In this document: positions 1 to 64,000 of the stretch, in pieces
How the letters are laid out: each line of letters opens with the position of its first letter
Position numbering within the stretch: position 1 is the stretch's first letter
Origin: Formosimonas limnophila
GTDB lineage: Bacteria > Pseudomonadota > Gammaproteobacteria > Burkholderiales > Burkholderiaceae
Length of the DNA stretch: 64,000 nucleotides
Reading direction: 5' to 3'
NCBI RefSeq assembly: GCF_014652675.1
Contig: NZ_BMZG01000006.1
Span: 1-64,000, forward strand
Program-made: the position numbers and the translations under genes
Notes under the pieces: model-generated
The model's database searches: none
Told to the model about the DNA's origin: nothing
The model's input: only the letters and a program-made list of their open reading frames with translations

Positions 1-237
1 TTTGATACACTCAAAACCTAATCTAAAACACATCGAATCTTGCGTGCTCGAAGTTTTGAGTTTTGGCGAAACCTAACCCAAAACCCGTCTGCTGCATGCA
101 AGGTCGATTGGCCATTAGAGGTTTCAACTTCGAAAGTTAATTTGACAATGCCCTTGTAGACGTTGAGTGGACGTTGCTTATTGACACCGATTTCATCATG
201 TAATGCCTATGTTGTGGTCTTTGCACATTAATTGGCC
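1..237. other. Intergenic/edge region, possible decayed ORF on minus strand
   Basis: No gene can be called with confidence. On the minus strand an open frame runs from an in-frame TAG near position 207 to a TAG near position 24. It encodes about 60 residues of plausible protein composition (one stretch reads VYKGIVKLTFEVETSNGQ) but has no ATG, GTG or TTG start at its beginning. It could be the remains of a small gene or chance. Confidence 0.25.
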
Positions 238-263
238 GAAAAAAACCAGCCTGAGCTGGTTTA
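238..263 (-). terminator. Rho-independent terminator of ychF
   Basis: An 8-bp perfect stem (AAACCAGC / GCTGGTTT, 243-262, 4-nt loop) is followed on the minus strand by a run of T. It lies 26 nt past the ychF stop codon. Confidence 0.85.
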
Positions 264-288
264 GTACATACAAAACATGCGAACATTT

Positions 289-1380
289 TCAGACATTGAA
301 TAAAAAGTTCAATACGTCACCGTCCTTAACCACATACTCTTTGCCCTCAGCGCGCATTTTGCCAGCTTCTTTTGCACCGTTCTCGCCCTTGTAAGCGATA
401 AAGTCATCAAAAGCGATGGTTTGCGCACGAATAAAGCCACGCTCGAAATCCCCATGGATAACACCTGCAGCTTGCGGGGCGAGGTCACCAATGTGAATGG
501 TCCAAGCTCGAACCTCTTTCACACCTGCAGTAAAGTAGGTTTGCAAACCAAGCAGCGTGTAACCTGAACGAATCACACGGTTCAGCCCCGGCTCGCTCAT
601 GCCCATGTCGGCCAAGAACATTTCTTTTTCATCATCGTCGAGACTGCCGATTTCGGCTTCGATGGCGGCGCACACCGCGACGACGGGAGAACCTTCTTTA
701 TCAGCGTAGGCACACACGGTGTCTAAATGTGGATTGTTCTCGAAACCTGTTTCTAAAACATTCGCAACATACATGGTCGGCTTAGCCGTGATAAAGCAGT
801 AAGGCTTGAGTAAAGCGAGTTCCTCTTCATCCAGACCGACGCTGCGAATGGCTTTCGCCTCATTGAGAACTGGGATGATTTTTTCGAGAACGGTGATGAG
901 CTTGGCGGCGTCTTTGTCACCTGAACGAGCGGTTTTCTGGTGACGTTGCAATGCTTTTTCAGCCGTTGACAAGTCGGCAAGCGCTAACTCCGTGTTGATG
1001 ACTTCGATGTCGGAAATCGGATCGATTTTACCCGCCACATGAATCACATTGTCATCATCAAAGCAGCGTACAACGTGAGCAATCGCGTCGGTTTCGCGGA
1101 TATTGGCAAGAAACTTATTTCCCAAACCCTCACCCGTTGACGCACCCGCCACCAAACCTGCGATATCGACGAACTCAACCGTGGCGGGTAAAATCCGCTC
1201 AGGTTTGACAATAGCGGCAAGGTCAGCCAAACGCGGATCAGGCACTTCAACCACCCCGACATTCGGCTCAATGGTGCAAAACGGGTAATTCTCCGCCGCA
1301 ATACCGGCCTTGGTCAAGGCGTTAAACAGGGTCGATTTACCGACGTTGGGTAGGCCAACGATGCCGCATTTGAGTGTCAT
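289..1380 (-). CDS. ychF: Redox-regulated ATPase YchF (Obg family)
   Basis: YchF is a ribosome-associated P-loop ATPase of the Obg/TRAFAC class, known to bind ribosomes and to modulate translation and oxidative-stress responses. The 363 residues match the family length. The Walker A motif GLPNVGKST lies near residue 9. The usual G4 guanine motif is replaced by NVLE near residue 205, the substitution that gives YchF its ATP preference. A TGS domain forms the C-terminal ~85 residues. It is the last gene of this minus-strand block, preceded by a hairpin terminator and followed by another, so it is probably transcribed alone. Confidence 0.97.
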
Positions 1381-1402
1381 GATGTGTGTCCGAAAGATAA
1401 AA

Positions 1403-1427
1403 CGAAGCCGCTATTATAGCGGCTTCG
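1403..1427 (-). terminator. Terminator downstream of rapZ
   Basis: A 25-nt perfect inverted repeat (12-bp arms, CGAAGCCGCTAT and its complement) is followed on the minus strand by TTTTATCTTT, the shape of an intrinsic terminator closing the hprK-rapZ transcript. It ends only 22 nt before the ychF start codon. The centre reads TATAAT on the minus strand, so a -10 role for ychF is an alternative. A second weaker hairpin (AGCGGA/TCCGCT, 1535-1554) sits right at the rapZ stop. Confidence 0.7.
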
Positions 1428-1558
1428 GTGTGGGCTGGGGGGGGATTCGTTCTGATTCAGAAAAGGCATATTATATTGGTTGGTTAAAGTAATCACCAAA
1501 TTTTTGGCACAAAGATAGCACTAACTAAATGACCAGCGGACAGTTATATCCGCTTTTT

Positions 1559-2428
1559 TTACGTGGGTGTCAGTGTTCGATGCCTGACCAATACTTGCGC
1601 TTTATCCCTTAAACCTTTTTCGATAAACCGTTTGGCGAGGGTGTGGGCAATGTAAACCGAGCGATGTTGACCGCCTGTGCAGCCGATGCCGATGGTGAGG
1701 TAGCTGCGGTTGTCGTCCTCAAAGCGAGACAGCCAGCGCGTGAGGAAATGCTCGATGTCTTCAATCATGCGATCGGTATCGGGTTGGTTTTGGAGGAATT
1801 GTTGAACAGGCGCATCGAGGCCAGTTTGTGGTCGTAGGCTGACATCGTAGTACGGGTTGGGTAAGCAGCGTACATCAAAAACAAAATCAGCGTCCATGGG
1901 GATGCCGTGTTTGAAACCAAATGATTCAAATAAAACGGTCAAACCTGTTTTTCGTAAATCCAGTAGCTCTTTAATCCATTGCTGTAATTGACGTGCTTTA
2001 AGTGTACTGGTGTCGATAACGGCAGAGATTTGGAGTAATGGGAGGAGGCGTTCGCGTTCTGAGGTGATGGCGTCTTGTAATGATACGTCGTGTTCGCCGC
2101 CTGCGCGTGAGAGTGGATGGCGGCGGCGGGTTTCGGAGAATCGCTGAATCAGGGCGGTGTCGTTCGCGGTGAGAAATAAGGTGTGAACGGAGAGGCCTTG
2201 TTGCTCAAATGCGGCGACTTGGTCTGGTAGTTTGGTAAAGTCGGCAGAAGAGCGCGCGTCAATGCTGACGGCGACGCGGCTGTGTGACTGTACAGACAGG
2301 GTGGAGATGAGGTTGGGCAACAAGTTGGCAGGCAGGTTATCAACGCAGTAGTAGCCTGCGTCTTCCAGTTGATTGAGGGCGACGCTTTTACCTGAGCCTG
2401 ACAGACCTGTAACGAGGACGATGTGCAT
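1559..2428 (-). CDS. rapZ: RNase adapter protein RapZ
   Basis: RapZ is an RNA-binding adapter; in Escherichia coli it directs RNase E to the GlmZ small RNA and so controls glucosamine-6-phosphate synthesis. Its role in betaproteobacteria is less established. The 289-residue protein has a Walker A motif GLSGSGKS near residue 8 and the conserved C-terminal GIGCTGGQHRS motif near residue 250. The start codon overlaps the hprK stop as TGATG, so the two are translationally coupled. This supports a shared carbon/nitrogen PTS regulatory operon with hprK and ptsN. Confidence 0.95.
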   Translation of the reverse strand: MHIVLVTGLSGSGKSVALNQLEDAGYYCVDNLPANLLPNLISTLSVQSHSRVAVSIDARSSADFTKLPDQVAAFEQQGLSVHTLFLTANDTALIQRFSETRRRHPLSRAGGEHDVSLQDAITSERERLLPLLQISAVIDTSTLKARQLQQWIKELLDLRKTGLTVLFESFGFKHGIPMDADFVFDVRCLPNPYYDVSLRPQTGLDAPVQQFLQNQPDTDRMIEDIEHFLTRWLSRFEDDNRSYLTIGIGCTGGQHRSVYIAHTLAKRFIEKGLRDKAQVLVRHRTLTPT

Positions 2429-3405
2429 CAGATGTTTCCTTGCTGGTTGTTGGTGTGATCAAGCGGGAGGCTTTGTTGACTTTGCTCTTCCATTGCTTGG
2501 CGTTGCCGTTCCATGAAATCTTTGAGGGTGTCGATACCGCGCAGTTGCAGTACGGTGTTGCGCACAGCCGCTTCGAGCAATACGGCCAAGTTGCGGCCTG
2601 CTGCGACGGGCAGAACGACTTTGCGGATGTCGACACCGAGAACCTCTTCAGTGAGGGCTTGTGAAGGCAGTCGTTCGTAATGATTTTCGAGTTCAGCACG
2701 TCGCACGAGTTGGACAATGAGCCGCAGCTTGATTTTTCGACGCACGGCGGTTTCACCGAAAATCATCTTTATGTCGAGTAAACCGATACCGCGCACTTCA
2801 AGTAAATTTTGCAGCAGCGGTGGGCAGCGGCCTTCGATGTAATCAGGCGCCGTGCGCAGCAACTCAACCGCATCATCGGCAACAAGGCCGTGACCACGAC
2901 TGATGAGCTCCAATGCCAGTTCGGATTTGCCCAGTCCTGATTCACCGAATATCAATACGCCGACACCGAGCACATCCATGAGCACCCCGTGGCGCGTGGT
3001 TTGTTCGGCAAATTGGCGGTTGAAATACACGCGCAAGTAGTCAATCAAATCTGCCGAGCTTTCTGGACTGGCGAACAGTGGGATGGCGTGCTCATTACAC
3101 CATGACACCATAAAATCAGGCGGAGTGAGTGAATCACCGACGATGATGGCGGGTGGCTCACCGTAGACGAGAAAGTCATTGAGGTATTCGAATCGCCGCT
3201 CGGGCGTGAGCCAGTCAAAGTAAACCAGTTCAGCCTTACCGATGATTTGAATGCGTGCGGAGTGAATCAGGTTTAAGTGACCGACCAAGTCAGCTGACGC
3301 AACGCGTGATTTGGCGAGGATGCGGAATGCGCCGTCTTTGCCCGCGCACCATGTGAGTTCGAGTCGCTCGGCAACGTCGTTATATAGCGTGGAGATGGAT
3401 TGCAT
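2428..3405 (-). CDS. hprK: HPr kinase/phosphorylase
   Basis: HprK phosphorylates and dephosphorylates the seryl residue of HPr or NPr, linking metabolite levels to PTS regulation. The P-loop [19 protein letters not shown] and the following conserved acidic and basic motifs of the family are present. The start at 3405 is chosen over an in-frame ATG at 3435 because GGAGG lies 7 nt upstream of it and the family usually starts there (325 residues). A hairpin with a T-run lies in the 52-nt gap after ptsN, and the stop overlaps the rapZ start. Confidence 0.95.
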
Positions 3406-3420
3406 GGTGAAGCCTCCAAA

Positions 3421-3448
3421 GAAAAAACGACTCACTCATGAGCCGTTT
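3421..3448 (-). terminator. Hairpin with T-tract between ptsN and hprK
   Basis: Arms AAACGACTCA (3425-3434) and TGAGCCGTTT (3439-3448) form a 10-bp stem with one G-U pair and a 4-nt loop. It is followed on the minus strand by six T. It sits between the ptsN stop and the hprK Shine-Dalgarno (3413-3417), so it is either a partial terminator or an attenuator. Confidence 0.65.
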
Positions 3449-3457
3449 GGTGGATGT

Positions 3458-3928
3458 TTAATGGGCGCGGCGGGCGGGCTGCCAAGTTTGCACCAGCTGC
3501 AATACCTCGCCAGCACTTTGGGCGCTTTTTAGTGTGTCGCGCAAGTTTTTATCAGAGAGCAATTCGGCCAGTTCTGACAAAATCTCTAAATGCTGCTGTG
3601 TGGCTTGCTCTGGCACGAGCAAAAACACCAGAAACGACACAGGTTGTGTATCTGGAGCATCGAATGCCACGGGTTGCTGGAGGCTAAGGATGGCGGCGGT
3701 GGCTTCTTTGAGCCCTTTGATGCGGCCGTGAGGGATGGCCACGCCTTGCCCAAGGCCGGTTGAGCCGAGTCGCTCACGCGCGAGCAAGCTGTCAAAAACC
3801 TTGCCTCGCTCAATGCCTTGTTGATTTTCAAACAAGGTAGCCGCGTGCTCAAACACACGTTTTTTGCTGGTGGCTTCAACGCCCAAGTCAATGTTATGGG
3901 CGGGCAAAAGTTTTGCGAGTAAGTTCAT
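3458..3928 (-). CDS. ptsN: Nitrogen-regulatory PTS enzyme IIA (EIIA-Ntr)
   Basis: PtsN is the terminal phosphoacceptor of the nitrogen PTS, a regulatory chain not tied to sugar uptake. The protein is a single PTS EIIA type-2 domain. The phosphorylated histidine is H67 in the motif VAIPHGRIKG. The start at 3928 gives 156 residues beginning MNLLAKLLP, the usual family start. The longer frame from 4039 adds 37 residues without family character. Its position directly before hprK is the common betaproteobacterial arrangement. The rpoN and hpf genes often found upstream are absent; a LysR gene lies there instead. Confidence 0.95.
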   Translation of the reverse strand: MNLLAKLLPAHNIDLGVEATSKKRVFEHAATLFENQQGIERGKVFDSLLARERLGSTGLGQGVAIPHGRIKGLKEATAAILSLQQPVAFDAPDTQPVSFLVFLLVPEQATQQHLEILSELAELLSDKNLRDTLKSAQSAGEVLQLVQTWQPARRAH

Positions 3929-4064
3929 GAGCAGCTCGGTAGTCAAACGGTGGACAGAACCCGCATTATAACCACCAGTTGAGTGAAAAAACAACGAAGT
4001 TGTGCGGTGTTGGGCTTGTTTGTCAGCGTTTTGAGACAATGGTTTAATGCGGCTTGTTTGTTCG

Positions 4065-5045
4065 TTAAAAAATCGGGTGTTTTAGCGGCAATGACAATTC
4101 ATCTGTCTTTAAAAAACCAAATGGCTTGGCCGTATCTGGCGCCAAGGACAATGTTGCCATAGAACGCTCAAATATATGACATTGCTCTTTTAGCCATTGG
4201 GCGAACACCAAAAGTTTTTCGACTTTATGACTGCGATTGGGCCACAGCAAATAGTATGCCGACTCATAAGAAGCGACAATGGGGGTTATTCTCTGTACGA
4301 GTCCTTGTTTGAGCCATGATTCAGCGATAGATAGACGAGTCAATGCAGCGCCGAGCCCATTTTTGGCAGCTTCTAAGGCGAGATTGGAGTCGTTGACCAC
4401 CAGTGACGGAGGCGGTGGTGTAGCATCTAATCCTGCGGCGAGGAACCAGTTTGACCACGATTCATTGGTCGCAATGGTGTGCCCGACAGCAATGGCCTGC
4501 TCGGGTGTTTGTGTGGGGGAGAACCGCCTATCGCTTGGTGCGGCAACCAATATTTGTCGCTCAGACATGAACCATTCGCTGTGCGTGTTTTGTGTTTCCA
4601 CCGAGCCAAATCGAATCGCACAATCTACTGGGCTGCTTTCAAAGTCAACCACCTCTAAGCTGGCGATGAGTTCAATCCGCCAGTTTGGGTGCTGCGCATA
4701 AAAGTCGGGCAGACGCGGCACCAGCCAGTGCATCCCAAATGATGGCAGCAATGCGATGGTTAAATGCTCCGATTGCGAGCGCATATTGATTCGACTGGTA
4801 GCGCTGGACACTTGCTGTAACGCGAGCCGAACTTGATAAGCGTAAACACGTCCCTCTGGCGTTAAGCTCACTCGCCGCGCACTTCGGTCAATCAGAGCGA
4901 TGTTTAAATAGGCTTCGAGTAGTTTTAACTGATGGCTCACTGCACTGTGGGTCACATGTAGTTCTTGCGCTGCAGCCGTCACGCTTCCCAAACGCGATAC
5001 GGCTTCAAAGGCACGAAGAGCAGACAATGGAGGGAGTTTTAGCAT
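4065..5045 (-). CDS. LysR-family transcriptional regulator (GcvA-like)
   Basis: This is a DNA-binding activator/repressor of the LysR family. The N-terminal winged helix-turn-helix covers about residues 5-65 (PPLSALRAFEAVSRLGSVT opens it, with HSAVSHQLKLLE as the recognition helix region). A LysR substrate-binding domain follows from about residue 90. The N-terminus resembles the GcvA/AmpR subgroup. A tail of about 30 residues after the effector domain looks lineage-specific. It is divergent from the DMT exporter at 5349, the classic position for a LysR regulator of a neighbouring transporter, so that gene is the likely target. The effector is unknown. Confidence 0.9.
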   Translation of the reverse strand: MLKLPPLSALRAFEAVSRLGSVTAAAQELHVTHSAVSHQLKLLEAYLNIALIDRSARRVSLTPEGRVYAYQVRLALQQVSSATSRINMRSQSEHLTIALLPSFGMHWLVPRLPDFYAQHPNWRIELIASLEVVDFESSPVDCAIRFGSVETQNTHSEWFMSERQILVAAPSDRRFSPTQTPEQAIAVGHTIATNESWSNWFLAAGLDATPPPPSLVVNDSNLALEAAKNGLGAALTRLSIAESWLKQGLVQRITPIVASYESAYYLLWPNRSHKVEKLLVFAQWLKEQCHIFERSMATLSLAPDTAKPFGFLKTDELSLPLKHPIF

Positions 5046-5348
5046 AAATCATCCCAAAAATTAAGGTTTTGCAATTCCAAATAAGCAGCTTGGGCACACC
5101 ACCGTCATTTTGATCTCATGCGTGTCATGTTTCGGATGCGGTCTGGTGGCTAAATTGCTTTATGTGAAAAAAGCTAACAAACAAGGTGAAAATATATCGT
5201 TTGCCGAGAAAAGCACTTCTGCCTAAAATACAGCCATGTCCATCGGCAAAATCCTTTTTTTTTCAAAGGTTAAAAGTGGATGATGATGTTGCGAATCAGT
5301 TTGGTGGTGTTTGATTGTCTTTTCGGTTAATTTCTTAGAAAGCCATGT
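5046..5348. promoter_or_regulatory. Divergent promoter region between LysR gene and DMT exporter
   Basis: This 303-nt AT-rich spacer must hold both divergent promoters and presumably the LysR operator. I see a T-rich tract near 5255 and several T-N11-A candidates, but no unambiguous -35/-10 pair and no coding frame. Confidence 0.4.
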
Positions 5349-6224
5349 ATGTCTTTTTCGTCTATTTGTCGATTTGTGTTGTTGGGTGCTATTTGGGGTG
5401 CTTCATTTTTGTTTATGCGGATTTTGGCGCCTGAAGTGGGGGCACTTTGGACGGCGGAGTCGCGATTAGCGATTGGTGCGCTGGTTCTTGTCCTGTATTT
5501 GCAAACGAGAAATATCTCGTTGAATCTTGAGCATTGGCGACATTATGCGGTGGTCGGTTTCCTTAACTGTGCTGTGCCGTTTTCTATGTTCGGTTTGGCG
5601 GGAAAGTTGTTGCCTGCTGGTTATTCTGCTGTGCTGAACTCCTCCGTGCCGCTGTGGGCGATCATCTTTGCTGTCTGGGCGTTCAACGAAAGCATTACAA
5701 AAACGCGCGCAATCGCTTTATTGCTCGGTGTCGTGGGCGTGGCGTTTGTGGCACAACCCACGACTGATGTGCAGATGGGTTGGTTGTTTATGGTGGGTGT
5801 GGGCGCTTGCTTGCTGGCTTCTGCTTGCTATGCACTGTCTGGGATTTACCTCAAAAAATACACCTCTGGGTTAAAGCCTCAAGCCATCGCCACTATGTCT
5901 CAAGCATTTGGGGCTTTGATGCTTTTGCCGTTGGCGCTATTGAGTGGTTTGCCGAGTGTTATCAGTGTTGAGGCTGCGGTGAGCGGCGTTTTACTGGGTG
6001 TTTTTTGTTCTGGCATTGCTTTCTTGTTGTATTATCGCTTACTGGAGGATGAAGGGATTTTATTGGCCAGTGGTGTGACGTTTTTGGTACCTCTGTTTGG
6101 TATATTTTGGGGGGCAATGCTCTTACATGAGCGGCTTGGTTGGCCTGTGTTCGTTGGTTGTGGTCTGATTATTGGCGCCGCTTATCTCCTTTACCGCAGT
6201 AATCGAGTCATGGTCAAGCAATAA
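5349..6224 (+). CDS. EamA/DMT-superfamily exporter (copy 1)
   Basis: This is an inner-membrane drug/metabolite transporter of 291 residues with two EamA repeats and about ten predicted membrane helices. The substrate cannot be read from sequence. It is strikingly similar to the protein at 13501-14385: both share GAIWGASFLFMRILAPEVG-type N-termini and the run FLLYYRLL. The two genes are therefore paralogues about 8 kb apart in opposite orientation. The Shine-Dalgarno is weak (AGAAAG). A divergent LysR gene lies upstream and a tautomerase gene 72 nt downstream. Confidence 0.9.
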   Translation: MSFSSICRFVLLGAIWGASFLFMRILAPEVGALWTAESRLAIGALVLVLYLQTRNISLNLEHWRHYAVVGFLNCAVPFSMFGLAGKLLPAGYSAVLNSSVPLWAIIFAVWAFNESITKTRAIALLLGVVGVAFVAQPTTDVQMGWLFMVGVGACLLASACYALSGIYLKKYTSGLKPQAIATMSQAFGALMLLPLALLSGLPSVISVEAAVSGVLLGVFCSGIAFLLYYRLLEDEGILLASGVTFLVPLFGIFWGAMLLHERLGWPVFVGCGLIIGAAYLLYRSNRVMVKQ

Positions 6225-6296
6225 GTGACTCGTCGATTCGGTTTCTCCAGTTTTTGCATGCGTCTGCATGCCATCTTTAGAAGCAGGAAAGCCATC

Positions 6297-6500
6297 ATGC
6301 CCTACGTCAATATCAAAATCACTCGTGAAGGCGCAACGCCAGAGCAAAAGGCCGAGCTCATTAAAGGCGTCACCGATTTACTAAAAAATATCCTTGGTAA
6401 AAATCCTGCCACCACGGTCGTTGTGATTGATGAAGTCGATACTGACAATTGGGGGCTCGGTGGTGAGTTGGTCACTGTGCGCTGCACTAAAGGCTTGTGA
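6297..6500 (+). CDS. 4-oxalocrotonate tautomerase family protein
   Basis: This 67-residue protein belongs to the 4-OT/tautomerase superfamily, whose members use an N-terminal proline (residue 2 before Met removal) as catalytic base. It starts MPYVNIKITREG, giving the required Pro-1 after processing. The start at 6297 has AGGAAA upstream; the longer frame from 6225 would hide the proline and is rejected. The stop overlaps the next start as TGATG, linking it to the downstream DMT exporter. No aromatic-degradation genes are nearby, so the substrate is unknown. Confidence 0.9.
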   Translation: MPYVNIKITREGATPEQKAELIKGVTDLLKNILGKNPATTVVVIDEVDTDNWGLGGELVTVRCTKGL

Positions 6501-7408
6501 TGAGATCGCACATCAGCCTCAACCATGCACTGCTCGCTCTCATCGTCGTTGCAATTTGGGGAACGAATTTTGTTGTCATTAAAGAGGCGTTGGCGACATT
6601 GCCGCCTTTTTTGTTTGCGGCTTTGCGTTTTGCACTTGTGTTTTTGCCTGCGGCATTTTTTTTGAAAAGACCGAACGTTCCATGGCAGCAGCTCGCTGCT
6701 TACGGCATCCTCATCGGTGTTGGGCAATTTGGCTTTGTGTATTTGTCCATTAATGGTTTTATCGCTGCAGGTCTTGCTTCACTCGTAGTGCAAACACAGG
6801 TGTTTTTTACCATCGGTTTGGCTATGTTTTTCTCTTGCGAGCGACTAAAATTTTTCCAAATTGTGGCGTTGCTGCTCGCTGTTTCTGGCATTTTTGTCAT
6901 CATGGCGCATACCGATGGCGACACCACGCCGCTTGGTTTATTCATGATGCTTATTGCCGCCTTGTCTTGGGCGGCAGGTAATATCGTCAATCGTCACTCC
7001 GCCCAAACCACGCAAAATCTCAATATGCTCGCTTATGTCGTTTGGTCAGCAGCTTACGCCGTGCCGCCGCTGGTGGTTTTGTCATTATTGTTTGAAGGCG
7101 TACCCCTCATTAGCACCGCCATTGCCCATATGACGCTCGGGACATGGGGTGCGGTGCTTTGGCAGTCTGTCGCGAACTCATTGTTCGGCTATGCTATCTG
7201 GGGCTGGTTACTCGCGCGCTATCCCACTGCAACCATTGCGCCGCTGTCTTTGCTCGTGCCCGTGTTTGGTATGGGTGCGGCTTTTGTTTACTTGGGCGAG
7301 CTTTTACCTGTGTGGAAGCTCATCGCAGCAACGCTGATTATGGGTGGTTTGGCGTTGAATTTGCTTTGGCCAAAAGTGGTGGGCATGCTGAGGATGCAAC
7401 GGCCTTAA
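6500..7408 (+). CDS. EamA/DMT-superfamily transporter (YedA-like)
   Basis: This 302-residue inner-membrane protein has two EamA domains and about ten hydrophobic segments, beginning with the typical VVAIWGTNFVVIKEAL segment. It differs clearly from the two near-identical paralogues at 5349 and 13501. ATG at 6500 is preferred to GTG at 6497 because it overlaps the tautomerase stop and AAAGG lies 6 nt upstream. A strong terminator follows. Transport of an amino acid or small metabolite is likely, but the substrate is not predictable. Confidence 0.88.
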   Translation: MRSHISLNHALLALIVVAIWGTNFVVIKEALATLPPFLFAALRFALVFLPAAFFLKRPNVPWQQLAAYGILIGVGQFGFVYLSINGFIAAGLASLVVQTQVFFTIGLAMFFSCERLKFFQIVALLLAVSGIFVIMAHTDGDTTPLGLFMMLIAALSWAAGNIVNRHSAQTTQNLNMLAYVVWSAAYAVPPLVVLSLLFEGVPLISTAIAHMTLGTWGAVLWQSVANSLFGYAIWGWLLARYPTATIAPLSLLVPVFGMGAAFVYLGELLPVWKLIAATLIMGGLALNLLWPKVVGMLRMQRP

Positions 7409-7430
7409 TGGGACTGATTAGAATATAAAA

Positions 7431-7456
7431 AAGACGCGGTGATTCGCGTCTTCTTT
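7431..7456 (+). terminator. Terminator after the DMT-tautomerase-DMT operon
   Basis: The stem AAGACGCG / CGCGTCTT (7431-7438, 7445-7452) has a 6-nt loop and is followed by CTTT; the opposite strand also ends in an A/T-rich run. It separates the plus-strand operon from the convergent ubiB. Confidence 0.8.
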
Positions 7457-7540
7457 AGTCAATAGGTCAAAACAAGCATCACAAATACCCTATAAAACAG
7501 GGTTAAGTCCGTGATTGGTTGATGAGAGGCGTTTATTTTG

Positions 7541-7669
7541 TCACAGACGCAACACCCCTTGCACGACTTGTCCCATGCGTTTGTAATAGAGCCGCTCGTA
7601 CGTGTCACCTGCGTGGTGGTATTCTTGGTTGCGCCTGAATGCCTTAATCAGCGACGAAGGAACAACCAA
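7541..7669 (-). CDS. Candidate small protein after ubiB
   Basis: This minus-strand frame overlaps the ubiB 3' end by 22 nt and ends in TGA at 7541, with a possible TTG start at 7669 (42 residues). Past the ubiB stop it reads with protein-like composition, rich in Arg and Tyr (for example DTYERLYYKRMGQVVQ). Its position suggests co-translation with ubiB. A weak hairpin (ACCCT/AGGGT, about 7484-7500) follows. I do not recognise the family; the start codon is uncertain and the call is tentative. Confidence 0.35.
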   Translation of the reverse strand: MVVPSSLIKAFRRNQEYHHAGDTYERLYYKRMGQVVQGVLRL

Positions 7670-9237
7670 TAAGCCCCTGTGCTACCTACCACGATTAGGA
7701 GACTGAGCAGCCAGCGCATCTGCCGAAGCTGCCGCTGCAATTGCTGTTGCTGCGCACTTGAGGTTTGGAGTCGCTGTTCGACCTGCGCCAACTGAGGAGC
7801 TTCGTGCAGCTGCGTCAGCAGCTGGCGCGGTGCACTGGGTAGGAGTTTAACGATGTAAAGCCATTCTTTTTTGAGTTGGTTCAGAATACCGCATGGGCCG
7901 AGTGTGGTTTTCATCCACTTTTCGAGAAAAGGATAAGCGGTTTCCCACAAGTCAAGCTGTGGGTAAAGAATGCGTCCCAAACCTTCAATGTTGAGCAGCG
8001 TTTTTTGCAACAACACGAGCTGTGGTTGTACGGCCACGTTGAACTGACGCGCAATGTCAAACAACCTGACCAACACTTCGCCGAGTGAAACTTCTGATAA
8101 TGTCAGGCCGTAGCTTGGTTCGATGGATGTGCGAATGGCGGTGGTTAATGCCTCAATCGAGGTGTCAGCAGGCACCCAACCAGCGCGGACGTGTGCCTCG
8201 GCAATCGTGCGATAGTCACGGCGAAAAAAAGCCAAGAAATTAATGGCCAAATAATAACGATCATTGTCCGACAAACTGCCAACGATGCCGCAATCGAGTC
8301 CAATGTAGTGACCGTTGGCCACACCTGATTGTGCGTTACCAATAAAAATATTCCCAGGGTGCATGTCGGCGTGAAAAAAGCCGTCTCGAAACACTTGGGT
8401 GAAAAATATCTCCACGCCATCATGAGCGAGTTTTTTTAAATCGAAGCCTTGGGCGCGTAACGCATCGACATGAGAAATCGGCACGCCGTGCATCCACTGC
8501 AGCGTCATCACGCGCCGCGCCGATAAATCCCAACACACCTCTGGTAAAGCCAGAATGTCTGTGTCTTTGAAATTGTGGCGCAAGACACTGGTATTGGCCG
8601 CTTCACACTGCAAGTCAAGCTCTTGGGTCAGATGCTGTTCGATTTCACTCACCACATCCACGGGACGCAAGCGTTGTCCGTCACGATGATACTTTGCAAG
8701 GACTTTGGCCAACGTGTACAAGCATCGAATGTCTGTTTTGATGAGTGCATCAATACCAGGCCGCAACACCTTCACAGCCACATCACGCCCTGCCCATGAG
8801 CCAGATTTGACCACGGCACGATGCACTTGGGCGAGTGAGGCCGTTGCCTCGGGCACGTTGTCAAAGTGTTCAAACATTGCATCAATCGATTGGCCGAGCT
8901 GTTGCTCAATTTCTGCGCGAATGATTGAACTGTCCAGTGGGGTGATATTGGCTTGCAGGTGAGACAGCTCGCTGATGTATTCGGTCGGCAGTAAATCAGG
9001 GCGCGTCGAGAGGACTTGACCGAGTTTGATAAAAATCGGGCCAAGTGATTCGAGGGCTTGGCGCAGCTGTGCCGCATCCTGCGCATGGTGAACCGTGGTG
9101 GCACGTGGTGCAATACGTCGCATCAGGCGGGCATACCAAGCCTGCGATGGCCACAGTGAAAAAAGCAAATGCAGCACACGATGTGTGCGCAAGACACGGC
9201 CAATGGTGATGAAACGTTTGAGCACGGTCCAGCTCAT
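7648..9237 (-). CDS. ubiB: Ubiquinone biosynthesis accessory kinase-like protein UbiB
   Basis: UbiB is an atypical ABC1/ADCK-family kinase-like ATPase needed for the hydroxylation steps of ubiquinone synthesis and for the Ubi complex. The 529 residues include the family KxGQ motif (IKLGQVLSTRPDLLP, about residue 72), the kinase-like DCG motif (GLDCGIVGSLSDNDRYY), and a hydrophobic C-terminal membrane anchor. The start overlaps the ubiJ stop as ATGA. The order ubiE-ubiJ-ubiB is the conserved proteobacterial ubiquinone operon. Confidence 0.96.
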   Translation of the reverse strand: MSWTVLKRFITIGRVLRTHRVLHLLFSLWPSQAWYARLMRRIAPRATTVHHAQDAAQLRQALESLGPIFIKLGQVLSTRPDLLPTEYISELSHLQANITPLDSSIIRAEIEQQLGQSIDAMFEHFDNVPEATASLAQVHRAVVKSGSWAGRDVAVKVLRPGIDALIKTDIRCLYTLAKVLAKYHRDGQRLRPVDVVSEIEQHLTQELDLQCEAANTSVLRHNFKDTDILALPEVCWDLSARRVMTLQWMHGVPISHVDALRAQGFDLKKLAHDGVEIFFTQVFRDGFFHADMHPGNIFIGNAQSGVANGHYIGLDCGIVGSLSDNDRYYLAINFLAFFRRDYRTIAEAHVRAGWVPADTSIEALTTAIRTSIEPSYGLTLSEVSLGEVLVRLFDIARQFNVAVQPQLVLLQKTLLNIEGLGRILYPQLDLWETAYPFLEKWMKTTLGPCGILNQLKKEWLYIVKLLPSAPRQLLTQLHEAPQLAQVEQRLQTSSAQQQQLQRQLRQMRWLLSLLIVVGSTGAYWLFLRR

Positions 9238-9905
9238 GAGCGACTCACTTGTTGCTGCAAATGGGCAATGCGCTGCTCCAAACGCTCTACACCATAGCGA
9301 AGGTTGAGCGCCTCACTGGCGAAGTGATCCAGCGTGGCATGACGAATCATGACAGGCGTTTCATCCAGCAGAGCATATTGAGCCTGCTCGGTTAGGCTAC
9401 TGGTGGCTTGCTTGATGTGTTGGGTGATGGTTTTGATGCCGCGCTCGATGTAATGAGAGGGCACATCGCCGATGAGCTTGGCCAATTCCTCCCACACTTC
9501 AGGGCGCAGACGCTGTGCCAGAGTGTTCACCCATTCGGCCAATTGAGCGTCGCCCGAAATATGCACATGACGCATGAGTTGGGGAATATTGAGCGGTAGG
9601 GTCAGGTTCGCATACAGCGTTGGCTGAACCGTCAGCGTGACATTAGCGTGCTCGAAAAATAAATCGGCATCCAATGCTTCGAGAATCTCATGAGCATCCA
9701 CTCGCCAGCAAAGTTGGTGTGTTTGACCGAGGAGAGGAAAAGATACAGCAATGACTTTGTCTTCATTCGGCTGCGCGCTACTGCTCACCCATGCTTCGCT
9801 CGCCGCCATTTTTTTGACGGCAAATGCCACCGCGCGAGCCAGCTGTATGTCTAATGAGGCCTGCCATTGTGCAGGATTGAGCGCGGATAGGAGTTGGTTT
9901 AGCAT
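9234..9905 (-). CDS. ubiJ: Ubiquinone biosynthesis accessory factor UbiJ (SCP2 domain)
   Basis: UbiJ is a soluble SCP2-type lipid-binding scaffold that, with UbiK, holds polyprenylated intermediates for the Ubi complex. The sequence starts MLNQLLSALNPAQWQ, has an SCP2-like centre, and ends in a coiled-coil segment (YGVERLEQRIAHLQQQV). The start at 9905 comes 1 nt after the ubiE stop (TAACATG); a longer frame from 9935 is unlikely. The stop overlaps the ubiB start by 4 nt. Sequence conservation in this family is low, so operon position carries much of the call. Confidence 0.88.
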   Translation of the reverse strand: MLNQLLSALNPAQWQASLDIQLARAVAFAVKKMAASEAWVSSSAQPNEDKVIAVSFPLLGQTHQLCWRVDAHEILEALDADLFFEHANVTLTVQPTLYANLTLPLNIPQLMRHVHISGDAQLAEWVNTLAQRLRPEVWEELAKLIGDVPSHYIERGIKTITQHIKQATSSLTEQAQYALLDETPVMIRHATLDHFASEALNLRYGVERLEQRIAHLQQQVSRS

Positions 9906-9906
9906 G

Positions 9907-10674
9907 TTAAATTTTGACACCTTCATGCAAAGCAACCACGCCCGCGCTCATGTTGTGGTATTTCACAAAGCCGAAGCCTGCATCGGTCATCATTTGTTTG
10001 AGGGTGTCTTGGTCAGGGTGCATGCGAATCGATTCGGCCAAATACTGGTAACTGGCAGAGTCGTTCGCGATGAGTTGTCCCATTTTTGGCAAAATGTTGA
10101 ATGAGTAAAAATCATAGGCTTTTTGAAGCGGCGCGGCGACTTTGGAAAACTCCAGTACAAACACGCGGCCACCAGGACGCAATACGCGCAGCATTTCTTT
10201 GAGTGCGACGTCTTTGTGGGTCATGTTGCGCAGACCAAATGCGACAGTGACTACGTCAAAATAGTTGTCGGCAAACGGCAGTTGTTCAGCATTGGCCAAT
10301 GCGACTGGCATGACCAAGCCTTTGTTGAGCATACGGTCGCGACCCACGCGCAACATGGATTCGTTGATGTCGGTCATCCACACCTCACCAGACTCGCCAA
10401 CGCGTTTGGCAAATGCGGCGGCCAAATCGCCTGTGCCACTGGCGATGTCGAGTATTTTCATCCCCGGTCTTGGTGCGACACGGTGAATGGTAAAAAACTT
10501 CCACGCACGGTGCAAACCCGCGCTCATCACGTCGTTCATGATGTCGTATTTTTGGGCGACAGAGTGAAACACCTCAGCCACTTTGGCTTGTTTTTCGGTT
10601 TCTTTGACAGTATTGAAGCCGAAATGTGTGGTGGCATCGTGGTTCTGTGTGTCGTTGTGCTGTTCTGTGGTCAT
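9907..10674 (-). CDS. ubiE: Ubiquinone/menaquinone C-methyltransferase UbiE
   Basis: UbiE catalyses the SAM-dependent C-methylation of 2-octaprenyl-6-methoxy-benzoquinol in ubiquinone synthesis. The 255-residue protein carries the signature [17 protein letters not shown] near residue 43 and SAM motif I ([12 protein letters not shown]) near residue 74. It is the first gene of ubiE-ubiJ-ubiB and is divergent from purU across a 111-nt gap, so the operon promoter should lie there. Confidence 0.97.
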
Positions 10675-10785
10675 GATAAGCCTGTGGAATTAACCGTTAA
10701 AGTGTTTTTTCGGCGATAATAACGCCCTTTTGAGCCATATTTTAATGGATTTTGTGGCACACAGTATCATTAACAGCGAATCAAT

Positions 10786-11652
10786 ATGACAAACCCGAAT
10801 TTTATTCTGACATTATCTTGCCCTGACCAAATGGGCATTGTGCATACCGTTTCTGGCTTTTTGTTTGAGCGCGGCGGCAACATCATCGACTCGGCGCAAT
10901 TCGACGACCAAGACTCCGATCGTTTTTTTATGCGTGTTCACTTCGAGGAGCGACGTCCTGATGTGGGTTTGGACAAGCTCAAAGCAGAGTTTGAGCCTAT
11001 TGCGCAAAAATTCAACATGGATTGGCAAATGTTTGATGGCCGAGTCAAACCTCGTGTGCTGATTATGGTCTCGAAAATTGGTCATTGTTTGAACGACTTG
11101 TTGTTTCGCCACCAATCAGGTAATTTGCCCGTTGAGATTGCGACAATTGTTTCGAATCACCCCGATTTTTACCAATTGGCGGCCTCGTATAACATCCCGT
11201 TTCATCATTTGCCGCTACTCGGTGCATCCGATGAGCAAAAAGCCGCGCAAGAGGCTCGTATCATTGAGGTGGTTGAGCAACAGAAGATTGATGTAGTGGT
11301 GTTGGCACGTTACATGCAGATTTTGTCTAATGATTTGTGCCAAAAACTCAGTGGCCGCGCCATCAATATTCACCACTCGTTTTTACCCAGCTTTAAAGGT
11401 GCTAAACCATATCATCAAGCCTTCAACAAAGGCGTCAAACTCATTGGCGCAACGGCACATTTTGTCACTGCCGATTTGGATGAAGGCCCGATTATCGAGC
11501 AAGACATTGCCCGAGTGGATCACAGTATGACACCTGATGAACTCACTGCGATTGGTCGAGATGTCGAGTGCGTCACATTGGCGCGCGCGGTCAAATGGCA
11601 TGCAGAGCATCGAGTGCTGCTCAACGATAAAAAAACCGTCGTATTTAAATAA
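10786..11652 (+). CDS. purU: Formyltetrahydrofolate deformylase
   Basis: PurU hydrolyses 10-formyltetrahydrofolate to formate and tetrahydrofolate, balancing one-carbon pools. The 288-residue protein has an N-terminal ACT domain (about 5-80) that binds regulatory ligands in this family. A formyltransferase-fold catalytic domain follows, with the active-site Asn-His pair in INIHHSFLPSFKG and the Asp in DEGPIIEQD. A pseudogene lies directly downstream on the same strand. Confidence 0.96.
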   Translation: MTNPNFILTLSCPDQMGIVHTVSGFLFERGGNIIDSAQFDDQDSDRFFMRVHFEERRPDVGLDKLKAEFEPIAQKFNMDWQMFDGRVKPRVLIMVSKIGHCLNDLLFRHQSGNLPVEIATIVSNHPDFYQLAASYNIPFHHLPLLGASDEQKAAQEARIIEVVEQQKIDVVVLARYMQILSNDLCQKLSGRAINIHHSFLPSFKGAKPYHQAFNKGVKLIGATAHFVTADLDEGPIIEQDIARVDHSMTPDELTAIGRDVECVTLARAVKWHAEHRVLLNDKKTVVFK

Positions 11653-11671
11653 TACCCAACTGCATAATTCG

Positions 11672-12229
11672 ATTTTTGGTATCGGCATTCACGTGATTAT
11701 CGCAGTGTTTTTCACGATTCATGCCATGCGCCAAGGACGTGAGATGTATTGGTTGTGGATTTTGTTTGTGTTTCCCTTTTTGAGCAGCCTTGTGTACTTT
11801 TTCACTGTGTATTTGCCCAATCATCTGTTGGTAATCAAATGCGTGTGGCCAGTGCATTGCTCTCTGCGGGTAAAACAGCGCAAGCGATTCGAACATTCGA
11901 TGCTTGTCTGGAGCGAGCATCTGTCAATGACTTGGATTTACGTATTGAAGCTACGAAAGCAAAAATTGAAGGCGGCCAGGCCGAAAAAGCCATTGCACTT
12001 TTGCGCGATGTGCGCAAACAGAAAGATGCTTATCGTGTGCAGGATGTGGCCCTTTTATCCGCACGGACTTTGGTAAATGCAGGGCAAGATAACGCTGCAG
12101 CGTCAGCAGTTTGAATACCTGTATAAAAATTTTGGGGCGATTGAGGTCAAACACTGGTCTCCTCACGCAAAATACCTGAATAAACCGTTACTCAAAAAAT
12201 TCAAACAGGCTTTTTCTGCAGCCAAATAA
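11672..12229 (+). pseudogene. Decayed TPR-repeat protein gene (membrane-anchored, COG4700-like)
   Basis: Three consecutive pieces in alternating frames resemble one known family of short N-terminal-anchor plus divergent-TPR proteins. Piece 1 (from about 11672) encodes a membrane anchor, FGIGIHVIIAVFFTIHAMRQ. Piece 2 (about 11830-12100, other frame) encodes TPR-like helices (RVASALLSAGKTAQAIRTFD). Piece 3 (about 12101-12229, first frame again) encodes QFEYLYKNFGAIE and the C-terminal end, ending in TAA. The expected linker after the anchor and about one repeat before the C-terminus seem deleted. The start codon position reads ATT. The gene is almost certainly non-functional. Confidence 0.75.
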
Positions 12230-12259
12230 TGTGCGATACTCACTAACCATTAGGGTTGG

Positions 12260-12859
12260 TCACAGCTGGATTAACATCACCCCATCGTCGTCGTCGACTT
12301 GTTCGATGCAATAACCAATGGCATTGACTTCTAAATAATCATAAAACCGTTGCATTTTGTCCTTGAATTTCACAACATCGTCAATCACGATTAATGCATC
12401 GTCAGTCGCCAGCTTGCGGGCGCGTACAAAGAAATCCAATGTGCCGCTTTTATGCGCATCAATAAAAACAAAGTCAAATGAGGCGTGCGGCAGCAACGGA
12501 AAAACCTCCAACGCATTGCCAAAATGCAAATCAATCGGCGCGTTGAGAACCGTGAAATGATGCTGCGCCTCTTCAACCGATGGTTTGGAAATATCCATCG
12601 TCGTGACTTTTGCTTGCCATGCTTGAGCCACTTGCCAAAAGCGCAACGCTGAATAGCCGTTAGCGCAACCGACTTCGAGGATGTTTTTTGGTTGCCGTTC
12701 TCGCAGTAGGTTTTGTAAAAATACGACATTGGCGGGACTGATATTGGGGATTTGTCGCTTTTGGCCGAGCAGGTACAGTGCGTCCAAATACCCATCCAGA
12801 GGTTCAGGAGCGGGCAAGTGTTTGATGATTTCGGGCAATGCGTGCGTGTATTTATCCAT
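12260..12859 (-). CDS. O-methyltransferase / class I SAM-dependent methyltransferase
   Basis: This soluble SAM-dependent methyltransferase resembles the caffeoyl-CoA/catechol O-methyltransferase group. SAM motif I is ILEVGCANGYSALRF; the acidic metal/substrate region reads FDFVFIDAHKSGTLDFF, then LIVIDDV. The substrate is unknown. ATG at 12859 gives 199 residues; a TTG at 12904 with AAGGG upstream would add 15 residues and is a real alternative. It lies just after ubiX, 15 nt from its stop if the TTG is used, so co-transcription with ubiX is likely. Confidence 0.85.
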   Translation of the reverse strand: MDKYTHALPEIIKHLPAPEPLDGYLDALYLLGQKRQIPNISPANVVFLQNLLRERQPKNILEVGCANGYSALRFWQVAQAWQAKVTTMDISKPSVEEAQHHFTVLNAPIDLHFGNALEVFPLLPHASFDFVFIDAHKSGTLDFFVRARKLATDDALIVIDDVVKFKDKMQRFYDYLEVNAIGYCIEQVDDDDGVMLIQL

Positions 12860-12919
12860 GTGGTGCGATGGTGGTTTTTTTGAATAAAAAGGTTGGACAA
12901 TCAATTGGGATTGCCCTTT

Positions 12920-13504
12920 TTAATAATCGTTGATGGACGTCCAGCGAGGTGCAAGTTTGGCATCAATGCCGTGACCGTCAAGCACGCGACCGACCGTGTG
13001 ATTGACAATGTCATCAATGGTGTGCGGTTGCTGATAAAAGGCAGGCACAGGGGGGAAAATGACGCCACCCGCTTCAGTCACGGCGGTCATGTTGCGCAGG
13101 TGAATGAGAGACAGAGGGGTTTCACGCACAAGCAAAGTTAAGCGACGTCTCTCTTTGAGCGTCACATCCGCCGCACGACTGATAAGGTTATCCGAGTAGC
13201 CGTGGGCGATGGCAGCGAGGGTTTTCATCGAGCAGGGAGCGACAATCATGCCGTCGCACGAGAACGAGCCACTGGCGATGGATGCGCCGATGTTTTTATT
13301 GGCATGCACCATGTCTGCGCGAGCTCTGATGTCATCTTTGGAAAATTTGAGTTCGTGCTCGATGGTCAACCAGCCTGCTTCAGAGATGATGAGGTGGGTT
13401 TCTACGCCGCCAATTTCGCGCAATACATCCAGCAGGCGAATACCAAGCACCGCGCCAGTCGCTCCTGTGATAGCAATGATCAGTCGTTTGGTAGGGAGAG
13501 TCAT
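12920..13504 (-). CDS. ubiX: Flavin prenyltransferase UbiX
   Basis: UbiX makes prenylated FMN, the cofactor of the UbiD decarboxylase used in ubiquinone synthesis. The 194-residue protein has the FMN-binding start IIAITGATGAVLGIRLLD and conserved PCSMKTLAAIAHGYSDNLI and RETPLSLIHLRNM segments. The start at 13504 has AAAGG 8 nt upstream and overlaps the stop of the upstream DMT gene as ATGA. A longer frame from 13594 lies inside that gene and is rejected. No ubiD is in the window. Confidence 0.96.
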   Translation of the reverse strand: MTLPTKRLIIAITGATGAVLGIRLLDVLREIGGVETHLIISEAGWLTIEHELKFSKDDIRARADMVHANKNIGASIASGSFSCDGMIVAPCSMKTLAAIAHGYSDNLISRAADVTLKERRRLTLLVRETPLSLIHLRNMTAVTEAGGVIFPPVPAFYQQPHTIDDIVNHTVGRVLDGHGIDAKLAPRWTSINDY

Positions 13505-14385
13505 GTTTTTGCCTTTTGGGTTGTCAATTGATTGCTTCGATAGAGCAGCAGTGCGCCGCCGATGATGAGGGCGCAACCTGCAAAGACATGCCAACCCAGT
13601 CGTTCATGCAGCAAAACCGCGCCCCAAAATATACCAAATAACGGGATCAAAAAGGTTACGCCGCTCGTCATCACCACGCCAATCTCATCCAGCAGCCGAT
13701 AATACAATAAAAATGCCACACCAGAGCACAGCAAACCAAGCAGTAAGCCGCTCACCGCAGCCTGTGCGCTGATGCTGGTGGGCACGCCGCTCATTAAAGC
13801 AAGCGGCAAAATCAGTAACGCCCCTAAGGTTTGAGACATGGTAGCAGTGGCTTGAGGTCGCAGGCCTTTGCCGTATTTTTTCAGATAAATGCCTGTCAGC
13901 GCATAGCACGCCGTGGCAACCAAGCAAGCGGCAACACCTCCAATAAACATCCAGCCTGCGTTCACATCAGCCGCTGGTTGTGCGACCAGTGCGACACCCA
14001 AGACACCGAGCGCGAGCGCGGCCATACGCATGGGTGTGATTTTATCGCCCAAAAACCACGCAGCGAATAGTGTGGTCCACAGCGGTACGGCGGCATTTAA
14101 GACCGCCGAATAACCCGCAGGCAGTAGTTTACCTGCCACGGCAAACATCGAAAAAGGCAACGCGCAATTTAGAAAGCCAGCGACGGCATAGTGACGCCAG
14201 TGTTCAAGATTTAGGGGGATGCGACGAATCTGCAAATAAATCAATAAGGCGACAGCACCGATGGCCAAGCGCGATTCGGCAGTCCACAGCGCACCGACTT
14301 CGGGTGCCAAAATTCGCATAAATAAGAAAGATGCACCCCAAATAGCGGCGAGAAGAATGAAGCGTAAAAGGGCGTTTGGGGTCAT
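13501..14385 (-). CDS. EamA/DMT-superfamily exporter (copy 2)
   Basis: This 294-residue inner-membrane transporter has two EamA repeats and about ten helices. It shares long identical stretches with the copy at 5349-6224 (for example LNLEHWRHYAV and TSGVTFLIPLFGIFWGA versus VPLFGIFWGA), although the DNA has diverged at third positions. The stop overlaps the ubiX start by 4 nt, so ubiX depends on this gene for translation. The substrate is unknown. Confidence 0.9.
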   Translation of the reverse strand: MTPNALLRFILLAAIWGASFLFMRILAPEVGALWTAESRLAIGAVALLIYLQIRRIPLNLEHWRHYAVAGFLNCALPFSMFAVAGKLLPAGYSAVLNAAVPLWTTLFAAWFLGDKITPMRMAALALGVLGVALVAQPAADVNAGWMFIGGVAACLVATACYALTGIYLKKYGKGLRPQATATMSQTLGALLILPLALMSGVPTSISAQAAVSGLLLGLLCSGVAFLLYYRLLDEIGVVMTSGVTFLIPLFGIFWGAVLLHERLGWHVFAGCALIIGGALLLYRSNQLTTQKAKT

Positions 14386-14579
14386 GAAGGGCTGCTTGAA
14401 CGTGTTGGTTGGGAGATGATTGTAAGGAAAAGGCTTGGTGAGCGCACTCCGAATCTTGCGCTATTTTCTATCATGATTTTTGAGTGAGCGAAAGGCAACC
14501 AAGACACCTACCCATCAGACATCCTCATATAATGGTGCTATTTTAAAGCAATTCGCTTTTTCTGCCTCACACAAAGACG

Positions 14580-15329
14580 ATGAGAATGAACGATACACAA
14601 CTTTTACGTTATGCCAGACACATACAATTGGCGGAGATGGATATTGAAGGACAAGAAAAACTCATGAGTGCTCATGCACTCATCATCGGTGCGGGTGGTT
14701 TGGGTGCGCCAGCGGCGATCTATTTGGCAGCCAGTGGTGTTGGGCGCATCACGATTGTGGATGATGATCGGGTTGCTCTGTCAAACTTGCAACGACAAAT
14801 TATATTCGGTACTGATGATATTGAACGCTTGAAGGTTGATGCCACAAAAGCCGCTTTGAGTCGACTGAACTCAGAGGTCGTTATCGTGCCAGTGGCGCAG
14901 CGTGCTGATGATACGTGGCTCATGGCACATTGTGTGGATGCTGATGTTGTACTCGATTGCTCGGATAATTTTGTCACACGCCATGCGGTGAATCGCGCTT
15001 GTGTCGCGTTACAAAAACCGCTGGTGTCAGGTGCGGCGATTCGATTTGATGGGCAGATTTCGGTGTTTGATGCCCGATTGTCTGTGTCGCCGTGTTATGC
15101 GTGCTTGTTTGCCGCAGAGCAAAACTTCGTCGATGAGTCGTGTTCAACCTTGGGGGTTTTTGCGCCATTGGTGGGTATCATCGGCGCGATGCAAGCGGCC
15201 GAAGCTTTGAAAATCATCGTCGGCATTGGTGAGCCGCTGGTAGGAAAACTATTGACATTGGATGCGCGATTGATGCAATGGCAAACATGGCAATTGACTC
15301 GAAACCCACATTGTTCTGTATGTGGGTAA
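14580..15329 (+). CDS. HesA/MoeB/ThiF-family adenylyltransferase
   Basis: This E1-like enzyme adenylates the C-terminal Gly-Gly of a small sulfur carrier such as MoaD or ThiS. The 249-residue length matches MoeB/ThiF. Features seen are the ATP-binding GAGGLGAPAAIYLAASGVG (about 38-56), DNFVTRHAVNRAC, and two zinc Cys pairs (CYAC near 177 and CSVC at the C-terminus). The MoaD, MoaE or ThiS partners are not in the window, so MoeB and ThiF cannot be separated by context. ATG at 14580 is used; 14586 is also possible. TATAAT occurs at 14528-14533 but no good -35 is visible. Confidence 0.9.
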   Translation: MRMNDTQLLRYARHIQLAEMDIEGQEKLMSAHALIIGAGGLGAPAAIYLAASGVGRITIVDDDRVALSNLQRQIIFGTDDIERLKVDATKAALSRLNSEVVIVPVAQRADDTWLMAHCVDADVVLDCSDNFVTRHAVNRACVALQKPLVSGAAIRFDGQISVFDARLSVSPCYACLFAAEQNFVDESCSTLGVFAPLVGIIGAMQAAEALKIIVGIGEPLVGKLLTLDARLMQWQTWQLTRNPHCSVCG

Positions 15330-15415
15330 AGCCTGAGGTCACATAGAGAACGCTTAGACGGTTGCGTCAACGCGTATCATCGTGATGAATTTTATTGACA
15401 AACCAGAAGAACAAT

Positions 15416-15443
15416 GTGCCAGAGTGAGCGTTCACTCTGGCAC
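15416..15443. terminator. Bidirectional terminator between moeB-like gene and grxD
   Basis: A perfect 12-bp inverted repeat (GTGCCAGAGTGA and its complement, 4-nt loop) lies between two convergent genes. T-rich sequence follows on both strands, weak on the plus strand. Confidence 0.7.
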
Positions 15444-15467
15444 ATTCGCTTTGTAGATCAAGTTAGC

Positions 15468-15791
15468 TTATTCTTGCGTTGATTTAACCAATTCTTGTAA
15501 CTCACCTGATTCAAACATTTCGCTCATGATGTCTGAGCCGCCGATGAATTCGCCTTTGATGTATAGCTGAGGAATCGTTGGCCATTGCGAGTAATCCTTG
15601 ATGCCTTGGCGAATGTCTGCGTCATCTAAAACATTGACGGTGGCCACGGCTGTCGCGCCACACGTTTTGAGCAATTGAATGGCTTTTCCTGAAAAGCCGC
15701 ATTGGGGAAATTGACCCGTGCCTTTCATGAACAAAACAATGGGGTGATCCGTGATGGTTTTTTCGATGAATTGGCGAGTAGCGTCTGTCAT
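15468..15791 (-). CDS. grxD: Monothiol glutaredoxin, Grx4 family
   Basis: GrxD is a CGFS-type glutaredoxin that binds and delivers [2Fe-2S] clusters. The 107-residue protein has the glutathione-binding start KGTGQFPQCGFSGKA and the CGFS active site. The G in KGTGQ replaces the P of the usual KGTPQ. The later WPTIPQLYIKGEFIGGSDI motif is intact. The start at 15791 has AAGGA 7 nt upstream; a longer frame from 15911 overlaps the next gene and is rejected. Confidence 0.96.
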   Translation of the reverse strand: MTDATRQFIEKTITDHPIVLFMKGTGQFPQCGFSGKAIQLLKTCGATAVATVNVLDDADIRQGIKDYSQWPTIPQLYIKGEFIGGSDIMSEMFESGELQELVKSTQE

Positions 15792-15838
15792 TTTGAAGTC
15801 CTTTAAATGATGTGTTTGTTGATGAGCGTCTGTTAAGG

Positions 15839-17077
15839 TTATTTGACTGCTGGTTTTTTGGGACGAGCAAACCACTCGCGTCCTTTGAGCATGAGATTCC
15901 AGTACAACCATGGAAACAAGTATTTTTTCATGTACCAGCCGATGGCACGGGGTGGTGTGGGGTCTTTACCAAAGGTGGGCATGAGCACGCCGTTGTAGCC
16001 AAATTCTGCGAGGATGAGTTTGTGGTGGCCGACAGTAATCGGGCACGCACTGTAGCCATCGTATTTCATGGGCATGGGTTTGCCTGCACGCAGGGCGAGT
16101 AGGTTTTCAGCGAGGATGACCACTTGTTTGCGAATCGCGGCGGCTGTTTTCGAGTTCGGTGCGCTCATGCAATCACCGAGGCCGAAGACATTGGCAAAGC
16201 GCGGGTGTTGCAATGTGGCGTTATCCACCTCAACCCAACCATCAGCATTGGCCAATGGGCCTTCTTTAATAAATCTGTGAGGCTTCTGAGGCGGCACAAC
16301 GTGCAGCATGTCGAATGATTTTTCGACACGCTGAACATTGCCGTCAGCGTCTTTGGACTCAAACCATGCTTTTTTTGCCACACCATCAACAGCCACCAAC
16401 GTTGAGCCAAGATTAACTTGAGCGCTGTACGAAGCCATCTGGGCTTGCAGGTTCGGAATAAAATCAGGCACAGAAAATAACGCGCCCCCTGCATTGTGAA
16501 ACTCAATGTGGATGTTGCCAAGAATGCCTTTTTTCTGCCAATGTGCTGCTGAAAGGTAAAGGGCTTTTTGTGGTGCACCCGCACATTTTATCGGCACCAT
16601 CGGTTGCGTGAACAGTGCCGTGCCGCTGCGTGTGGCCTGAACACATTCCCACGTGTATGGGGCAAGGTCAGCGCGGTAGTTGGATGTCACGCCATTTTTC
16701 CCAAGCGTTTCTACCAGTCCAGGAATGGCGTCCCAAAGTAGTGTAAGACCCGCAGCCACGATGAGCTGCTGGTACTGAACCACTTCACCATTCTCACAGC
16801 TCAATGTGCTTTCGTCAGGGGCAAAACTGGTGACCGCCGATTTAATCCATTTGACTGGATTGGGCATGACCGCATGCATGGTTTTGACGCTGCTTGCCAC
16901 GTCGAACTCACCCGCGCCGACCAAAGTCCAAGCAGGTTGATAATAATGCTGATCGGATGGCTCGATAATGGCGATGTCGAGATTCGCTTGACGACGCAAT
17001 AAGCTCGCAGCCAAGGCAATGCCGCCAGAGCCGCCGCCGACAATGACGATGTCGTGGGTGCGTGTAGTAGTGGTCAT
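15839..17077 (-). CDS. Sulfide:quinone oxidoreductase-like FAD enzyme
   Basis: This flavoprotein disulfide reductase of 412 residues resembles the type II sulfide:quinone oxidoreductases, which oxidise sulfide and reduce quinone at the membrane. The FAD-binding motif GGGSGGIALAASLLRR opens the protein. Two candidate catalytic cysteines are C165 (VPIKCAGAPQKA) and C345 (YSACPITVG), the pair expected for this group. The C-terminal aromatic/basic tail (KKYLFPWLYWNLMLKGREW) fits an amphipathic membrane anchor. It follows a DUF442 rhodanese-like gene by 87 nt, a pairing known for sulfide oxidation. GAGGGG lies 6 nt before the start. Confidence 0.88.
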   Translation of the reverse strand: MTTTTRTHDIVIVGGGSGGIALAASLLRRQANLDIAIIEPSDQHYYQPAWTLVGAGEFDVASSVKTMHAVMPNPVKWIKSAVTSFAPDESTLSCENGEVVQYQQLIVAAGLTLLWDAIPGLVETLGKNGVTSNYRADLAPYTWECVQATRSGTALFTQPMVPIKCAGAPQKALYLSAAHWQKKGILGNIHIEFHNAGGALFSVPDFIPNLQAQMASYSAQVNLGSTLVAVDGVAKKAWFESKDADGNVQRVEKSFDMLHVVPPQKPHRFIKEGPLANADGWVEVDNATLQHPRFANVFGLGDCMSAPNSKTAAAIRKQVVILAENLLALRAGKPMPMKYDGYSACPITVGHHKLILAEFGYNGVLMPTFGKDPTPPRAIGWYMKKYLFPWLYWNLMLKGREWFARPKKPAVK

Positions 17078-17164
17078 AAGGAGCCCCTCAAAAAGCAGTG
17101 TGATGAATAAAAATACATCGATTCACTTCGTACAAGAAGCAAGCGGTACTCGACGGCATTTCAT

Positions 17165-17542
17165 TTATTCTGGTTGGTTCATGGTTTGTGCATCAAGCAA
17201 ACCCAAAGCAACGGCAGCCTGAAACACATTCGTACAGCGTGTCCCTGTGCGGCAGTAGGCGAGAATCGGCTTTTCCGCACGCGCCACGTGCTCTGCGAAC
17301 ACTTCAACAGTCTGTTGGTTCATCGCGGCACCTGAGAAAGGTTGGGCTATGAAGTTGAGTCCTGCTGCTTTAGCTGCTTGTTCGATTTGAGCAATGGTTG
17401 GTTGCTCGTTGCCACCTTCAAAATCAGGGCGATTGCAGATGACGGTTTTAAAGCCTGCTTGCGCAATGGCTGCCATATCTTCTGGTGATGCCTGTGGTGC
17501 CGTGGCAAACAATGGGTTGTGTGCAGTCGCAGTGAAGCTCAT
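17165..17542 (-). CDS. DUF442/TIGR01244 rhodanese-like sulfurtransferase
   Basis: This 125-residue protein has the PTP/rhodanese-like fold found in Blh-type proteins. The active-site loop is C-R-T-G-T-R from C97, a six-residue loop typical of sulfurtransferases rather than the seven-residue phosphatase loop. Members often stand beside sulfide:quinone oxidoreductases or persulfide dioxygenases and are thought to move persulfide sulfur. It is upstream of the SQR gene on the same strand, so it probably takes part in the same sulfide-handling step. There is no separate persulfide dioxygenase domain. Confidence 0.88.
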   Translation of the reverse strand: MSFTATAHNPLFATAPQASPEDMAAIAQAGFKTVICNRPDFEGGNEQPTIAQIEQAAKAAGLNFIAQPFSGAAMNQQTVEVFAEHVARAEKPILAYCRTGTRCTNVFQAAVALGLLDAQTMNQPE

Positions 17543-17667
17543 GTTGATGTTGAATCCTCGTCAAAAATTAGGGGCTGATTTTAAGGTGTCTATTATAAAC
17601 CGTTTATGCCAAAAAAAATGCTCGGCTGCGCTTCAAGCAGAGCTCAGCACAATCATACAAGCTTGGC

Positions 17668-17673
17668 TATAAT
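17668..17673 (+). promoter_or_regulatory. Candidate -10 element of tpx
   Basis: A consensus TATAAT lies 40 nt upstream of the tpx start codon, preceded by GGC. No good -35 is visible at 16-18 nt, so an activator or extended -10 use is possible. Confidence 0.4.
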
Positions 17674-17713
17674 GTACAGGTAGTTTTTGATTATTCACAA
17701 CAAAGGAACAGTT

Positions 17714-18214
17714 ATGGCACAGGTATTATTGCGCGGCAACCCCATCAATACATCAGGCGATTTGCCTGCGGTGGGTGCTAAAGCGCCTGAATTCACACTC
17801 GTTAATGCACAGTTGGGTGAAGTCAAACTATCTGACTTTGCTGGTAAAAAAGTGGTTGTCAGCATTTTCCCATCGATTGATACGCCAACTTGCGCAACAT
17901 CGACTCGCAAGTTTAACCAAGAAGTGGCCGCTCACCCAGGCATCAATGTGGTCACAGTGTCAGCGGATTTGCCGTTTGCGTTGACTCGCTTTTGTGCAGC
18001 AGAAGGCATTGAAAATGTTCATACCTTGTCATCATTTCGCTCAACGTTTGGCCAAGATTACGGCATGACCCTCACCGAAGGGCCTTTGGCTGGTGTACTG
18101 GCTCGTGGCGTGGTGGTGGTTGATGAATCAGGTCAAGTGATTCACTCTGAATTGGTCAACAATGTATCGGATGAGCCAGATTATGCGGCAGCCCTCAAAG
18201 CACTAGGCGTTTGA
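17714..18214 (+). CDS. tpx: Thiol peroxidase Tpx
   Basis: Tpx is an atypical 2-Cys peroxiredoxin that reduces alkyl hydroperoxides and H2O2 with thioredoxin. The 166-residue protein has the peroxidatic C60 in SIDTPTCATSTR and the resolving C94 in LTRFCAAEG. The start at 17714 has AAAGGAA upstream; the frame extends to 17687 without support. It is divergent from the DUF442-SQR pair, so three redox/sulfur functions cluster here with grxD. Confidence 0.97.
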   Translation: MAQVLLRGNPINTSGDLPAVGAKAPEFTLVNAQLGEVKLSDFAGKKVVVSIFPSIDTPTCATSTRKFNQEVAAHPGINVVTVSADLPFALTRFCAAEGIENVHTLSSFRSTFGQDYGMTLTEGPLAGVLARGVVVVDESGQVIHSELVNNVSDEPDYAAALKALGV

Positions 18215-18227
18215 TATTTGATTGAAT

Positions 18228-18262
18228 GCAAAAAGCCTCGCGTTACAGCGAGGTTTTTTGCA
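18228..18262. terminator. Bidirectional terminator between tpx and SDR gene
   Basis: The stem CCTCGC/GCGAGG extends into flanking A-run and T-run arms, with loop GTTACA. There is a T-run on each strand. The convergent SDR gene ends inside the hairpin. Confidence 0.85.
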
Positions 18263-19118
18263 TTTCGGCCACAAGTAATGAGATTGCTGTGCGATGATCT
18301 GTGACAAATTGTCGAGCGGATGGATATTTCAAGGCGATGCCTAAATCGCGCTTGAGCGCATCATTGCGGATGCGGCGAGACTCGCGCATGAAGCTGAGTA
18401 GTTGGGCGCTGACTTTTTGCGCGATTTCCTCGCGCGTCACTCGTAGTGGTGCAGGCCAATCTGCCGCTTCACTCAATAAGGTGAACCAGTCCCCCATCGA
18501 CAGCGGTTCATCATCGCACACATTGTAGATTGAAATGCCCTTTAGTTGACGCAGGGCGACGACACACACAGCTGCTAAATCATCAGCGTGGATGTGGTTT
18601 GAAAAGCTGTCTTCTTCTGCTTTTAAGATGGGGGTACCAGCCAAAACACGCGCCAGTGGCAGACGCTCTAATGCATAAATCCCAGGTGCGCGCAGTATCG
18701 TCAGTGTCATCGAATGCTGTTTGGCAAAATCAGTCAACTGCTGCTCCGCATCAACACGCCGAATGGCTCGTGCGCTCTGTGGATTCGGTGGTGTCGACTC
18801 ATCAACCCATGCGCCACCGCAATCGCCATAAACCCCAGTAGTGCTGATATAAACCAGATGTGTGGGTCGGCGCTCAGCATCTGTTTGCCAAAAACTCAGC
18901 AGGGCTGTCAAACGCGTGTCTGTCTCGCCCGTATTCGGTGGTGGAGCGGTGTACAGAACCGCGTCAGCGGTTGGTAATGCATGAAACAGCGTTGTATCTT
19001 TGCAGGCCTCATCCAAATCCAATATGGCTCTCGTGGTTGCGGTCACCTGCCAATCATTGAGCAGTGATAACGCCCGTCGAGCCACATCACCTAAGCCGAT
19101 GATAGTGAGTTGGTTCAT
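18243..19118 (-). CDS. NAD(P)-dependent SDR/epimerase-like protein (YeeZ-like)
   Basis: This atypical/extended short-chain dehydrogenase family protein of 291 residues has a degenerate dinucleotide motif at the N-terminus (IIGLGDVARRALSLL). The active-site tyrosine region is YISTTGVYGDCGG, and the substrate domain carries FSNHIHADDLAAVCV. It resembles the YeeZ group of uncharacterised sugar-nucleotide-epimerase-like proteins; the substrate is unknown. The start overlaps the stop of an upstream pseudogene as ATGA, so the decay upstream may affect its translation. Confidence 0.85.
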   Translation of the reverse strand: MNQLTIIGLGDVARRALSLLNDWQVTATTRAILDLDEACKDTTLFHALPTADAVLYTAPPPNTGETDTRLTALLSFWQTDAERRPTHLVYISTTGVYGDCGGAWVDESTPPNPQSARAIRRVDAEQQLTDFAKQHSMTLTILRAPGIYALERLPLARVLAGTPILKAEEDSFSNHIHADDLAAVCVVALRQLKGISIYNVCDDEPLSMGDWFTLLSEAADWPAPLRVTREEIAQKVSAQLLSFMRESRRIRNDALKRDLGIALKYPSARQFVTDHRTAISLLVAEMQKTSL

Positions 19119-20009
19119 GCGCTCGTCTCGACTTTAAAAATCAAACCTTGGTTAATCAACTTGGCATAGCGTGCAGGTAGGTGCGCATTGATTTGCTTGG
19201 CTTGAACCGTTGCAGGATAGCGGCAAATCATTTGAGCTGGCGTCTGCCTTTGATCCCACAATGACCAAGTGATTACAGCACCATCAGGCAAATCCACCGC
19301 ACTGCTGAACATGGGTGAGCCTTCTGCATAACCCGTATGGAAATCAACGCGATGCGGGCCTTCTGGAAATGGTTGCCCTCCAAAAAAGTTAAACAGCGAG
19401 TCGTGTGTGGTGATACTGCGCCATGCATAAGGCCAGATGTATTCGCGCAAAAAGAACTGATCCGCGAAGTGTACCGAAGCCAATGGTTGAGTCAAAAAAT
19501 CAGCAATTTTTTCAGTCATCGAAAGCAGAGCACCACGCACGCAGCCCCACAACCTTGCTAAAATCAGCTCCGTGTGGCTACCCGCATCGCGCATCATGTG
19601 AAAGGCTTTGCCGCTGTCAATCCACTCAGAGACAGCACCAGGCTCACGTTTTGAAATCACTGAGTCCGCATCTCGGAAAATTACGCGCTCGACGATGGGA
19701 TCATCATAAGCGGCGAATCGCCAGATTGGCCCAGGCCATCGCTTTTGCTCATCAGTCACTTTGAACCGCCTCAGTCCATAAGTCCAATCGCGTGCAGCAG
19801 ACAACAACATCCGACCACCCATAAACCAAGTTGGGTGATGTTTTGATAAAGGCTAAAGCCATCTGAAGGGCTTCTTCGAATAAACCCGCATTGAACTTTT
19901 CGAGAAAACGTTGCTTGGCCGTCTCAGGGTTGTCTAAGGGCGTAACCTTTTGGAAAAACGGGTGTGGTTTAGTGGGACGTGCTTTGGATTTTTTTTGGAT
20001 ACTTCGCAT
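19115..20009 (-). pseudogene. Frameshifted TPR-glycosyltransferase-like gene
   Basis: Two minus-strand pieces in different frames look like the two ends of one larger protein. The 5' piece (20009 to about 19770) encodes a basic start and one TPR-like repeat (FEEALQMALAFIKTSPNL). The 3' piece (about 19760-19115) encodes a glycosyltransferase-like C-terminal domain with VIFRDADSVIS and FHMMRDAGSHTELILARLWG. The middle of the usual protein is missing and the join near 19760-19775 is out of frame. A deletion with frameshift is the simplest explanation. The 3' piece could still be expressed from an ATG near 19822 and overlaps the SDR start. Confidence 0.65.
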
Positions 20010-20100
20010 TTCTGACTCTCGTAGTGGCTATTTTTAGCATTGTACCAACCGAATAGCAGCATGTGTTACACTAGCGCTTCTGATTCAACGCAACAAACAC

Positions 20101-20454
20101 GGGGGCGACTTGGCTTCGACGTGGGTTACAAAGTTGAAGAGGGCATGCCGAGGACTGTTCACCTCGTAAATCAAACAGAAAAAACTAAACGCAAACAATA
20201 AAACGTTCGCATTAGCAGCTTAATCGCTCGCTAGCCGCCGTTCTCGGTTGTCTTTGGCTGAGATAATGGCGTCATTTACGAAGAATCGACGGTATTTGGG
20301 TGACTTAAATACGGTTTAAATCCAAGGTCAATCGCGAGACAAGTGTCAGCTGGGTTGATGCGACTCTCGCTAAAGTTGAAACAATCCAGCTAAGCATGTA
20401 GAACTCTCAATAGAGGGCTTGCGGACGGGGGTTCGATTCCCCCCGCCTCCACCA
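20101..20454 (+). ncRNA. ssrA: Transfer-messenger RNA (one-piece tmRNA)
   Basis: tmRNA rescues stalled ribosomes and tags their products. The 5' end GGGGGCG pairs with CGCCTCC before the encoded 3' ACCA, with one G-U. The T-arm GGGTTCGATTCCC is intact and CCA is encoded. The tag reading frame (20191-20223) encodes ANNKTFALAA and stops with TAA; the LAA end is the ClpXP signal. The molecule is a normal one-piece form, not permuted. A terminator follows at 20488. Confidence 0.97.
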
Positions 20455-20487
20455 CAGATAAATTCGATAAGAACCAAAGAAGTGCAG

Positions 20488-20523
20488 AAACCCAGTAAAT
20501 ATCAATGTTTACTGGGTTTTTTG
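20488..20523 (+). terminator. Terminator of ssrA
   Basis: A 12-bp stem AAACCCAGTAAA / TTTACTGGGTTT (8-nt loop) is followed by T-rich sequence, 34 nt after the tmRNA 3' end. Confidence 0.9.
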
Positions 20524-20533
20524 TTGTCCGACA

Positions 20534-20746
20534 ACATCCGACGATGTAGAAGGGCTGGAGTTAGAAGTGCTAAAAGGTGCGCGAAAATGGATTAAACAAT
20601 CCAACCATCCTGCGCTTTTGCTTGAGGTATGGGGAGACTATATGCCCACACAGATCCCAAAAAGAGAAGCCTTAATAAAGTTTGTCACCGAGACGCTTGG
20701 CTACGAAGTCGAAGTATTTGGCGAGTTATGCATTGCAATACCCTGA
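20534..20746 (+). pseudogene. C-terminal remnant of an FkbM-family methyltransferase
   Basis: From about 20540 an open frame encodes DDVEGLELEVLKGARKWI, then HPALLLEVWGDYMP, ending in TGA at 20744-20746. This is the typical C-terminal half-motif of FkbM SAM methyltransferases (DVEG-E-EVLKGA, then LLLEVW). There is no start codon or N-terminal domain upstream; the frame runs straight out of the ssrA terminator. It is a decayed fragment, located at the tmRNA 3' end where mobile islands commonly integrate. Confidence 0.75.
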
Positions 20747-20958
20747 GCGAAAAAATTCAACATAGTACGTCATGAAACAGGGCCGGGCGTCGACCTTATC
20801 ATTGCTTAATCAAAGACTTATGCTGTCTTTGATTAGCAGCACGTTCATTTAACCATTAATCTTTTATTTTGTAGGAGGCATCTGTATGTGATGCCTTTGC
20901 TGATAAAGCTTGGTAAATAAGCCCCCTATGTCACTTAGGACAATGCCAGTAAACAGCA
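20747..20958. other. Intergenic region with inverted repeats
   Basis: There is no gene. It holds a perfect 11-bp inverted repeat TAATCAAAGAC / GTCTTTGATTA (20807-20835) without a T-run, and a 7-bp repeat AGGCATC / GATGCCT (20876-20896) followed by TT. Either may terminate the leftover FkbM fragment. Confidence 0.5.
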
Positions 20959-22149
20959 TTACACCGTCGCCCAAACATACCCACCGTTATCCCACGGCAC
21001 AAACGCCACTTTCGCAGCACCTGCGATGACTTCAAGACGGACGACTTCGTGTGGCTGCACGACATCATCCATCCACGCGACGTCTGCGCCGATGCGCTCG
21101 GAGGGCATGGTAACGGTTCCGTTCTCAGCACCGGACATTTGGTCGAGGTAGGTGGTGCCGTAGCTGACTTTGATCTCTCCTTCGTCAAAGGCATCCACGG
21201 ATTGATGCCAGCGATACGATGGCCAGATGAAGTCAATCTCATTTTGCTCTGGCATGTAAACCGCACCGTACAAGGTGCCATAACCTCTGTGAAATGAAGT
21301 TTGGAACACGGGTGGTTGCATGAGGGCATTGGTCATGGTGGATAAATCAACACCATTACTTAAACACGCATTGAGTGTGTCGCGTCGCTCGACGCTGCGT
21401 GTGGCGCGGGCGTGCGCGAGCCACATGACTTCGCCTTGAAAGTTGGTGACCACTTTTTCGGTCACGACTTGGGGTGCGCGATCAGGGGCAAGGTGGACGA
21501 TGACGTTAAAGCCAGTTTTGTCTAACACGGTGACCGAGTAGCTCATGTGTGAAGGAATGCGGTTGAGCATGGCGACGGCTTCTCGTCCACTGGTGGCGAA
21601 CTCGAGAATATAGCGCAAAATGATAGGCACACCGAAGCCTTCACCCACGATGGTGCGCCCACCAAACGAGAGAGAGACGGCGACGCCTGACTCGTTCATG
21701 CCATCGAGCACCCCCCAGATGCAGTCAGACATGGCGATGACGCGCTGATTGTGCCATTTGGTCGAAAACATTGAGCCTTCGAGCAGTGCGGGGGAAAAGT
21801 CATAGTTGCGAAGGAGCGCATTGTTGGTGCTGCTGACAGATGGGTTGGGATTTTGCCAAATCGCTTGTGAGCAGCCCGCGATGAACGGTGGCGGTGTCCA
21901 CAGACTGAGAAATCGCGCTTGCGCGTCTTCGCCACCGAGCATTTCGGTGAGCTTCTCGTACATGGGTACCAGCTCAGGCATGTGTGTGCGCATCGCGCGA
22001 CGACATGCGAGATAGCTGGGGCGACGAGTCAGACCACCCCAACCGTACCAGCGCTCATAGGCTGGCCAAAAATGCTGGGCGCGGGCGAGCCATTTGTGAG
22101 ATGGCGCGTCTTCTGACATGGCGCGAAAGTGTATGGTGGATGTGCCCAT
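20959..22149 (-). CDS. C45-family acyltransferase/amidohydrolase (penicillin acyltransferase-like)
   Basis: This Ntn-hydrolase-fold protein of 396 residues resembles acyl-CoA:6-aminopenicillanate acyltransferase (peptidase family C45). Those enzymes are made as inactive precursors and cut themselves before a cysteine, which becomes the nucleophile. Here G92-C93 in IAGCSQAIW fits the Gly-Cys cleavage site, leaving a pro-segment of about 92 residues. The later LLRNYDFSPALLEGSMF motif also fits. The reaction should be amide hydrolysis or acyl transfer; the substrate is unknown. The neighbours are an ATP-grasp ligase, a PLP decarboxylase and a nitrilase, suggesting a shared amide pathway. The Shine-Dalgarno is weak. 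Confidence 0.85.
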   Translation of the reverse strand: MGTSTIHFRAMSEDAPSHKWLARAQHFWPAYERWYGWGGLTRRPSYLACRRAMRTHMPELVPMYEKLTEMLGGEDAQARFLSLWTPPPFIAGCSQAIWQNPNPSVSSTNNALLRNYDFSPALLEGSMFSTKWHNQRVIAMSDCIWGVLDGMNESGVAVSLSFGGRTIVGEGFGVPIILRYILEFATSGREAVAMLNRIPSHMSYSVTVLDKTGFNVIVHLAPDRAPQVVTEKVVTNFQGEVMWLAHARATRSVERRDTLNACLSNGVDLSTMTNALMQPPVFQTSFHRGYGTLYGAVYMPEQNEIDFIWPSYRWHQSVDAFDEGEIKVSYGTTYLDQMSGAENGTVTMPSERIGADVAWMDDVVQPHEVVRLEVIAGAAKVAFVPWDNGGYVWATV

Positions 22150-22160
22150 AGATGATGGTC

Positions 22161-22266
22161 AAAAGCGATGAATCGCTTTTTTAATTTAAATTTGGTGCAT
22201 AAGCAACGATAAGTAGCGTTGCTCTTTTTCCATCGTGGGGCAAGATTCACACTCGCACCACGATGG
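22161..22266 (-). promoter_or_regulatory. Three stacked inverted repeats between ATP-grasp and C45 genes
   Basis: The 137-nt spacer holds three perfect hairpins: AAAAGCGA/TCGCTTTT (22161-22180), AGCAACG/CGTTGCT (22202-22223) and CCATCGTGG/CCACGATGG (22230-22266). None has a T-run on the minus strand right after it, so they look less like simple terminators and more like processing, stability or regulatory structures. The first has a T-run on the plus strand. Confidence 0.55.
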
Positions 22267-22286
22267 TTCAAAGCCACATCATACCA

Positions 22287-23741
22287 TCACAGAATCTTAA
22301 ACGAGCCTGGTGCAGGCGCATACGTGTCAGGCGTGACGACAATTGGCGCACCGCCGTAGTATTTCTTAATCCCTGCAATCCAATCGCGCGCACGCAGATT
22401 CAAGCGGAAATCATCATTCATTGAACGACCACGGGTGATGAGAATACCGAGATCCGCGCCTTCGTAGCGGTAGTCGCCAGGGCCTGTGATGCGCTGGAAG
22501 AACGCTTCACGCTCAGAGTCAATCGCTTGGCGATTGTAGTCAAAGCGGTGATATGAAACTGCACCATCCTCTGACATGCGGTAAATGCCCGATGGTGGCG
22601 CGTGGGTGACGACATCCACACTGTTTTCCACATGTTTGATGACCACTTGGCTCCAACCGTCGATGAAGTACGGTTCGGCCCAGCGTGCATTCAATGTTTT
22701 CGTATCCAGTTCATACGGCACACCCGAGAATTCCATCAAGTGGAACAAGAACAACGGCGCATCCGCATACGCAAACGCCGCGTGGTTCGTCATCGGTGAC
22801 GCGCCGCAAATGCGCGGGTTAAGCTCGCCGAGATAGACTTCGTTGGTGTCTTTGTCAATCAAGAAGTCCAAATCAAAATACCCACGATAGCCCTCATTAA
22901 CCAGTTGGTCACCGAACTTCATCGCCATTTCACGCGCTTTTTGACGAACCTCTTCGGAGAATGCACCAGCAAACACTTCATTGCCACACCAGCCGCCTTT
23001 GTACGGCGTGAGCTCTGCTGCACCAACCACTTCGGTGAGCAATGGACCAACCAGCGTCCCTGAGCGCGTCGCGACCGCTTCAAGCGTTGCGCCACGGCAG
23101 TTGATGCGCTTCATGATTTTAACTTCTGGGTCTTTAATGATGTCATCGGCGTGTTTGTCAAACTCGTCTTTGTTACTGATGAAAAACGTCGTGTGACCTG
23201 AGTCACCAAACGCCGTTTGCACTACAAGGTGCTGACCCAAACCATGATGCTCTGCAATTTTCATCAAGTGCTCATAACTATCTACCTTTTCCAAAGCATT
23301 CGGCACAGATGGCACACCAGCGGCGTTACCAATGCGCACGGTTTCCATCTTGTTATCGCAGCGCGTGCGCAATGCCGCCGACGGAAACCACAAATCCAGA
23401 TTCAACTCGCGACACAACTCCTCGGTTTTTTCATCAAACATGAGAAACACTGCCGCAGGATCACCTCCATTGCGCTCGATGTAATCAATCACCGCTTTGT
23501 GTTGCAACAAATAATTGTTGATGTCCTCAATCGACTCAAACTCTTCATGCGGCAGTTTCGGTGGCACAAACACATTCGGATGACGGCCATCAAAACAATC
23601 AATGTAATTGATATAACGGAACCGACGCACCCAACGGTCAATCCCCATCAGGTTAAAGTTCGTCGCGCTGATGAAGTAAATCGGCTTTTCATTGCGGTGA
23701 AAAAACAAATTCAAATCCGAAACGTTACGGATGGTTTGCAT
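22287..23741 (-). CDS. ATP-grasp ligase (carboxylate-amine ligase-like)
   Basis: This 484-residue enzyme has an ATP-grasp fold. Visible family features are a KMETVRIGNAAGVPSVP segment before the lid, a central acidic FDLDFLID and a metal-binding LGELNPRICGASPMTNHA (E..N..). ATP-grasp enzymes join a carboxylate to an amine or thiol through an acyl-phosphate. I do not recognise the exact subfamily. AGGAG lies 6 nt upstream of the ATG. It sits between a PLP decarboxylase (supplier of an amine) and a C45 amide enzyme, which suggests amide formation with a decarboxylation product. That link is inference. Confidence 0.85.
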   Translation of the reverse strand: MQTIRNVSDLNLFFHRNEKPIYFISATNFNLMGIDRWVRRFRYINYIDCFDGRHPNVFVPPKLPHEEFESIEDINNYLLQHKAVIDYIERNGGDPAAVFLMFDEKTEELCRELNLDLWFPSAALRTRCDNKMETVRIGNAAGVPSVPNALEKVDSYEHLMKIAEHHGLGQHLVVQTAFGDSGHTTFFISNKDEFDKHADDIIKDPEVKIMKRINCRGATLEAVATRSGTLVGPLLTEVVGAAELTPYKGGWCGNEVFAGAFSEEVRQKAREMAMKFGDQLVNEGYRGYFDLDFLIDKDTNEVYLGELNPRICGASPMTNHAAFAYADAPLFLFHLMEFSGVPYELDTKTLNARWAEPYFIDGWSQVVIKHVENSVDVVTHAPPSGIYRMSEDGAVSYHRFDYNRQAIDSEREAFFQRITGPGDYRYEGADLGILITRGRSMNDDFRLNLRARDWIAGIKKYYGGAPIVVTPDTYAPAPGSFKIL

Positions 23742-23899
23742 GGTTGTCTCCTGATACCGAAGGTTAGTTATTGTTACTGCACTTTATCAATCATTACATT
23801 AATTGGCTTATGGAGCCTATTGAAACTCACAACTCGTTACTCGTAAATCATAAAAATTAGGGTTGGATAAGCCTTCTTTAGCCACCCTCATCAAAACAA

Positions 23900-26752
23900 T
23901 CACTCACCCGGCTGAATCACCGTCTGCAAAGCAGCTTCCGTAAACACGCGGAATCCAAGTTCTGGACGATAGCCGTGAATTTCTTTCACGTCGAGTGCTT
24001 CCATGAAGTCGACGATTTCTTGTGAAACCACTTGACCAGGCACGAGAATCGGAAAGCCTGGTGGGTACGGAATCACAAACATCGCCGAGACGACGTCACG
24101 CCCTTTGGCGATTTCTTTTTTAATTGCGCCAAAGTGGAAGTATTCACAGTTCTCTTCGTCATACGATAAAAAGAATGGGCGGCGAATATTACCATCGGGG
24201 GTGATAATGGCTTCGTGGATTTTGTCTGCTTTGGATTTGCCTTTGGCCGCTTTTTCGGTTTTGGCTGTGCCTTTTTTCTCTTCTTTCTCCAGATTCACCA
24301 GTGATTGCTTGGTGCTGTGTTGAAACGCGGGGTGAAAGCGTGAGAAATCAGGCAACGGCGGCAAGTCTTCGGTCAACGACTTGATGCGTTGTTCGTGAAT
24401 GCGTTTTTCCACCGCGCTCATGTCTTCGACACGCTCGTCAATTTCTTGGGCGATTTTCACAAGCACTTCAATCAAATACGCCACGCTGGAGCGCGTCGTG
24501 CCGATATTGGTCATGAACAACACAGAGTTGCGTGAGGTTTTGTTGATTTGAATACCGTACTTATCCATTAAGTATTTGTTTTTGAACGTGTCGCCATCAA
24601 TGCCTGTCGCGCCAATAGCAAGGGTCAAGCGCGACGGGTCAAGCGCAAACTCGTCTTGAACCCACGCCGCTTCCATGTTGGCCCAGCCCTTTTCGACGCT
24701 GAAATACGCGTCAACGCCTGAGCTACGGTACTCCGCTGGAATCATGTCGGCAACTTTGAGGAAGCTGAAGTATTTTTTGAGCAGCGGGTGCGAAGCGATG
24801 CGCTCGCGCAAAGTCATGGCAAGATCGATTTGACGTTGAACCAGCTCGTAGCCTTCAAGCTCCACTTGACGGCGACCCACGTCCAGCGATGCCAAAATTT
24901 GGTAATTCGGCGACGTTGAAGTGTGGGTCATGTACGCTTCGTGGAAGGCTTCTTCGGTTTTGTCCTTGAAGTCTTGATCCCACACATGAATCATCGAGCC
25001 TTGACGCAATGAGGTTAGTGTTTTGTGGGTTGAGTGTGTGGCGTACACGCGCACGCGGGCTTTGGCTGGGTCAGGCAGCAGACGTGTGTTGAGCACTTTT
25101 TCATCGTCATCCCAATCCGCATCCGTCATGGTGGCGGCGAATTTTTCGTATTTGGCCAAATACTCAGGGTCTTTGAAGCGGGCTTTGAGCTGCGCAGCCG
25201 TCGCCATGGCCGTGCGATGGCGGTATGTCGGGTGGAATCGTGCGAACGCGAACCAAGCCTCATCCCACAAAAACACCAAGTCCGGTTTAATGGCCAAACA
25301 CTCTTCCATCACGCGTTCAACATTGTACACAACGCCGTCAAATGTACAGTTGGTGAGCAAAATCATGCGCACACGATCGAGCGTACCTGCTTTTTTGTAT
25401 TGCAGCAGCGTGCGCTTGAGTTCTTTAACCGGTACTGCGCCGTACATTGAGTATTCATTGAGCGGGTACGAGTCAAGATACGCGACGTGTGCGCCTGCAA
25501 GCACCATGCCATAGTGATGTGACTTGTGGCAATTGCGATCAACAATCACGATGTCGTCGGGTTTGACAATCGCTTGAACCACGATTTTATTCGCAGTAGA
25601 CGTACCATTCGTTGCAAAAAATGTCTTTTTAGCACCAAATGCGCGCGCGGCGTACTCTTGTGCGAGCTTGAGCGGACCAACAGGTTCAAGCAATGAGTCC
25701 AAACCGCCGCTGGTGGCAGAGGTTTCAGCCATGAAGACATTGAGACCATAAAATTCAGCCATGTCGTGAATCCAGTTCGAGTTCATAATCGACTTGGCAC
25801 GCGAAATCGGCAAGGCGTGGAACACACCTGTGGGTTGCTTTGAATACTCTTTCAACGCATTGAAAAACGGCGTGCGGAAACGCTCATGCACACCACGGTG
25901 AATGGACGTATATAGCTCTGTGTCATCTTCATCACGGAAAAACACGCGTTTGAAGACTTCACCCACTTTCGCACCGACTTCTGCCGCTGATACGTCTGTG
26001 ACCAAATACAAATCCATTTCGGGACGCAAGTTGTGCAATTGCTTGCCCAACATGATGCCTCGCTCAGACTCAGGCAAACGCTCAACCAAGTCAGCATCTA
26101 CGCCCGCGAGCATTTCGCGAACGAAGTCGAGTTGATACTCAGATTTGAATGGGAATTGGTGGCGGATAATGCACGCTTGCAAATTAAAGTTAAACAGCGT
26201 GGCAATCATCGCGTCCTCAAACGTCGGCGCGACCACCACATCATAGATGAATTGATCATCATTGCGACGCGAGCGGATGATTCGTTGGCGCAAGGCTTCG
26301 TGCTCATCGGCGGTCAAATCACCCACCACCAAAACTTCAAAGTACGGCTTGCTCATTTGCGCTTCGCGTTCGCGCTCTTCTTCGGCCACGATGTCAATCG
26401 ATTCAGGCGTTTCATCGACGTTGAACTCACGGTGACGATAAGTTTTGTCAGACAACATGCGATTGATGCGACGCACCGCTTTGTGCGCACGAATATAATC
26501 TGCCTCTTCAAACCAGCGGATGATTTCTGCAAACAAATGGCGACCCGGAAACGCCCAAAAACGCTCAATCGGTGCGAGCAACATCAAAATCGACGCGGCT
26601 TGCTCTAGTTGCTTGTCGAACTCTAGGGTGTCTGGCTTTTGCTCCACCAGGCGACCCATACAATCCGTGAGGGTAATCCAGCCGTCATCACGCATTTCCC
26701 AAACGCTGCGGTAACGATTGAGCGAGAGTGCGGGGGATTTGGTCTTTGCCAT
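23900..26752 (-). CDS. Orn/Lys/Arg decarboxylase family protein (fold-type I PLP)
   Basis: This 950-residue PLP enzyme of the basic-amino-acid decarboxylase family would make agmatine, cadaverine or putrescine, or a relative. A response-regulator-like N-terminal wing (about 135-270) is followed by the PLP domain with NGTSTANK (382-389) and the Schiff-base lysine K577 in ATHSTHKTLTSL. HTSTSPNYQILASL and the C-terminal domain complete it. It is longer than E. coli AdiA/CadA (about 710-755), with extra N-terminal helices and a Lys/Glu-rich insert at about 820-845. The start at 26752 has AGGAG 8 nt upstream; the longer frame to 26896 is rejected. DEAW replaces the usual DSAW near 497-500, so substrate specificity is uncertain. 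Confidence 0.9.
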   Translation of the reverse strand: MAKTKSPALSLNRYRSVWEMRDDGWITLTDCMGRLVEQKPDTLEFDKQLEQAASILMLLAPIERFWAFPGRHLFAEIIRWFEEADYIRAHKAVRRINRMLSDKTYRHREFNVDETPESIDIVAEEEREREAQMSKPYFEVLVVGDLTADEHEALRQRIIRSRRNDDQFIYDVVVAPTFEDAMIATLFNFNLQACIIRHQFPFKSEYQLDFVREMLAGVDADLVERLPESERGIMLGKQLHNLRPEMDLYLVTDVSAAEVGAKVGEVFKRVFFRDEDDTELYTSIHRGVHERFRTPFFNALKEYSKQPTGVFHALPISRAKSIMNSNWIHDMAEFYGLNVFMAETSATSGGLDSLLEPVGPLKLAQEYAARAFGAKKTFFATNGTSTANKIVVQAIVKPDDIVIVDRNCHKSHHYGMVLAGAHVAYLDSYPLNEYSMYGAVPVKELKRTLLQYKKAGTLDRVRMILLTNCTFDGVVYNVERVMEECLAIKPDLVFLWDEAWFAFARFHPTYRHRTAMATAAQLKARFKDPEYLAKYEKFAATMTDADWDDDEKVLNTRLLPDPAKARVRVYATHSTHKTLTSLRQGSMIHVWDQDFKDKTEEAFHEAYMTHTSTSPNYQILASLDVGRRQVELEGYELVQRQIDLAMTLRERIASHPLLKKYFSFLKVADMIPAEYRSSGVDAYFSVEKGWANMEAAWVQDEFALDPSRLTLAIGATGIDGDTFKNKYLMDKYGIQINKTSRNSVLFMTNIGTTRSSVAYLIEVLVKIAQEIDERVEDMSAVEKRIHEQRIKSLTEDLPPLPDFSRFHPAFQHSTKQSLVNLEKEEKKGTAKTEKAAKGKSKADKIHEAIITPDGNIRRPFFLSYDEENCEYFHFGAIKKEIAKGRDVVSAMFVIPYPPGFPILVPGQVVSQEIVDFMEALDVKEIHGYRPELGFRVFTEAALQTVIQPGE

Positions 26753-26828
26753 GTTGATACTCCTGTGTGATTTGATGTATCTGTTGTTGTGATTTTGTGT
26801 GATTCGGGTTTGGCTTTTTTTCTTATGT

Positions 26829-26864
26829 ATCATCAACGGATCCGCCACCAGTGCCGTTGATGAT
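26829..26864 (-). promoter_or_regulatory. Perfect 11-bp inverted repeat upstream of the decarboxylase
   Basis: Arms ATCATCAACGG and CCGTTGATGAT flank a 14-nt loop and are centred about 95 nt upstream of the decarboxylase start, just past the nitrilase terminator. It could be an operator or a leader hairpin. There is no T-run directly after it. Confidence 0.5.
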
Positions 26865-26893
26865 AAAAAACGCGCGTCAACTATGGCGCGCGT
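26865..26893 (-). terminator. Terminator of the nitrilase gene
   Basis: Arms ACGCGCG (26870-26876) and CGCGCGT (26887-26893) with a 10-nt loop are followed on the minus strand by six T. It lies immediately past the nitrilase stop codon and separates that gene transcriptionally from the decarboxylase. Confidence 0.8.
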
Positions 26894-26899
26894 CATTCA

Positions 26900-27829
26900 T
26901 CAACCCATCGGGCCGCTGATTTCCATGGCTTTGTTCATCGGATCGCCTTCTTGCTCCTCGTTCAAACCATCGTTGAGGTTACGACCTGGTTTTTTGAGCG
27001 GGCCGAGTGTGTGAAGAAAACCATCAACATTTGCCGTTCGGTCATACACGTGGAACTCGACAGGACGCTCACGGAATGATTTGAGCACTTGACCCAAACC
27101 ACGCAAACCTTGCTCACGTTCACGGCGCACCTTGCCCAAATCGACTTGTACAGCCATGATTTCGGGCATGACAGAGGCTTGGTGCACGACATAACCCGAG
27201 CAATCCACAACGCAAGATTGACCAACACCGCCATCACCGACGCCATTAACGTCAAAGAAATACACCTGATTTTGTGCTGCCGCCGCGCGACACATGGCCA
27301 ACTCAACTTCTCGGTCTATCGTATCGGTCATGGTCGGGTGAATAATGACCTCTGCACCCATTGCCGCCAAAGTACGCGTCGTTTCAGGAAACCACATGTC
27401 ATAGCAAATAGACAAACCAATTCGTCCAACCTCTGGGATATCAAACACGACAAAGCGATCACCTGCTGAAATACCCTGCTCATATGGATAAAACGGAAAC
27501 ATTTTGCGGTAGCGATCAACCACAATACCATCAGGGCTGATAATCGGGGTGGTATTGTAGATTCGACCATCAAGCTCTTCAAACATTGAACCAGGAATCA
27601 ACCACATGCGGTATTTTGCTGCAATCGCTTGCAAACGCTGCTCAGCTTCACCGGGCATCGGTTGCGCATGAATTGGGGAAGAACCAAACACGCACAATTC
27701 AGAAAACACCATCACGGTGACCCAAGGGAAGCGTTTACGCACATGAGCGACATATCGCTCCATCATATCAATATTGTCTGCAATTGCCGATACAGGCATT
27801 TGCACGCCCGCGATACCTAAAATTGTCAT
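26900..27829 (-). CDS. Carbon-nitrogen hydrolase (nitrilase superfamily)
   Basis: This nitrilase-fold amidohydrolase of 309 residues cleaves non-peptide C-N bonds. The catalytic triad is visible: E44 (FSELCVFG), K109 (DRYRKMFPFYPYEQG) and C142 (LSICYDMWFPET). The pattern is closer to aliphatic amidases and N-carbamoyl-type hydrolases than to true nitrilases. The start at 27829 has AAGGAA upstream; a longer frame from 27886 is rejected. It is first in the minus-strand series nitrilase, decarboxylase, ATP-grasp, C45, but has its own terminator. A role in agmatine/carbamoyl-putrescine-like chemistry is possible but unproven. Confidence 0.9.
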   Translation of the reverse strand: MTILGIAGVQMPVSAIADNIDMMERYVAHVRKRFPWVTVMVFSELCVFGSSPIHAQPMPGEAEQRLQAIAAKYRMWLIPGSMFEELDGRIYNTTPIISPDGIVVDRYRKMFPFYPYEQGISAGDRFVVFDIPEVGRIGLSICYDMWFPETTRTLAAMGAEVIIHPTMTDTIDREVELAMCRAAAAQNQVYFFDVNGVGDGGVGQSCVVDCSGYVVHQASVMPEIMAVQVDLGKVRREREQGLRGLGQVLKSFRERPVEFHVYDRTANVDGFLHTLGPLKKPGRNLNDGLNEEQEGDPMNKAMEISGPMG

Positions 27830-28336
27830 GCTTTTCCTTATTTTTTGAGGCGATGCGTTTTTACTGTGTCTTTGGTAACGCATCACTTCGCTTTAAAACT
27901 ATCCAACCCATCTACTTTGGCACTAATTTTTCAAACAATGATTTCACCTGTAAAAGCCAAAACTACTAAACAATTTTACAAACATTACCTTTCTTGTAGA
28001 ATAATCTTTTGCGTCCTGCGTGTTTCACATGAAACTTATAGCTTACAAAAAAGCTAAACCCTTGATTTTACTGGCTTGGCGAAGCGAAGAGCGCACAGTT
28101 TACCTGCGCACTAGCTATGCGTCAACGGTTTTTCAGGGTGATTATGAGAAAAACTGTGGAATGATGGGCTTTTTGTGATGTGCGCTGCACCATATCAGGG
28201 AGATGTGGCAATTCTTAAATAAACCTGTCCCTTTTATTTTTCGGTAAGTGCCTTTTTGCTGTTTTTTTGACGTCCTGCGTTTTCTTAAGGAATTGGCCAA
28301 CTGACCAAAACTTTCAGAAGGCCCAACAAACCATGC
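27830..28336. other. 507-nt intergenic region with degenerate parS-like site
   Basis: No credible gene. It contains GATGCGTT/AACGCATC (27852-27884) just upstream of the nitrilase, a 16-mer at 28021-28036 differing from parS at two positions, and a 10-bp direct repeat CGTCCTGCGT (28012-28021 and 28271-28280). The nitrilase promoter should lie here; no clear -35/-10 is seen. Confidence 0.5.
28021..28036. other. Degenerate parS-like site
   Basis: TGTTTCACATGAAACT matches the parS consensus TGTTTCACGTGAAACA at 14 of 16 positions. One mismatch breaks the central CG. It may bind ParB weakly or be a decayed site. Confidence 0.4.
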
Positions 28337-28576
28337 TTAAAGCTCTGGTGGATTCATTTTCTTGTCATGACGCCATTGAGAAACGCGCCAATCAAATTGA
28401 GTAATAACCGCTGCCAAAAAAGCGTACAGCGCCAATAGTTTGGGGGACAGGCCACTGCCAGAGACCAGCTGAATAGTACCTGTGAACACCACCACTAAAA
28501 GCATTGTGGTCAAAATATACCGCCATTGACCTTGCTTTTGTAATTTTTGAAAACGAGAGACTTGAGGAGAAGGCAT
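28337..28576 (-). CDS. Small two-helix membrane protein of unknown function
   Basis: This 79-residue protein has a basic N-terminus, two hydrophobic segments (WRYILTTMLLVVVFTGTIQL and LLALYAFLAAVITQF) and a charged tail. ATG at 28576 is preferred over a longer frame to 28654 because AGGA precedes it and the extension overlaps the gyrB terminator. I do not recognise the family. It is downstream of gyrB beyond a terminator. Confidence 0.6.
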   Translation of the reverse strand: MPSPQVSRFQKLQKQGQWRYILTTMLLVVVFTGTIQLVSGSGLSPKLLALYAFLAAVITQFDWRVSQWRHDKKMNPPEL

Positions 28577-28595
28577 GGAAATCCTATGGCTATTT

Positions 28596-28622
28596 AAAAA
28601 CCAAGCATTTGCTTGGTTTTTG
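28596..28622 (-). terminator. Terminator of gyrB
   Basis: A 10-bp stem AAAACCAAGC / GCTTGGTTTT with a 4-nt loop is followed on the minus strand by TTTTTAAATA. It starts about 30 nt after the gyrB stop. Confidence 0.85.
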
Positions 28623-28650
28623 GTTGAATAATCGATGGATGACACTTGAA

Positions 28651-31143
<2,493 letters not shown>

Positions 31144-31168
31144 TTATTCTAAAAAACAAAATTGCTTT

Positions 31169-32281
31169 TTAGATGCGCATCGGCATAACGACGTATTTAA
31201 ATTGCGCATCGTCCTTGACTGTGATGAGCACACTTTGTGTTGCAGTGTCACCGAGGTTAATGAGAATGTCCTCGGTTTTTTGATTAGACAGCACATCGAG
31301 CAAATAAGTGACATTAAAACCGATGTCCAGCGGTTCTCCACTGTACTCGATGTCGAGCTCTTCAAGTGCGTTTTCTTGATCGGTATTGGTTGAGCTTATT
31401 TTCAGGCTGTTTGATTCAAACAGCCAGCGCACACCTTTGAATTTTTCGTTGCTCAAAATCGCCACACGTTGTAAAGCCTGCTGGAGCAACTGGCGATTTA
31501 TTGAGACTTGTTTGGTGTAGTCCACTGGAATGACTTTTTGGTAATCAGGAAATTTGCCTTCCACCAGTTTAGACGTCAGTTCAATTTGATTAAACGTGAA
31601 ACGAATTTGGTTGTTTGACACATCAATTACAACCGATTCATCATTGTCTTGCAACAAGCGTTGTAATTCAAGAACCGTTTTGCGTGGCAAAATCAATTCT
31701 TTTTTGCCATCAATTCCTGTTTCGTTTTCCATACCTGTGAAAGCCAAACGATGACCGTCTGTGGCAACCACGGACAATTGCTTATCGTCCAAAATCATCA
31801 GCAAGCCATTGAGGTAATAACGGATGTCTTGCACTGCCATAGCGTAGTGGATTTTATTGAGCAAATCTTTGAGTTGTTTTTGTTTTAGCGTGATCGAATG
31901 TGTAAAGTCGCTTGATTTGGCCATTTCTGGGAAATCATTGGCAGGCAATGTTTGCAAATTAAATTTACTTTTGCCCGAATTAATTGCGACCTTGTTGTCT
32001 TTTAGTGTGAGACCAACATCCTTGTCATCAGACAATGCTTTGAGAATATCAAGTAATTTTTTGGCATTAACAGTGGTATCAATCGAACCCTCACCTTGCT
32101 CTAACGTGATTTGGGTTTTGATCTGAATTTCAATGTCTGTGCTGGTAAACGTAATGTTTTTCTGATCTTTTTTGATGAGGACATTGGCCAGTACAGGTAA
32201 AGTGTGACGTCGTTCAACGATACCGCTGACGATAGACAGAGGATTGAGGAGTTGGTCTTTGCTGCATTTTAAGAGTTCCAT
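31169..32281 (-). CDS. dnaN: DNA polymerase III beta subunit (sliding clamp)
   Basis: DnaN is the homodimeric ring clamp that tethers polymerase III to DNA. The 370-residue protein has the three-domain clamp organisation and the typical start MELLKCSKDQLLNPLSIVSG. The conserved C-terminal KYVVMPMRI binds clamp partners in the family. The gap of 249 nt to dnaA contains DnaA boxes, so the dnaN promoter and possibly the origin lie there. Confidence 0.99.
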   Translation of the reverse strand: MELLKCSKDQLLNPLSIVSGIVERRHTLPVLANVLIKKDQKNITFTSTDIEIQIKTQITLEQGEGSIDTTVNAKKLLDILKALSDDKDVGLTLKDNKVAINSGKSKFNLQTLPANDFPEMAKSSDFTHSITLKQKQLKDLLNKIHYAMAVQDIRYYLNGLLMILDDKQLSVVATDGHRLAFTGMENETGIDGKKELILPRKTVLELQRLLQDNDESVVIDVSNNQIRFTFNQIELTSKLVEGKFPDYQKVIPVDYTKQVSINRQLLQQALQRVAILSNEKFKGVRWLFESNSLKISSTNTDQENALEELDIEYSGEPLDIGFNVTYLLDVLSNQKTEDILINLGDTATQSVLITVKDDAQFKYVVMPMRI

Positions 32282-32530
32282 AATATATTAATCCTTTTTA
32301 TACCTTACTTTTGTTTACTTGAGCCAATTTTGTGGATAAGTCTAATTTTTGAATCAAAACAGCATTTTACCGCAGATTTACCTTGTGGATGGATTGTTTG
32401 ATTTTTATCGATGGTGCTAATCATTGATGACTTGTTCTTTGTTATTCACAGTGAAGTGAGGAGGTTTGCTATGATTTATCCACAGATTAATGTTGGTTAT
32501 CCACAACTCTTTTGGTGTTTTTGGCACTTT
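32282..32530. other. dnaA-dnaN spacer: DnaA-box cluster, candidate origin region
   Basis: Three perfect DnaA boxes are visible: TTATCCACA at 32476-32484 and 32497-32505 on the plus strand, and its complement at 32331-32339. One near match, TTATTCACA, lies at 32442-32450. The region is AT-rich, especially next to dnaN (32281-32310), where an unwinding element would fit. The origin could be here or in the dnaA-rpmH spacer. Confidence 0.6.
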
Positions 32531-33949
32531 TTACCCCTTGATGAGTTGTTCGAGCAATCTGATTTCATGATGCAATTGTGAATCACTTCGTTCTGTCTCG
32601 CTGATTTTACGGATAGCATGTAGTACGGTTGTGTGATCTCGACCACCAAAACGCTCGCCAATCTCAGGTAAGCTCTTTTGAGTCAACTCCTTGGCCAGAT
32701 ACATGGCAATTTGGCGAGGATAAGCGATGCTTTTGGGTCTGGCTTTTGAATACATATCAGCCACTTTGATTTTATAAAAATCGGCAACCACTTTTTGAAT
32801 CATCTCGATGCTGATGTGTTCTTGGTTGTTGTTCAGTAGGTCTTTTAACGCTGTTTTGGTGTTGTCTATCGTGATTTTTTCTTTGTGAAATCGTGAGTAA
32901 GCAATTACTTTACGTAAAGCGCCTTCCAATTCCCTAACGTTTGCACGCAGTAATTTGGCAATAAAAAAAGCGACGTCTTCAGGCAACGGGATGTTTTCGA
33001 GTTCTGCTTTTTTAAGCAAAATCGCCACTCGCATTTCCAACTCAGGTGGTTCTATTTCAATGGAAATACCAGACTCAAACCGAGAACGCAGGCGTTCTTG
33101 TATGCCTTCTAATGCTTTCGGGTAGCGATCTGAGGTGATGATGATTTGCTTGTTGTCTCGAATCAATGTCTCGAACAACTCAAAAAAGGCAAACTGTGTG
33201 CCCTCTTTTTTACCATCGCCAAAAAACTGGATGTCGTCAATCAACAGCATATCGAGATCTTGATAATACTGTTTGAACTCTTCAAATCGGTTGTTTTGGT
33301 AAGCCTTGACGATTTCGCTCACATAAGTGTTGGCAAATAGGTATCGAACGTTTTTATCTGGGTTGTGTTCTAAAAAGGCATTGCCAATCGCGTGCATTAA
33401 ATGGGTTTTACCGACGCCTACGCTGCCATAGATGAAAAAAGGATTGTATTTTTTACCAGGTTGTTCCACAACTTCCATTGCCACCATTTTGGGCAATTGG
33501 TTCGCTTTACCAGACACCAAGTTTGAAAAACTCAAACTACTATCAAGGTGTGAGAGGTGTTTGTTGGCTTTGAGACTTGATGGTGCTGATTTTGTTACTG
33601 GTTCTGTACGGGTATTGTCTGGTGTATCAACCAAACGTTCTGCACTTTGCCCCAAGTTGATGCTTTGGGGCATTGTTGGTTTGCTCATCATTGGTCGAGC
33701 TGCTTTGGCCTTGACGGTAAATATCACTTGTACTGGCTTTCCCCAATATTCTTGAGCCATTGTTTGAAAACGTTCACCAAACTGTTTGGCCACGGCATCT
33801 GCTTTGATGCGTGAAGGCGCGAGTATGCGTAACGAAGCCGCTGCTTCGTCAAAATGTTCAGCCGACAATGGGGCGATCCACGCTTTGAATTGCTGCGGGG
33901 TGAGCTCTTTTTTCAGCTGTGATAAACAGGCTTGCCAGAACAACAACAT
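32531..33949 (-). CDS. dnaA: Chromosomal replication initiator protein DnaA
   Basis: DnaA is an AAA+ ATPase that binds DnaA boxes and opens the origin. The 472-residue protein has domain I (FWQACLSQLKKELTPQQF), a variable linker, the AAA+ domain with Walker A GSVGVGKTHLMHAIG and Walker B LLIDDIQFF, and the C-terminal DNA-binding signature GGRDHTTVLHAIRKI. The start at 33949 is chosen because it begins at domain I with AGG upstream; the longer frame to 34042 covers the leader hairpin and is rejected. Confidence 0.98.
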   Translation of the reverse strand: MLLFWQACLSQLKKELTPQQFKAWIAPLSAEHFDEAAASLRILAPSRIKADAVAKQFGERFQTMAQEYWGKPVQVIFTVKAKAARPMMSKPTMPQSINLGQSAERLVDTPDNTRTEPVTKSAPSSLKANKHLSHLDSSLSFSNLVSGKANQLPKMVAMEVVEQPGKKYNPFFIYGSVGVGKTHLMHAIGNAFLEHNPDKNVRYLFANTYVSEIVKAYQNNRFEEFKQYYQDLDMLLIDDIQFFGDGKKEGTQFAFFELFETLIRDNKQIIITSDRYPKALEGIQERLRSRFESGISIEIEPPELEMRVAILLKKAELENIPLPEDVAFFIAKLLRANVRELEGALRKVIAYSRFHKEKITIDNTKTALKDLLNNNQEHISIEMIQKVVADFYKIKVADMYSKARPKSIAYPRQIAMYLAKELTQKSLPEIGERFGGRDHTTVLHAIRKISETERSDSQLHHEIRLLEQLIKG

Positions 33950-33977
33950 GCGAAATGAACCTGATAGAGAAAAATGA

Positions 33978-33999
33978 CCCCACGAGACACGCCGTGGGG
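33978..33999 (-). promoter_or_regulatory. Terminator-like hairpin in the dnaA leader
   Basis: Arms CCCCACG and CGTGGGG (7 bp, 8-nt loop) are followed on the minus strand by TCATTTTTCTC, 28 nt before the dnaA start codon. It lies within the probable dnaA leader and could attenuate dnaA transcription. No gene upstream on that strand needs a terminator, because rpmH is divergent. Confidence 0.55.
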
Positions 34000-34053
34000 A
34001 AAGTTTTGTGAAGGGAAGCCATTTTACACTTTTTTGCGACACTTATCGGAAAG

Positions 34054-34160
34054 TTATCCACAGTTTTTTGGCTAATTTTGCAGTGATTTGCCGTAAATCC
34101 TTGCTTTTATTTGTAAAATCGGTTCTAATAATCGACTCTTTAGGTGGCTTTTTATCCACA
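34054..34160. other. DnaA boxes in the dnaA-rpmH spacer
   Basis: Two perfect TTATCCACA boxes are present at 34054-34062 and 34152-34160 on the plus strand. They fit dnaA autoregulation or an origin between dnaA and rpmH, a common place for oriC. The rpmH and dnaA promoters must also lie in this 287-nt spacer. Confidence 0.6.
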
Positions 34161-34236
34161 CCGCGCACATAAGCGCCGTCATTATAAAAATAGCCAGTTT
34201 TTCCAACCGAATTCACATAGTCTTAGGTAGAACGCA

Positions 34237-34371
34237 ATGAAACGTACTTTCCAACCTTCAGTAGTCCGTCGCAAACGCACCCACGGTTTCCGTGCGCGTA
34301 TGAAAACCCGTGGTGGTCGTGCGGTTTTGAATGCACGCCGTGCTAAGGGTCGTGCTCGCTTGGCAGTTTAA
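34237..34371 (+). CDS. rpmH: 50S ribosomal protein L34
   Basis: This 44-residue, highly basic protein of the large ribosomal subunit starts [20 protein letters not shown], the family hallmark, and ends in RARLAV. It is the first gene of the plus-strand rpmH-rnpA-yidD-yidC block, divergent from dnaA. Confidence 0.99.
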
Positions 34372-34380
34372 TCGCCAACT

Positions 34381-34803
34381 ATGACACGTCAGGCAAGCCT
34401 TGGGCTGCCACCCTGTCGAAGAATACTCAAAGCGGATGCGTATGCATCCGCTTTGTGCATGCGTATTTGTGCACAAACGGCTGATTTTGCATTGCATTTT
34501 TGTGCGACATCGCCGCGCTTTCCTGCGCCGCTGACTCAACCTTGGGCTCAGCTTGGATTGGTGATACCCAAAAAACTGGCCAAGCGTGCTGTGACACGAA
34601 ACACACTCAAGCGATTGTCGCGCGAGCATTTTCGCTTACGGGCCGATGGTCTCGCAGATGGTTTGTGGGTGGTGCGTCTGCGCAGTAAAGTTTCACAAAA
34701 ACCACTATCTTCCAACCAAAAACGATTGTGGGCAGAGGAGCTTTGTACTTTGTTTGACGCAGGGCAGCAGTTCGTTTTAGAACGACAGGCGGCGCGTTCA
34801 TGA
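34381..34803 (+). CDS. rnpA: Ribonuclease P protein component
   Basis: RnpA is the basic protein subunit of RNase P, which trims tRNA 5' ends. The 140-residue protein has the conserved RNR-like region AKRAVTRNTLKRLSREHFR and an N-terminal extension typical of betaproteobacteria. It begins 9 nt after rpmH and its stop overlaps the yidD start as ATGA. Confidence 0.96.
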   Translation: MTRQASLGLPPCRRILKADAYASALCMRICAQTADFALHFCATSPRFPAPLTQPWAQLGLVIPKKLAKRAVTRNTLKRLSREHFRLRADGLADGLWVVRLRSKVSQKPLSSNQKRLWAEELCTLFDAGQQFVLERQAARS

Positions 34804-35054
34804 AACGATTGTTTATTTTATTGGTTCGAGGCTATCAGCTGATGATTAGCCCATTCACGGCCAATCATTGTCGTTTTCATCCGACTTGCTCTCGTTATGC
34901 CATTATTGCTATTGAGCGTCATGGTGCACTAATGGGTTCGTGGTTGGCCATTAAAAGGATTGGGCGGTGCCGTCCTGGCTGTGAGCCGGGTCTTGATCCT
35001 GTACCAACAGTCGCTGAGCTGGAAGCGGTGCGCCGATCCCGAAAAAAATCTTAA
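34800..35054 (+). CDS. yidD: Membrane protein insertion efficiency factor YidD
   Basis: This small (84-residue) membrane-associated protein aids YidC-dependent insertion in E. coli. It has the family motif CRFHPTCSRYAIIAIERHG with conserved cysteines, then GRCRPGCEPGLDPVP. It is placed between rnpA and yidC as usual. A hairpin (CCACAGC/GCTGTGG, 35071-35095) lies in the following spacer. Confidence 0.96.
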   Translation: MKRLFILLVRGYQLMISPFTANHCRFHPTCSRYAIIAIERHGALMGSWLAIKRIGRCRPGCEPGLDPVPTVAELEAVRRSRKKS

Positions 35055-35173
35055 AAAAGCACAGGTTAAACCACAGCCAAAAGCAAATGCTGTGGCATCA
35101 ATCCTTGTTATAATCGCCTGTTTTTTTGAACCTGCCAAATTTTTGGTTATCTTTTTTGCAAGAGACTTTTTGA

Positions 35174-36829
35174 ATGAAAAATTTTTCATCACGCACTATT
35201 CTTTGGTTGATTTTTTCAGCATCTTTGCTGATTTTATGGACGCAATGGCAGGCAGCGCACATGCCTGCGCCTACAGCAACTGTACAAAAAGCAAGCACAA
35301 CAGTTGGTGCCGCCACAACCAATCCGACAACTGGTGTTGTGACCACACCTGATGCGAGTGTCAAACCAAAGGGGCAAGCGGTTGTTTTGGCCAATGATAA
35401 ATTGCGTTTGAAAATCAATACCGAAGGTGGTGTGATTGAGTATGCGGAGTTGCTTGAACACCGTGATTCAAAAGTCAAAGACAAAAATCAAGATTTGTTT
35501 ACGACTGAGGGTAATAGAATTTATCTTTCTCGCTCAGGTTTGGCAGGTACTTTAGGTTTAAATCACAAAACACCCTTCACAGCCAGTACCCCTGAAGCGG
35601 TTCTTAAAGATGGGGAAAACGAAACCAGTGTGACTCTGACGGCAACAGAAAATGGTGTGACGCTCAAAAAAACCTATACGCTCAAACGTGGCAGCTACTC
35701 ACTTGGCGTGAATCACGAGGTTGATAACGCTAGTGCGATGCCGATTGATGCGCAAGTTTATTTGGATTTATCTCGTGACGATGTGCAGGAGGATGGTTCC
35801 TTCTTTTACAGCACTTATACTGGTCCTGTGTTGTATAACCAAGAGGATAAGTTTAAGAAAGTTTCTTTCACAGACATTGCTGATGGAAAAGCAAAGTTTG
35901 AATCATCGGCCAATAACGGCTGGATTGGCATGCTACAACACTACTTTGTTGCCGCATGGGTGTTGCCCAATAACGAAGAGCGTACTCGTGAATTTAAAAC
36001 TGTTGTGAATAAGGACAATCAACCAAACGTTTACAGCATCCGCCAAACAGTACCATTGGGTGTCGTGGCTCCCGCTGCGAAGGCAAATCTGAATACCACA
36101 CTATACGTTGGTCCCCAAGATCAGCAAGTGTTGTCAGAAATAGCAACAGGTCTTGATTTATCGGTGGATTATGGTTGGGCAACTATTATTGCCAAGCCGA
36201 TTCATTGGTTGATGGGCTTTTTGCACAACTTCATTCCAAATTGGGGTTGGACGATTGTGGCGTTGACGATTTTGGTGAAATTGGTATTGTTCCCGCTCAC
36301 TGCGGCAAGCTATAAATCCATGGCGAAAATGAAACTGCTCGCACCGCGTCTCAAACAGCTTCAAGAGCAGTACGGTGATGATCGCATGAAAATGAATCAA
36401 GCCATGATGGCACTCTACAAAGAAGAAAAAGTCAATCCAGCGGGTGGCTGTCTGCCGATGCTCGCGCAAATGCCGATCTTCTTGGCTTTGTACTATGTGC
36501 TGCAAGCGGCCGTTGAAATGCGTGGCGCGCCCTGGTTGTGGATTAAGGATTTGTCACTGGCTGACCCGTTTTATGTATTGCCTGCATTGATGGTTATTAC
36601 GATGTTGATTCAAACCAAGCTCAATCCAAAGCCAGCCGATCCGATGCAAGCGAAAATGATGATGTGGATGCCGTTGATTTTTGGTGTGACGTTCTTTTGG
36701 TTCCCTGCGGGTTTGGTGTTGTATTGGGTGGTGAGCAATATCTTCTCAATTGGTCAGCAGTGGTACATGAATAATAAATTTGGCATCAAAGAATCATTGA
36801 TTCCGCTCAAGGATGAATCAGCCAAATAA
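35174..36829 (+). CDS. yidC: Membrane protein insertase YidC
   Basis: YidC inserts inner-membrane proteins alone or with Sec. The 551 residues include the N-terminal anchor (ILWLIFSASLLILWTQW), a large periplasmic beta-domain (about 70-330), and the conserved five-helix core with the positively charged groove region (KAKMKLLAPRLKQLQEQY-like segment and GGCLPMLAQMPIFLALYYV). It is followed by a strong terminator. mnmE, which usually follows in relatives, is not present. Confidence 0.98.
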   Translation: MKNFSSRTILWLIFSASLLILWTQWQAAHMPAPTATVQKASTTVGAATTNPTTGVVTTPDASVKPKGQAVVLANDKLRLKINTEGGVIEYAELLEHRDSKVKDKNQDLFTTEGNRIYLSRSGLAGTLGLNHKTPFTASTPEAVLKDGENETSVTLTATENGVTLKKTYTLKRGSYSLGVNHEVDNASAMPIDAQVYLDLSRDDVQEDGSFFYSTYTGPVLYNQEDKFKKVSFTDIADGKAKFESSANNGWIGMLQHYFVAAWVLPNNEERTREFKTVVNKDNQPNVYSIRQTVPLGVVAPAAKANLNTTLYVGPQDQQVLSEIATGLDLSVDYGWATIIAKPIHWLMGFLHNFIPNWGWTIVALTILVKLVLFPLTAASYKSMAKMKLLAPRLKQLQEQYGDDRMKMNQAMMALYKEEKVNPAGGCLPMLAQMPIFLALYYVLQAAVEMRGAPWLWIKDLSLADPFYVLPALMVITMLIQTKLNPKPADPMQAKMMMWMPLIFGVTFFWFPAGLVLYWVVSNIFSIGQQWYMNNKFGIKESLIPLKDESAK

Positions 36830-36849
36830 ACAACGTTTCATCTGACACG

Positions 36850-36878
36850 AAAAAGCGAGTCGTAAGACTCGCTTTTTT
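36850..36878 (+). terminator. Terminator of the rpmH-yidC operon
   Basis: The stem AAAAGCGAGTC / GACTCGCTTTT with a 4-nt loop is followed by further T, 21 nt after the yidC stop. Confidence 0.9.
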
Positions 36879-36977
36879 GTATTTAAATTCAAAATAAGCA
36901 CCCTTCTCATTGATATTGGCTTTTATCCTTGATGTTTCAGAGCTGGCTTTTCGGGGTTGCTGAGACCATTTTTTAGG

Positions 36978-37613
36978 TTAGTTGGTTTCGGGTTCGGTGG
37001 TGCTTGACTCGCTTAACATCTCTGCTGCTTTTCTTTCCTGCACATGCTTTTGCCACTCTTTGAGCATGGCGCAAAAAATATGTCCCTGCTCTAAGGCATC
37101 ATCAAGGGCAATGTGGGTGTGTGGTAAATTTTCGGGCAGCCACTCTTTCGGCAAACGTGGTTTAATCGCCTGTTTATAGGGAAAATCAGTTAACATCATC
37201 GCCATGGTTTTCATGTCCAACGCAGACCACGAAAACGGAGAGTCGCCTGTGAATTTCACCAAATACCAAAAAACGAACGTGAAATCAAAACCTGCAGGGT
37301 AGCCGACAAACACAGGATTGGTTAACTTGCCACAGGTTATGCGAATCCATTTGACGAAGTCTTTCATCGCCATATCTGGTGCGACTAAATCCGACCGACA
37401 CGTTGCCCAAGCATCGGGCTCGCTGGCCCAAAACTTCATGGTGTGTGGATGGCCACTCGCGCCATCGAGTGTTTCAAGATTCACACTGAATGTATCAAGC
37501 AACTCACCAGAATCAGAATACGCCACACTGGCAAAAGACAGCATCGAATGCGGCCCAGGAATCGGGCCGTCGGTTTCGATGTCGGTGACGAAGTAGGTTT
37601 CGGGCTTAGGCAC
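36978..37613 (-). CDS. 3'-5' exonuclease (DnaQ-like, DEDDh)
   Basis: This 211-residue exonuclease-fold protein has Exo I motif FVTDIETDGPIPG (metal-binding D and E) and the HIALDDALEQ motif with His and Asp for DEDDh catalysis. The substrate could be RNA or DNA ends; the partner is unknown. The start is GTG at 37613 with a weak Shine-Dalgarno. It stands between yidC and an accessory pair, outside the usual origin-region order, so it may be an acquired gene. Confidence 0.8.
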   Translation of the reverse strand: MPKPETYFVTDIETDGPIPGPHSMLSFASVAYSDSGELLDTFSVNLETLDGASGHPHTMKFWASEPDAWATCRSDLVAPDMAMKDFVKWIRITCGKLTNPVFVGYPAGFDFTFVFWYLVKFTGDSPFSWSALDMKTMAMMLTDFPYKQAIKPRLPKEWLPENLPHTHIALDDALEQGHIFCAMLKEWQKHVQERKAAEMLSESSTTEPETN

Positions 37614-37922
37614 GTCTTTGTGGTTTATCTAACATTTTTACACATATAGACTTACAATGCTGGCGTATACTCTGATGTCGTAAAACATTTTCATATCTTC
37701 AACCTTGGTGTTCGCTGTGAGTGCTAAACCGTGGCTGTTACTTTTAGTTTAAATGATAAATTAAATTATGGAATGCGCTTTTCTGTTTGAAAAAGCCAAT
37801 TAAGTGTAGTAGCACATGTTTATTTTCAACAACCAAGAAAAAAGTTGCCACGAAGCGAGCACACTTTAGACAAGGAGAGTCGTTGCGTTTCGTACTTTAA
37901 TTCACGCGATTATTAGTCGTGC
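37614..37922. other. Intergenic region
   Basis: A 309-nt spacer between two minus-strand genes. No gene or clear terminator is seen; short AT-rich stretches could hold the exonuclease promoter. Confidence 0.4.
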
Positions 37923-38351
37923 CTATTTACAGTTAAATGATTTAATTTTGCTATCTCCGTCAATCAAGATGCTGGGGTCAAATGTTGCCGTACAAGATTC
38001 AACTCCTACAGGCAAGGCTTTTGTCAACACAATTCGGGTTCTTGAATAATGACACGCAACTTCTCGGGCTTGTGAGCTGGATTGCTTGCTAAAACTCCAA
38101 CGAGCGATGTTCTTTTTTTGAAAGTCAGGGACAAGGCTAGCCATGTCTTTGACAAGACCATCGTACACAATGATAGATTGCAAACGATGCGAGCCGTACT
38201 CAGCCTCGGTAATCTCGTAATCCGTTGGAACATCAACTGCGTTTTGAGTGGTTTTAATTTCTGCGGGACAAAGTTCCGCCGACCAAGCCGAAAAAGATGC
38301 GCCTGCCGCAACTAAAGCACAAATGCCACTCAAATATAATTTACTTGTCAT
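37923..38351 (-). CDS. STY0301-like exported protein
   Basis: This 142-residue protein has an N-terminal signal sequence (LYLSGICALVAAGASFSAWSA, cut likely after that Ala) and then CPAEIKTTQ. It ends with conserved-looking cysteine-rich pieces (REVACHYSRTRIVLTKALP, GVESCTATF). The spaced CP, WSF-, ACHY and ESC motifs resemble the STY0301 family of periplasmic or outer-surface proteins of unknown function. The start at 38351 has AAAGG upstream. Family assignment rests on my recall of the pattern. Confidence 0.6.
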   Translation of the reverse strand: MTSKLYLSGICALVAAGASFSAWSAELCPAEIKTTQNAVDVPTDYEITEAEYGSHRLQSIIVYDGLVKDMASLVPDFQKKNIARWSFSKQSSSQAREVACHYSRTRIVLTKALPVGVESCTATFDPSILIDGDSKIKSFNCK

Positions 38352-38688
38352 GAAACAAAACCTTTGATGTTTTCTATTCAAACAGGGTTTCAGTGCGAAT
38401 TCGATTAAAAATGTTGATGACGGTCATTAATGATCTGTGAGCAGATTGATTCAATTACTTTGAATAATGTCGCCAACCTCAAGATAAATTTGGCGATACT
38501 TCAATTTGCAGTCTTTCGGCAATTCCACCCAAGCTATGGCTAGTTTTTAGCCGCTCTCCTGAATGTCTCATACTATAAACTAAATAGGTGCTTGTCATTT
38601 GCCTAAGAGCTTGGGCTGTAAAAATTAGTCCAAGCCTGAGTAGACGTAATATTATGAATATGCTTTTTTGAATCCGCGACAAGTGAGT
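38352..38688. other. Intergenic region with a short unassigned frame
   Basis: A 337-nt gap. A minus-strand frame (38479-38682, 67 residues, TTG start) has no recognised family and is probably not real. A 7-bp repeat TCGCCAA/TTGGCGA lies at 38469-38495 without a T-run. Confidence 0.35.
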
Positions 38689-39006
38689 TCACTCATAATC
38701 ACCTTTCAGTAAACGGATTTTGAAAAATTTAGACAATAAATTATAAATCACAGCAAAAAGAAAACCGTATAAAAACCCCCAAAGCAGAGCTGATCCTAAA
38801 GAAAATGTTTGATGCATTGCAACATTAACGATTTTGTCTACTTTATTGTCCCACTCATTAAGTAATTCGCCTTGTATCGCTTGCGCTCCTAAAAGCGTAA
38901 AACCGAACACAGATGCGAATAAAAAAGACATTATATTAAAAAGACTGGAGAATAAAGCAACTGCGATGCCGCTCATCCAAATATTGAGTTTGACTATTTT
39001 TTTCAT
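38689..39006 (-). CDS. Small membrane protein (DUF5676-like?)
   Basis: This 105-residue protein has hydrophobic segments at about 8-40 and 70-92 and a basic C-terminus. The ending GFLYGFLFAVIYNLL resembles the DUF5676 pattern, but this is weak. GGAG lies 8 nt before the ATG. It stands right after parB where atpI is usually found in betaproteobacteria. It does not look like AtpI. Confidence 0.5.
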   Translation of the reverse strand: MKKIVKLNIWMSGIAVALFSSLFNIMSFLFASVFGFTLLGAQAIQGELLNEWDNKVDKIVNVAMHQTFSLGSALLWGFLYGFLFAVIYNLLSKFFKIRLLKGDYE

Positions 39007-39037
39007 AAATGTTCTCCAAAACGCGAAAGTGTAAAGA

Positions 39038-39943
39038 TTATTTAGGGTTTGAAATTATAGCTAAAATTCCTTCAAGTATGTCGAGATTACCGAAGTTAAT
39101 CACCATTTTCCCTTTGTTTTTCGCGCCCATTTTGATCATGACTTCTGCGCCGAGGCTGTCGGAGAGTTGTTGTTCGATGCGGATGATGTCGCCGCTGACT
39201 ACGCGCATTTTGTCTTTTTTGTGGCCTGTTTCTTCACCTGCGAGGATGGCTTGGACGCGTTTTTCGGTGTCGCGCACGCTCATGCGGCGGGTGGCGATTT
39301 CTTGAGCGAGCATGATTTGTTCGGCAGATGGCAGGCTGAGTAAGGCGCGGGCGTGACCCATGTCGATGTCACCTGCGAGGAGCATGGTTTGCACGGGTTG
39401 GGCGAGGTTTAGGAGGCGCAGTAGGTTCGATACGGCGCTGCGTGAGCGGCCAATCGCGACAGCGCATGTGTCGTGGGTGTAGCCAAATTCAGCGATGAGA
39501 CGCTGCAAACCTTGTGCTTCTTCGAGCGGGTTGAGGTCTTCACGCTGGATGTTTTCGATGAGCGCCAGAGACAATGCTTGCTGGTCATCGAGCTCGCGGA
39601 TGAGGACGGGGACTTCGGTGAGACCTGCAATGCCTGCGGCGCGGTAGCGACGTTCACCTGCTATGATTTCAAAGCGATCTGCGCCAATCGGGCGGACGGT
39701 GATGGGCTGCATGAGACCGTTCGCAGTGATGCTGGCAGCGAGTTCGGCAAGTGCTGTTTCATCCATGTGGCTGCGTGGCTGGTATTTGCCTGCATGCAGC
39801 TTGTCTCGTGACATCATTTGCAAGTTGCCTGCTGGGTTGGGTTCAGCCGCTTCTGCGGTTTGTGTGTTCGCGTGCATGGCGTTTGATGCACCCATGAGGG
39901 CTTCCAGTCCGCGGCCTAAGCCTTTTTTTTGTTTGGTGACCAT
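39038..39943 (-). CDS. parB: Chromosome-partitioning protein ParB
   Basis: ParB is a CTPase clamp that loads on parS and spreads, forming the partition complex. The 301-residue protein starts KKGLGRGLEALMG, has the CTP/ParB N-terminal motif AGERRYRAAGIAGL, the helix-turn-helix (GRSRSAVSNLLRLLNL) and a C-terminal dimerisation domain. The start at 39943 is chosen by homology; a longer frame to 40036 lacks family character. The partner parA is 104 nt upstream, and three perfect parS sites are in the window. Confidence 0.98.
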   Translation of the reverse strand: MVTKQKKGLGRGLEALMGASNAMHANTQTAEAAEPNPAGNLQMMSRDKLHAGKYQPRSHMDETALAELAASITANGLMQPITVRPIGADRFEIIAGERRYRAAGIAGLTEVPVLIRELDDQQALSLALIENIQREDLNPLEEAQGLQRLIAEFGYTHDTCAVAIGRSRSAVSNLLRLLNLAQPVQTMLLAGDIDMGHARALLSLPSAEQIMLAQEIATRRMSVRDTEKRVQAILAGEETGHKKDKMRVVSGDIIRIEQQLSDSLGAEVMIKMGAKNKGKMVINFGNLDILEGILAIISNPK

Positions 39944-40047
39944 GGTTGTTCTCTTGGTTTTGGTGAAAATGTTTGAGTGGCTTTTGCTGTATGACCACTG
40001 GTTTTTGAATTCGCAGATTGCGGGTCTAGCCCACAATGACGCATCGG

Positions 40048-40812
40048 TTAGAGTTTTTTGTGGATGAGCTCGCTGGCGAAGTCGAGGTAGGCTTTCGCGC
40101 CGCGCGATGATGCGTCGTAAATCACACCCGGTAAGCCATAACTCGGCGCTTCAGCGAGTCGGACGTTGCGTGGGATGACGGTGTCGAATACCTTGTCACC
40201 GAAGTGGGCTTTGAGCTGATCGGAGACTTGTTGCTGCAGCGTGATGCGCATGTCGAACATGACGCGCAGCAGGCAAATGATTTTCAAATCTGGGTTGAGA
40301 TGGGCGTGCAGACTGCGGATGGTGTTGACTAAGTCAGACAAACCCTCAAGCGCGAAATATTCGCACTGCATCGGGATGATGACACCGCCTGCTGAACACA
40401 GGCCGTTGAGCGTGAGCATCGAGAGCGATGGTGGGCAGTCAATCAGGATGTAGTCGTATTGATGTTGAACTTCGAGCAAGGCATCCTTGAGGCGGTACTC
40501 GCGGCGTTCTAAATCGACAAGCTCAATCTCAGCACCCGCGAGGTCGCGGTTGGCGGCGAGCAGCGAGTAACCGACTTCGGGCGGTTGCACGATCGCTGCG
40601 GAAATCGGCTTTAATCCAAGTAAAACATGGTAAATCGTTGATGGCAGGCTGTGCTTGTCCACACCGCTGCCCATGGTGGCGTTGCCCTGCGGGTCAAGGT
40701 CAATGAGCAGCACGCGTTGGCCGAGCTTGGCGAGCGATGCGGCGAGATTGACGGTGGTGGTAGTTTTGCCGACGCCGCCTTTTTGGTTGGCGATGCAGAA
40801 GATTTTGGTCAT
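40048..40812 (-). CDS. parA: Chromosome-partitioning ATPase ParA
   Basis: ParA is a Walker-type ATPase that positions ParB-parS complexes on the nucleoid. The 254-residue protein has the deviant Walker A motif KGGVGKTTTTVNLAASLA at the N-terminus, LIDCPPSLSMLTLNG, and an intact catalytic region. It sits between rsmG (16-nt gap) and parB, the usual order. Confidence 0.98.
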   Translation of the reverse strand: MTKIFCIANQKGGVGKTTTTVNLAASLAKLGQRVLLIDLDPQGNATMGSGVDKHSLPSTIYHVLLGLKPISAAIVQPPEVGYSLLAANRDLAGAEIELVDLERREYRLKDALLEVQHQYDYILIDCPPSLSMLTLNGLCSAGGVIIPMQCEYFALEGLSDLVNTIRSLHAHLNPDLKIICLLRVMFDMRITLQQQVSDQLKAHFGDKVFDTVIPRNVRLAEAPSYGLPGVIYDASSRGAKAYLDFASELIHKKL

Positions 40813-40828
40813 GGGTTTTCTTTTCTAA

Positions 40829-41527
40829 TTAAAGATGTGTCTTGGTTTCACGTTGCCATATTTTAATTAAATGTCGCTGTGCATCCAGCTGAGGTACGGC
40901 GAGTTCGATGATCTCGTTTGCCCATGTACTCGGCGCAAATTGCTCTAGCTCTATTAATTCGTCGGCAGGCATCACACCTTTCATTGCGCCAAAAACACCG
41001 TTGGCTTTGAGCACGTTTTCCGACAGTCGAACAAAATCGACAACGCTGGCGAAAGCGCGGCTGGTGATGAGATCGTATGTGCTGTTCGCGGGCAAATCCT
41101 CAACTTTGCCTGTGATGACGGTGATGTTTGTCAGCGCCAACTGCGCTTTGACTTGTGTCAAAAACGCGGTTTTTTTGTGCACGGGGTCAATGAGGGTGAT
41201 GTGCCAAGCGGGGTTCATAATGGCTAAAACCACACCTGGTAAACCACCGCCTGTACCGACGTCAAGCACGCTGGGTTGTTTGATGTTGGTGAGCCAATTT
41301 CTGAAAATCTGCACAATAACTAGTGAATCCAGTAAGTGATAACTCACTATCTTGTCTAATTCTCGTATGGCGGAGAGATTGTATACATGATTCCACTTGG
41401 CCATGAGGCCGAGATAAGCAATGAGCTGGCTGCGCTCGTGCTCACTGGTGGACAGATTCATGTCACTCAGCCCATCGGTCAAAAGCTGGCGCACACGGGT
41501 GGGGTCAAAAGTAGTGGCGCGACTCAT
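40829..41527 (-). CDS. rsmG: 16S rRNA (guanine-527-N7)-methyltransferase RsmG
   Basis: RsmG methylates G527 of 16S rRNA. The 232-residue protein has SAM motif VLDVGTGGGLPGVVLAI and the family pieces KWNHVYNLSAIRE and LITSRAFASV. It lies 52 nt after mnmG in the mnmG-rsmG-parA-parB operon. Confidence 0.97.
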   Translation of the reverse strand: MSRATTFDPTRVRQLLTDGLSDMNLSTSEHERSQLIAYLGLMAKWNHVYNLSAIRELDKIVSYHLLDSLVIVQIFRNWLTNIKQPSVLDVGTGGGLPGVVLAIMNPAWHITLIDPVHKKTAFLTQVKAQLALTNITVITGKVEDLPANSTYDLITSRAFASVVDFVRLSENVLKANGVFGAMKGVMPADELIELEQFAPSTWANEIIELAVPQLDAQRHLIKIWQRETKTHL

Positions 41528-41579
41528 GAGTGTGTCGCCTGATTTGGGTGTACCACGGTGTTTGTGTGTGCTGCCGATC

Positions 41580-43502
41580 TCATTGCATCCTCCCCGCTGC
41601 TTGATTCACACGCTTGATGTGTACCAATAACAACGAAATGGCGGCAGGCGTGACACCAGAGATACGGGCGGCTTGGCCAACCGTTTCGGGCGCGTTGTTG
41701 GCAAGTTTTTGACGCACTTCGTTGGATAGGCCTTTGACATCCATGTAGTCGAGGCCGCTTGGAATACGCGTGGTTTCGTGGTTGGCTTGTTTGCTGATTT
41801 CTTCTTTTTGGCGCTCGATGTAGCCGGCGTATTTGGTGTTGATTTCGACTTGTTCTTTGAAAATCTGCTCGTCCACCGCATCTGACGACAGTGCGGTTTC
41901 GGGTGCAAAGCGGCCGTTTTGTACTGTCACTAATTTTTCGTAAGTGACTTCGGGGCGGCGCAATAAATCAGCGAGATTGTATTCACGCTCAATCGTTTTG
42001 CCGAGCAACTCGGTGGCATCTGAGGCTGAGAAGTTGTTGGGGTTGACCCAAGTGGATTTCAGACGTTCTTGCTCGCGAGCGACGGTTTCCATTTTTCGCT
42101 CGAAATACGCCCATTGCTCGTCACCGACGAGGCCGAGTTCGCGACCAATCGGTGTGAGGCGTGCATCGGCGTTGTCTTCGCGTAGGGAAAGGCGATATTC
42201 GGCACGGCTGGTGAACATGCGGTATGGCTCGGCGACGCCTTTGGTGATGAGGTCATCGACGAGCACGCCGAGATAGGCATCGTGACGGGTAGGACGCCAT
42301 TCGTCTTTGTTTTGTGCGCGGCGTGAAGCGTTCGCACCAGCAAGTAAGCCTTGAGCGGCGGCTTCTTCGTAGCCCGTCGTGCCGTTGATTTGGCCTGCGA
42401 AGTAAAGATTGACGATGGCTTTCGTCTCAAATGTGGCTTTCAAACCGCGCGGGTCAAAGTAGTCATACTCGATGGCGTAACCGGGGCGCAGAATGTGCGC
42501 ATTTTCTAAACCGACCATGGAGCGCACGAGGTCAATCTGTACATCAAAGGGCAAACTGGTGGAAATACCGTTCGGGTAAATCTCGTGCGTGAGCAAGCCT
42601 TCGGGTTCGAGGAAAATCTGGTGTTGGTCCTTATCCGCGAAACGGTGAATTTTGTCTTCAATTGATGGGCAGTAGCGTGGGCCGACGCCTTCAATCACGC
42701 CCGTGTACATCGGTGAGCGCGACAAGCCATTTCGGATGATGTCGTGGGTTTTGCTGTTGGTGTACGTGACCCAGCAAGACACTTGTCGTGGGTGTTGCTC
42801 GGCACGCCCCATGAATGAAAACACGGGTATAGGATCCAAGTCGCCCGGTTGCTCTGTGATGCGTGAGTAGTCTATCGAACGACCATCGATGCGTGGCGGC
42901 GTGCCCGTTTTCAGTCTGCCCTGCCCCAAGTTCAGTTCTTTGAGTCGGTCAGATAAGCGTAACGCTGCGGGGTCACCTGCGCGCCCGCCGATGGTATTGT
43001 TCAGTCCGACGTGAATTTTACCGCCCAAGAATGTCCCTGCGGTAAGCACGACTGTTGTTGCATTGAACTGAATGCCGATTTCAGTCATTACGCCCGTGAC
43101 TTTGTCTCCTTCAACGATGAGGTCATCGACCGCTTGTTGGAATAAGTCAAGGTTTGGTTGGTTTTCTAAGGCGCTGCGCACCGCTTGTTTGTACAGCAGG
43201 CGATCGGCTTGTGCACGTGTCGCACGCACAGCTGGGCCTTTGCTGGAGTTCAATATACGGAACTGAATCCCGCCAATATCCGCTGCACGCGCCATCACGC
43301 CGCCGAGAGCATCCACTTCTTTGACCAAGTGGCCTTTACCGATGCCGCCGATGGAGGGATTGCAGCTCATTTGGCCGAGGGTTTCGATGTTGTGCGTCAG
43401 CAACAATGTTTGGCTGCCCATGCGCGCTGCTGCGAGTGCGGCTTCGGTTCCTGCATGGCCGCCGCCGATGACGATCACGTCGTAGTGTTTTGTGTAAATC
43501 AT
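41580..43502 (-). CDS. mnmG: tRNA uridine-5-carboxymethylaminomethyl modification enzyme MnmG
   Basis: MnmG (GidA) with MnmE modifies U34 of several tRNAs. The 640-residue FAD protein has the N-terminal [19 protein letters not shown] motif, the Cys-containing [18 protein letters not shown], and the C-terminal domain ending [11 protein letters not shown]. Its partner gene mnmE is not in this window. Two parS sites lie upstream and a terminator-like hairpin ends 8 nt before the start codon. Confidence 0.98.
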
Positions 43503-43510
43503 AGCGAAAC

Positions 43511-43530
43511 AAAAACCCCATTACTGGGGT
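43511..43530 (-). terminator. Terminator-like hairpin in the mnmG leader
   Basis: ACCCC (43515-43519) and GGGGT (43526-43530) flank a 6-nt loop and are followed on the minus strand by TTTTTG. It lies 8-28 nt upstream of the mnmG start, so it may be a regulatory attenuator rather than an end of a gene. Confidence 0.55.
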
Positions 43531-43583
43531 GAAAAATGAACGATGAAATTATTATAGCCCAAATGCTGGAGTGGCATTTTTAA

Positions 43584-43599
43584 TGTTTCACGTGAAACA
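43584..43599. other. parS site 1
   Basis: An exact match to the 16-bp parS consensus TGTTTCACGTGAAACA, located 82 nt upstream of mnmG. Confidence 0.95.
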
Positions 43600-43705
43600 T
43601 GGGTTTTTCAAATCTGTGTTGTTTAATGTTGTATTTGTTACACAGAAATAAAAAAATCGGTTGGTTTGGGCCTTGCCCTACCCCTTGGTCAATTTTAGGC
43701 ATAAA

Positions 43706-43721
43706 TGTTTCACGTGAAACA
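43706..43721. other. parS site 2
   Basis: An exact 16-bp parS match, 107 nt from site 1, between mnmG and the MFS transporter terminator. Confidence 0.95.
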
Positions 43722-43727
43722 TTGGAT

Positions 43728-43755
43728 ATAAAAAAGCCAGCTTGCGCTGGCTTTG
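43728..43755 (-). terminator. Terminator of the MFS transporter gene
   Basis: The stem AAAGCCAGC / GCTGGCTTT with a 4-nt loop is followed on the minus strand by TTTATATCC. It is 21 nt past the MFS stop. Confidence 0.85.
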
Positions 43756-43775
43756 GTCAGAGTTGTATTTTGGCT

Positions 43776-45086
43776 TTAAGCATTGGTGTTTAAGACTTTT
43801 TGCGGATTCTTGCCATTCCGCCAAATAAGCACAGCCAAAGCAATGACCCCAACAATTGTGCAGCTCACGACATAGTATGCTGGAATCATGGGGTTTTTTG
43901 TGCGAGAAATCAACTCAGTCACAATCGGTTGCGCGGCAGCACCAAAGATAAGAACACCGAGGTTGTAACCAATTGAAATGCCGCTGGCACGAACTTGGGT
44001 GGGAAATAGTTCGGTCAACACAGTAGACAACACACCAAACGCAACAGCAATCAATGTGCACAACAATAATTGTAAAGCCCATAAACGCTCAATACTCGGG
44101 TTGAGCAATAACCATTGATAAGCGGGAATCAAAATCAATAAGTAAGGTAAAAAGGCACCAAGGAGGATTTTGGGACGACCCAATACGCCAAACTTATCGG
44201 AAAAACGGCCCACGATCGGAATTAGAACCACCATCCACAATGCACTGGCCGCTTGTACCAAAAATGCGGCATCACCATCTAACTTTAAAAACGTTTTGGC
44301 ATAGGTAACCACATAGCTGATGATGGTGTATGTGGCGGTGGTGCCTGCCGCGAGGATACCGATGCTGACGAGTAGCTCCAATCGATAATGCTTAAACAGT
44401 GTGGATAGGCTGGAGCCTTCAGAATGATTTTTAACTGATTCAAATTCGTGTGACTCCTGCATGTGCTTGCGAATATACCAAGCGACAGGAATAATCAGTA
44501 AACCCAGCGCAAATGGGATGCGCCATGCAAACGCTTTAATTTCTTCAGGTGAAAAAGCTTTTGATACCGCAAAGCCGGCGCTGGCCGCCAGAAAAACCGC
44601 TAACATCTGGCTAGATAGTTGCCATGAACCGTAAAAACCCTTTTGGTTTTTTGGTGCCAACTCCACTAACAAAGACGTCGATGTGCCGAACTCACCACCT
44701 GTGGCAAATCCCTGAATGAGCCGAGAAACCACCAAAATAGCGATGGCCGCGGTTCCGGCTGTCGCGTAACTCGGTGCCAATGTGAGCAGCAGCATTGAGA
44801 TCGACATGAGGATAATGACTAAACTCAAAGCACGTTTACGTCCTACTCTGTCCGCCATCAAGCCAAAGAAGATGCCACCAATTGGGCGCATTAAAAAACC
44901 AACACCGTAAATGCCGAGAATTTTGACGAGTTCTTTGTGCTCGTCACTGCCGCTGGTGAATACACCTGTGATAATGGTTGCCATAAAGGCAAAGATAAAG
45001 AAGTCGTACCATTCCAAAGCATTACCAATCACAGCGGCGGCAATGTCTCTAATGGGTGCTTTTCGATTGGGGGTATTTGTGGTCAT
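43776..45086 (-). CDS. MFS transporter, metabolite:H+ symporter type
   Basis: This 436-residue inner-membrane carrier of the major facilitator superfamily has about 12 helices. The N-terminal GNALEWYDFFIFAF and the cytoplasmic loop DRVGRKRAL place it near the metabolite:H+ symporter (KgtP/ProP/CitA-like) group. The substrate is probably an organic acid or osmolyte but is not determined. It is downstream of the TSUP gene by a 318-nt gap, apparently not in an operon. Confidence 0.9.
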   Translation of the reverse strand: MTTNTPNRKAPIRDIAAAVIGNALEWYDFFIFAFMATIITGVFTSGSDEHKELVKILGIYGVGFLMRPIGGIFFGLMADRVGRKRALSLVIILMSISMLLLTLAPSYATAGTAAIAILVVSRLIQGFATGGEFGTSTSLLVELAPKNQKGFYGSWQLSSQMLAVFLAASAGFAVSKAFSPEEIKAFAWRIPFALGLLIIPVAWYIRKHMQESHEFESVKNHSEGSSLSTLFKHYRLELLVSIGILAAGTTATYTIISYVVTYAKTFLKLDGDAAFLVQAASALWMVVLIPIVGRFSDKFGVLGRPKILLGAFLPYLLILIPAYQWLLLNPSIERLWALQLLLCTLIAVAFGVLSTVLTELFPTQVRASGISIGYNLGVLIFGAAAQPIVTELISRTKNPMIPAYYVVSCTIVGVIALAVLIWRNGKNPQKVLNTNA

Positions 45087-45404
45087 GCAAACTCCAAAAA
45101 GATAATGCGCAATCGAACATAGGGTTTATTCTTCGATCGATTCTATTTAAATGAGGGTTAAATTACTGCATTAACCGCTGGTATTTCGTGCCTGATGATA
45201 AATGTTTTTATGGTGTGATTCTTTGAGTCAGTTGCTTAATACTCATAAGAGTCTCAACATAAAAATATCAGGGACACAGGAGCGTGAGAATATACCAATT
45301 CGCAACATCTGTAGATAACAAAAAATGATAACCTTAGAAGGTTCTTTAACAATAGTGATGATGTTTAAGTAATTACGGGCGTGATTACTATGAGGCGCTT
45401 AGGT
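45087..45404. other. Intergenic region
   Basis: A 318-nt AT-rich spacer between the minus-strand TSUP gene and the MFS gene. A small hairpin AACCTT/AAGGTT followed by CTTT (about 45331-45348) is the only structure seen; the MFS promoter should be here. Confidence 0.4.
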
Positions 45405-46184
45405 TTACATCAGTGAGATCAGCGTGTCATATCCAAATTTGACAATCGTGGCGCTTAAGACAAGGATCAAAATTTTCCGGATGAATGGTGCACCGTATTT
45501 TGTTACCACATGCGTGCCGCACAACGCCCCCCCGATGTTGCACACACCCATCGCCAATCCTGCACCCCAAAGAATGTAACCATGCGGAATGAAAAAAGAC
45601 AGCGCGGCAAAGTTCGTGGCAAGGTTGATGACTTTGCTGTGCGCGGTCGCGGTTAAAAAATCAAAGCCAAACCATTTCACAAAGGCAAAAGCCAGTAGCG
45701 AACCCGTTCCCGGTCCAAAAAAACCATCATAAAACCCAATCGCCGCACCCAAGCCCAAACCCGCCAACATCTCGCCGCGCGATGCGAAGCGTGGTTCGTG
45801 GCTCTGTCCCATGTCTTTTTTCATGAAGGTATAAATCACCATGGCAATCATCAGCACCAGCATGATGGGGCGCAAATACTCTTTGGGCAAATAGGGAATC
45901 AGTCGCGCGCCGATGTAAGCAAACAGCAGTGCCATCGCCACCGCGCCAAACAACATGCGCCAACGCAATGGCACGCGCCGTGCATACTGCACCGTCGCCA
46001 TGCCTGTGCCACAGATGGACGACAGTTTGTTTGTGCCATGCAACACAGGTGGTTCGTGATTGGGGATGATGTTAAAAATCCCAGGTAACTGAATCAAGCC
46101 ACCGCCACCAACGGCGGAATCAATCAAGCCCGCGAGAAAGGCCAGAGGCAATAGTAACAATAGTTCGGGTGTGAGGAAATCCAT
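45405..46184 (-). CDS. TSUP-family transporter (TauE/SafE-like permease)
   Basis: This 259-residue inner-membrane protein of the TSUP family exports or imports sulfite, sulfonates or organic acids in known members. Typical features are the glycine-rich first half (LAFLAGLIDSAVGGGGLIQLP) and GFYDGFFGPGTGSLLAFAF. About eight helices are predicted. The start at 46184 has AGGA upstream; the longer frame to 46370 is rejected. The substrate is unknown; the SQR/DUF442 genes elsewhere make a sulfur compound possible but not shown. Confidence 0.9.
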   Translation of the reverse strand: MDFLTPELLLLLPLAFLAGLIDSAVGGGGLIQLPGIFNIIPNHEPPVLHGTNKLSSICGTGMATVQYARRVPLRWRMLFGAVAMALLFAYIGARLIPYLPKEYLRPIMLVLMIAMVIYTFMKKDMGQSHEPRFASRGEMLAGLGLGAAIGFYDGFFGPGTGSLLAFAFVKWFGFDFLTATAHSKVINLATNFAALSFFIPHGYILWGAGLAMGVCNIGGALCGTHVVTKYGAPFIRKILILVLSATIVKFGYDTLISLM

Positions 46185-46347
46185 ATCATCCTGTGGGTGT
46201 GGGATTGTAAAAATAGGGGCGCGAATCTTAAAGGCGATCGCATGGGCGCTGCCCGATTCACGTTGTGGCTGTGAGCGTAGATGCTGCTTATCGCGGCGAT
46301 GCTCGCTGACCACTGATTCTTTGTGTGAGGATGGGCAATGTGTGTAA

Positions 46348-47388
46348 CTAAGCCCAATCCGCCTGCTCATCTGTCAATTGCGCAAAGCCCGCCAACACTG
46401 CACTTGGTGCGTGTGCGGGTTGGCCACCGAGCAGCAGTTGCGCATACAGCCGCGCTTTGTGTGCGGGCAAATCGTGGGCGAATGCTGCGCCGAGTGCGGC
46501 CAGTGTTTTGCCACCGCCTTTGTAGCCATACACGGGAGCGCACATGCCCAGCGGCGAGCGCGACGCGATCACCACGGCCACGCCCTGCGCGATGGCTGAC
46601 TCAATGGCTGTGTACATTTCAAGATTCACGCTACTCGCACCGACTCCCTGCACCACAACAGCTTGAGCACCCGCTGCTATGCTGGCATTGAATAACGCGG
46701 CATCTGCACCTGCATACATCGATATGATGTCCACTCGAGGTAATTCGCATGTTTCACGTGAAACATTCAACACTGGAGTGAAACGGCGCGGTGGCGTGAT
46801 AAAACGTACCCCACTATCATCGGATGAGTGCGTCATAGAGCCGATTGGCATGTGTTGTGGTGACTGAAATGTTTGCACACAGGAAGTGTCCATTTTTTTC
46901 ACATAGCGGGCACTGTGAATCTCATCATTCATGACCACCATCACGCCTCGCCCACGAGAACGTTCTGCTGCAGCCACGCGGGTTGCTGCGAGTAAGTTTG
47001 CCATGCCATCGGCAGATAGTTGATCATTGCTGCGCATCGCGCCTGTTAAGACCACGGGCTTGTTTGACAATTGCGCATTGCTCAATGAGCCATCCAGAAA
47101 AAATGCAGTTTCTTCCATGGTGTCTGTACCATGGACAACAACAACGCCAGATATTTCGTCATTTGATAAATAATTGATGATTTCATTTCGCAAAGCCCAC
47201 ATTAAACGAGGAGAAACTTGTGCTGATGGGATATTGGCGAATTGATTTGTTTTAATATTAGCAATTTTTTGCAATGCGGGAATTGAGGTGACTAACTCTT
47301 CACCAGATACCGCAGGGACCAGCATGCCAGCATCGTTTGTGCGCATGGCGATGGTGCCGCCTGTAAAAATAATTTGGATGATTTTCAT
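46348..47388 (-). CDS. Asparaginase
   Basis: This bacterial-type L-asparaginase of 346 residues hydrolyses asparagine to aspartate and ammonia. The first active-site motif is FTGGTIAMR (catalytic Thr) and the second is VVVHGTDTMEETAFFL. No signal peptide is seen, so the enzyme is probably cytoplasmic. The central segment contains NVSRETCEL, where the DNA is an exact parS site (46750-46765); the site therefore lies in coding sequence. The gene is between a TSUP permease and a DUF418 gene. Confidence 0.93.
   Translation of the reverse strand: MKIIQIIFTGGTIAMRTNDAGMLVPAVSGEELVTSIPALQKIANIKTNQFANIPSAQVSPRLMWALRNEIINYLSNDEISGVVVVHGTDTMEETAFFLDGSLSNAQLSNKPVVLTGAMRSNDQLSADGMANLLAATRVAAAERSRGRGVMVVMNDEIHSARYVKKMDTSCVQTFQSPQHMPIGSMTHSSDDSGVRFITPPRRFTPVLNVSRETCELPRVDIISMYAGADAALFNASIAAGAQAVVVQGVGASSVNLEMYTAIESAIAQGVAVVIASRSPLGMCAPVYGYKGGGKTLAALGAAFAHDLPAHKARLYAQLLLGGQPAHAPSAVLAGFAQLTDEQADWA
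46750..46765. other. parS site 3, inside the asparaginase gene
   Basis: An exact 16-bp parS match, lying within coding sequence and read there as Val-Ser-Arg-Glu-Thr. It is about 3 kb from sites 1 and 2. Confidence 0.95.
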
Positions 47389-47409
47389 GAGCGAATTTGA
47401 AATGATGGA

Positions 47410-48528
47410 TTAATGAGAGATGAGGCGCAAAACTTGTTCCAATGGCCCTCGCCCCATGTAATGAGTGTAGATGCCAACACAGGTCATGGAGATTAACGAA
47501 ATGAGCAATGCAAGGCCAAGCAGCGCGGCTTGATCCAAGTCGCCAAATAATCCTAAGCCGTAACCGCCAAAGACCCAGCCAGAGATCACTCCTTGCAGGA
47601 TGTAGGTTGACAGCGTATTTTTGCCTGATAAAACTAACAGATACGGCGCAGACCAACGTCTGGCCAATAAAATAAAAGTAACAAGATAAACGGCTGATAA
47701 TAATGGAGCGCCCACAGATATTAAGATGAAGCCGACGAAATTGAGCATGGTTGCGTTTTGGGGCAATAGGCCAGCGGAAGCTAAGGAGTACCAAACATTG
47801 AGGGCCAAGGCCAAGAGTAGTAACCACGGTGCGCGACGTGTGAGGCTCTTAAAATAAGGGCTATTTGGTGCAAAAAAGTCAGATTTTGCCGCAGCCAATC
47901 CAACCAAAAAGGCAGCAAAGGCAAGTGGGCCTTGCAGCAACAATAAAACAAGAAACGTTTCAGGCCAGTCAGCTAATCTTGCTTGAGTGGCATCGACAAA
48001 ACTGCCTCCTAAACTGGGCAAACTAAATATTTCTGATCCTAAAGGCATTTGGGTGGTGCTCTCCTCCATCAATACAGCCAATAAGATCAAACAGGCCATT
48101 GACACGGGGATCATCCAAGCGGCACGCTTGAGCAGAGCTCTTGGCTCGTGATCTTCCATCAGCCAAAGCAAGCTTCCTAAAATGGCGTAAAGCACCAAAA
48201 TATCACCGCTGAAAACCAAAGTGGCGTTCAATACGCCAAAAATTGCTAATCCCATAATTCTGCGAAAATAACGGGATTTAAAGTGTTCTCCTTTAGAAGC
48301 TGCAGCCAGTTGTTGAATGGCCATCCCCCAACCAAAAATGAATGAGAACAGCAGGAAAAACTTTAACTGAAAAAATACTTCAGTAAACAGTGAAGCGCTT
48401 ATATCCCAACGATTGGCAGGCAGCGCAAACAATTGCTCTGTGGGTAATGCCATAAAAGGCACATTAACCACACAAATGCCAATCAATGCGGCCATTCTGA
48501 TGAAATCAACTTCGATTTGACGGTTCAT
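47410..48528 (-). CDS. DUF418-family membrane protein
   Basis: This polytopic inner-membrane protein of 372 residues has about eight to ten hydrophobic segments. The C-terminal half has the DUF418 features: SGKNTLSTYILQGVISGW and a GPLEQVLRL end. Function unknown in the family (often annotated YeiB-like). ATG at 48528 is used; the longer frame to 48594 lacks family character. It lies 21 nt upstream of the asparaginase start on the same strand, so a shared transcript is likely. Confidence 0.88.
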   Translation of the reverse strand: MNRQIEVDFIRMAALIGICVVNVPFMALPTEQLFALPANRWDISASLFTEVFFQLKFFLLFSFIFGWGMAIQQLAAASKGEHFKSRYFRRIMGLAIFGVLNATLVFSGDILVLYAILGSLLWLMEDHEPRALLKRAAWMIPVSMACLILLAVLMEESTTQMPLGSEIFSLPSLGGSFVDATQARLADWPETFLVLLLLQGPLAFAAFLVGLAAAKSDFFAPNSPYFKSLTRRAPWLLLLALALNVWYSLASAGLLPQNATMLNFVGFILISVGAPLLSAVYLVTFILLARRWSAPYLLVLSGKNTLSTYILQGVISGWVFGGYGLGLFGDLDQAALLGLALLISLISMTCVGIYTHYMGRGPLEQVLRLISH

Positions 48529-48607
48529 ATAATCTGATATTTCTAAAGTACAACGTGATGTAAATTGGGGTGTTACAGTGCAACAGAGCATCAAGATTGT
48601 CTTATGA

Positions 48608-49354
48608 CTATAGTTCTTGATTTAATAAAGAGATGGTCATGCAGCCGAACCACTCGTTGTTAGGCGCCAAGGTTTTTGGCATCAAAATTACTGGCTCGAC
48701 ACATAAAAATTTTTGCCAGTCAGCATGTGGAATGTCTGACAGATTGTGTTTGGCCGAGGGGTTCCATACTTGCCACGCATCGAAACCAGACTGCTCAATC
48801 AGCAGATTCACGACTGGTGAAAATAATTTCAAAGATGATGTGATGGCGTGCGATTGATCGACCGCGTGTGCTTGTGCAGCACCTTTGGCATTGAGGCTTT
48901 GTTCCGACAGTTTAAAAATCGGCTCTTCAATTAAACCCTCAATCCGACTGTGCAACACATCACCCACCAGAAAGTACGGATGCAAGCCGCCTGTCCACTC
49001 AAACAATGTATCGCCCACATTGCGCACCTCAAGGTGGATCTGCATGCGGTCATCTTCGACAGACGCATCGATATTCAATTGAGCTCGATGTGGCCAATTA
49101 GGTTGCTCAGTGAGCAACAAACTGCTCGACACGCAGCCCTCTAACATTGAAAATACCTGCCACTCCTGCGTGCGGGCATAGCCGTGCTTGGGCAAATCGC
49201 CCAAACTCGCAAATTGAGGGAACAACACGGGCACACCGCCGCGTGCGGGTGTTGGCGGCGGCTGCAAATTTTCTGGGCAGTAGAAAATCTCTTTACCGAG
49301 GAGCGTAGCGCGGAGAATTTGGCCACCGAAGCTTTGGGATTGAAGGAGGTTCAT
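48608..49354 (-). CDS. D-hexose-6-phosphate mutarotase (YeaD-like)
   Basis: This aldose-1-epimerase-fold protein of 248 residues interconverts hexose-6-phosphate anomers in related enzymes. Family pieces are RGGVPVLFPQFA, KHGYARTQEW, LHPYFLVGD, and the acidic VEPVILMPKTLAPNNEW end. The active-site His residues (KHG, LHPY) and Glu in VEP are present. It is at the 3' end of the aroA side, where cmk and rpsA normally stand. Confidence 0.9.
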   Translation of the reverse strand: MNLLQSQSFGGQILRATLLGKEIFYCPENLQPPPTPARGGVPVLFPQFASLGDLPKHGYARTQEWQVFSMLEGCVSSSLLLTEQPNWPHRAQLNIDASVEDDRMQIHLEVRNVGDTLFEWTGGLHPYFLVGDVLHSRIEGLIEEPIFKLSEQSLNAKGAAQAHAVDQSHAITSSLKLFSPVVNLLIEQSGFDAWQVWNPSAKHNLSDIPHADWQKFLCVEPVILMPKTLAPNNEWFGCMTISLLNQEL

Positions 49355-49434
49355 GTGGGGCTTGATTTTGAGTTTTTTAGCTGGTAAAAATGATGCTTCG
49401 CAGTCAACGCAGGGGTTGTATGCGCAGTTTGCTC

Positions 49435-50754
49435 TTATTTGAGTAAAGATTGTAAAACTTCAAAATACGTCGGAAATGTTTTCCCCACACATTTCGGGTC
49501 GTTGATCGTCACGCCAACTTTGCTCAAAGCGACGAGAGAGAAGCACATCGCCATGCGGTGATCATCGTAGGTGTCGATGGCCGCGTGTTGCCATGCATCC
49601 TTGGTCGGTGGTGTGACGACGATGTAGTCGGCGCCCTCCTCCACTGTCGCGCCGACTTTGCGCAGCTCGGTGGCCATCGCGCTTAAACGGTCGGTTTCTT
49701 TGACGCGCCATGAGGCGATGTTGGTGAGTTTGGTTGAGCCTTTGGCAAATAACGCTGCCGCTGCCAAAGTCATTGCCGCGTCAGGGATGTGGTTACAGTC
49801 AAGTTCGATGCCCTTGAGTTGTGTTTCGTCTGGGTCGTCTTCGTGGTGAATGCCGCGCACCTCAATCCAGTTTTCACCCATCATCACATTTGCACCCATC
49901 ATTTGCAGTGCGTTGGCAAATCTCACGTCGCCTTGGATGCTGGACAAACCCACGCCAGTGACGCGCAGTGGCCCGCCGCCGAGTGCGCCGAGTGCGAGGA
50001 AATACGAAGCGGATGATGCGTCCCCCTCCACATAAATTTCTTTTGGCGACGTGTACGCCGCGCCCGCTTCGATGGTGAACGATGACCAGCCGTTGCGTGT
50101 GACGTTCACGCCAAAACGCGCCATTAAATTGAGCGTGATCTCGATGTACGGTTTAGAAATCAACTCGTCAACCACATGAATCGTCAATGTACGCTTGAGC
50201 AAAGGCGCAGCCATCAACACTGCCGTGAGAAACTGGCTCGATACATTGCCTTTAATTGACAGGCTCAAATCACCGTCAGGTAAAACCGCAGGTGAGAGTA
50301 CAAAAGGTGGAAAACCATCATTGCCTTTGTATTCCACTTGAGCGCCAATTTGACGCAAGGCATCAATCAAATCACCAATTGGCCGTTCGTGCATGCGCGG
50401 CACGCCATGCAAGTGGTATGTACCGTTTTGCAATGCCAAAACCGCCGTCAACGGACGAATCGCTGTGCCCGCATTGCCCATGAATAAATCCGCGTCTTTG
50501 TTTGGAAAGTCACCACCTGTGCCGATCACATCGTAATCGTGTTCCGCCACTTGCGTCACCGACACGCCAAGCGTATTGAGCGCAGCGAGCATTACGCGTA
50601 TGTCGTCCGAGTCGAGTACGTCGCGCACGCGGGTGGTTTCGCCTTTGGCGGACAACGCGGCAAGCAGCAATACACGGTTAGAGATGCTTTTAGAGCCAGG
50701 GAGTTTGATGTCGCCACGGGCAGAGGTGGCGGGGTTTAGGGTGATGTGTTCCAT
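49435..50754 (-). CDS. aroA: 3-phosphoshikimate 1-carboxyvinyltransferase (EPSP synthase)
   Basis: AroA makes EPSP from shikimate-3-phosphate and PEP in the chorismate pathway. The 439-residue protein has [17 protein letters not shown] (PEP/S3P site), [12 protein letters not shown], and the C-terminal [17 protein letters not shown]. The start at 50754 is the usual family start (MEHITL); a frame to 50850 is rejected. The Shine-Dalgarno is weak. It lies at the end of the serC-pheA-tyrA operon, 19 nt after a DUF4424 gene. Confidence 0.97.
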
Positions 50755-50773
50755 AGATTTTTTCAGGTTAAGT

Positions 50774-51751
50774 TCACAGAGGGTCGGCAGCGACGGCAAA
50801 AATAATGTCAATGTCTCGTGTGGGTTTAAAGTTGGTTTTGATCGCTTCAAAGCGGGTCTCTGAGACTTTTTTCAAAGAGGCATCCCAGCAGAGCGACATG
50901 AGCGAATTTTTGGGTTTATCAATGGTTAATTTAAAACGACCGATGGGTTTGGCCCAGTTCGCGCCCGTGGTCAGGACATAACCCAGCGTAGTATAAGCTG
51001 GATAGGTTTTACTGCCTTGTACCATTTTTTGCCAAAAAGTTTTGTTAAAGCAGTAGGCTCGTTGTAGGTCTCTCGCATACTCGCTATTGCCTCTGGCGAT
51101 GCCTGCGACACTGCCGCCAACCAAGGGTTGATATTGGTGCTCGACAATCAGTGTTTTTTTGCTGGGGAATGTTTGTGGCCAGCTGTAAATAATTTGTGAT
51201 GCCCAAACGTGCCGCTCGTCAGATTCTTCTGTTTCGGAAATGATGCCTTGCTGGAGCATTTTTTCAAAGCAGGTATCGACTCGATGTCGCCATTGGTTAT
51301 CTGGCTCATCGTTGAAATACGGAAAGACAATTTCACGATCACTAAAGCCGCACTGGGTCAATGCGGTGGTGATGTCTTTTTCTTTCCAAAAGCCACGTGC
51401 GTGCAGTGTCGGTTTGATGCTTTGACCATTCACCATCACTTTAAATGATTCGACCAAACCAGCAGTGTCGGCAAAATCACCATCGCGGGTTTCGGCGTAA
51501 TCAATCACAGGCATGGGGAACAACACCGTTTCGCTCACGCTTTGAGGCGCATCGTTCACAAACTCATAACGCACGTGAATCCGCTCTTGGCTGATGTATA
51601 AATCTTCCGACGCCATGCGAACGTTTGGGTTTTTGAGATAAGTCACACCACCAGTGGCGACATAGCCTGTTGAGTCATTCGCAGATGCAGCGTTTGTCAG
51701 GCTGATGAGACAGCCCGCGAGCAGTGCAAGACGGCAATAGATTCGGCTCAT
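50774..51751 (-). CDS. DUF4424-family exported protein
   Basis: This 325-residue protein has a signal peptide ([17 protein letters not shown]). It matches the DUF4424 pattern: an N-terminal beta-rich part ([28 protein letters not shown]) and a C-terminal region. It is probably periplasmic. Its start overlaps the tyrA stop as ATGA, so it is part of the aromatic operon, which is unusual. Its function is unknown. Confidence 0.8.
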
Positions 51752-52653
51752 TGTTCCCTACCCCACGCCAGTCGCATCTCACTCGCTTTGGTAAACTGCG
51801 CCAAAATGTCTGCATCACGCTCAGCCGCAATGTCATCGCGCAACTGCTGCGTGTGCGCGAGATACAGGTCTAATTCACGCAAAATCGCTTCTTTGTTGTT
51901 CAAACACACATCCCGCCACATCTCAGGGCTGGCTGCCGCAATGCGCGTGAAGTCGCGAAAACCAGCTCCTGCCATCGCAAATTTATCATTGGATAAATCC
52001 GAATCGGCGACATGATTCATCAAGGCATACGCCAACACATGCGGCAAGTGCGAGACGGCGGCGAAAATTTCGTCGTGGGCAGTGAGGCTCAGCTCGTACA
52101 CTTGCGCGCCCGTTGCCTGCCACATCGCCGCAATGGTAGTCACGTCGTCGGTATGGTTCGTCTCGTGCGGGCAAATCATGACTTTTTTGTTCACATACAA
52201 ATCCGCCAGTGCCGCTTGTGGGCCGTTTACCTCACGCCCCGCGATGGGGTGAGCGAGGACGAATTGACGTACTTTATCGCCGAGCGCGGCGTGGGCGTCA
52301 CGATAGACTGATGCTTTGGTGCTGCCGACATCGGTGATGATGGTGTCAGGTTGCAAATGTGGGGCAATTTGGGTGCAGACTGTGCAGGTTTGACCGACGG
52401 GCATGGCGAGGACGATGACGTCGGCGGTTTTGACCGCGTCGATAAACTCAGGAGAATCGACCGAAACCGCCGCATCGACAATGCCCAGTTTCAATGCTTC
52501 ATCCATCACGGACGGTGTTCGCCCTACGCCGATGATGTGTCGAGACACATGCGCTTGCTTGAGCGCAAGGGTCAGTGAGCCGCCAATCAAGCCTGCGCCG
52601 ATGAGGAGGAGGTTGTTGATTTTTATTTTGTCATGGGTTTGGAAAATCTTCAT
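51748..52653 (-). CDS. tyrA: Prephenate/arogenate dehydrogenase
   Basis: TyrA oxidatively decarboxylates prephenate (or arogenate) to make tyrosine precursors. The 301-residue protein has the NAD motif IGAGLIGGSLTLALK near the N-terminus, VLAMPVGQTC and HPIAGREVNGPQAA (substrate His), and no fused chorismate-mutase domain. The start overlaps the upstream DUF3592 stop as ATGA and the stop overlaps the downstream DUF4424 start. Confidence 0.95.
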   Translation of the reverse strand: MKIFQTHDKIKINNLLLIGAGLIGGSLTLALKQAHVSRHIIGVGRTPSVMDEALKLGIVDAAVSVDSPEFIDAVKTADVIVLAMPVGQTCTVCTQIAPHLQPDTIITDVGSTKASVYRDAHAALGDKVRQFVLAHPIAGREVNGPQAALADLYVNKKVMICPHETNHTDDVTTIAAMWQATGAQVYELSLTAHDEIFAAVSHLPHVLAYALMNHVADSDLSNDKFAMAGAGFRDFTRIAAASPEMWRDVCLNNKEAILRELDLYLAHTQQLRDDIAAERDADILAQFTKASEMRLAWGREQ

Positions 52654-53075
52654 GTGTTCTGCTTTTTTCGGTTAGACCATTTATACGAGAAGTAGCTTAA
52701 TATTAACACTAAGGACAAGTGAATAAAAAACCCATATAAGCCCATGATAGACTTTATTTCTGCTTCACTGGGCTCTTCCCTTAAATACAAAACAGAAACA
52801 GTCTCACCGATAGAGTAACTTTCAAGATTAAACGATGAATCGATAGAGGTTTCGTAGCTCTTCCCAGCTTGGGTTGAATAAGAGATCCATATATGTGTGG
52901 AGCTTCTGCGCGATGAAATTGAACTGTGATGTTCAATCCTCACAACTGTACCTTTGGTCTCGATTCCAAAAAGCAAAAAATAAGAGCCATAGGCGATGCT
53001 TCCTAAAAGAACAATAACCAACAAAGTTTTTATAACCTTAATAAAAAGACTACCAATAACTTCAGGCAATGTCAT
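52650..53075 (-). CDS. DUF3592-like membrane protein in the aromatic operon
   Basis: This 141-residue protein has two hydrophobic segments (about 13-37 and 113-132) with a beta-rich soluble part between. The beta part reads GTVVRIEHHSSIS then STHIWISYST and VSVLYLRE, a DUF3592-like pattern. Its start overlaps the pheA stop and its stop overlaps the tyrA start, both as ATGA. In relatives this slot is taken by hisC (aminotransferase). Function is unknown; I cannot tell whether it takes part in aromatic synthesis. Confidence 0.75.
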   Translation of the reverse strand: MTLPEVIGSLFIKVIKTLLVIVLLGSIAYGSYFLLFGIETKGTVVRIEHHSSISSRRSSTHIWISYSTQAGKSYETSIDSSFNLESYSIGETVSVLYLREEPSEAEIKSIMGLYGFFIHLSLVLILSYFSYKWSNRKKQNT

Positions 53076-54175
53076 GATGTCACCGGATACGAACCAAGAC
53101 ACTTATAAAACGCCGCATTCGCTTCGATTTCGGCCAAGGCCTCGCGTACGTGTTGCTCGTCGATGTGACCAGCAAAGTCAATATAGAAAAAATACTCCCA
53201 GCCTTTTTGACGAGCAGGGCGAGATTCAAAACGCAGCATTGAGACGCCTTTGCGTGCAAATGGCTCAAGCAATGCGTAGACTGCGCCCGCTTTGTTGGGC
53301 GTGGCGAGTATTATTGAGGTTTTGTCGTTGGGCGATATGCCGCACAGTTGTTTGGCGAGGACGATGAAGCGAGTGCGATTGTTGGCGTCATCTTGAATGC
53401 TCGCGGCGACGGTTTGTAATGCGTATTTCGTGCCCGCGATGTCACTGGCGATGGCAGCGACACTTGGGTCGGCGGCTGCCATTTGTGCGCCTTGCGCGTT
53501 GCTTGAGACGGGTTTTTGCTCAATGTGTGGGTAATGTTGTTTGAGCCAGTTGTAGCACTGCGCCAAGGCTTGTGGGTGCGCGACGATGGTGGTCACGCCG
53601 CTCATGTCACCTGTCTTGTGCAGCATCGAGTGGCGAATCGCCAGTGAGACTTCACCGCAAATTTTGAGCGGTGACGCGAGCAATAAGTCCATCGTGCGAT
53701 TCACCGCGCCCTCAATAGAGTTCTCAATCGGCACCACGCCAAACGCCGCGCCGTCGGCTTCGACGGTGCGAAAAATATCATCCACCGTCGTGCAGTCAAT
53801 TGCATCAATCGCGTGGCCAAACTGCTTGTACATCGCCTGCTCGGTGTATGTGCCCGCAGGGCCAAGATAGGCGACTTTCACCGCCTCTTCCATCGCGCGG
53901 CAAATGCTCATGACCTCACGCCACAGGGTTTGTAGCGAATGACTCGGCAACGGGCCAGGATTTTGTGCGGCGATTTTTTGCAAAACAAATGCCTCACGCT
54001 CGGGGCGAAACACGGGTTGTGCGTGTTTTTGCTTCACATGCCCAACCGCCTGCGCGAGCTTGGCGCGTTCGTTGAGCAAGTGAAGCAATTGCGCATCCAC
54101 CGCGTCGATTTGCGCGCGAATCGGGGCGAGGTCTTTGTCGACTTCAGATTTGTCGTTGAGTATGGGGTCAGACAT
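53072..54175 (-). CDS. pheA: Bifunctional chorismate mutase/prephenate dehydratase (P-protein)
   Basis: PheA turns chorismate into prephenate and then phenylpyruvate. The 367-residue protein has an N-terminal chorismate-mutase domain (IRAQIDAVDAQLLHLLNERAK), the prephenate-dehydratase domain with VAYLGPAGTYTEQA and GVVPIENSIEGAVNRTMD, and a C-terminal ACT domain (LRFESRPARQKGWEYFFYID) for Phe feedback. The start at 54175 has AAGG upstream. It is 117 nt after serC. Confidence 0.97.
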   Translation of the reverse strand: MSDPILNDKSEVDKDLAPIRAQIDAVDAQLLHLLNERAKLAQAVGHVKQKHAQPVFRPEREAFVLQKIAAQNPGPLPSHSLQTLWREVMSICRAMEEAVKVAYLGPAGTYTEQAMYKQFGHAIDAIDCTTVDDIFRTVEADGAAFGVVPIENSIEGAVNRTMDLLLASPLKICGEVSLAIRHSMLHKTGDMSGVTTIVAHPQALAQCYNWLKQHYPHIEQKPVSSNAQGAQMAAADPSVAAIASDIAGTKYALQTVAASIQDDANNRTRFIVLAKQLCGISPNDKTSIILATPNKAGAVYALLEPFARKGVSMLRFESRPARQKGWEYFFYIDFAGHIDEQHVREALAEIEANAAFYKCLGSYPVTS

Positions 54176-54292
54176 AGTGAAACCTTGTGGTTTAAATTGT
54201 GGTGCAATCAGCGGTTTTGCGCATTGCACTGTTTTTGTTTGTGTATTAAAGACTGCGGTGTAATGCGCTGTGCTTATTGTATCCTGCGGGTT

Positions 54293-55414
54293 TTAACCGT
54301 GATTTTTTTCAAACGCTTGCATAAACGCAACCAACGCCTCTACGCCCGCCATAGGCATGGCGTTGTAAATACTCGCCCGCATGCCACCGACCATTTTGTG
54401 TCCCTTTAAAGCGGCTAAACCTGCGGCGGCGGATTGTTCTAAAAATGCGGCATTTAATGATTCATCATTGAGAAAAAACGGCACGTTCATGCATGAGCGG
54501 TAGGGTTTTTGTACGTCGTTGCGATAGAGTTGGCTGTTGTCGATGGCGTCGTACAGGAGTTTGGCTTTGACGTCGTTGATGGCTGCCATGGCAGTGACAC
54601 CGCCTTGCGCTTCGAGCCATTCAAACACCAAGCCTGCGATGTAGATAGAGAGCGTCGGTGGCGTGTTAAACATCGAGTCGTTGTTGGCGACGTTGCGCCA
54701 GTTAAATGCCGATGGGCAAAGCGGGTGTTGCAAATCAAGCAAGTCGTCGCGCACGATGACGAAGGTGACACCTGCGGGGCCGATGTTTTTTTGTGCGCCG
54801 CCGTAGATGACGCCGTATTGGGTGACGTCAATCGGGCGGGATAAAATGTGTGACGACATGTCGGCGACGAAAAACGAGCCTGAGGCGTGCACGGCGTCGG
54901 AGACTTCGCGTGACGGATACCACTCGACGCCGTGAATGGTTTCGTTGGTGCAGATGTTGATGTAAGCTGATTCAGCGGAGCATTGCCACGTATCAAACTC
55001 GGGGAAATGGGTGAAGCGGCCTTGTCCGTCGTCAGAGTTGGCGATGATGGGTGCAGCATCGGCCGATGAGACATACCGTGCGGCTTCTTTTTGGGTTTTC
55101 AGTGACCATGCGCCTGCGATGACGCTGTCGATGGTTTTGCGTGAGCCGCCGAGTAAGTTGAGCGGGATGATTGCGTTTTGCCCAATCGCGCCGCCTTGCA
55201 TGAATAGGATTTGGTAATTTGATGGCACATTGAGCAAACGGCGCAAAGTTTCGCGTGTGCGCATAAACACCTCGGTGTACACCGCGCCACGGTGGCTCAT
55301 TTCCATGATGGATGTGCCTGTGCCGTTGAAATCGAGCAATTCGGCCTGCATTTTTTCGAGAACGGGCAAAGGCAAAGCGGCCGGACCTGCGGCAAAGTTA
55401 TAGACGCGACTCAT
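54293..55414 (-). CDS. serC: Phosphoserine aminotransferase
   Basis: SerC transaminates 3-phosphohydroxypyruvate in serine synthesis and takes part in pyridoxal phosphate synthesis. The 373-residue protein starts VYNFAAGPAALP and has the PLP lysine in GGAQKNIGPAGVT. ATG at 55414 fits the family; ATG at 55426 is possible. It is the first gene of the aromatic operon. Confidence 0.97.
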   Translation of the reverse strand: MSRVYNFAAGPAALPLPVLEKMQAELLDFNGTGTSIMEMSHRGAVYTEVFMRTRETLRRLLNVPSNYQILFMQGGAIGQNAIIPLNLLGGSRKTIDSVIAGAWSLKTQKEAARYVSSADAAPIIANSDDGQGRFTHFPEFDTWQCSAESAYINICTNETIHGVEWYPSREVSDAVHASGSFFVADMSSHILSRPIDVTQYGVIYGGAQKNIGPAGVTFVIVRDDLLDLQHPLCPSAFNWRNVANNDSMFNTPPTLSIYIAGLVFEWLEAQGGVTAMAAINDVKAKLLYDAIDNSQLYRNDVQKPYRSCMNVPFFLNDESLNAAFLEQSAAAGLAALKGHKMVGGMRASIYNAMPMAGVEALVAFMQAFEKNHG

Positions 55415-55671
55415 GAGGGATTCCATAAATATAAAGGGATGGCTCAATTATCGCCGAAAAGCGGGCTTTTTCCAATGTAAACCTGCCATTGATGATGGGT
55501 TTTGGGCGAAACAGGTGCGAAATGACAGGCGATTGGCTCAAACACGCTAAATCCACATTTGTGCGGCTCAATAAAGCAGGAAATACCGCTTGCCTGACGA
55601 GTCATCAACTAAAGCTGGTATCATTTCATTCATTGGTCCAAACCCAAATAAAGAAGAGAAAAGAGCAGATT

Positions 55672-58560
55672 ATGAGTTCATCGACAAGTATCGTCATCCG
55701 CACCAGCTTAAGTATCATGGCATTGGCCATTTCGCAGTTGAGTTTTGCACAAGTGGTTGAGGCACCTGTAGCAGCGCCTTTGGCCACTCAAACACAGTCC
55801 GTAGCTTACAATGAGGGTGACTTAAACAAAACGATTCCGATGGACGATCAGCTCACGCATGGACAGTTGAGTAACGGTGTGAAGTATTACATATTACCCA
55901 ATACGACGCCTGCCAAAAAGGCTGAGCTTCGTTTGGTGGTACAAGCCGGTTCTTTGAACGAAGAAGATCAGGAATCTGGCATGGCTCACTTCACAGAGCA
56001 CATGGTTTTTAACGGTACCAAAAATTTCCCCAAGCGTGAAATGATTGATACCCTTGAGGAGATGGGCGTTCGCTTTGGTGCTGATTTGAATGCGTACACA
56101 GGTTTTAACGAAACGGTTTATGTGCTGCCGATTCCCCTGGAGAACCCCAAAAATTTGAGTACAGCTATGCAGGTACTAGAAGACTGGGCTTTTAATGCCA
56201 CGATGGATACGGAGGAAATTAACAAAGAGCGTCCCGTGATTGTTGAGGAGTGGCGCGGTAGCAGTTTGAGTCCTCAAGCGCGTCAGCAAACCAAAATGGT
56301 GGAGACTCTTGCTAAAGGCTCGAAGTATTCAAAGCGTGATCCGATTGGCGATGTAGAAAATGTTAAAACCTTTGCGCCACAAGCCTTACGTGATTTTTAT
56401 CAACGCTGGTATCGTCCGAACTTAATGTCGGTGATTGTCGTCGGTGACGTTGACCCCAAAGCGACTAAAAAATTGGTGGAGCAGCATTTCGCTGATTACA
56501 AAAATCCGCCACAACCAGTCACAACTCCGGCCATCACCGTCCCTAATAATGTTGAGCCAATTGTCGGTGTGTATCAAAGCGACGAAGTGAGTCAAAATAT
56601 CATCATGATGGCTTACAAAGACATGAACAATGTCACGATTGATAAAACCGATGGTGATTATGTTAAAAATCTGCGTGAAATGCTGATCAGTCAAATGATT
56701 AATCAACGTTTTGCTGCGCTCTTGGACTCAGGTAAACAGCCATTCATTGGTGCTCAAAGTACCCGTGATGAGCTTGGTGGTTTCATACGCAGTAAAAAAG
56801 CTTATACGCTCATGGCGATTGCTGCTTCAGGTCAGCAGGCCGACGCTTTGCAAGCCTTGCACATTGAGAGTCGACGCATTATCGAGCATGGGTTCTCTGC
56901 AGACGAGCTTGAGCAGGCAAAAAGTGACATGTTTGCCAACATTGAGGACTATTATCTGAACCGTCGCAAAGTCGAGTCCGCTGAGAAAGCCGAGGAATAC
57001 ATTCGCGGAGTGACCGAAAACGAGCCCTTGCCGACGATTCCTTGGGAGTATGAAGCACAGAAGAAATATTTGCCCACCATCACCATTGCGCAAATCAACC
57101 AATTGGTCAAACAGCATTTTAGACCAGAGAATCGCATTGTGTTTGTCACCAGCAATGACAAAAACAATGCACTGACGGTTGAAAAAATCAAACAAATTAT
57201 CTCCACCACGCCTGCTGTTGAGCCTTTAAAAGCCACGGCTCGAGCGACCGCACTGCTCCCCAAACTGCCGGTGGCTGGTCGTGTGACGAAAAGTGAAGAG
57301 GATCCTCTAACGGGTGTGGTGACGTGGATTTTGTCCAATGGTGTCAAAGTGAGTTACAAACAAAACGATTACAACGACAATCAGATTCGCGTCAATGCGT
57401 TTTCTGATGGTGGTTACTCATTATTGACTGATCAAGAATGGCGTCAAAGCCAATGGGCGATACCTGGTTTAGAGGATGCGGGTTATAACGGCTTGACCAA
57501 AACCCAAGTCGCGCAGCTTTTGGCTGGTAAAACCATCAATATTGGCTATGACATTGATGAGACGTCTCATGGGCTGCAAGGTCAATTTGCCCCCAGAGAC
57601 AGTGAGTCTGCTTTTCAGCTGATGTATAGCCTCATCACTGGTCTGAATAAAAACTCCAATGTTTTCGCGACGTTCAAAGAGCGCAGCATCGCTGCGACCG
57701 CGAATGCTGATAAAAATCGTGAGAGTTATTTTGCCAATCAAGTTCAGTTGGATCTGAACCGAAAAAACCCTCGCTTCACAGGTATTTATCCAACAGCACA
57801 AGCGTGGGAGCAAACCAATTATGATGTGGCATACAACAGCTTTAAGAAAATATACAGTAACGCCAACGGCATGCATTTTTCATTTTTTGGCAAAATTGAC
57901 CCACAAGAATTGCGTCGCTACAGTGAACTGTACTTGGCAAGTCTACCCAGCCAGATGAGTGTCATGCCGCAGTACAAAGAGCGCCCCTATCCGCTGGACT
58001 TTACCCAACGAGCTATTACGGTGAAAAAAGGGAAAGACAATGTGAGCGAAGTGCGCATTATGTACGGTGGTCAAGCAGAGTTTGATCCGCGTGATAATCT
58101 CTCGCTGATTATGGCCGGTGATATTTTGACAGAGCGTTTAATTAAAGAGTTGCGAGAAGAGCTTGGTGGTGTTTATTCACCAGGCGCATCGGGTGGCCTC
58201 ATTGATCGCCCAAATCCTTCTTATCGATTCGACATTGCCTTTCCATGTGACCCTGCGCGTGTTGATGAACTCACAAAAACAACTTTATCGATTGTACAAA
58301 ATTTGATTGAGGAAGGCCCTACTCAAGCAGAGCTTGAAAAAGTTCGACAAGGTTTTCTGGCGAACTTCCGACAAAGCAAAAACACCAATGAATTCGGTGC
58401 TGAGCAATTTTCTAATGCGCTGAAAAATGGCCACGATCCAGCATCCGCTAGAACCTATGAAAAACGCTTGGCAGCAATCAGCGTGGACGACATTCAGTCA
58501 ACAGTGTCCAAGTTTTTGAGTGCTGACAAGCGTGTGACTGCCACATTGATGCCGGAGTGA
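55672..58560 (+). CDS. Secreted M16-family zinc metallopeptidase
   Basis: This 962-residue peptidase of the insulinase/pitrilysin family has a signal peptide (SLSIMALAISQLSFAQ), then the N-terminal active domain with the inverted zinc motif HFTEH (H106, E109, H110) and a downstream Glu (EEINKERPVIVEEW). Further M16 repeats follow (domain 3 contains RELREELGGVYSPGAS), giving the four-domain pitrilysin-like layout. It is probably periplasmic or membrane-linked. The start at 55672 has AAGAG upstream; the frame extends to 55489 without support. The gene stands alone on the plus strand. Confidence 0.93.
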   Translation: MSSSTSIVIRTSLSIMALAISQLSFAQVVEAPVAAPLATQTQSVAYNEGDLNKTIPMDDQLTHGQLSNGVKYYILPNTTPAKKAELRLVVQAGSLNEEDQESGMAHFTEHMVFNGTKNFPKREMIDTLEEMGVRFGADLNAYTGFNETVYVLPIPLENPKNLSTAMQVLEDWAFNATMDTEEINKERPVIVEEWRGSSLSPQARQQTKMVETLAKGSKYSKRDPIGDVENVKTFAPQALRDFYQRWYRPNLMSVIVVGDVDPKATKKLVEQHFADYKNPPQPVTTPAITVPNNVEPIVGVYQSDEVSQNIIMMAYKDMNNVTIDKTDGDYVKNLREMLISQMINQRFAALLDSGKQPFIGAQSTRDELGGFIRSKKAYTLMAIAASGQQADALQALHIESRRIIEHGFSADELEQAKSDMFANIEDYYLNRRKVESAEKAEEYIRGVTENEPLPTIPWEYEAQKKYLPTITIAQINQLVKQHFRPENRIVFVTSNDKNNALTVEKIKQIISTTPAVEPLKATARATALLPKLPVAGRVTKSEEDPLTGVVTWILSNGVKVSYKQNDYNDNQIRVNAFSDGGYSLLTDQEWRQSQWAIPGLEDAGYNGLTKTQVAQLLAGKTINIGYDIDETSHGLQGQFAPRDSESAFQLMYSLITGLNKNSNVFATFKERSIAATANADKNRESYFANQVQLDLNRKNPRFTGIYPTAQAWEQTNYDVAYNSFKKIYSNANGMHFSFFGKIDPQELRRYSELYLASLPSQMSVMPQYKERPYPLDFTQRAITVKKGKDNVSEVRIMYGGQAEFDPRDNLSLIMAGDILTERLIKELREELGGVYSPGASGGLIDRPNPSYRFDIAFPCDPARVDELTKTTLSIVQNLIEEGPTQAELEKVRQGFLANFRQSKNTNEFGAEQFSNALKNGHDPASARTYEKRLAAISVDDIQSTVSKFLSADKRVTATLMPE

Positions 58561-58652
58561 TTGTCATAGCAAGCTATAGGTTTATGTTCTAAATTGGTCA
58601 AGATAGTCAATAACCTTTTGCTATAACTTAAAAACGTATGGCATGGTTTCCT

Positions 58653-59567
58653 TTAAGGGAATAGTCGTCGCCAGCGTCTCTGTAAGTCGAGCCATTGTCG
58701 CTCGCGTGAGCGACTGATGCGCTTGCAGTCGATCAGACTCCAGTCTTCTGTGCCCGACAGTGTGTGTAATCCTTCGGTAAATAAAGATGAAACATCGGCT
58801 CCCCGCCAGGTTGGGCCGATGACTGTGCAAGCGACCTCTTGTAAGGACAGTTTTTGAAACTCCAAAAAGCGCAGACCTCCTCCGTAGGTTTGACTGCAAT
58901 CCTGAACAGGCAGTGATACAAACCCTCTATTATTGATGAAGGGCGAACCGCCTGGGCGGGCTGAAGTTTTATCAACTCGAATGGGATTGGCTGGGTGCAA
59001 CTGCCATGGTCCCCACAACGTTGGAGCCATTGCAATGTGCAGCTCTCTTTGGTCACGAGCCTGAGGCCCCACCAAAGTGAAAAACATCCACCAATGGTCA
59101 TTTTGCTGCAACAAAGAGGCTTCGGCAACAGGTAAACCAGAAAGCAAGGCCTTTTCCCTAACCCAGTCATTCGGGAAATTTCGCGCACGGTATAACGCCA
59201 CTTCGCCTGCTTGGTGGCTTTCTGGCAGCATCCATATCTCACCTTGATGCCGAAAAACCTGTGGATAAGATAGGTGGTAAGGTTTCACCAAAGCCTCTTG
59301 TGCAACGCCCCATCCAGCATCGGGCGACCAAGCCACATGCTCGATAATGCCATGCTTTGTACGGTAATCATAGCATTCGACAAAGACATGTACTTTCCCT
59401 TGATGGTTTAGACCAAAGGGATCGGCACGGTAGCGCCAGGGGCCTGGGTCAGGCATCCAATGAATTTGGGCATCTGCTCGAACTTCGTTTGGATGATCTA
59501 ACCAATTAGTTTGTGGGTGTAAACTCAGGCCAACTTGCCAAAAGTCACTGTAAGGGGCATGTAGCAT
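58653..59567 (-). CDS. GINT1-like glycan-processing protein (beta-propeller fold)
   Basis: This 304-residue protein resembles the N-terminal beta-propeller domain of glucosamine inositolphosphorylceramide transferase. Family pieces are RYRADPFGLNHQGKVHVFVE, YHLSYPQVFRHQGEIWMLPE and HPANPIRVD. Such domains occur in bacterial polysaccharide clusters, where the biochemical role is not settled. The start overlaps the end of the GT4 gene by 23 nt, so the two are co-transcribed. Confidence 0.75.
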   Translation of the reverse strand: MLHAPYSDFWQVGLSLHPQTNWLDHPNEVRADAQIHWMPDPGPWRYRADPFGLNHQGKVHVFVECYDYRTKHGIIEHVAWSPDAGWGVAQEALVKPYHLSYPQVFRHQGEIWMLPESHQAGEVALYRARNFPNDWVREKALLSGLPVAEASLLQQNDHWWMFFTLVGPQARDQRELHIAMAPTLWGPWQLHPANPIRVDKTSARPGGSPFINNRGFVSLPVQDCSQTYGGGLRFLEFQKLSLQEVACTVIGPTWRGADVSSLFTEGLHTLSGTEDWSLIDCKRISRSRERQWLDLQRRWRRLFP

Positions 59568-60624
59568 CAGATCTCCTTGACCTTGTGGATGCTTGGTTCA
59601 CTGCCAATGCATCTAAATATAAACCGTCCATGCGTTGTAATGCCAAAGTGGGCAAAAAATCTCGCAAGTCGTAGTTAATTTGTTGGGGTTTGGTTTGTAT
59701 ATGTCGTTGCAACCATGCCTTCAAAGCCTGAGCCAATGGTTCGACTTCACCAGGGGGGAGCAAGGGAATGGGGTGTGAACTCAGTAGTTGGGAAGGGCCT
59801 TCTGTGGCACTGGCGATAACTGGCAATCCCTGCTGCATTGCCTCTATAATCGCTAGGCCGAATGTTTCTTCCCGCGAAGCTGAAACGAACAAGTTTATAC
59901 TGGATAGAACAGATCGGACGTCCGCTTGATGTCCGAGCAGATGGATGCGCGTATCACCAGCACACAACTTCTCTAGTTTGGCTCGGTGCGGTCCCTCACC
60001 CGCAATCACCAGCACTGAATTGATCGGTGCAACCTGCTGATAGGCTTTGATTAAAACGTCCATGCCTTTACTGTAATTCAAGCGTCCCACACTACCAATG
60101 ACGATTGTGTCTGGTTTCAGGTTCAGTTTTTCTCGCCAAGAAGTACTCGATGGCATATTGAATGGGTCTGGTGAAGGTAGCCAGTTGGGAATTACAGCGC
60201 TCAGCCCATGAAAATTACTCAGCTGCATCTGCTGTAATGGATTAACACAGACCAACGCATCCAAATGACCATGTTGGTGAGCCTTGTATCCAACATGGAG
60301 CGTGCCTATCCTGACGGCTGTGTGTCGTATACCAGCTAAGGCTTTGCAGGCGTGACTCAGGTGCCCGTGAACCACGTCGATCTGGTAACGTTTAATTATT
60401 TGACGAATAGGCCATGTGTATAATAGGGGTAATGTCAGAGCGTGTGCTTGTACTTTGTCATTCAGGGCAAGCAGAGTGGGTGACCGAGCGCGTCCAGCAA
60501 CGTGAACTTCATGTCCCTGAGTGGATTGGAGGTTCGCTAGATCAGCGCAGTAACGCTCTGAACCAGCGAATTCGCTTGACAGTATCACATGAAGGATTTT
60601 TAATGGACTGTTCAGTCGTGTCAT
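59545..60624 (-). CDS. Glycosyltransferase family 4 protein
   Basis: This 359-residue GT-B fold retaining glycosyltransferase transfers sugars from nucleotide donors. The acceptor-side start is KILHVILSSEFAGSERYCADL and the donor-binding region includes IGSVGRLNYSKGMDVLIKAY and the EX7E-like SREETFGLAIIEAM. It is the first gene of the minus-strand pair and divergent from the Kdo hydroxylase. It probably adds a core sugar to LPS, but the linkage is unknown. Confidence 0.92.
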   Translation of the reverse strand: MTRLNSPLKILHVILSSEFAGSERYCADLANLQSTQGHEVHVAGRARSPTLLALNDKVQAHALTLPLLYTWPIRQIIKRYQIDVVHGHLSHACKALAGIRHTAVRIGTLHVGYKAHQHGHLDALVCVNPLQQMQLSNFHGLSAVIPNWLPSPDPFNMPSSTSWREKLNLKPDTIVIGSVGRLNYSKGMDVLIKAYQQVAPINSVLVIAGEGPHRAKLEKLCAGDTRIHLLGHQADVRSVLSSINLFVSASREETFGLAIIEAMQQGLPVIASATEGPSQLLSSHPIPLLPPGEVEPLAQALKAWLQRHIQTKPQQINYDLRDFLPTLALQRMDGLYLDALAVNQASTRSRRSDATCPLQ

Positions 60625-60822
60625 TTATTGCTCAGTGAGGTGTTGGCTTGCGTGCCATTTGAGAATACCCTAGAATGTTTGCTTACCATAGTTGATGATT
60701 TCATTAAGTCAATTTCATGGTAGTTTTCATTCCGTATTGTAACAACCAATTAGTGATATTGGGTTTAACTTTTATAATCGACTGAACTGAAATAGACGTT
60801 CTATAAAACTGAAGGAGACACA

Positions 60823-61707
60823 ATGGATTTCACTCGAGAGTTTGCGATTGAGTCTTGGTATAACCAAGATTCGGACCACGATGTCGAAAATGCTGTTTTT
60901 GAGTTGGAGCAAGGTAATGTGCTTGTTCTACCTCATTTGAGTTTTGAGTTGAGTGAGAGAGAAAAGAGATTTTTGTCGCCCTCTTGGTCTGATGGTAAAG
61001 CAAAAAATATATCTTTACAGCCAAAACCTCAGGGGCTATTGCTTAAAGGTGCGCAAGGCACCACTTCAGATTTGGAGCAGTTGAAAAATTTACTGCAACG
61101 TTATTCCGACAGTGCTCAGTCTTTGGTTCTGAAGTTGTTTCCTGCTTATCAAAATTATCTGAAAGTCGCCAATACGAGTTTCAGGCCGTTCCTAGTAGAA
61201 ACACGATCAAGTTCATATCGCAAAGATGACTCGCGACTACATGTGGATTCGTTTCCATCCAATCCAACCATGGGTACTCGTTTGTTGCGCGTGTTTACCA
61301 ATGTTAACCCAGTTGGTGTTCCGAGGGTTTGGCGAGTGGGTGAGCCATTTCCTGATATGGCGGCAAGATTTTTGCAAAATACCAAAGCTATGTGGCCTTT
61401 ACAAAGTAGATTGATGCATGCACTTAAAATCACCAAGCGCCCACGAACAGAATATGATCATCGCATGTTGCAATTACACGACTTGGCTAAAGAGGATGTG
61501 AGTTATCAAAAGAACTCATTGCAGCAGGAGGTTCTGTTCTCACCTGGTACAACTTGGGTGGTTTATTCTGATCAGGTGATGCACGCAGCCATGAGTGGTC
61601 AGTACATGTTTGAGCAGACATTTCATGTTCCTTCTGAGGCTTTGGTTTATCCTGAGCTATCGCCTCTGGCTGTTTTACAAAAGAGCTTGGGAAAGCGTTT
61701 GATTTGA
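60823..61707 (+). CDS. kdoO: Kdo 3-hydroxylase (Fe(II)/2-oxoglutarate dioxygenase)
   Basis: KdoO hydroxylates the outer Kdo of LPS to Ko in Burkholderia and Yersinia. The 294-residue protein has the metal-binding H-x-D at H140/D142 (SRLHVDSFPSNPT) and the distal His H254 (QVMHAAMSGQ). AAGGAG lies 6 nt before the ATG. It is next to O-antigen ligase and glycosyltransferase genes, which supports an LPS core role. Confidence 0.88.
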   Translation: MDFTREFAIESWYNQDSDHDVENAVFELEQGNVLVLPHLSFELSEREKRFLSPSWSDGKAKNISLQPKPQGLLLKGAQGTTSDLEQLKNLLQRYSDSAQSLVLKLFPAYQNYLKVANTSFRPFLVETRSSSYRKDDSRLHVDSFPSNPTMGTRLLRVFTNVNPVGVPRVWRVGEPFPDMAARFLQNTKAMWPLQSRLMHALKITKRPRTEYDHRMLQLHDLAKEDVSYQKNSLQQEVLFSPGTTWVVYSDQVMHAAMSGQYMFEQTFHVPSEALVYPELSPLAVLQKSLGKRLI

Positions 61708-61783
61708 ACTTGCATCTATAAGAAGTTTTTTAATCTGGATGGCTGTTGGGTAACTTTTAACAATTGGTTTGATAGAAAAGATT

Positions 61784-61809
61784 CAACCCCTCATCGGGGT
61801 TGTTTTTTG
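61784..61809. terminator. Terminator between kdoO and waaL
   Basis: The stem CAACCCC / GGGGTTG with a 5-nt loop is followed by six T on the plus strand. The minus strand has no T-run, so it mainly ends kdoO. Confidence 0.85.
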
Positions 61810-61824
61810 GTTAAATCACAGTTT

Positions 61825-63072
61825 TTAATTATTTGTTCTGCTGGTGGCCCAAAGCAGGGCTGAAAACACCACAAAAGTTGCCACAGGCTGATTATAAATG
61901 AGGGAGGCGCTGACTGTGCCTGCCATCATGAAGCAAGCCACTAGCGCGAAAGACAGCATAGAAATTAAATTTTCATTTGCATGTTTTTCAATCACCATCT
62001 TCTTGATGAAATAGGCAATTGCTGTGGCAAAAATCACTGCCCAAATCACCCCTCCTTCAACTAGTGCCTGCAGATACTCGGAATGAAAATGTCGGTGATG
62101 AAAAAGTACACCGCCTAAACCCCCGCCGCCGTATTCAGGCAATAAATACGGCCGTGCACCAGCACCGATGCCTAAAATTGGGTTGTCTAGGAAAGCGGAA
62201 ATGCCCAAGCGATACATTTCAAGTCGAGCGCCAACGGATGTCGCCATGCTTTGATTGAAGACTTCTTTGTTTGGTTGCTGCAAATAGCTTATTGCTTCTT
62301 GATATGCCAGCAAAAATCGCTCTTGTCTAAGATAGAAAAAAGTAACAAGCATACAAACCCCTGCGCCAAAAAGGATGAGGGTACGTGTTGGTGTCAGGTG
62401 TCGTCTGAGGCGCCAAAGTATGATAACGAGGGCTACTATAAAAAATGCAATCCACTCGGTGCGTCGCCCTGTGGTGTAGAGCGTAAACCACGCACATCCT
62501 GAAGAAATGGCGAACAACCATTTTTCATGTTGTCTTAGCCCCTCGCTTTTGTCGGTTGCTGCAACAAGAAGCCATGTCCCTGAAACAAGCAGCAACTCTG
62601 CTAAAATCCCAGCGTTTAAATCAAAGCCTGGGCGTAGATGATAAAACGGCAATTGAAACAAAATTGCCACTACGTTCCAAATAGTGATGATAATCATGCC
62701 ATAAGATAATGCTTTCAAAACTTTAATTAGGTTTGGTTTGGCGTAACATATAGCCAAAAAAACTAAGGGCCATGTGATTAAGTAAATATGCCAGATTGCA
62801 TTTTTCAAAGCCAATTCAGGATTGTTTGACCATAACATAGACAGTAGTTTAAAAACAAATACGCTGGCAATTGACAGAGAGAGCCATGTGTCTTGTTTTG
62901 ACCAACCGCCAATTTTTATCAACACTTGATGTCGAACTCCAGTCTGCAGTGAGATGAACATACCGAGTAAGGCTAATAAAATACAACCTAAGTCAGGTAC
63001 GCCCCTAAAGAGTAAGAATGCAAAAAAATAAGCATAAATTAAATGGCTGATGTGAACTGAGTGCTTGGGCAT
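61825..63072 (-). CDS. O-antigen ligase (WaaL-like)
   Basis: This 415-residue polytopic inner-membrane enzyme joins O-antigen to the lipid A-core. It has about ten to twelve helices and a large periplasmic loop (about residues 240-320) with the conserved RLEMYRLGISAFLDNPILG and HRHFHSEYLQALVEGG (Wzy_C His). The TGRRTEW segment is also characteristic. The upstream neighbour is a phosphoethanolamine transferase gene. Confidence 0.85.
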   Translation of the reverse strand: MPKHSVHISHLIYAYFFAFLLFRGVPDLGCILLALLGMFISLQTGVRHQVLIKIGGWSKQDTWLSLSIASVFVFKLLSMLWSNNPELALKNAIWHIYLITWPLVFLAICYAKPNLIKVLKALSYGMIIITIWNVVAILFQLPFYHLRPGFDLNAGILAELLLVSGTWLLVAATDKSEGLRQHEKWLFAISSGCAWFTLYTTGRRTEWIAFFIVALVIILWRLRRHLTPTRTLILFGAGVCMLVTFFYLRQERFLLAYQEAISYLQQPNKEVFNQSMATSVGARLEMYRLGISAFLDNPILGIGAGARPYLLPEYGGGGLGGVLFHHRHFHSEYLQALVEGGVIWAVIFATAIAYFIKKMVIEKHANENLISMLSFALVACFMMAGTVSASLIYNQPVATFVVFSALLWATSRTNN

Positions 63073-63092
63073 ATTCGTAACCTATTGCAATA

Positions 63093-64000
63093 CTATTTGA
63101 GGTAAATAACGGATTTTTGTGTGTTGAGATTGGACTTATAAAATGAACTGTTGATATTTAATACGTCGTGCATCAGATAGTCCAAGTCGTCTAAAGAAAA
63201 AGGTTCCTGATGAAAAATATTCTTTTCTGTAACCACTGTGTTTTTCCAGATAAACAAAGGGATGTCGTAACCGTTGCTTGTGGCCTCACTATGACCTGCA
63301 AAATTCTGTGAGTGACCAACTTCTTGGCCGTGATCTGAGAAGTATACGACGCTCAGATCCCTGTTTTCACGTTTTTTGACCAGATCTTTGAGTACATCTG
63401 AAAGTAAAATCGACCCGCAATAAACTGCATTGTCGTAATCATTTCTGGTTTTTCTAATGGCACTTGACCTGCCTTGAGATTTCATGAGTTGCATGACTTG
63501 ATCATCATCGATGCCTTCGTAAGGTTTGATGTTGTCTGGGCAGCGGAGCTGGTAGTGGAAGTGTTGTCCAAGTAAATGCAAAACAATCAATTCTTTTTTC
63601 GCCGCAGGCAATGACAAATGCTTATCGAGTTCAGGCAATAAATCAAGGTCTGTGGTTGAGCTATCTCGCCAGTTGCCACTATTGATAAAAACAGATTTAT
63701 CGGCACTTTTCCCCAGTGTGGCAATCCAGCCATCATTGCTTGGTTGATTGGATAACCACGTGATCTGATATCCCGCCGCATTGGCAAGCATGAATATATC
63801 GGGCGTGTTTTTCCATTTGTCGGGGGTTTCTTTGCTCGCTGGCGTGAGTGCGCGTTGTAGCGATGGCAAGGTAAAAGCGGCAGTAGAAGCTGCATTTCTA
63901 AACCAAACAGTGTGGCCTGATAATTCACTCAGTGTGTTTTCTAAAGGTAGCGTGGTTGGTCGAGGGTAGCCATAGTTACCCCAGTTGTGCTTGTTTGCGC
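63093..64000 (-). CDS. Sulfatase-fold phosphoethanolamine transferase (partial)
   Basis: The gene runs off the window edge; about 301 C-terminal residues are seen. The frame stays open to 64000, with HNWGNYGYPRPTT, then a TAAFTLPSLQRALTP stretch that would hold the catalytic Thr, then the metal-binding FSDHGQEVGH and AGHSEATS. These features fit the alkaline-phosphatase/sulfatase-fold phosphoethanolamine transferases (EptA/CptA/OpgE type). The N-terminal membrane domain lies outside the window. The neighbours (waaL, kdoO, GT4) suggest decoration of LPS. Confidence 0.85.
   Translation of the reverse strand, partial: ANKHNWGNYGYPRPTTLPLENTLSELSGHTVWFRNAASTAAFTLPSLQRALTPASKETPDKWKNTPDIFMLANAAGYQITWLSNQPSNDGWIATLGKSADKSVFINSGNWRDSSTTDLDLLPELDKHLSLPAAKKELIVLHLLGQHFHYQLRCPDNIKPYEGIDDDQVMQLMKSQGRSSAIRKTRNDYDNAVYCGSILLSDVLKDLVKKRENRDLSVVYFSDHGQEVGHSQNFAGHSEATSNGYDIPLFIWKNTVVTEKNIFHQEPFSLDDLDYLMHDVLNINSSFYKSNLNTQKSVIYLK

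Follow-up and report, generated by a model that had tools for sequence, protein, structure and literature searches.

What do a nitrilase-like amidase, a long decarboxylase, an ATP-grasp enzyme and a self-cleaving amidase do side by side in a bacterial genome? The question is raised by a 64,000-nucleotide stretch of Formosimonas limnophila DNA (contig NZ_BMZG01000006.1, positions 1 to 64,000, hereafter the window), in which positions 20959-27829 carry intact open reading frames (ORFs) for the four enzymes, designated here NIT, ODC, ATPg and C45, all on the minus strand. The initial annotation had described four consecutive minus-strand genes with intact catalytic residues, assigned them to the nitrilase, PLP decarboxylase, ATP-grasp and C45 classes and suggested that together they could make and process an amidated polyamine or a polyamine-peptide. 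The ORFs and residues are confirmed, and profile matches together with the residues bear out the four classes. The same annotation knew of no characterised pathway with this set; likewise, a literature search conducted mainly without subscription papers found no description of the four-gene neighbourhood or of a joint pathway.

The four genes and their products

NIT (26900..27829, minus strand) is a carbon-nitrogen hydrolase, a nitrilase superfamily amidase of 309 aa that starts at an ATG at 27829 and carries the Glu-Lys-Cys triad E44, K109 and C142. It matches PF00795 with 121 bits, and stays below the cut-off of every NCBIfam model (best 76/500 bits). Among solved chains, 2w1v is the nearest and bears the label nitrilase homolog 2. 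Assignment as an N-carbamoylputrescine amidase (AguB) was rejected, TIGR03381 giving 74.3 bits against a cut-off of 410.

ODC (23900..26752, minus strand) is a long OKR-type PLP decarboxylase of 950 aa when read from the ATG at 26752, with the PLP lysine K577 in an STHK motif. An alternative ATG 48 codons earlier gives a 998-aa ORF; the clustered orthologues have a median length of 942 aa. The protein matches the OKR_DC major domain (PF01276) with 260 bits for a cut-off of 27, and its best scores against the NCBIfam lysine, arginine and ornithine models fall below the cut-offs (211/968, 187/1167 and 170/794 bits, respectively).

ATPg (22287..23741, minus strand, 484 aa) carries an ATP-grasp domain of the CPSase_L_D2 type and scores 780.7 bits against NCBIfam NF005096 (PRK06524, named 'biotin carboxylase'; cut-off 684). 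Residues E306, N308, P309 and R310 are invariant among 53 aligned sequences. The fold of its structural model (pLDDT 90.3) resembles those of PurK, biotin carboxylase and PylC alike (Z about 23), a comparison that does not separate carboxylases from ligases, PylC and other ligases being found at similar Z. Identification as a biotin carboxylase was not retained: the name comes from NF005096 alone and other biotin carboxylase subunit profiles give at most 36.8/723 bits. The family so named, PRK06524, could well consist of ligases.

C45 (20959..22149, minus strand, 396 aa) is an Ntn-type autoproteolytic amidase/acyltransferase matching NF040521 with 135 bits (cut-off 85) and PF03417 with 88 bits. 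The window protein has G92-C93, and residues C93, R114, D117, N236 and R255 are invariant in 39/39 aligned sequences; a Cys nucleophile after Gly, accompanied by Arg, Asp, Asn and Arg, is what we take to be the Ntn-CGH site. The residue preceding C93 is other than Gly in L065, L071, L073 and some other loci. The window C45 exceeds the median length of its orthologues (336 aa) by about 60 residues, and its modelled fold is closest to isopenicillin N acyltransferase. Second copies occur in genomes G339 and G070, and relatives stand without adjacent ATPg in G167, G280, G339 (C8) and G070 (C10), where the surroundings gave no usable clue. L151 has a gamma-glutamyltransferase gene (645 bits, cut-off 358) within a few kb of the cluster, and what by eye resembles another was seen close to a lone C45 in L154.

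The genes are separated by gaps of 147, 158 and 137 bp. Two hairpins with T-rich flanks, reported on the plus strand by a pattern scan (22161-22180 and 22202-22223), lie between ATPg and C45 and are a possible terminator or attenuator; the scan of 20500-28700 gave 18 terminator-like sites vs 10.0 +/- 3.1 in shuffled sequences. Given these gaps and the two hairpins, a single transcript for all four genes is rated as possible.

A conserved neighbourhood

Among 398 genomes of the window's phylum, 11 encode an ATPg scoring above 500 bits; ODC and C45 are found at the same locus in 11/11 and NIT in 9/11. ODC is present in six genomes of this sample that lack ATPg and C45 in two. Over 80 named loci, NIT accompanies ATPg on the same strand and within 4.5 kb in 60 cases, ODC in 66 and C45 in 74. 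When only the 54 well-flanked loci are considered, the numbers are 46, 46 and 51, and all four genes are present in 36/54; NIT is not nearby in eight of these loci, nor C45 in three, and 18 either lack one of ODC, NIT and C45 or have it displaced. These counts are tblastn hits of at least 34% identity; ORF-based clustering recovered ATPg in 63/80 loci only, its overlap rule dropping core genes.

Gene order differs between loci (NIT-ODC-ATPg-C45, NIT-ATPg-C45-ODC and ODC-NIT-ATPg-C45), with NIT directly before ODC in many of them. NIT is kept in eight loci devoid of ODC (L039, L040, L041, L043, L059, L060, L071 and L073), and rhizobial loci lack NIT and carry a gene for an AS-family amidase. 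The four proteins show correlated divergence, with r of 0.72-0.85 between their pairwise distances (46 sets; 0/999 permutations as high), a correlation to which the shared descent of the hosts adds. Relatives of the cluster are found in Pseudomonadota and in metagenome-assembled genomes named as Planctomycetota, Bacteroidota and others, the spread outside the window's phylum being taken from named loci and not from a balanced sample. In the type strain of Acinetobacter baylyi, DSM 14961, the complete set is consecutive (L042). The cluster is a real, conserved unit of four genes linked beyond chance. A search for the same neighbourhood in other genomes, the check proposed by the initial annotation, thus revealed co-occurrence in distant bacteria, and of the idea of joint action on an amidated polyamine the unit stands, while no support was found for the polyamine product.

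Probable acidic substrates and the GABA surroundings

The earlier view of the decarboxylase as long and atypical holds: besides its 950 aa, it has Gln in place of the Glu of the PG-E motif (Gln907, 24034-24032). E. coli AdiA, CadA and SpeC have Glu at this position, and the second OKR enzyme of the window genome retains it. In basic amino acid decarboxylases this Glu presumably contacts the substrate, a point for which a literature search gave no paper. Gln occupies the position in 67/68 members of the ODC family, L125 being unmatched by the pattern, and in 18/18 members of a separate comparison with the E. coli enzymes. The motif FHAxPxxRG is matched by 63/68 ODCs; the window protein reads FHALPISRA.

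Sister ODCs sharing 43-48% identity with the window enzyme adjoin AspT-type antiporters in 7/7 loci viewed, which cover 4/6 genomes with ODC but without ATPg and 3/15 plasmid records outside R. leguminosarum (43-46% identical ODC). An aspartate 4-decarboxylase gene also lies near the sister ODC in two loci, and neither ATPg nor C45 was seen at the loci viewed. The antiporter scores beneath the Asp:Ala cut-off in 3/4 of the genome loci (371-379 vs 547 bits). AspT is absent from the gene tables of L143 and L147, which hold closer ODCs (57-64% identical) away from ATPg. On one plasmid, a separate ODC sits near arginase and ornithine cyclodeaminase genes.

Genes around the cluster itself were scanned for 81 of the 206 neighbours within two genes, mostly on the same strand and, as close relatives are included, not independent of each other. 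Transporter families among the 81 comprise SBP_bac_3 (9), SDF (5), TRAP DctM (5), SBP_bac_5 (4), MFS (3), Na_sulph_symp (2) and amino-acid permeases (2), which match at family level and under the cut-offs (Glu/Asp SBP 211/375, DctA 364/513 and GltP 324/638 bits). Single contexts correspond to routes ending in Asp or Glu: the four-gene set lies within an ectoine-degradation (ectoine-to-aspartate) cluster in L139, where the proteins were scanned, L138 shows the same ectoine gene order by BLAST label and by eye, and PutA (1445/747 bits) stands beside ODC in L101.

GabT- and GabD-type genes recur as neighbours. A cluster of GabT-type ORFs is present in 32/80 loci and one of ALDH/GabD-type ORFs, which includes ALDHs other than GabD, in 24/80. 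Looser BLAST labels over the 80 loci give GabT 39, ALDH 29, MocR 15 and PuuR 8, against a chance expectation for GabT of about 5/80 calculated by hand (7 class III matches in 2.2 Mb); the same BLAST set supplied the labels of the genome loci L135-L142, L150, L151 and L153-L160. The copies in L038 exceed the cut-offs for GABA transaminase (573/507 bits) and succinate-semialdehyde dehydrogenase (677/646 bits). GabR- or PuuR-like regulators recur near the cluster, the PuuR-like one of L096 scoring 169/211 bits. The window genome has, on another contig, a gabT-like gene (58% identical to that of L069) beside what appears by eye to be a gabD-like ORF. The GABA link varies with clade, since a true GabT was seen beside none of the 11 loci of the 398-genome sample and a GabD-like ALDH is near the cluster in G007 only (62% over 211 aa); the class III aminotransferases of L138 and L139 share 34% identity with GabT.

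Some loci without ODC carry a 5-guanidino-2-oxopentanoate decarboxylase (770/500 bits), an agmatinase-family enzyme, an ALDH and a D-amino-acid dehydrogenase, a set whose route leads from arginine to GABA. Five of the eight well-flanked ODC-free loci belong to Aquitalea or Acinetobacter and have no visible GABA source. A replacement for ODC was sought in Aquitalea L039, where the two genes before NIT resemble KdpD/KdpE by eye and were uninformative.

The decarboxylation of basic amino acids assumed by the initial annotation is not supported: weighing against it are the change from Glu to Gln, the AspT-linked sisters, the GabT/GabD genes and Glu/Asp/dicarboxylate-type transporters nearby and the routes ending in Asp or Glu. 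The Gln of 67/68 ODCs, the AspT linkage, the PutA and ectoine contexts and the acidic-solute transporter families lend indirect support to an acidic substrate for ODC, and PG-Q 'Orn/Lys/Arg decarboxylases' probably use acidic amino acids. GABA as the node of the pathway is also indirectly supported, by the GabT/GabD-type neighbours, the gabT/gabD-like pair of the window genome and the arginine-to-GABA sets.

A tentative amide cycle, its alternatives and known systems

We tentatively favour a reading in which the four genes serve catabolism or salvage around glutamate and GABA, as a conserved module running an amide cycle of ligase and amidases. ODC would be an alpha-decarboxylase of an acidic amino acid, most likely converting Glu to GABA or, as a second choice, Asp to beta-alanine. 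ATPg would be a carboxylate-amine ligase forming an amide bond between the omega-amino acid, or its precursor, and a partner. C45, through its N-terminal Cys after self-cleavage, and NIT, through its Cys-Glu-Lys triad, would be amidases reopening such amides, and GABA would proceed to succinate via GabT and then GabD. The amide itself, what it is formed with and which way the reaction runs are our inference, and a ligase next to two amidases would be unusual in a purely catabolic module. Three enzyme families named by guess would gain a common context and the C45 enzyme physiological partners. A new metabolite, if made by the cluster, would be common, since relatives occur across several phyla.

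Arginine genes at some loci fit arginine as a substrate too, and a role in arginine catabolism is possible. A fuller scheme, which we consider somewhat unlikely, has ODC converting arginine (or ornithine) to agmatine or putrescine, ATPg acylating the amine in the manner of PuuA, aldehyde enzymes oxidising it, C45 freeing GABA as PuuD does and NIT removing a carbamoyl or amide group in a detour resembling gamma-glutamylation. Membership of ODC in the OKR family, PuuR-like regulators (8/80 loci under a loose label), the arginine-to-GABA sets and GabT/GabD-type ORFs and the plasmid ODC near arginase and ornithine cyclodeaminase genes would agree with it; the substitution at the PG-E motif, the acidic-solute transporters and the AspT linkage of the sister ODCs argue against it. 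Moreover, no amine oxidase was noticed among the neighbours, scanned in part, and for both GabT-linked ALDHs scanned the top-scoring assignment is succinate-semialdehyde dehydrogenase. A related proposal retains the basic amino acid and makes ODC an oxygen-using, carboxamide-forming PLP enzyme, for which Cap15 is a precedent, NIT turning the amide into an omega-amino acid. It would account for the passage of arginine or ornithine to a GABA-level acid with no oxidase noticed and for NIT immediately before ODC in many loci, but NIT persists in the eight ODC-free loci; we hold this proposal to be very improbable.

For ATPg, the structural resemblance to PurK and biotin carboxylase would also suit a biotin-independent carboxylase placing CO2 onto a nitrogen of urea, guanidine or an amine, the product being hydrolysed by C45 and NIT or by the AS-family amidase of the NIT-free rhizobial version. 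We regard this as improbable in view of the scores of at most 37/723 bits to biotin carboxylase subunit profiles, the similar Z of PylC and other ligases and the urea-yielding genes, noticed only in a few arginine-type loci. That the genes are merely co-located and have unrelated roles is the least credible explanation: the 137-158 bp gaps, the hairpins and the 18/54 incomplete or rearranged loci fit it, but linkage persists in distant bacteria despite changed gene orders, with ODC and C45 beside ATPg in 11/11 genomes.

The amide cycle could be put more broadly, in a version that we hold to be unlikely: a widespread bacterial pathway would both make and recycle an amide whose acid is GABA (or beta-alanine), as a counterpart of homocarnosine or of the Ebony/Tan conjugates, an Rv2531c-type acidic-amino-acid decarboxylase feeding ATPg (PRK06524) and C45 and NIT releasing the omega-amino acid.

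Among known systems, the window ODC has a full-length relative (845 bits) in the decarboxylase of the Rv2531c type, labelled 'probable amino acid decarboxylase' (PDB 9n0n, 9n0o and 9n0p), which shares the PG-Q motif and the long N-terminal part, so that the PG-Q family includes a solved structure without a known substrate. The structure study left the enzyme activity unclarified, according to the accessible text of a review (PMC12910592). The AspT/AspD decarboxylase-antiporter sets resemble the loci of the sister ODCs and may be acid-resistance-like; these sister loci differ from the cluster in that no ATPg or C45 was noticed at them. The C45 model matches the Ntn folds of acyl-CoA:isopenicillin N acyltransferase (2x1c, E 1.5e-10), bile salt hydrolases (1.0e-8), acid ceramidase (9.8e-9) and NAAA (1.7e-8) at 13-15% identity, from which substrates are not transferable; the Cys-Arg-Asp-Asn-Arg set is conserved in the 39 aligned C45 sequences.

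With the GABA shunt and the Puu pathway, the cluster shares the recurrence of GabT- and GabD-type genes and of PuuR-/GabR-like regulators, as well as the logic of a ligase and a hydrolase. It differs from the Puu pathway in that its ligase is an ATP-grasp enzyme, and its hydrolase belongs to C45. No gamma-glutamylputrescine oxidase was noticed; PuuA, of the glutamine-synthetase fold, and the PuuB oxidase were not noticed in a 95-locus gene-order table, in which many neighbours are unlabelled and 81 of the 206 near ones were scanned. Carnosine and homocarnosine metabolism combines an acidic amino acid decarboxylase, the ATP-grasp enzyme CARNS1 and a dipeptidase, and the Drosophila Ebony/Tan pair has a hydrolase, Tan, of the C45 class. 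The cluster, as read here, would resemble both systems in enzyme logic: an acidic amino acid is decarboxylated, beta-alanine or GABA is linked to an amine at the expense of ATP, and a hydrolase follows.

Four intact enzymes conserved as a unit

Four intact enzymes of named classes, conserved as a unit, are encoded consecutively on the minus strand of the window: a nitrilase-superfamily amidase (NIT, 26900-27829), a long PLP decarboxylase carrying the OKR major domain (ODC, 23900-26752), an ATP-grasp enzyme of family NF005096, or PRK06524 (ATPg, 22287-23741), and a member of the C45 proenzyme family (C45, 20959-22149). The initial annotation had described this arrangement and the residues E44, K109 and C142 of NIT, K577 of ODC and G92-C93 of C45; both descriptions were confirmed, the latter by a residue check. 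The initial ODC ORF call begins 48 codons before the likely start, and the median length of clustered ODC orthologues is 942 aa. Intergenic gaps measure 147, 158 and 137 bp, with two hairpins between ATPg and C45. The closest named locus, that of Hydromonas duriensis, shares the order of all four genes and 92% identity in ATPg. At 396 aa, the window C45 exceeds the median orthologue (336 aa) by about 60 residues, and the Hydromonas protein reaches 392 aa; much of the extra C-terminal stretch (20959-21141) is of low confidence in the structure model. Beyond the C45 gene lies a tmRNA gene (20101-20454, plus strand, tag ANNKTFALAA). An ORF resembling gyrase B by eye (28651-31113) is close to the four genes, and a gyrB-like ORF also occurs about 5 kb from the C45 gene of another locus (L142, genome G083).

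The four genes are a real conserved unit. A single-protein search of genome contigs with ATPg yielded 149 candidates; 117 of them proved to be relatives, and the analysis continued with the best 80. Their loci belong to Pseudomonadota and to MAGs named as Phycisphaerae/Planctomycetota, Myxococcales, Bacteroidota lineages, Trueperaceae and Eisenbacteria. Same-strand genes no more than 4.5 kb from ATPg included NIT in 60 of these loci (the best 80 of 117 relatives), ODC in 66 and C45 in 74. Where at least 4.5 kb was available on both sides (54 loci), the counts were 46, 46 and 51, and all four genes were present in 36. The co-occurrence on which the initial annotation had staked its proposal was likewise found in a second sample of 398 genomes of the same phylum, chosen regardless of neighbourhood. 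ATPg exceeded 500 bits in 11 genomes (8 over the curated cut-off), C45 was detected in 13 (E <=1e-30) and ODC in 17 (E <=1e-120); all 11 ATPg genomes belonged to both other sets, with ODC and C45 at the same locus in 11/11 and NIT in 9/11, none being visible in the cluster regions of G073 and G045. The converse fails, as ODC occurs without ATPg in 6 genomes and C45 in 2. Across 46 complete sets, pairwise distances among the four proteins are correlated (r 0.72 to 0.85; 0/999 permutations as high), an effect to which common ancestry of the hosts contributes. Gene orders vary between NIT-ODC-ATPg-C45, NIT-ATPg-C45-ODC in Accumulibacter and ODC-NIT-ATPg-C45 at locus L101, so the linkage outlives rearrangement.

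Several variants deserve mention. In two Bacteroidota-type loci, a small protein, VOC/glyoxalase-like by eye, directly precedes ODC (L109, 6794-7195; L114, 6370-6801), and no C45 is found near either cluster. Rhizobium leguminosarum plasmids carry an ODC-ATPg-(C45) version, near nif genes in L125 and L131 and RiPP genes in L127; L125 and L127 also encode a peptide-type ABC transporter, an AS amidase and a MurR-type regulator. In L131, C45 appears to be disrupted, since it is not among the annotated genes and transposase genes follow ATPg.

Enzyme families and folds

NIT falls below every cut-off in the NCBIfam profile scan, and among solved chains it lies nearest to one labelled nitrilase homolog 2. 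ATPg scores 780.7 of 684 bits in NF005096, a family named 'biotin carboxylase'; models of biotin carboxylase subunits give it no more than 37 of 723 bits. Its AlphaFold model (pLDDT 90.3) resembles PurK, biotin carboxylase and the ligase PylC to a similar degree (Z ~23; top rows with rmsd 3.8-4.6 across 322-393 residues), and the fold alone therefore cannot name the reaction. C45 reaches 135 of 85 bits against its family model; C93, R114, D117, N236 and R255 are invariant in 39/39 aligned sequences, and the nearest folds to its model (pLDDT 85.2) are isopenicillin N acyltransferase, acid ceramidase, bile salt hydrolase and NAAA. Among solved structures, ODC has its closest full-length relative in 9n0n, a 'probable amino acid decarboxylase' (845 bits) whose activity was left unclarified by the structural study, according to a review (PMC12910592).

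Decarboxylase substrate and GABA-linked neighbours

The initial annotation proposed an amidated polyamine product, which is unsupported: residues and neighbours of ODC point, indirectly, to an acidic substrate, and neighbours favour GABA. Gln replaces the Glu of the PG-E motif of E. coli AdiA, CadA and SpeC in 18/18 aligned family members and in 67 of the 68 locus ODCs above 700 aa, the remaining one being unmatched by the pattern. FHAxPxxRG is matched by 63/68 (FHALPISRA in the window), and the second OKR enzyme of the window genome retains PG-E and PGHSGG. Sister ODCs lacking ATPg adjoin AspT-type antiporters in 7/7 loci viewed (three annotated plasmids, four genomes). The L159 antiporter exceeds the Asp:Ala cut-off (701 of 547 bits) and adjoins an aspartate 4-decarboxylase (780 of 435); those of L157, L158 and L160 are more distant (371-379 of 547 bits), which suggests another exchange pair. 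At L101 the decarboxylase adjoins PutA (1445 of 747 bits), which yields glutamate. The full set lies inside an ectoine-degradation cluster in L139, where EhuR, DoeA and DoeB exceed cut-offs, and by order in L138; this pathway ends in aspartate. In both loci NIT-ATPg-C45-ODC has an Lrp-type regulator on one side and ALDH/aminotransferase genes on the other. The 81 scanned neighbours include SBP_bac_3 (9), SDF (5), TRAP DctM (5) and Na_sulph_symp (2), but SBP_bac_5 (4), MFS_1 (3) and amino-acid permeases (2) are present too; individually, the transporters fall below Glu/Asp- or C4-dicarboxylate-specific cut-offs, so they support an acidic solute only at the family level.

Among the 80 loci, ORF clusters include a GabT-like aminotransferase in 32 and an aldehyde dehydrogenase, GabD type or similar, in 24, loci named Planctomycetota often reading GabD-GabT-NIT-ODC-ATPg-C45. 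In Acinetobacter piscicola the copies score above the curated thresholds as a GABA transaminase (573 of 507 bits) and a succinate-semialdehyde dehydrogenase (677 of 646); the one Phycisphaerales pair scanned (L104) lies slightly under these thresholds (495 and 619 bits). MocR/GabR-like or PuuR-like regulators recur. In the window genome, a gabT-like gene beside an ORF gabD-like by eye is on another contig. Counting against a GABA link, no true GabT was seen next to any of the 11 ATPg loci from the 398 genomes, and the linkage is therefore clade-dependent. ODC-free loci of Thiofilum and Thiothrix (L071, L073), L067 and Shinella-type plasmids (L123, L129, L133), one of which encodes ODC elsewhere, place ATPg and C45 among a 5-guanidino-2-oxopentanoate decarboxylase, an agmatinase-family enzyme, an aldehyde dehydrogenase, a D-amino-acid dehydrogenase and a racemase-like protein, a set that by known chemistry would convert arginine to GABA. 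GABA is the simplest metabolite common to these versions and those with ODC; against it, the gene-order table reveals no GABA source near the ODC-free Aquitalea and Acinetobacter qingfengensis loci.

Proposed amide metabolism

As the initial annotation had stated, the pathway appears uncharacterised: no description of this four-gene neighbourhood was found in the literature searched. The finding is of interest because it offers a testable substrate class for a decarboxylase family in which a structure has been solved, and a context for the PRK06524 enzyme. Indirect support from residues and neighbours suggests that ODC would decarboxylate an acidic amino acid and that GABA would be the node of the module. 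ATPg may form an amide from an omega-amino acid or its precursor, and C45 and NIT may act on such amides. With a ligase alongside two amidases, C45 could be an acyltransferase rather than a hydrolase; alternatively, the conjugate could serve for storage. This amide chemistry is suggested because ATPg and C45 accompany both GABA routes, because an AS amidase is found alongside the rhizobial version without NIT and, by analogy, because both enzyme types have precedents that handle beta-alanyl and GABA amides, namely carnosine synthase among ATP-grasp ligases and Tan among C45 amidases.
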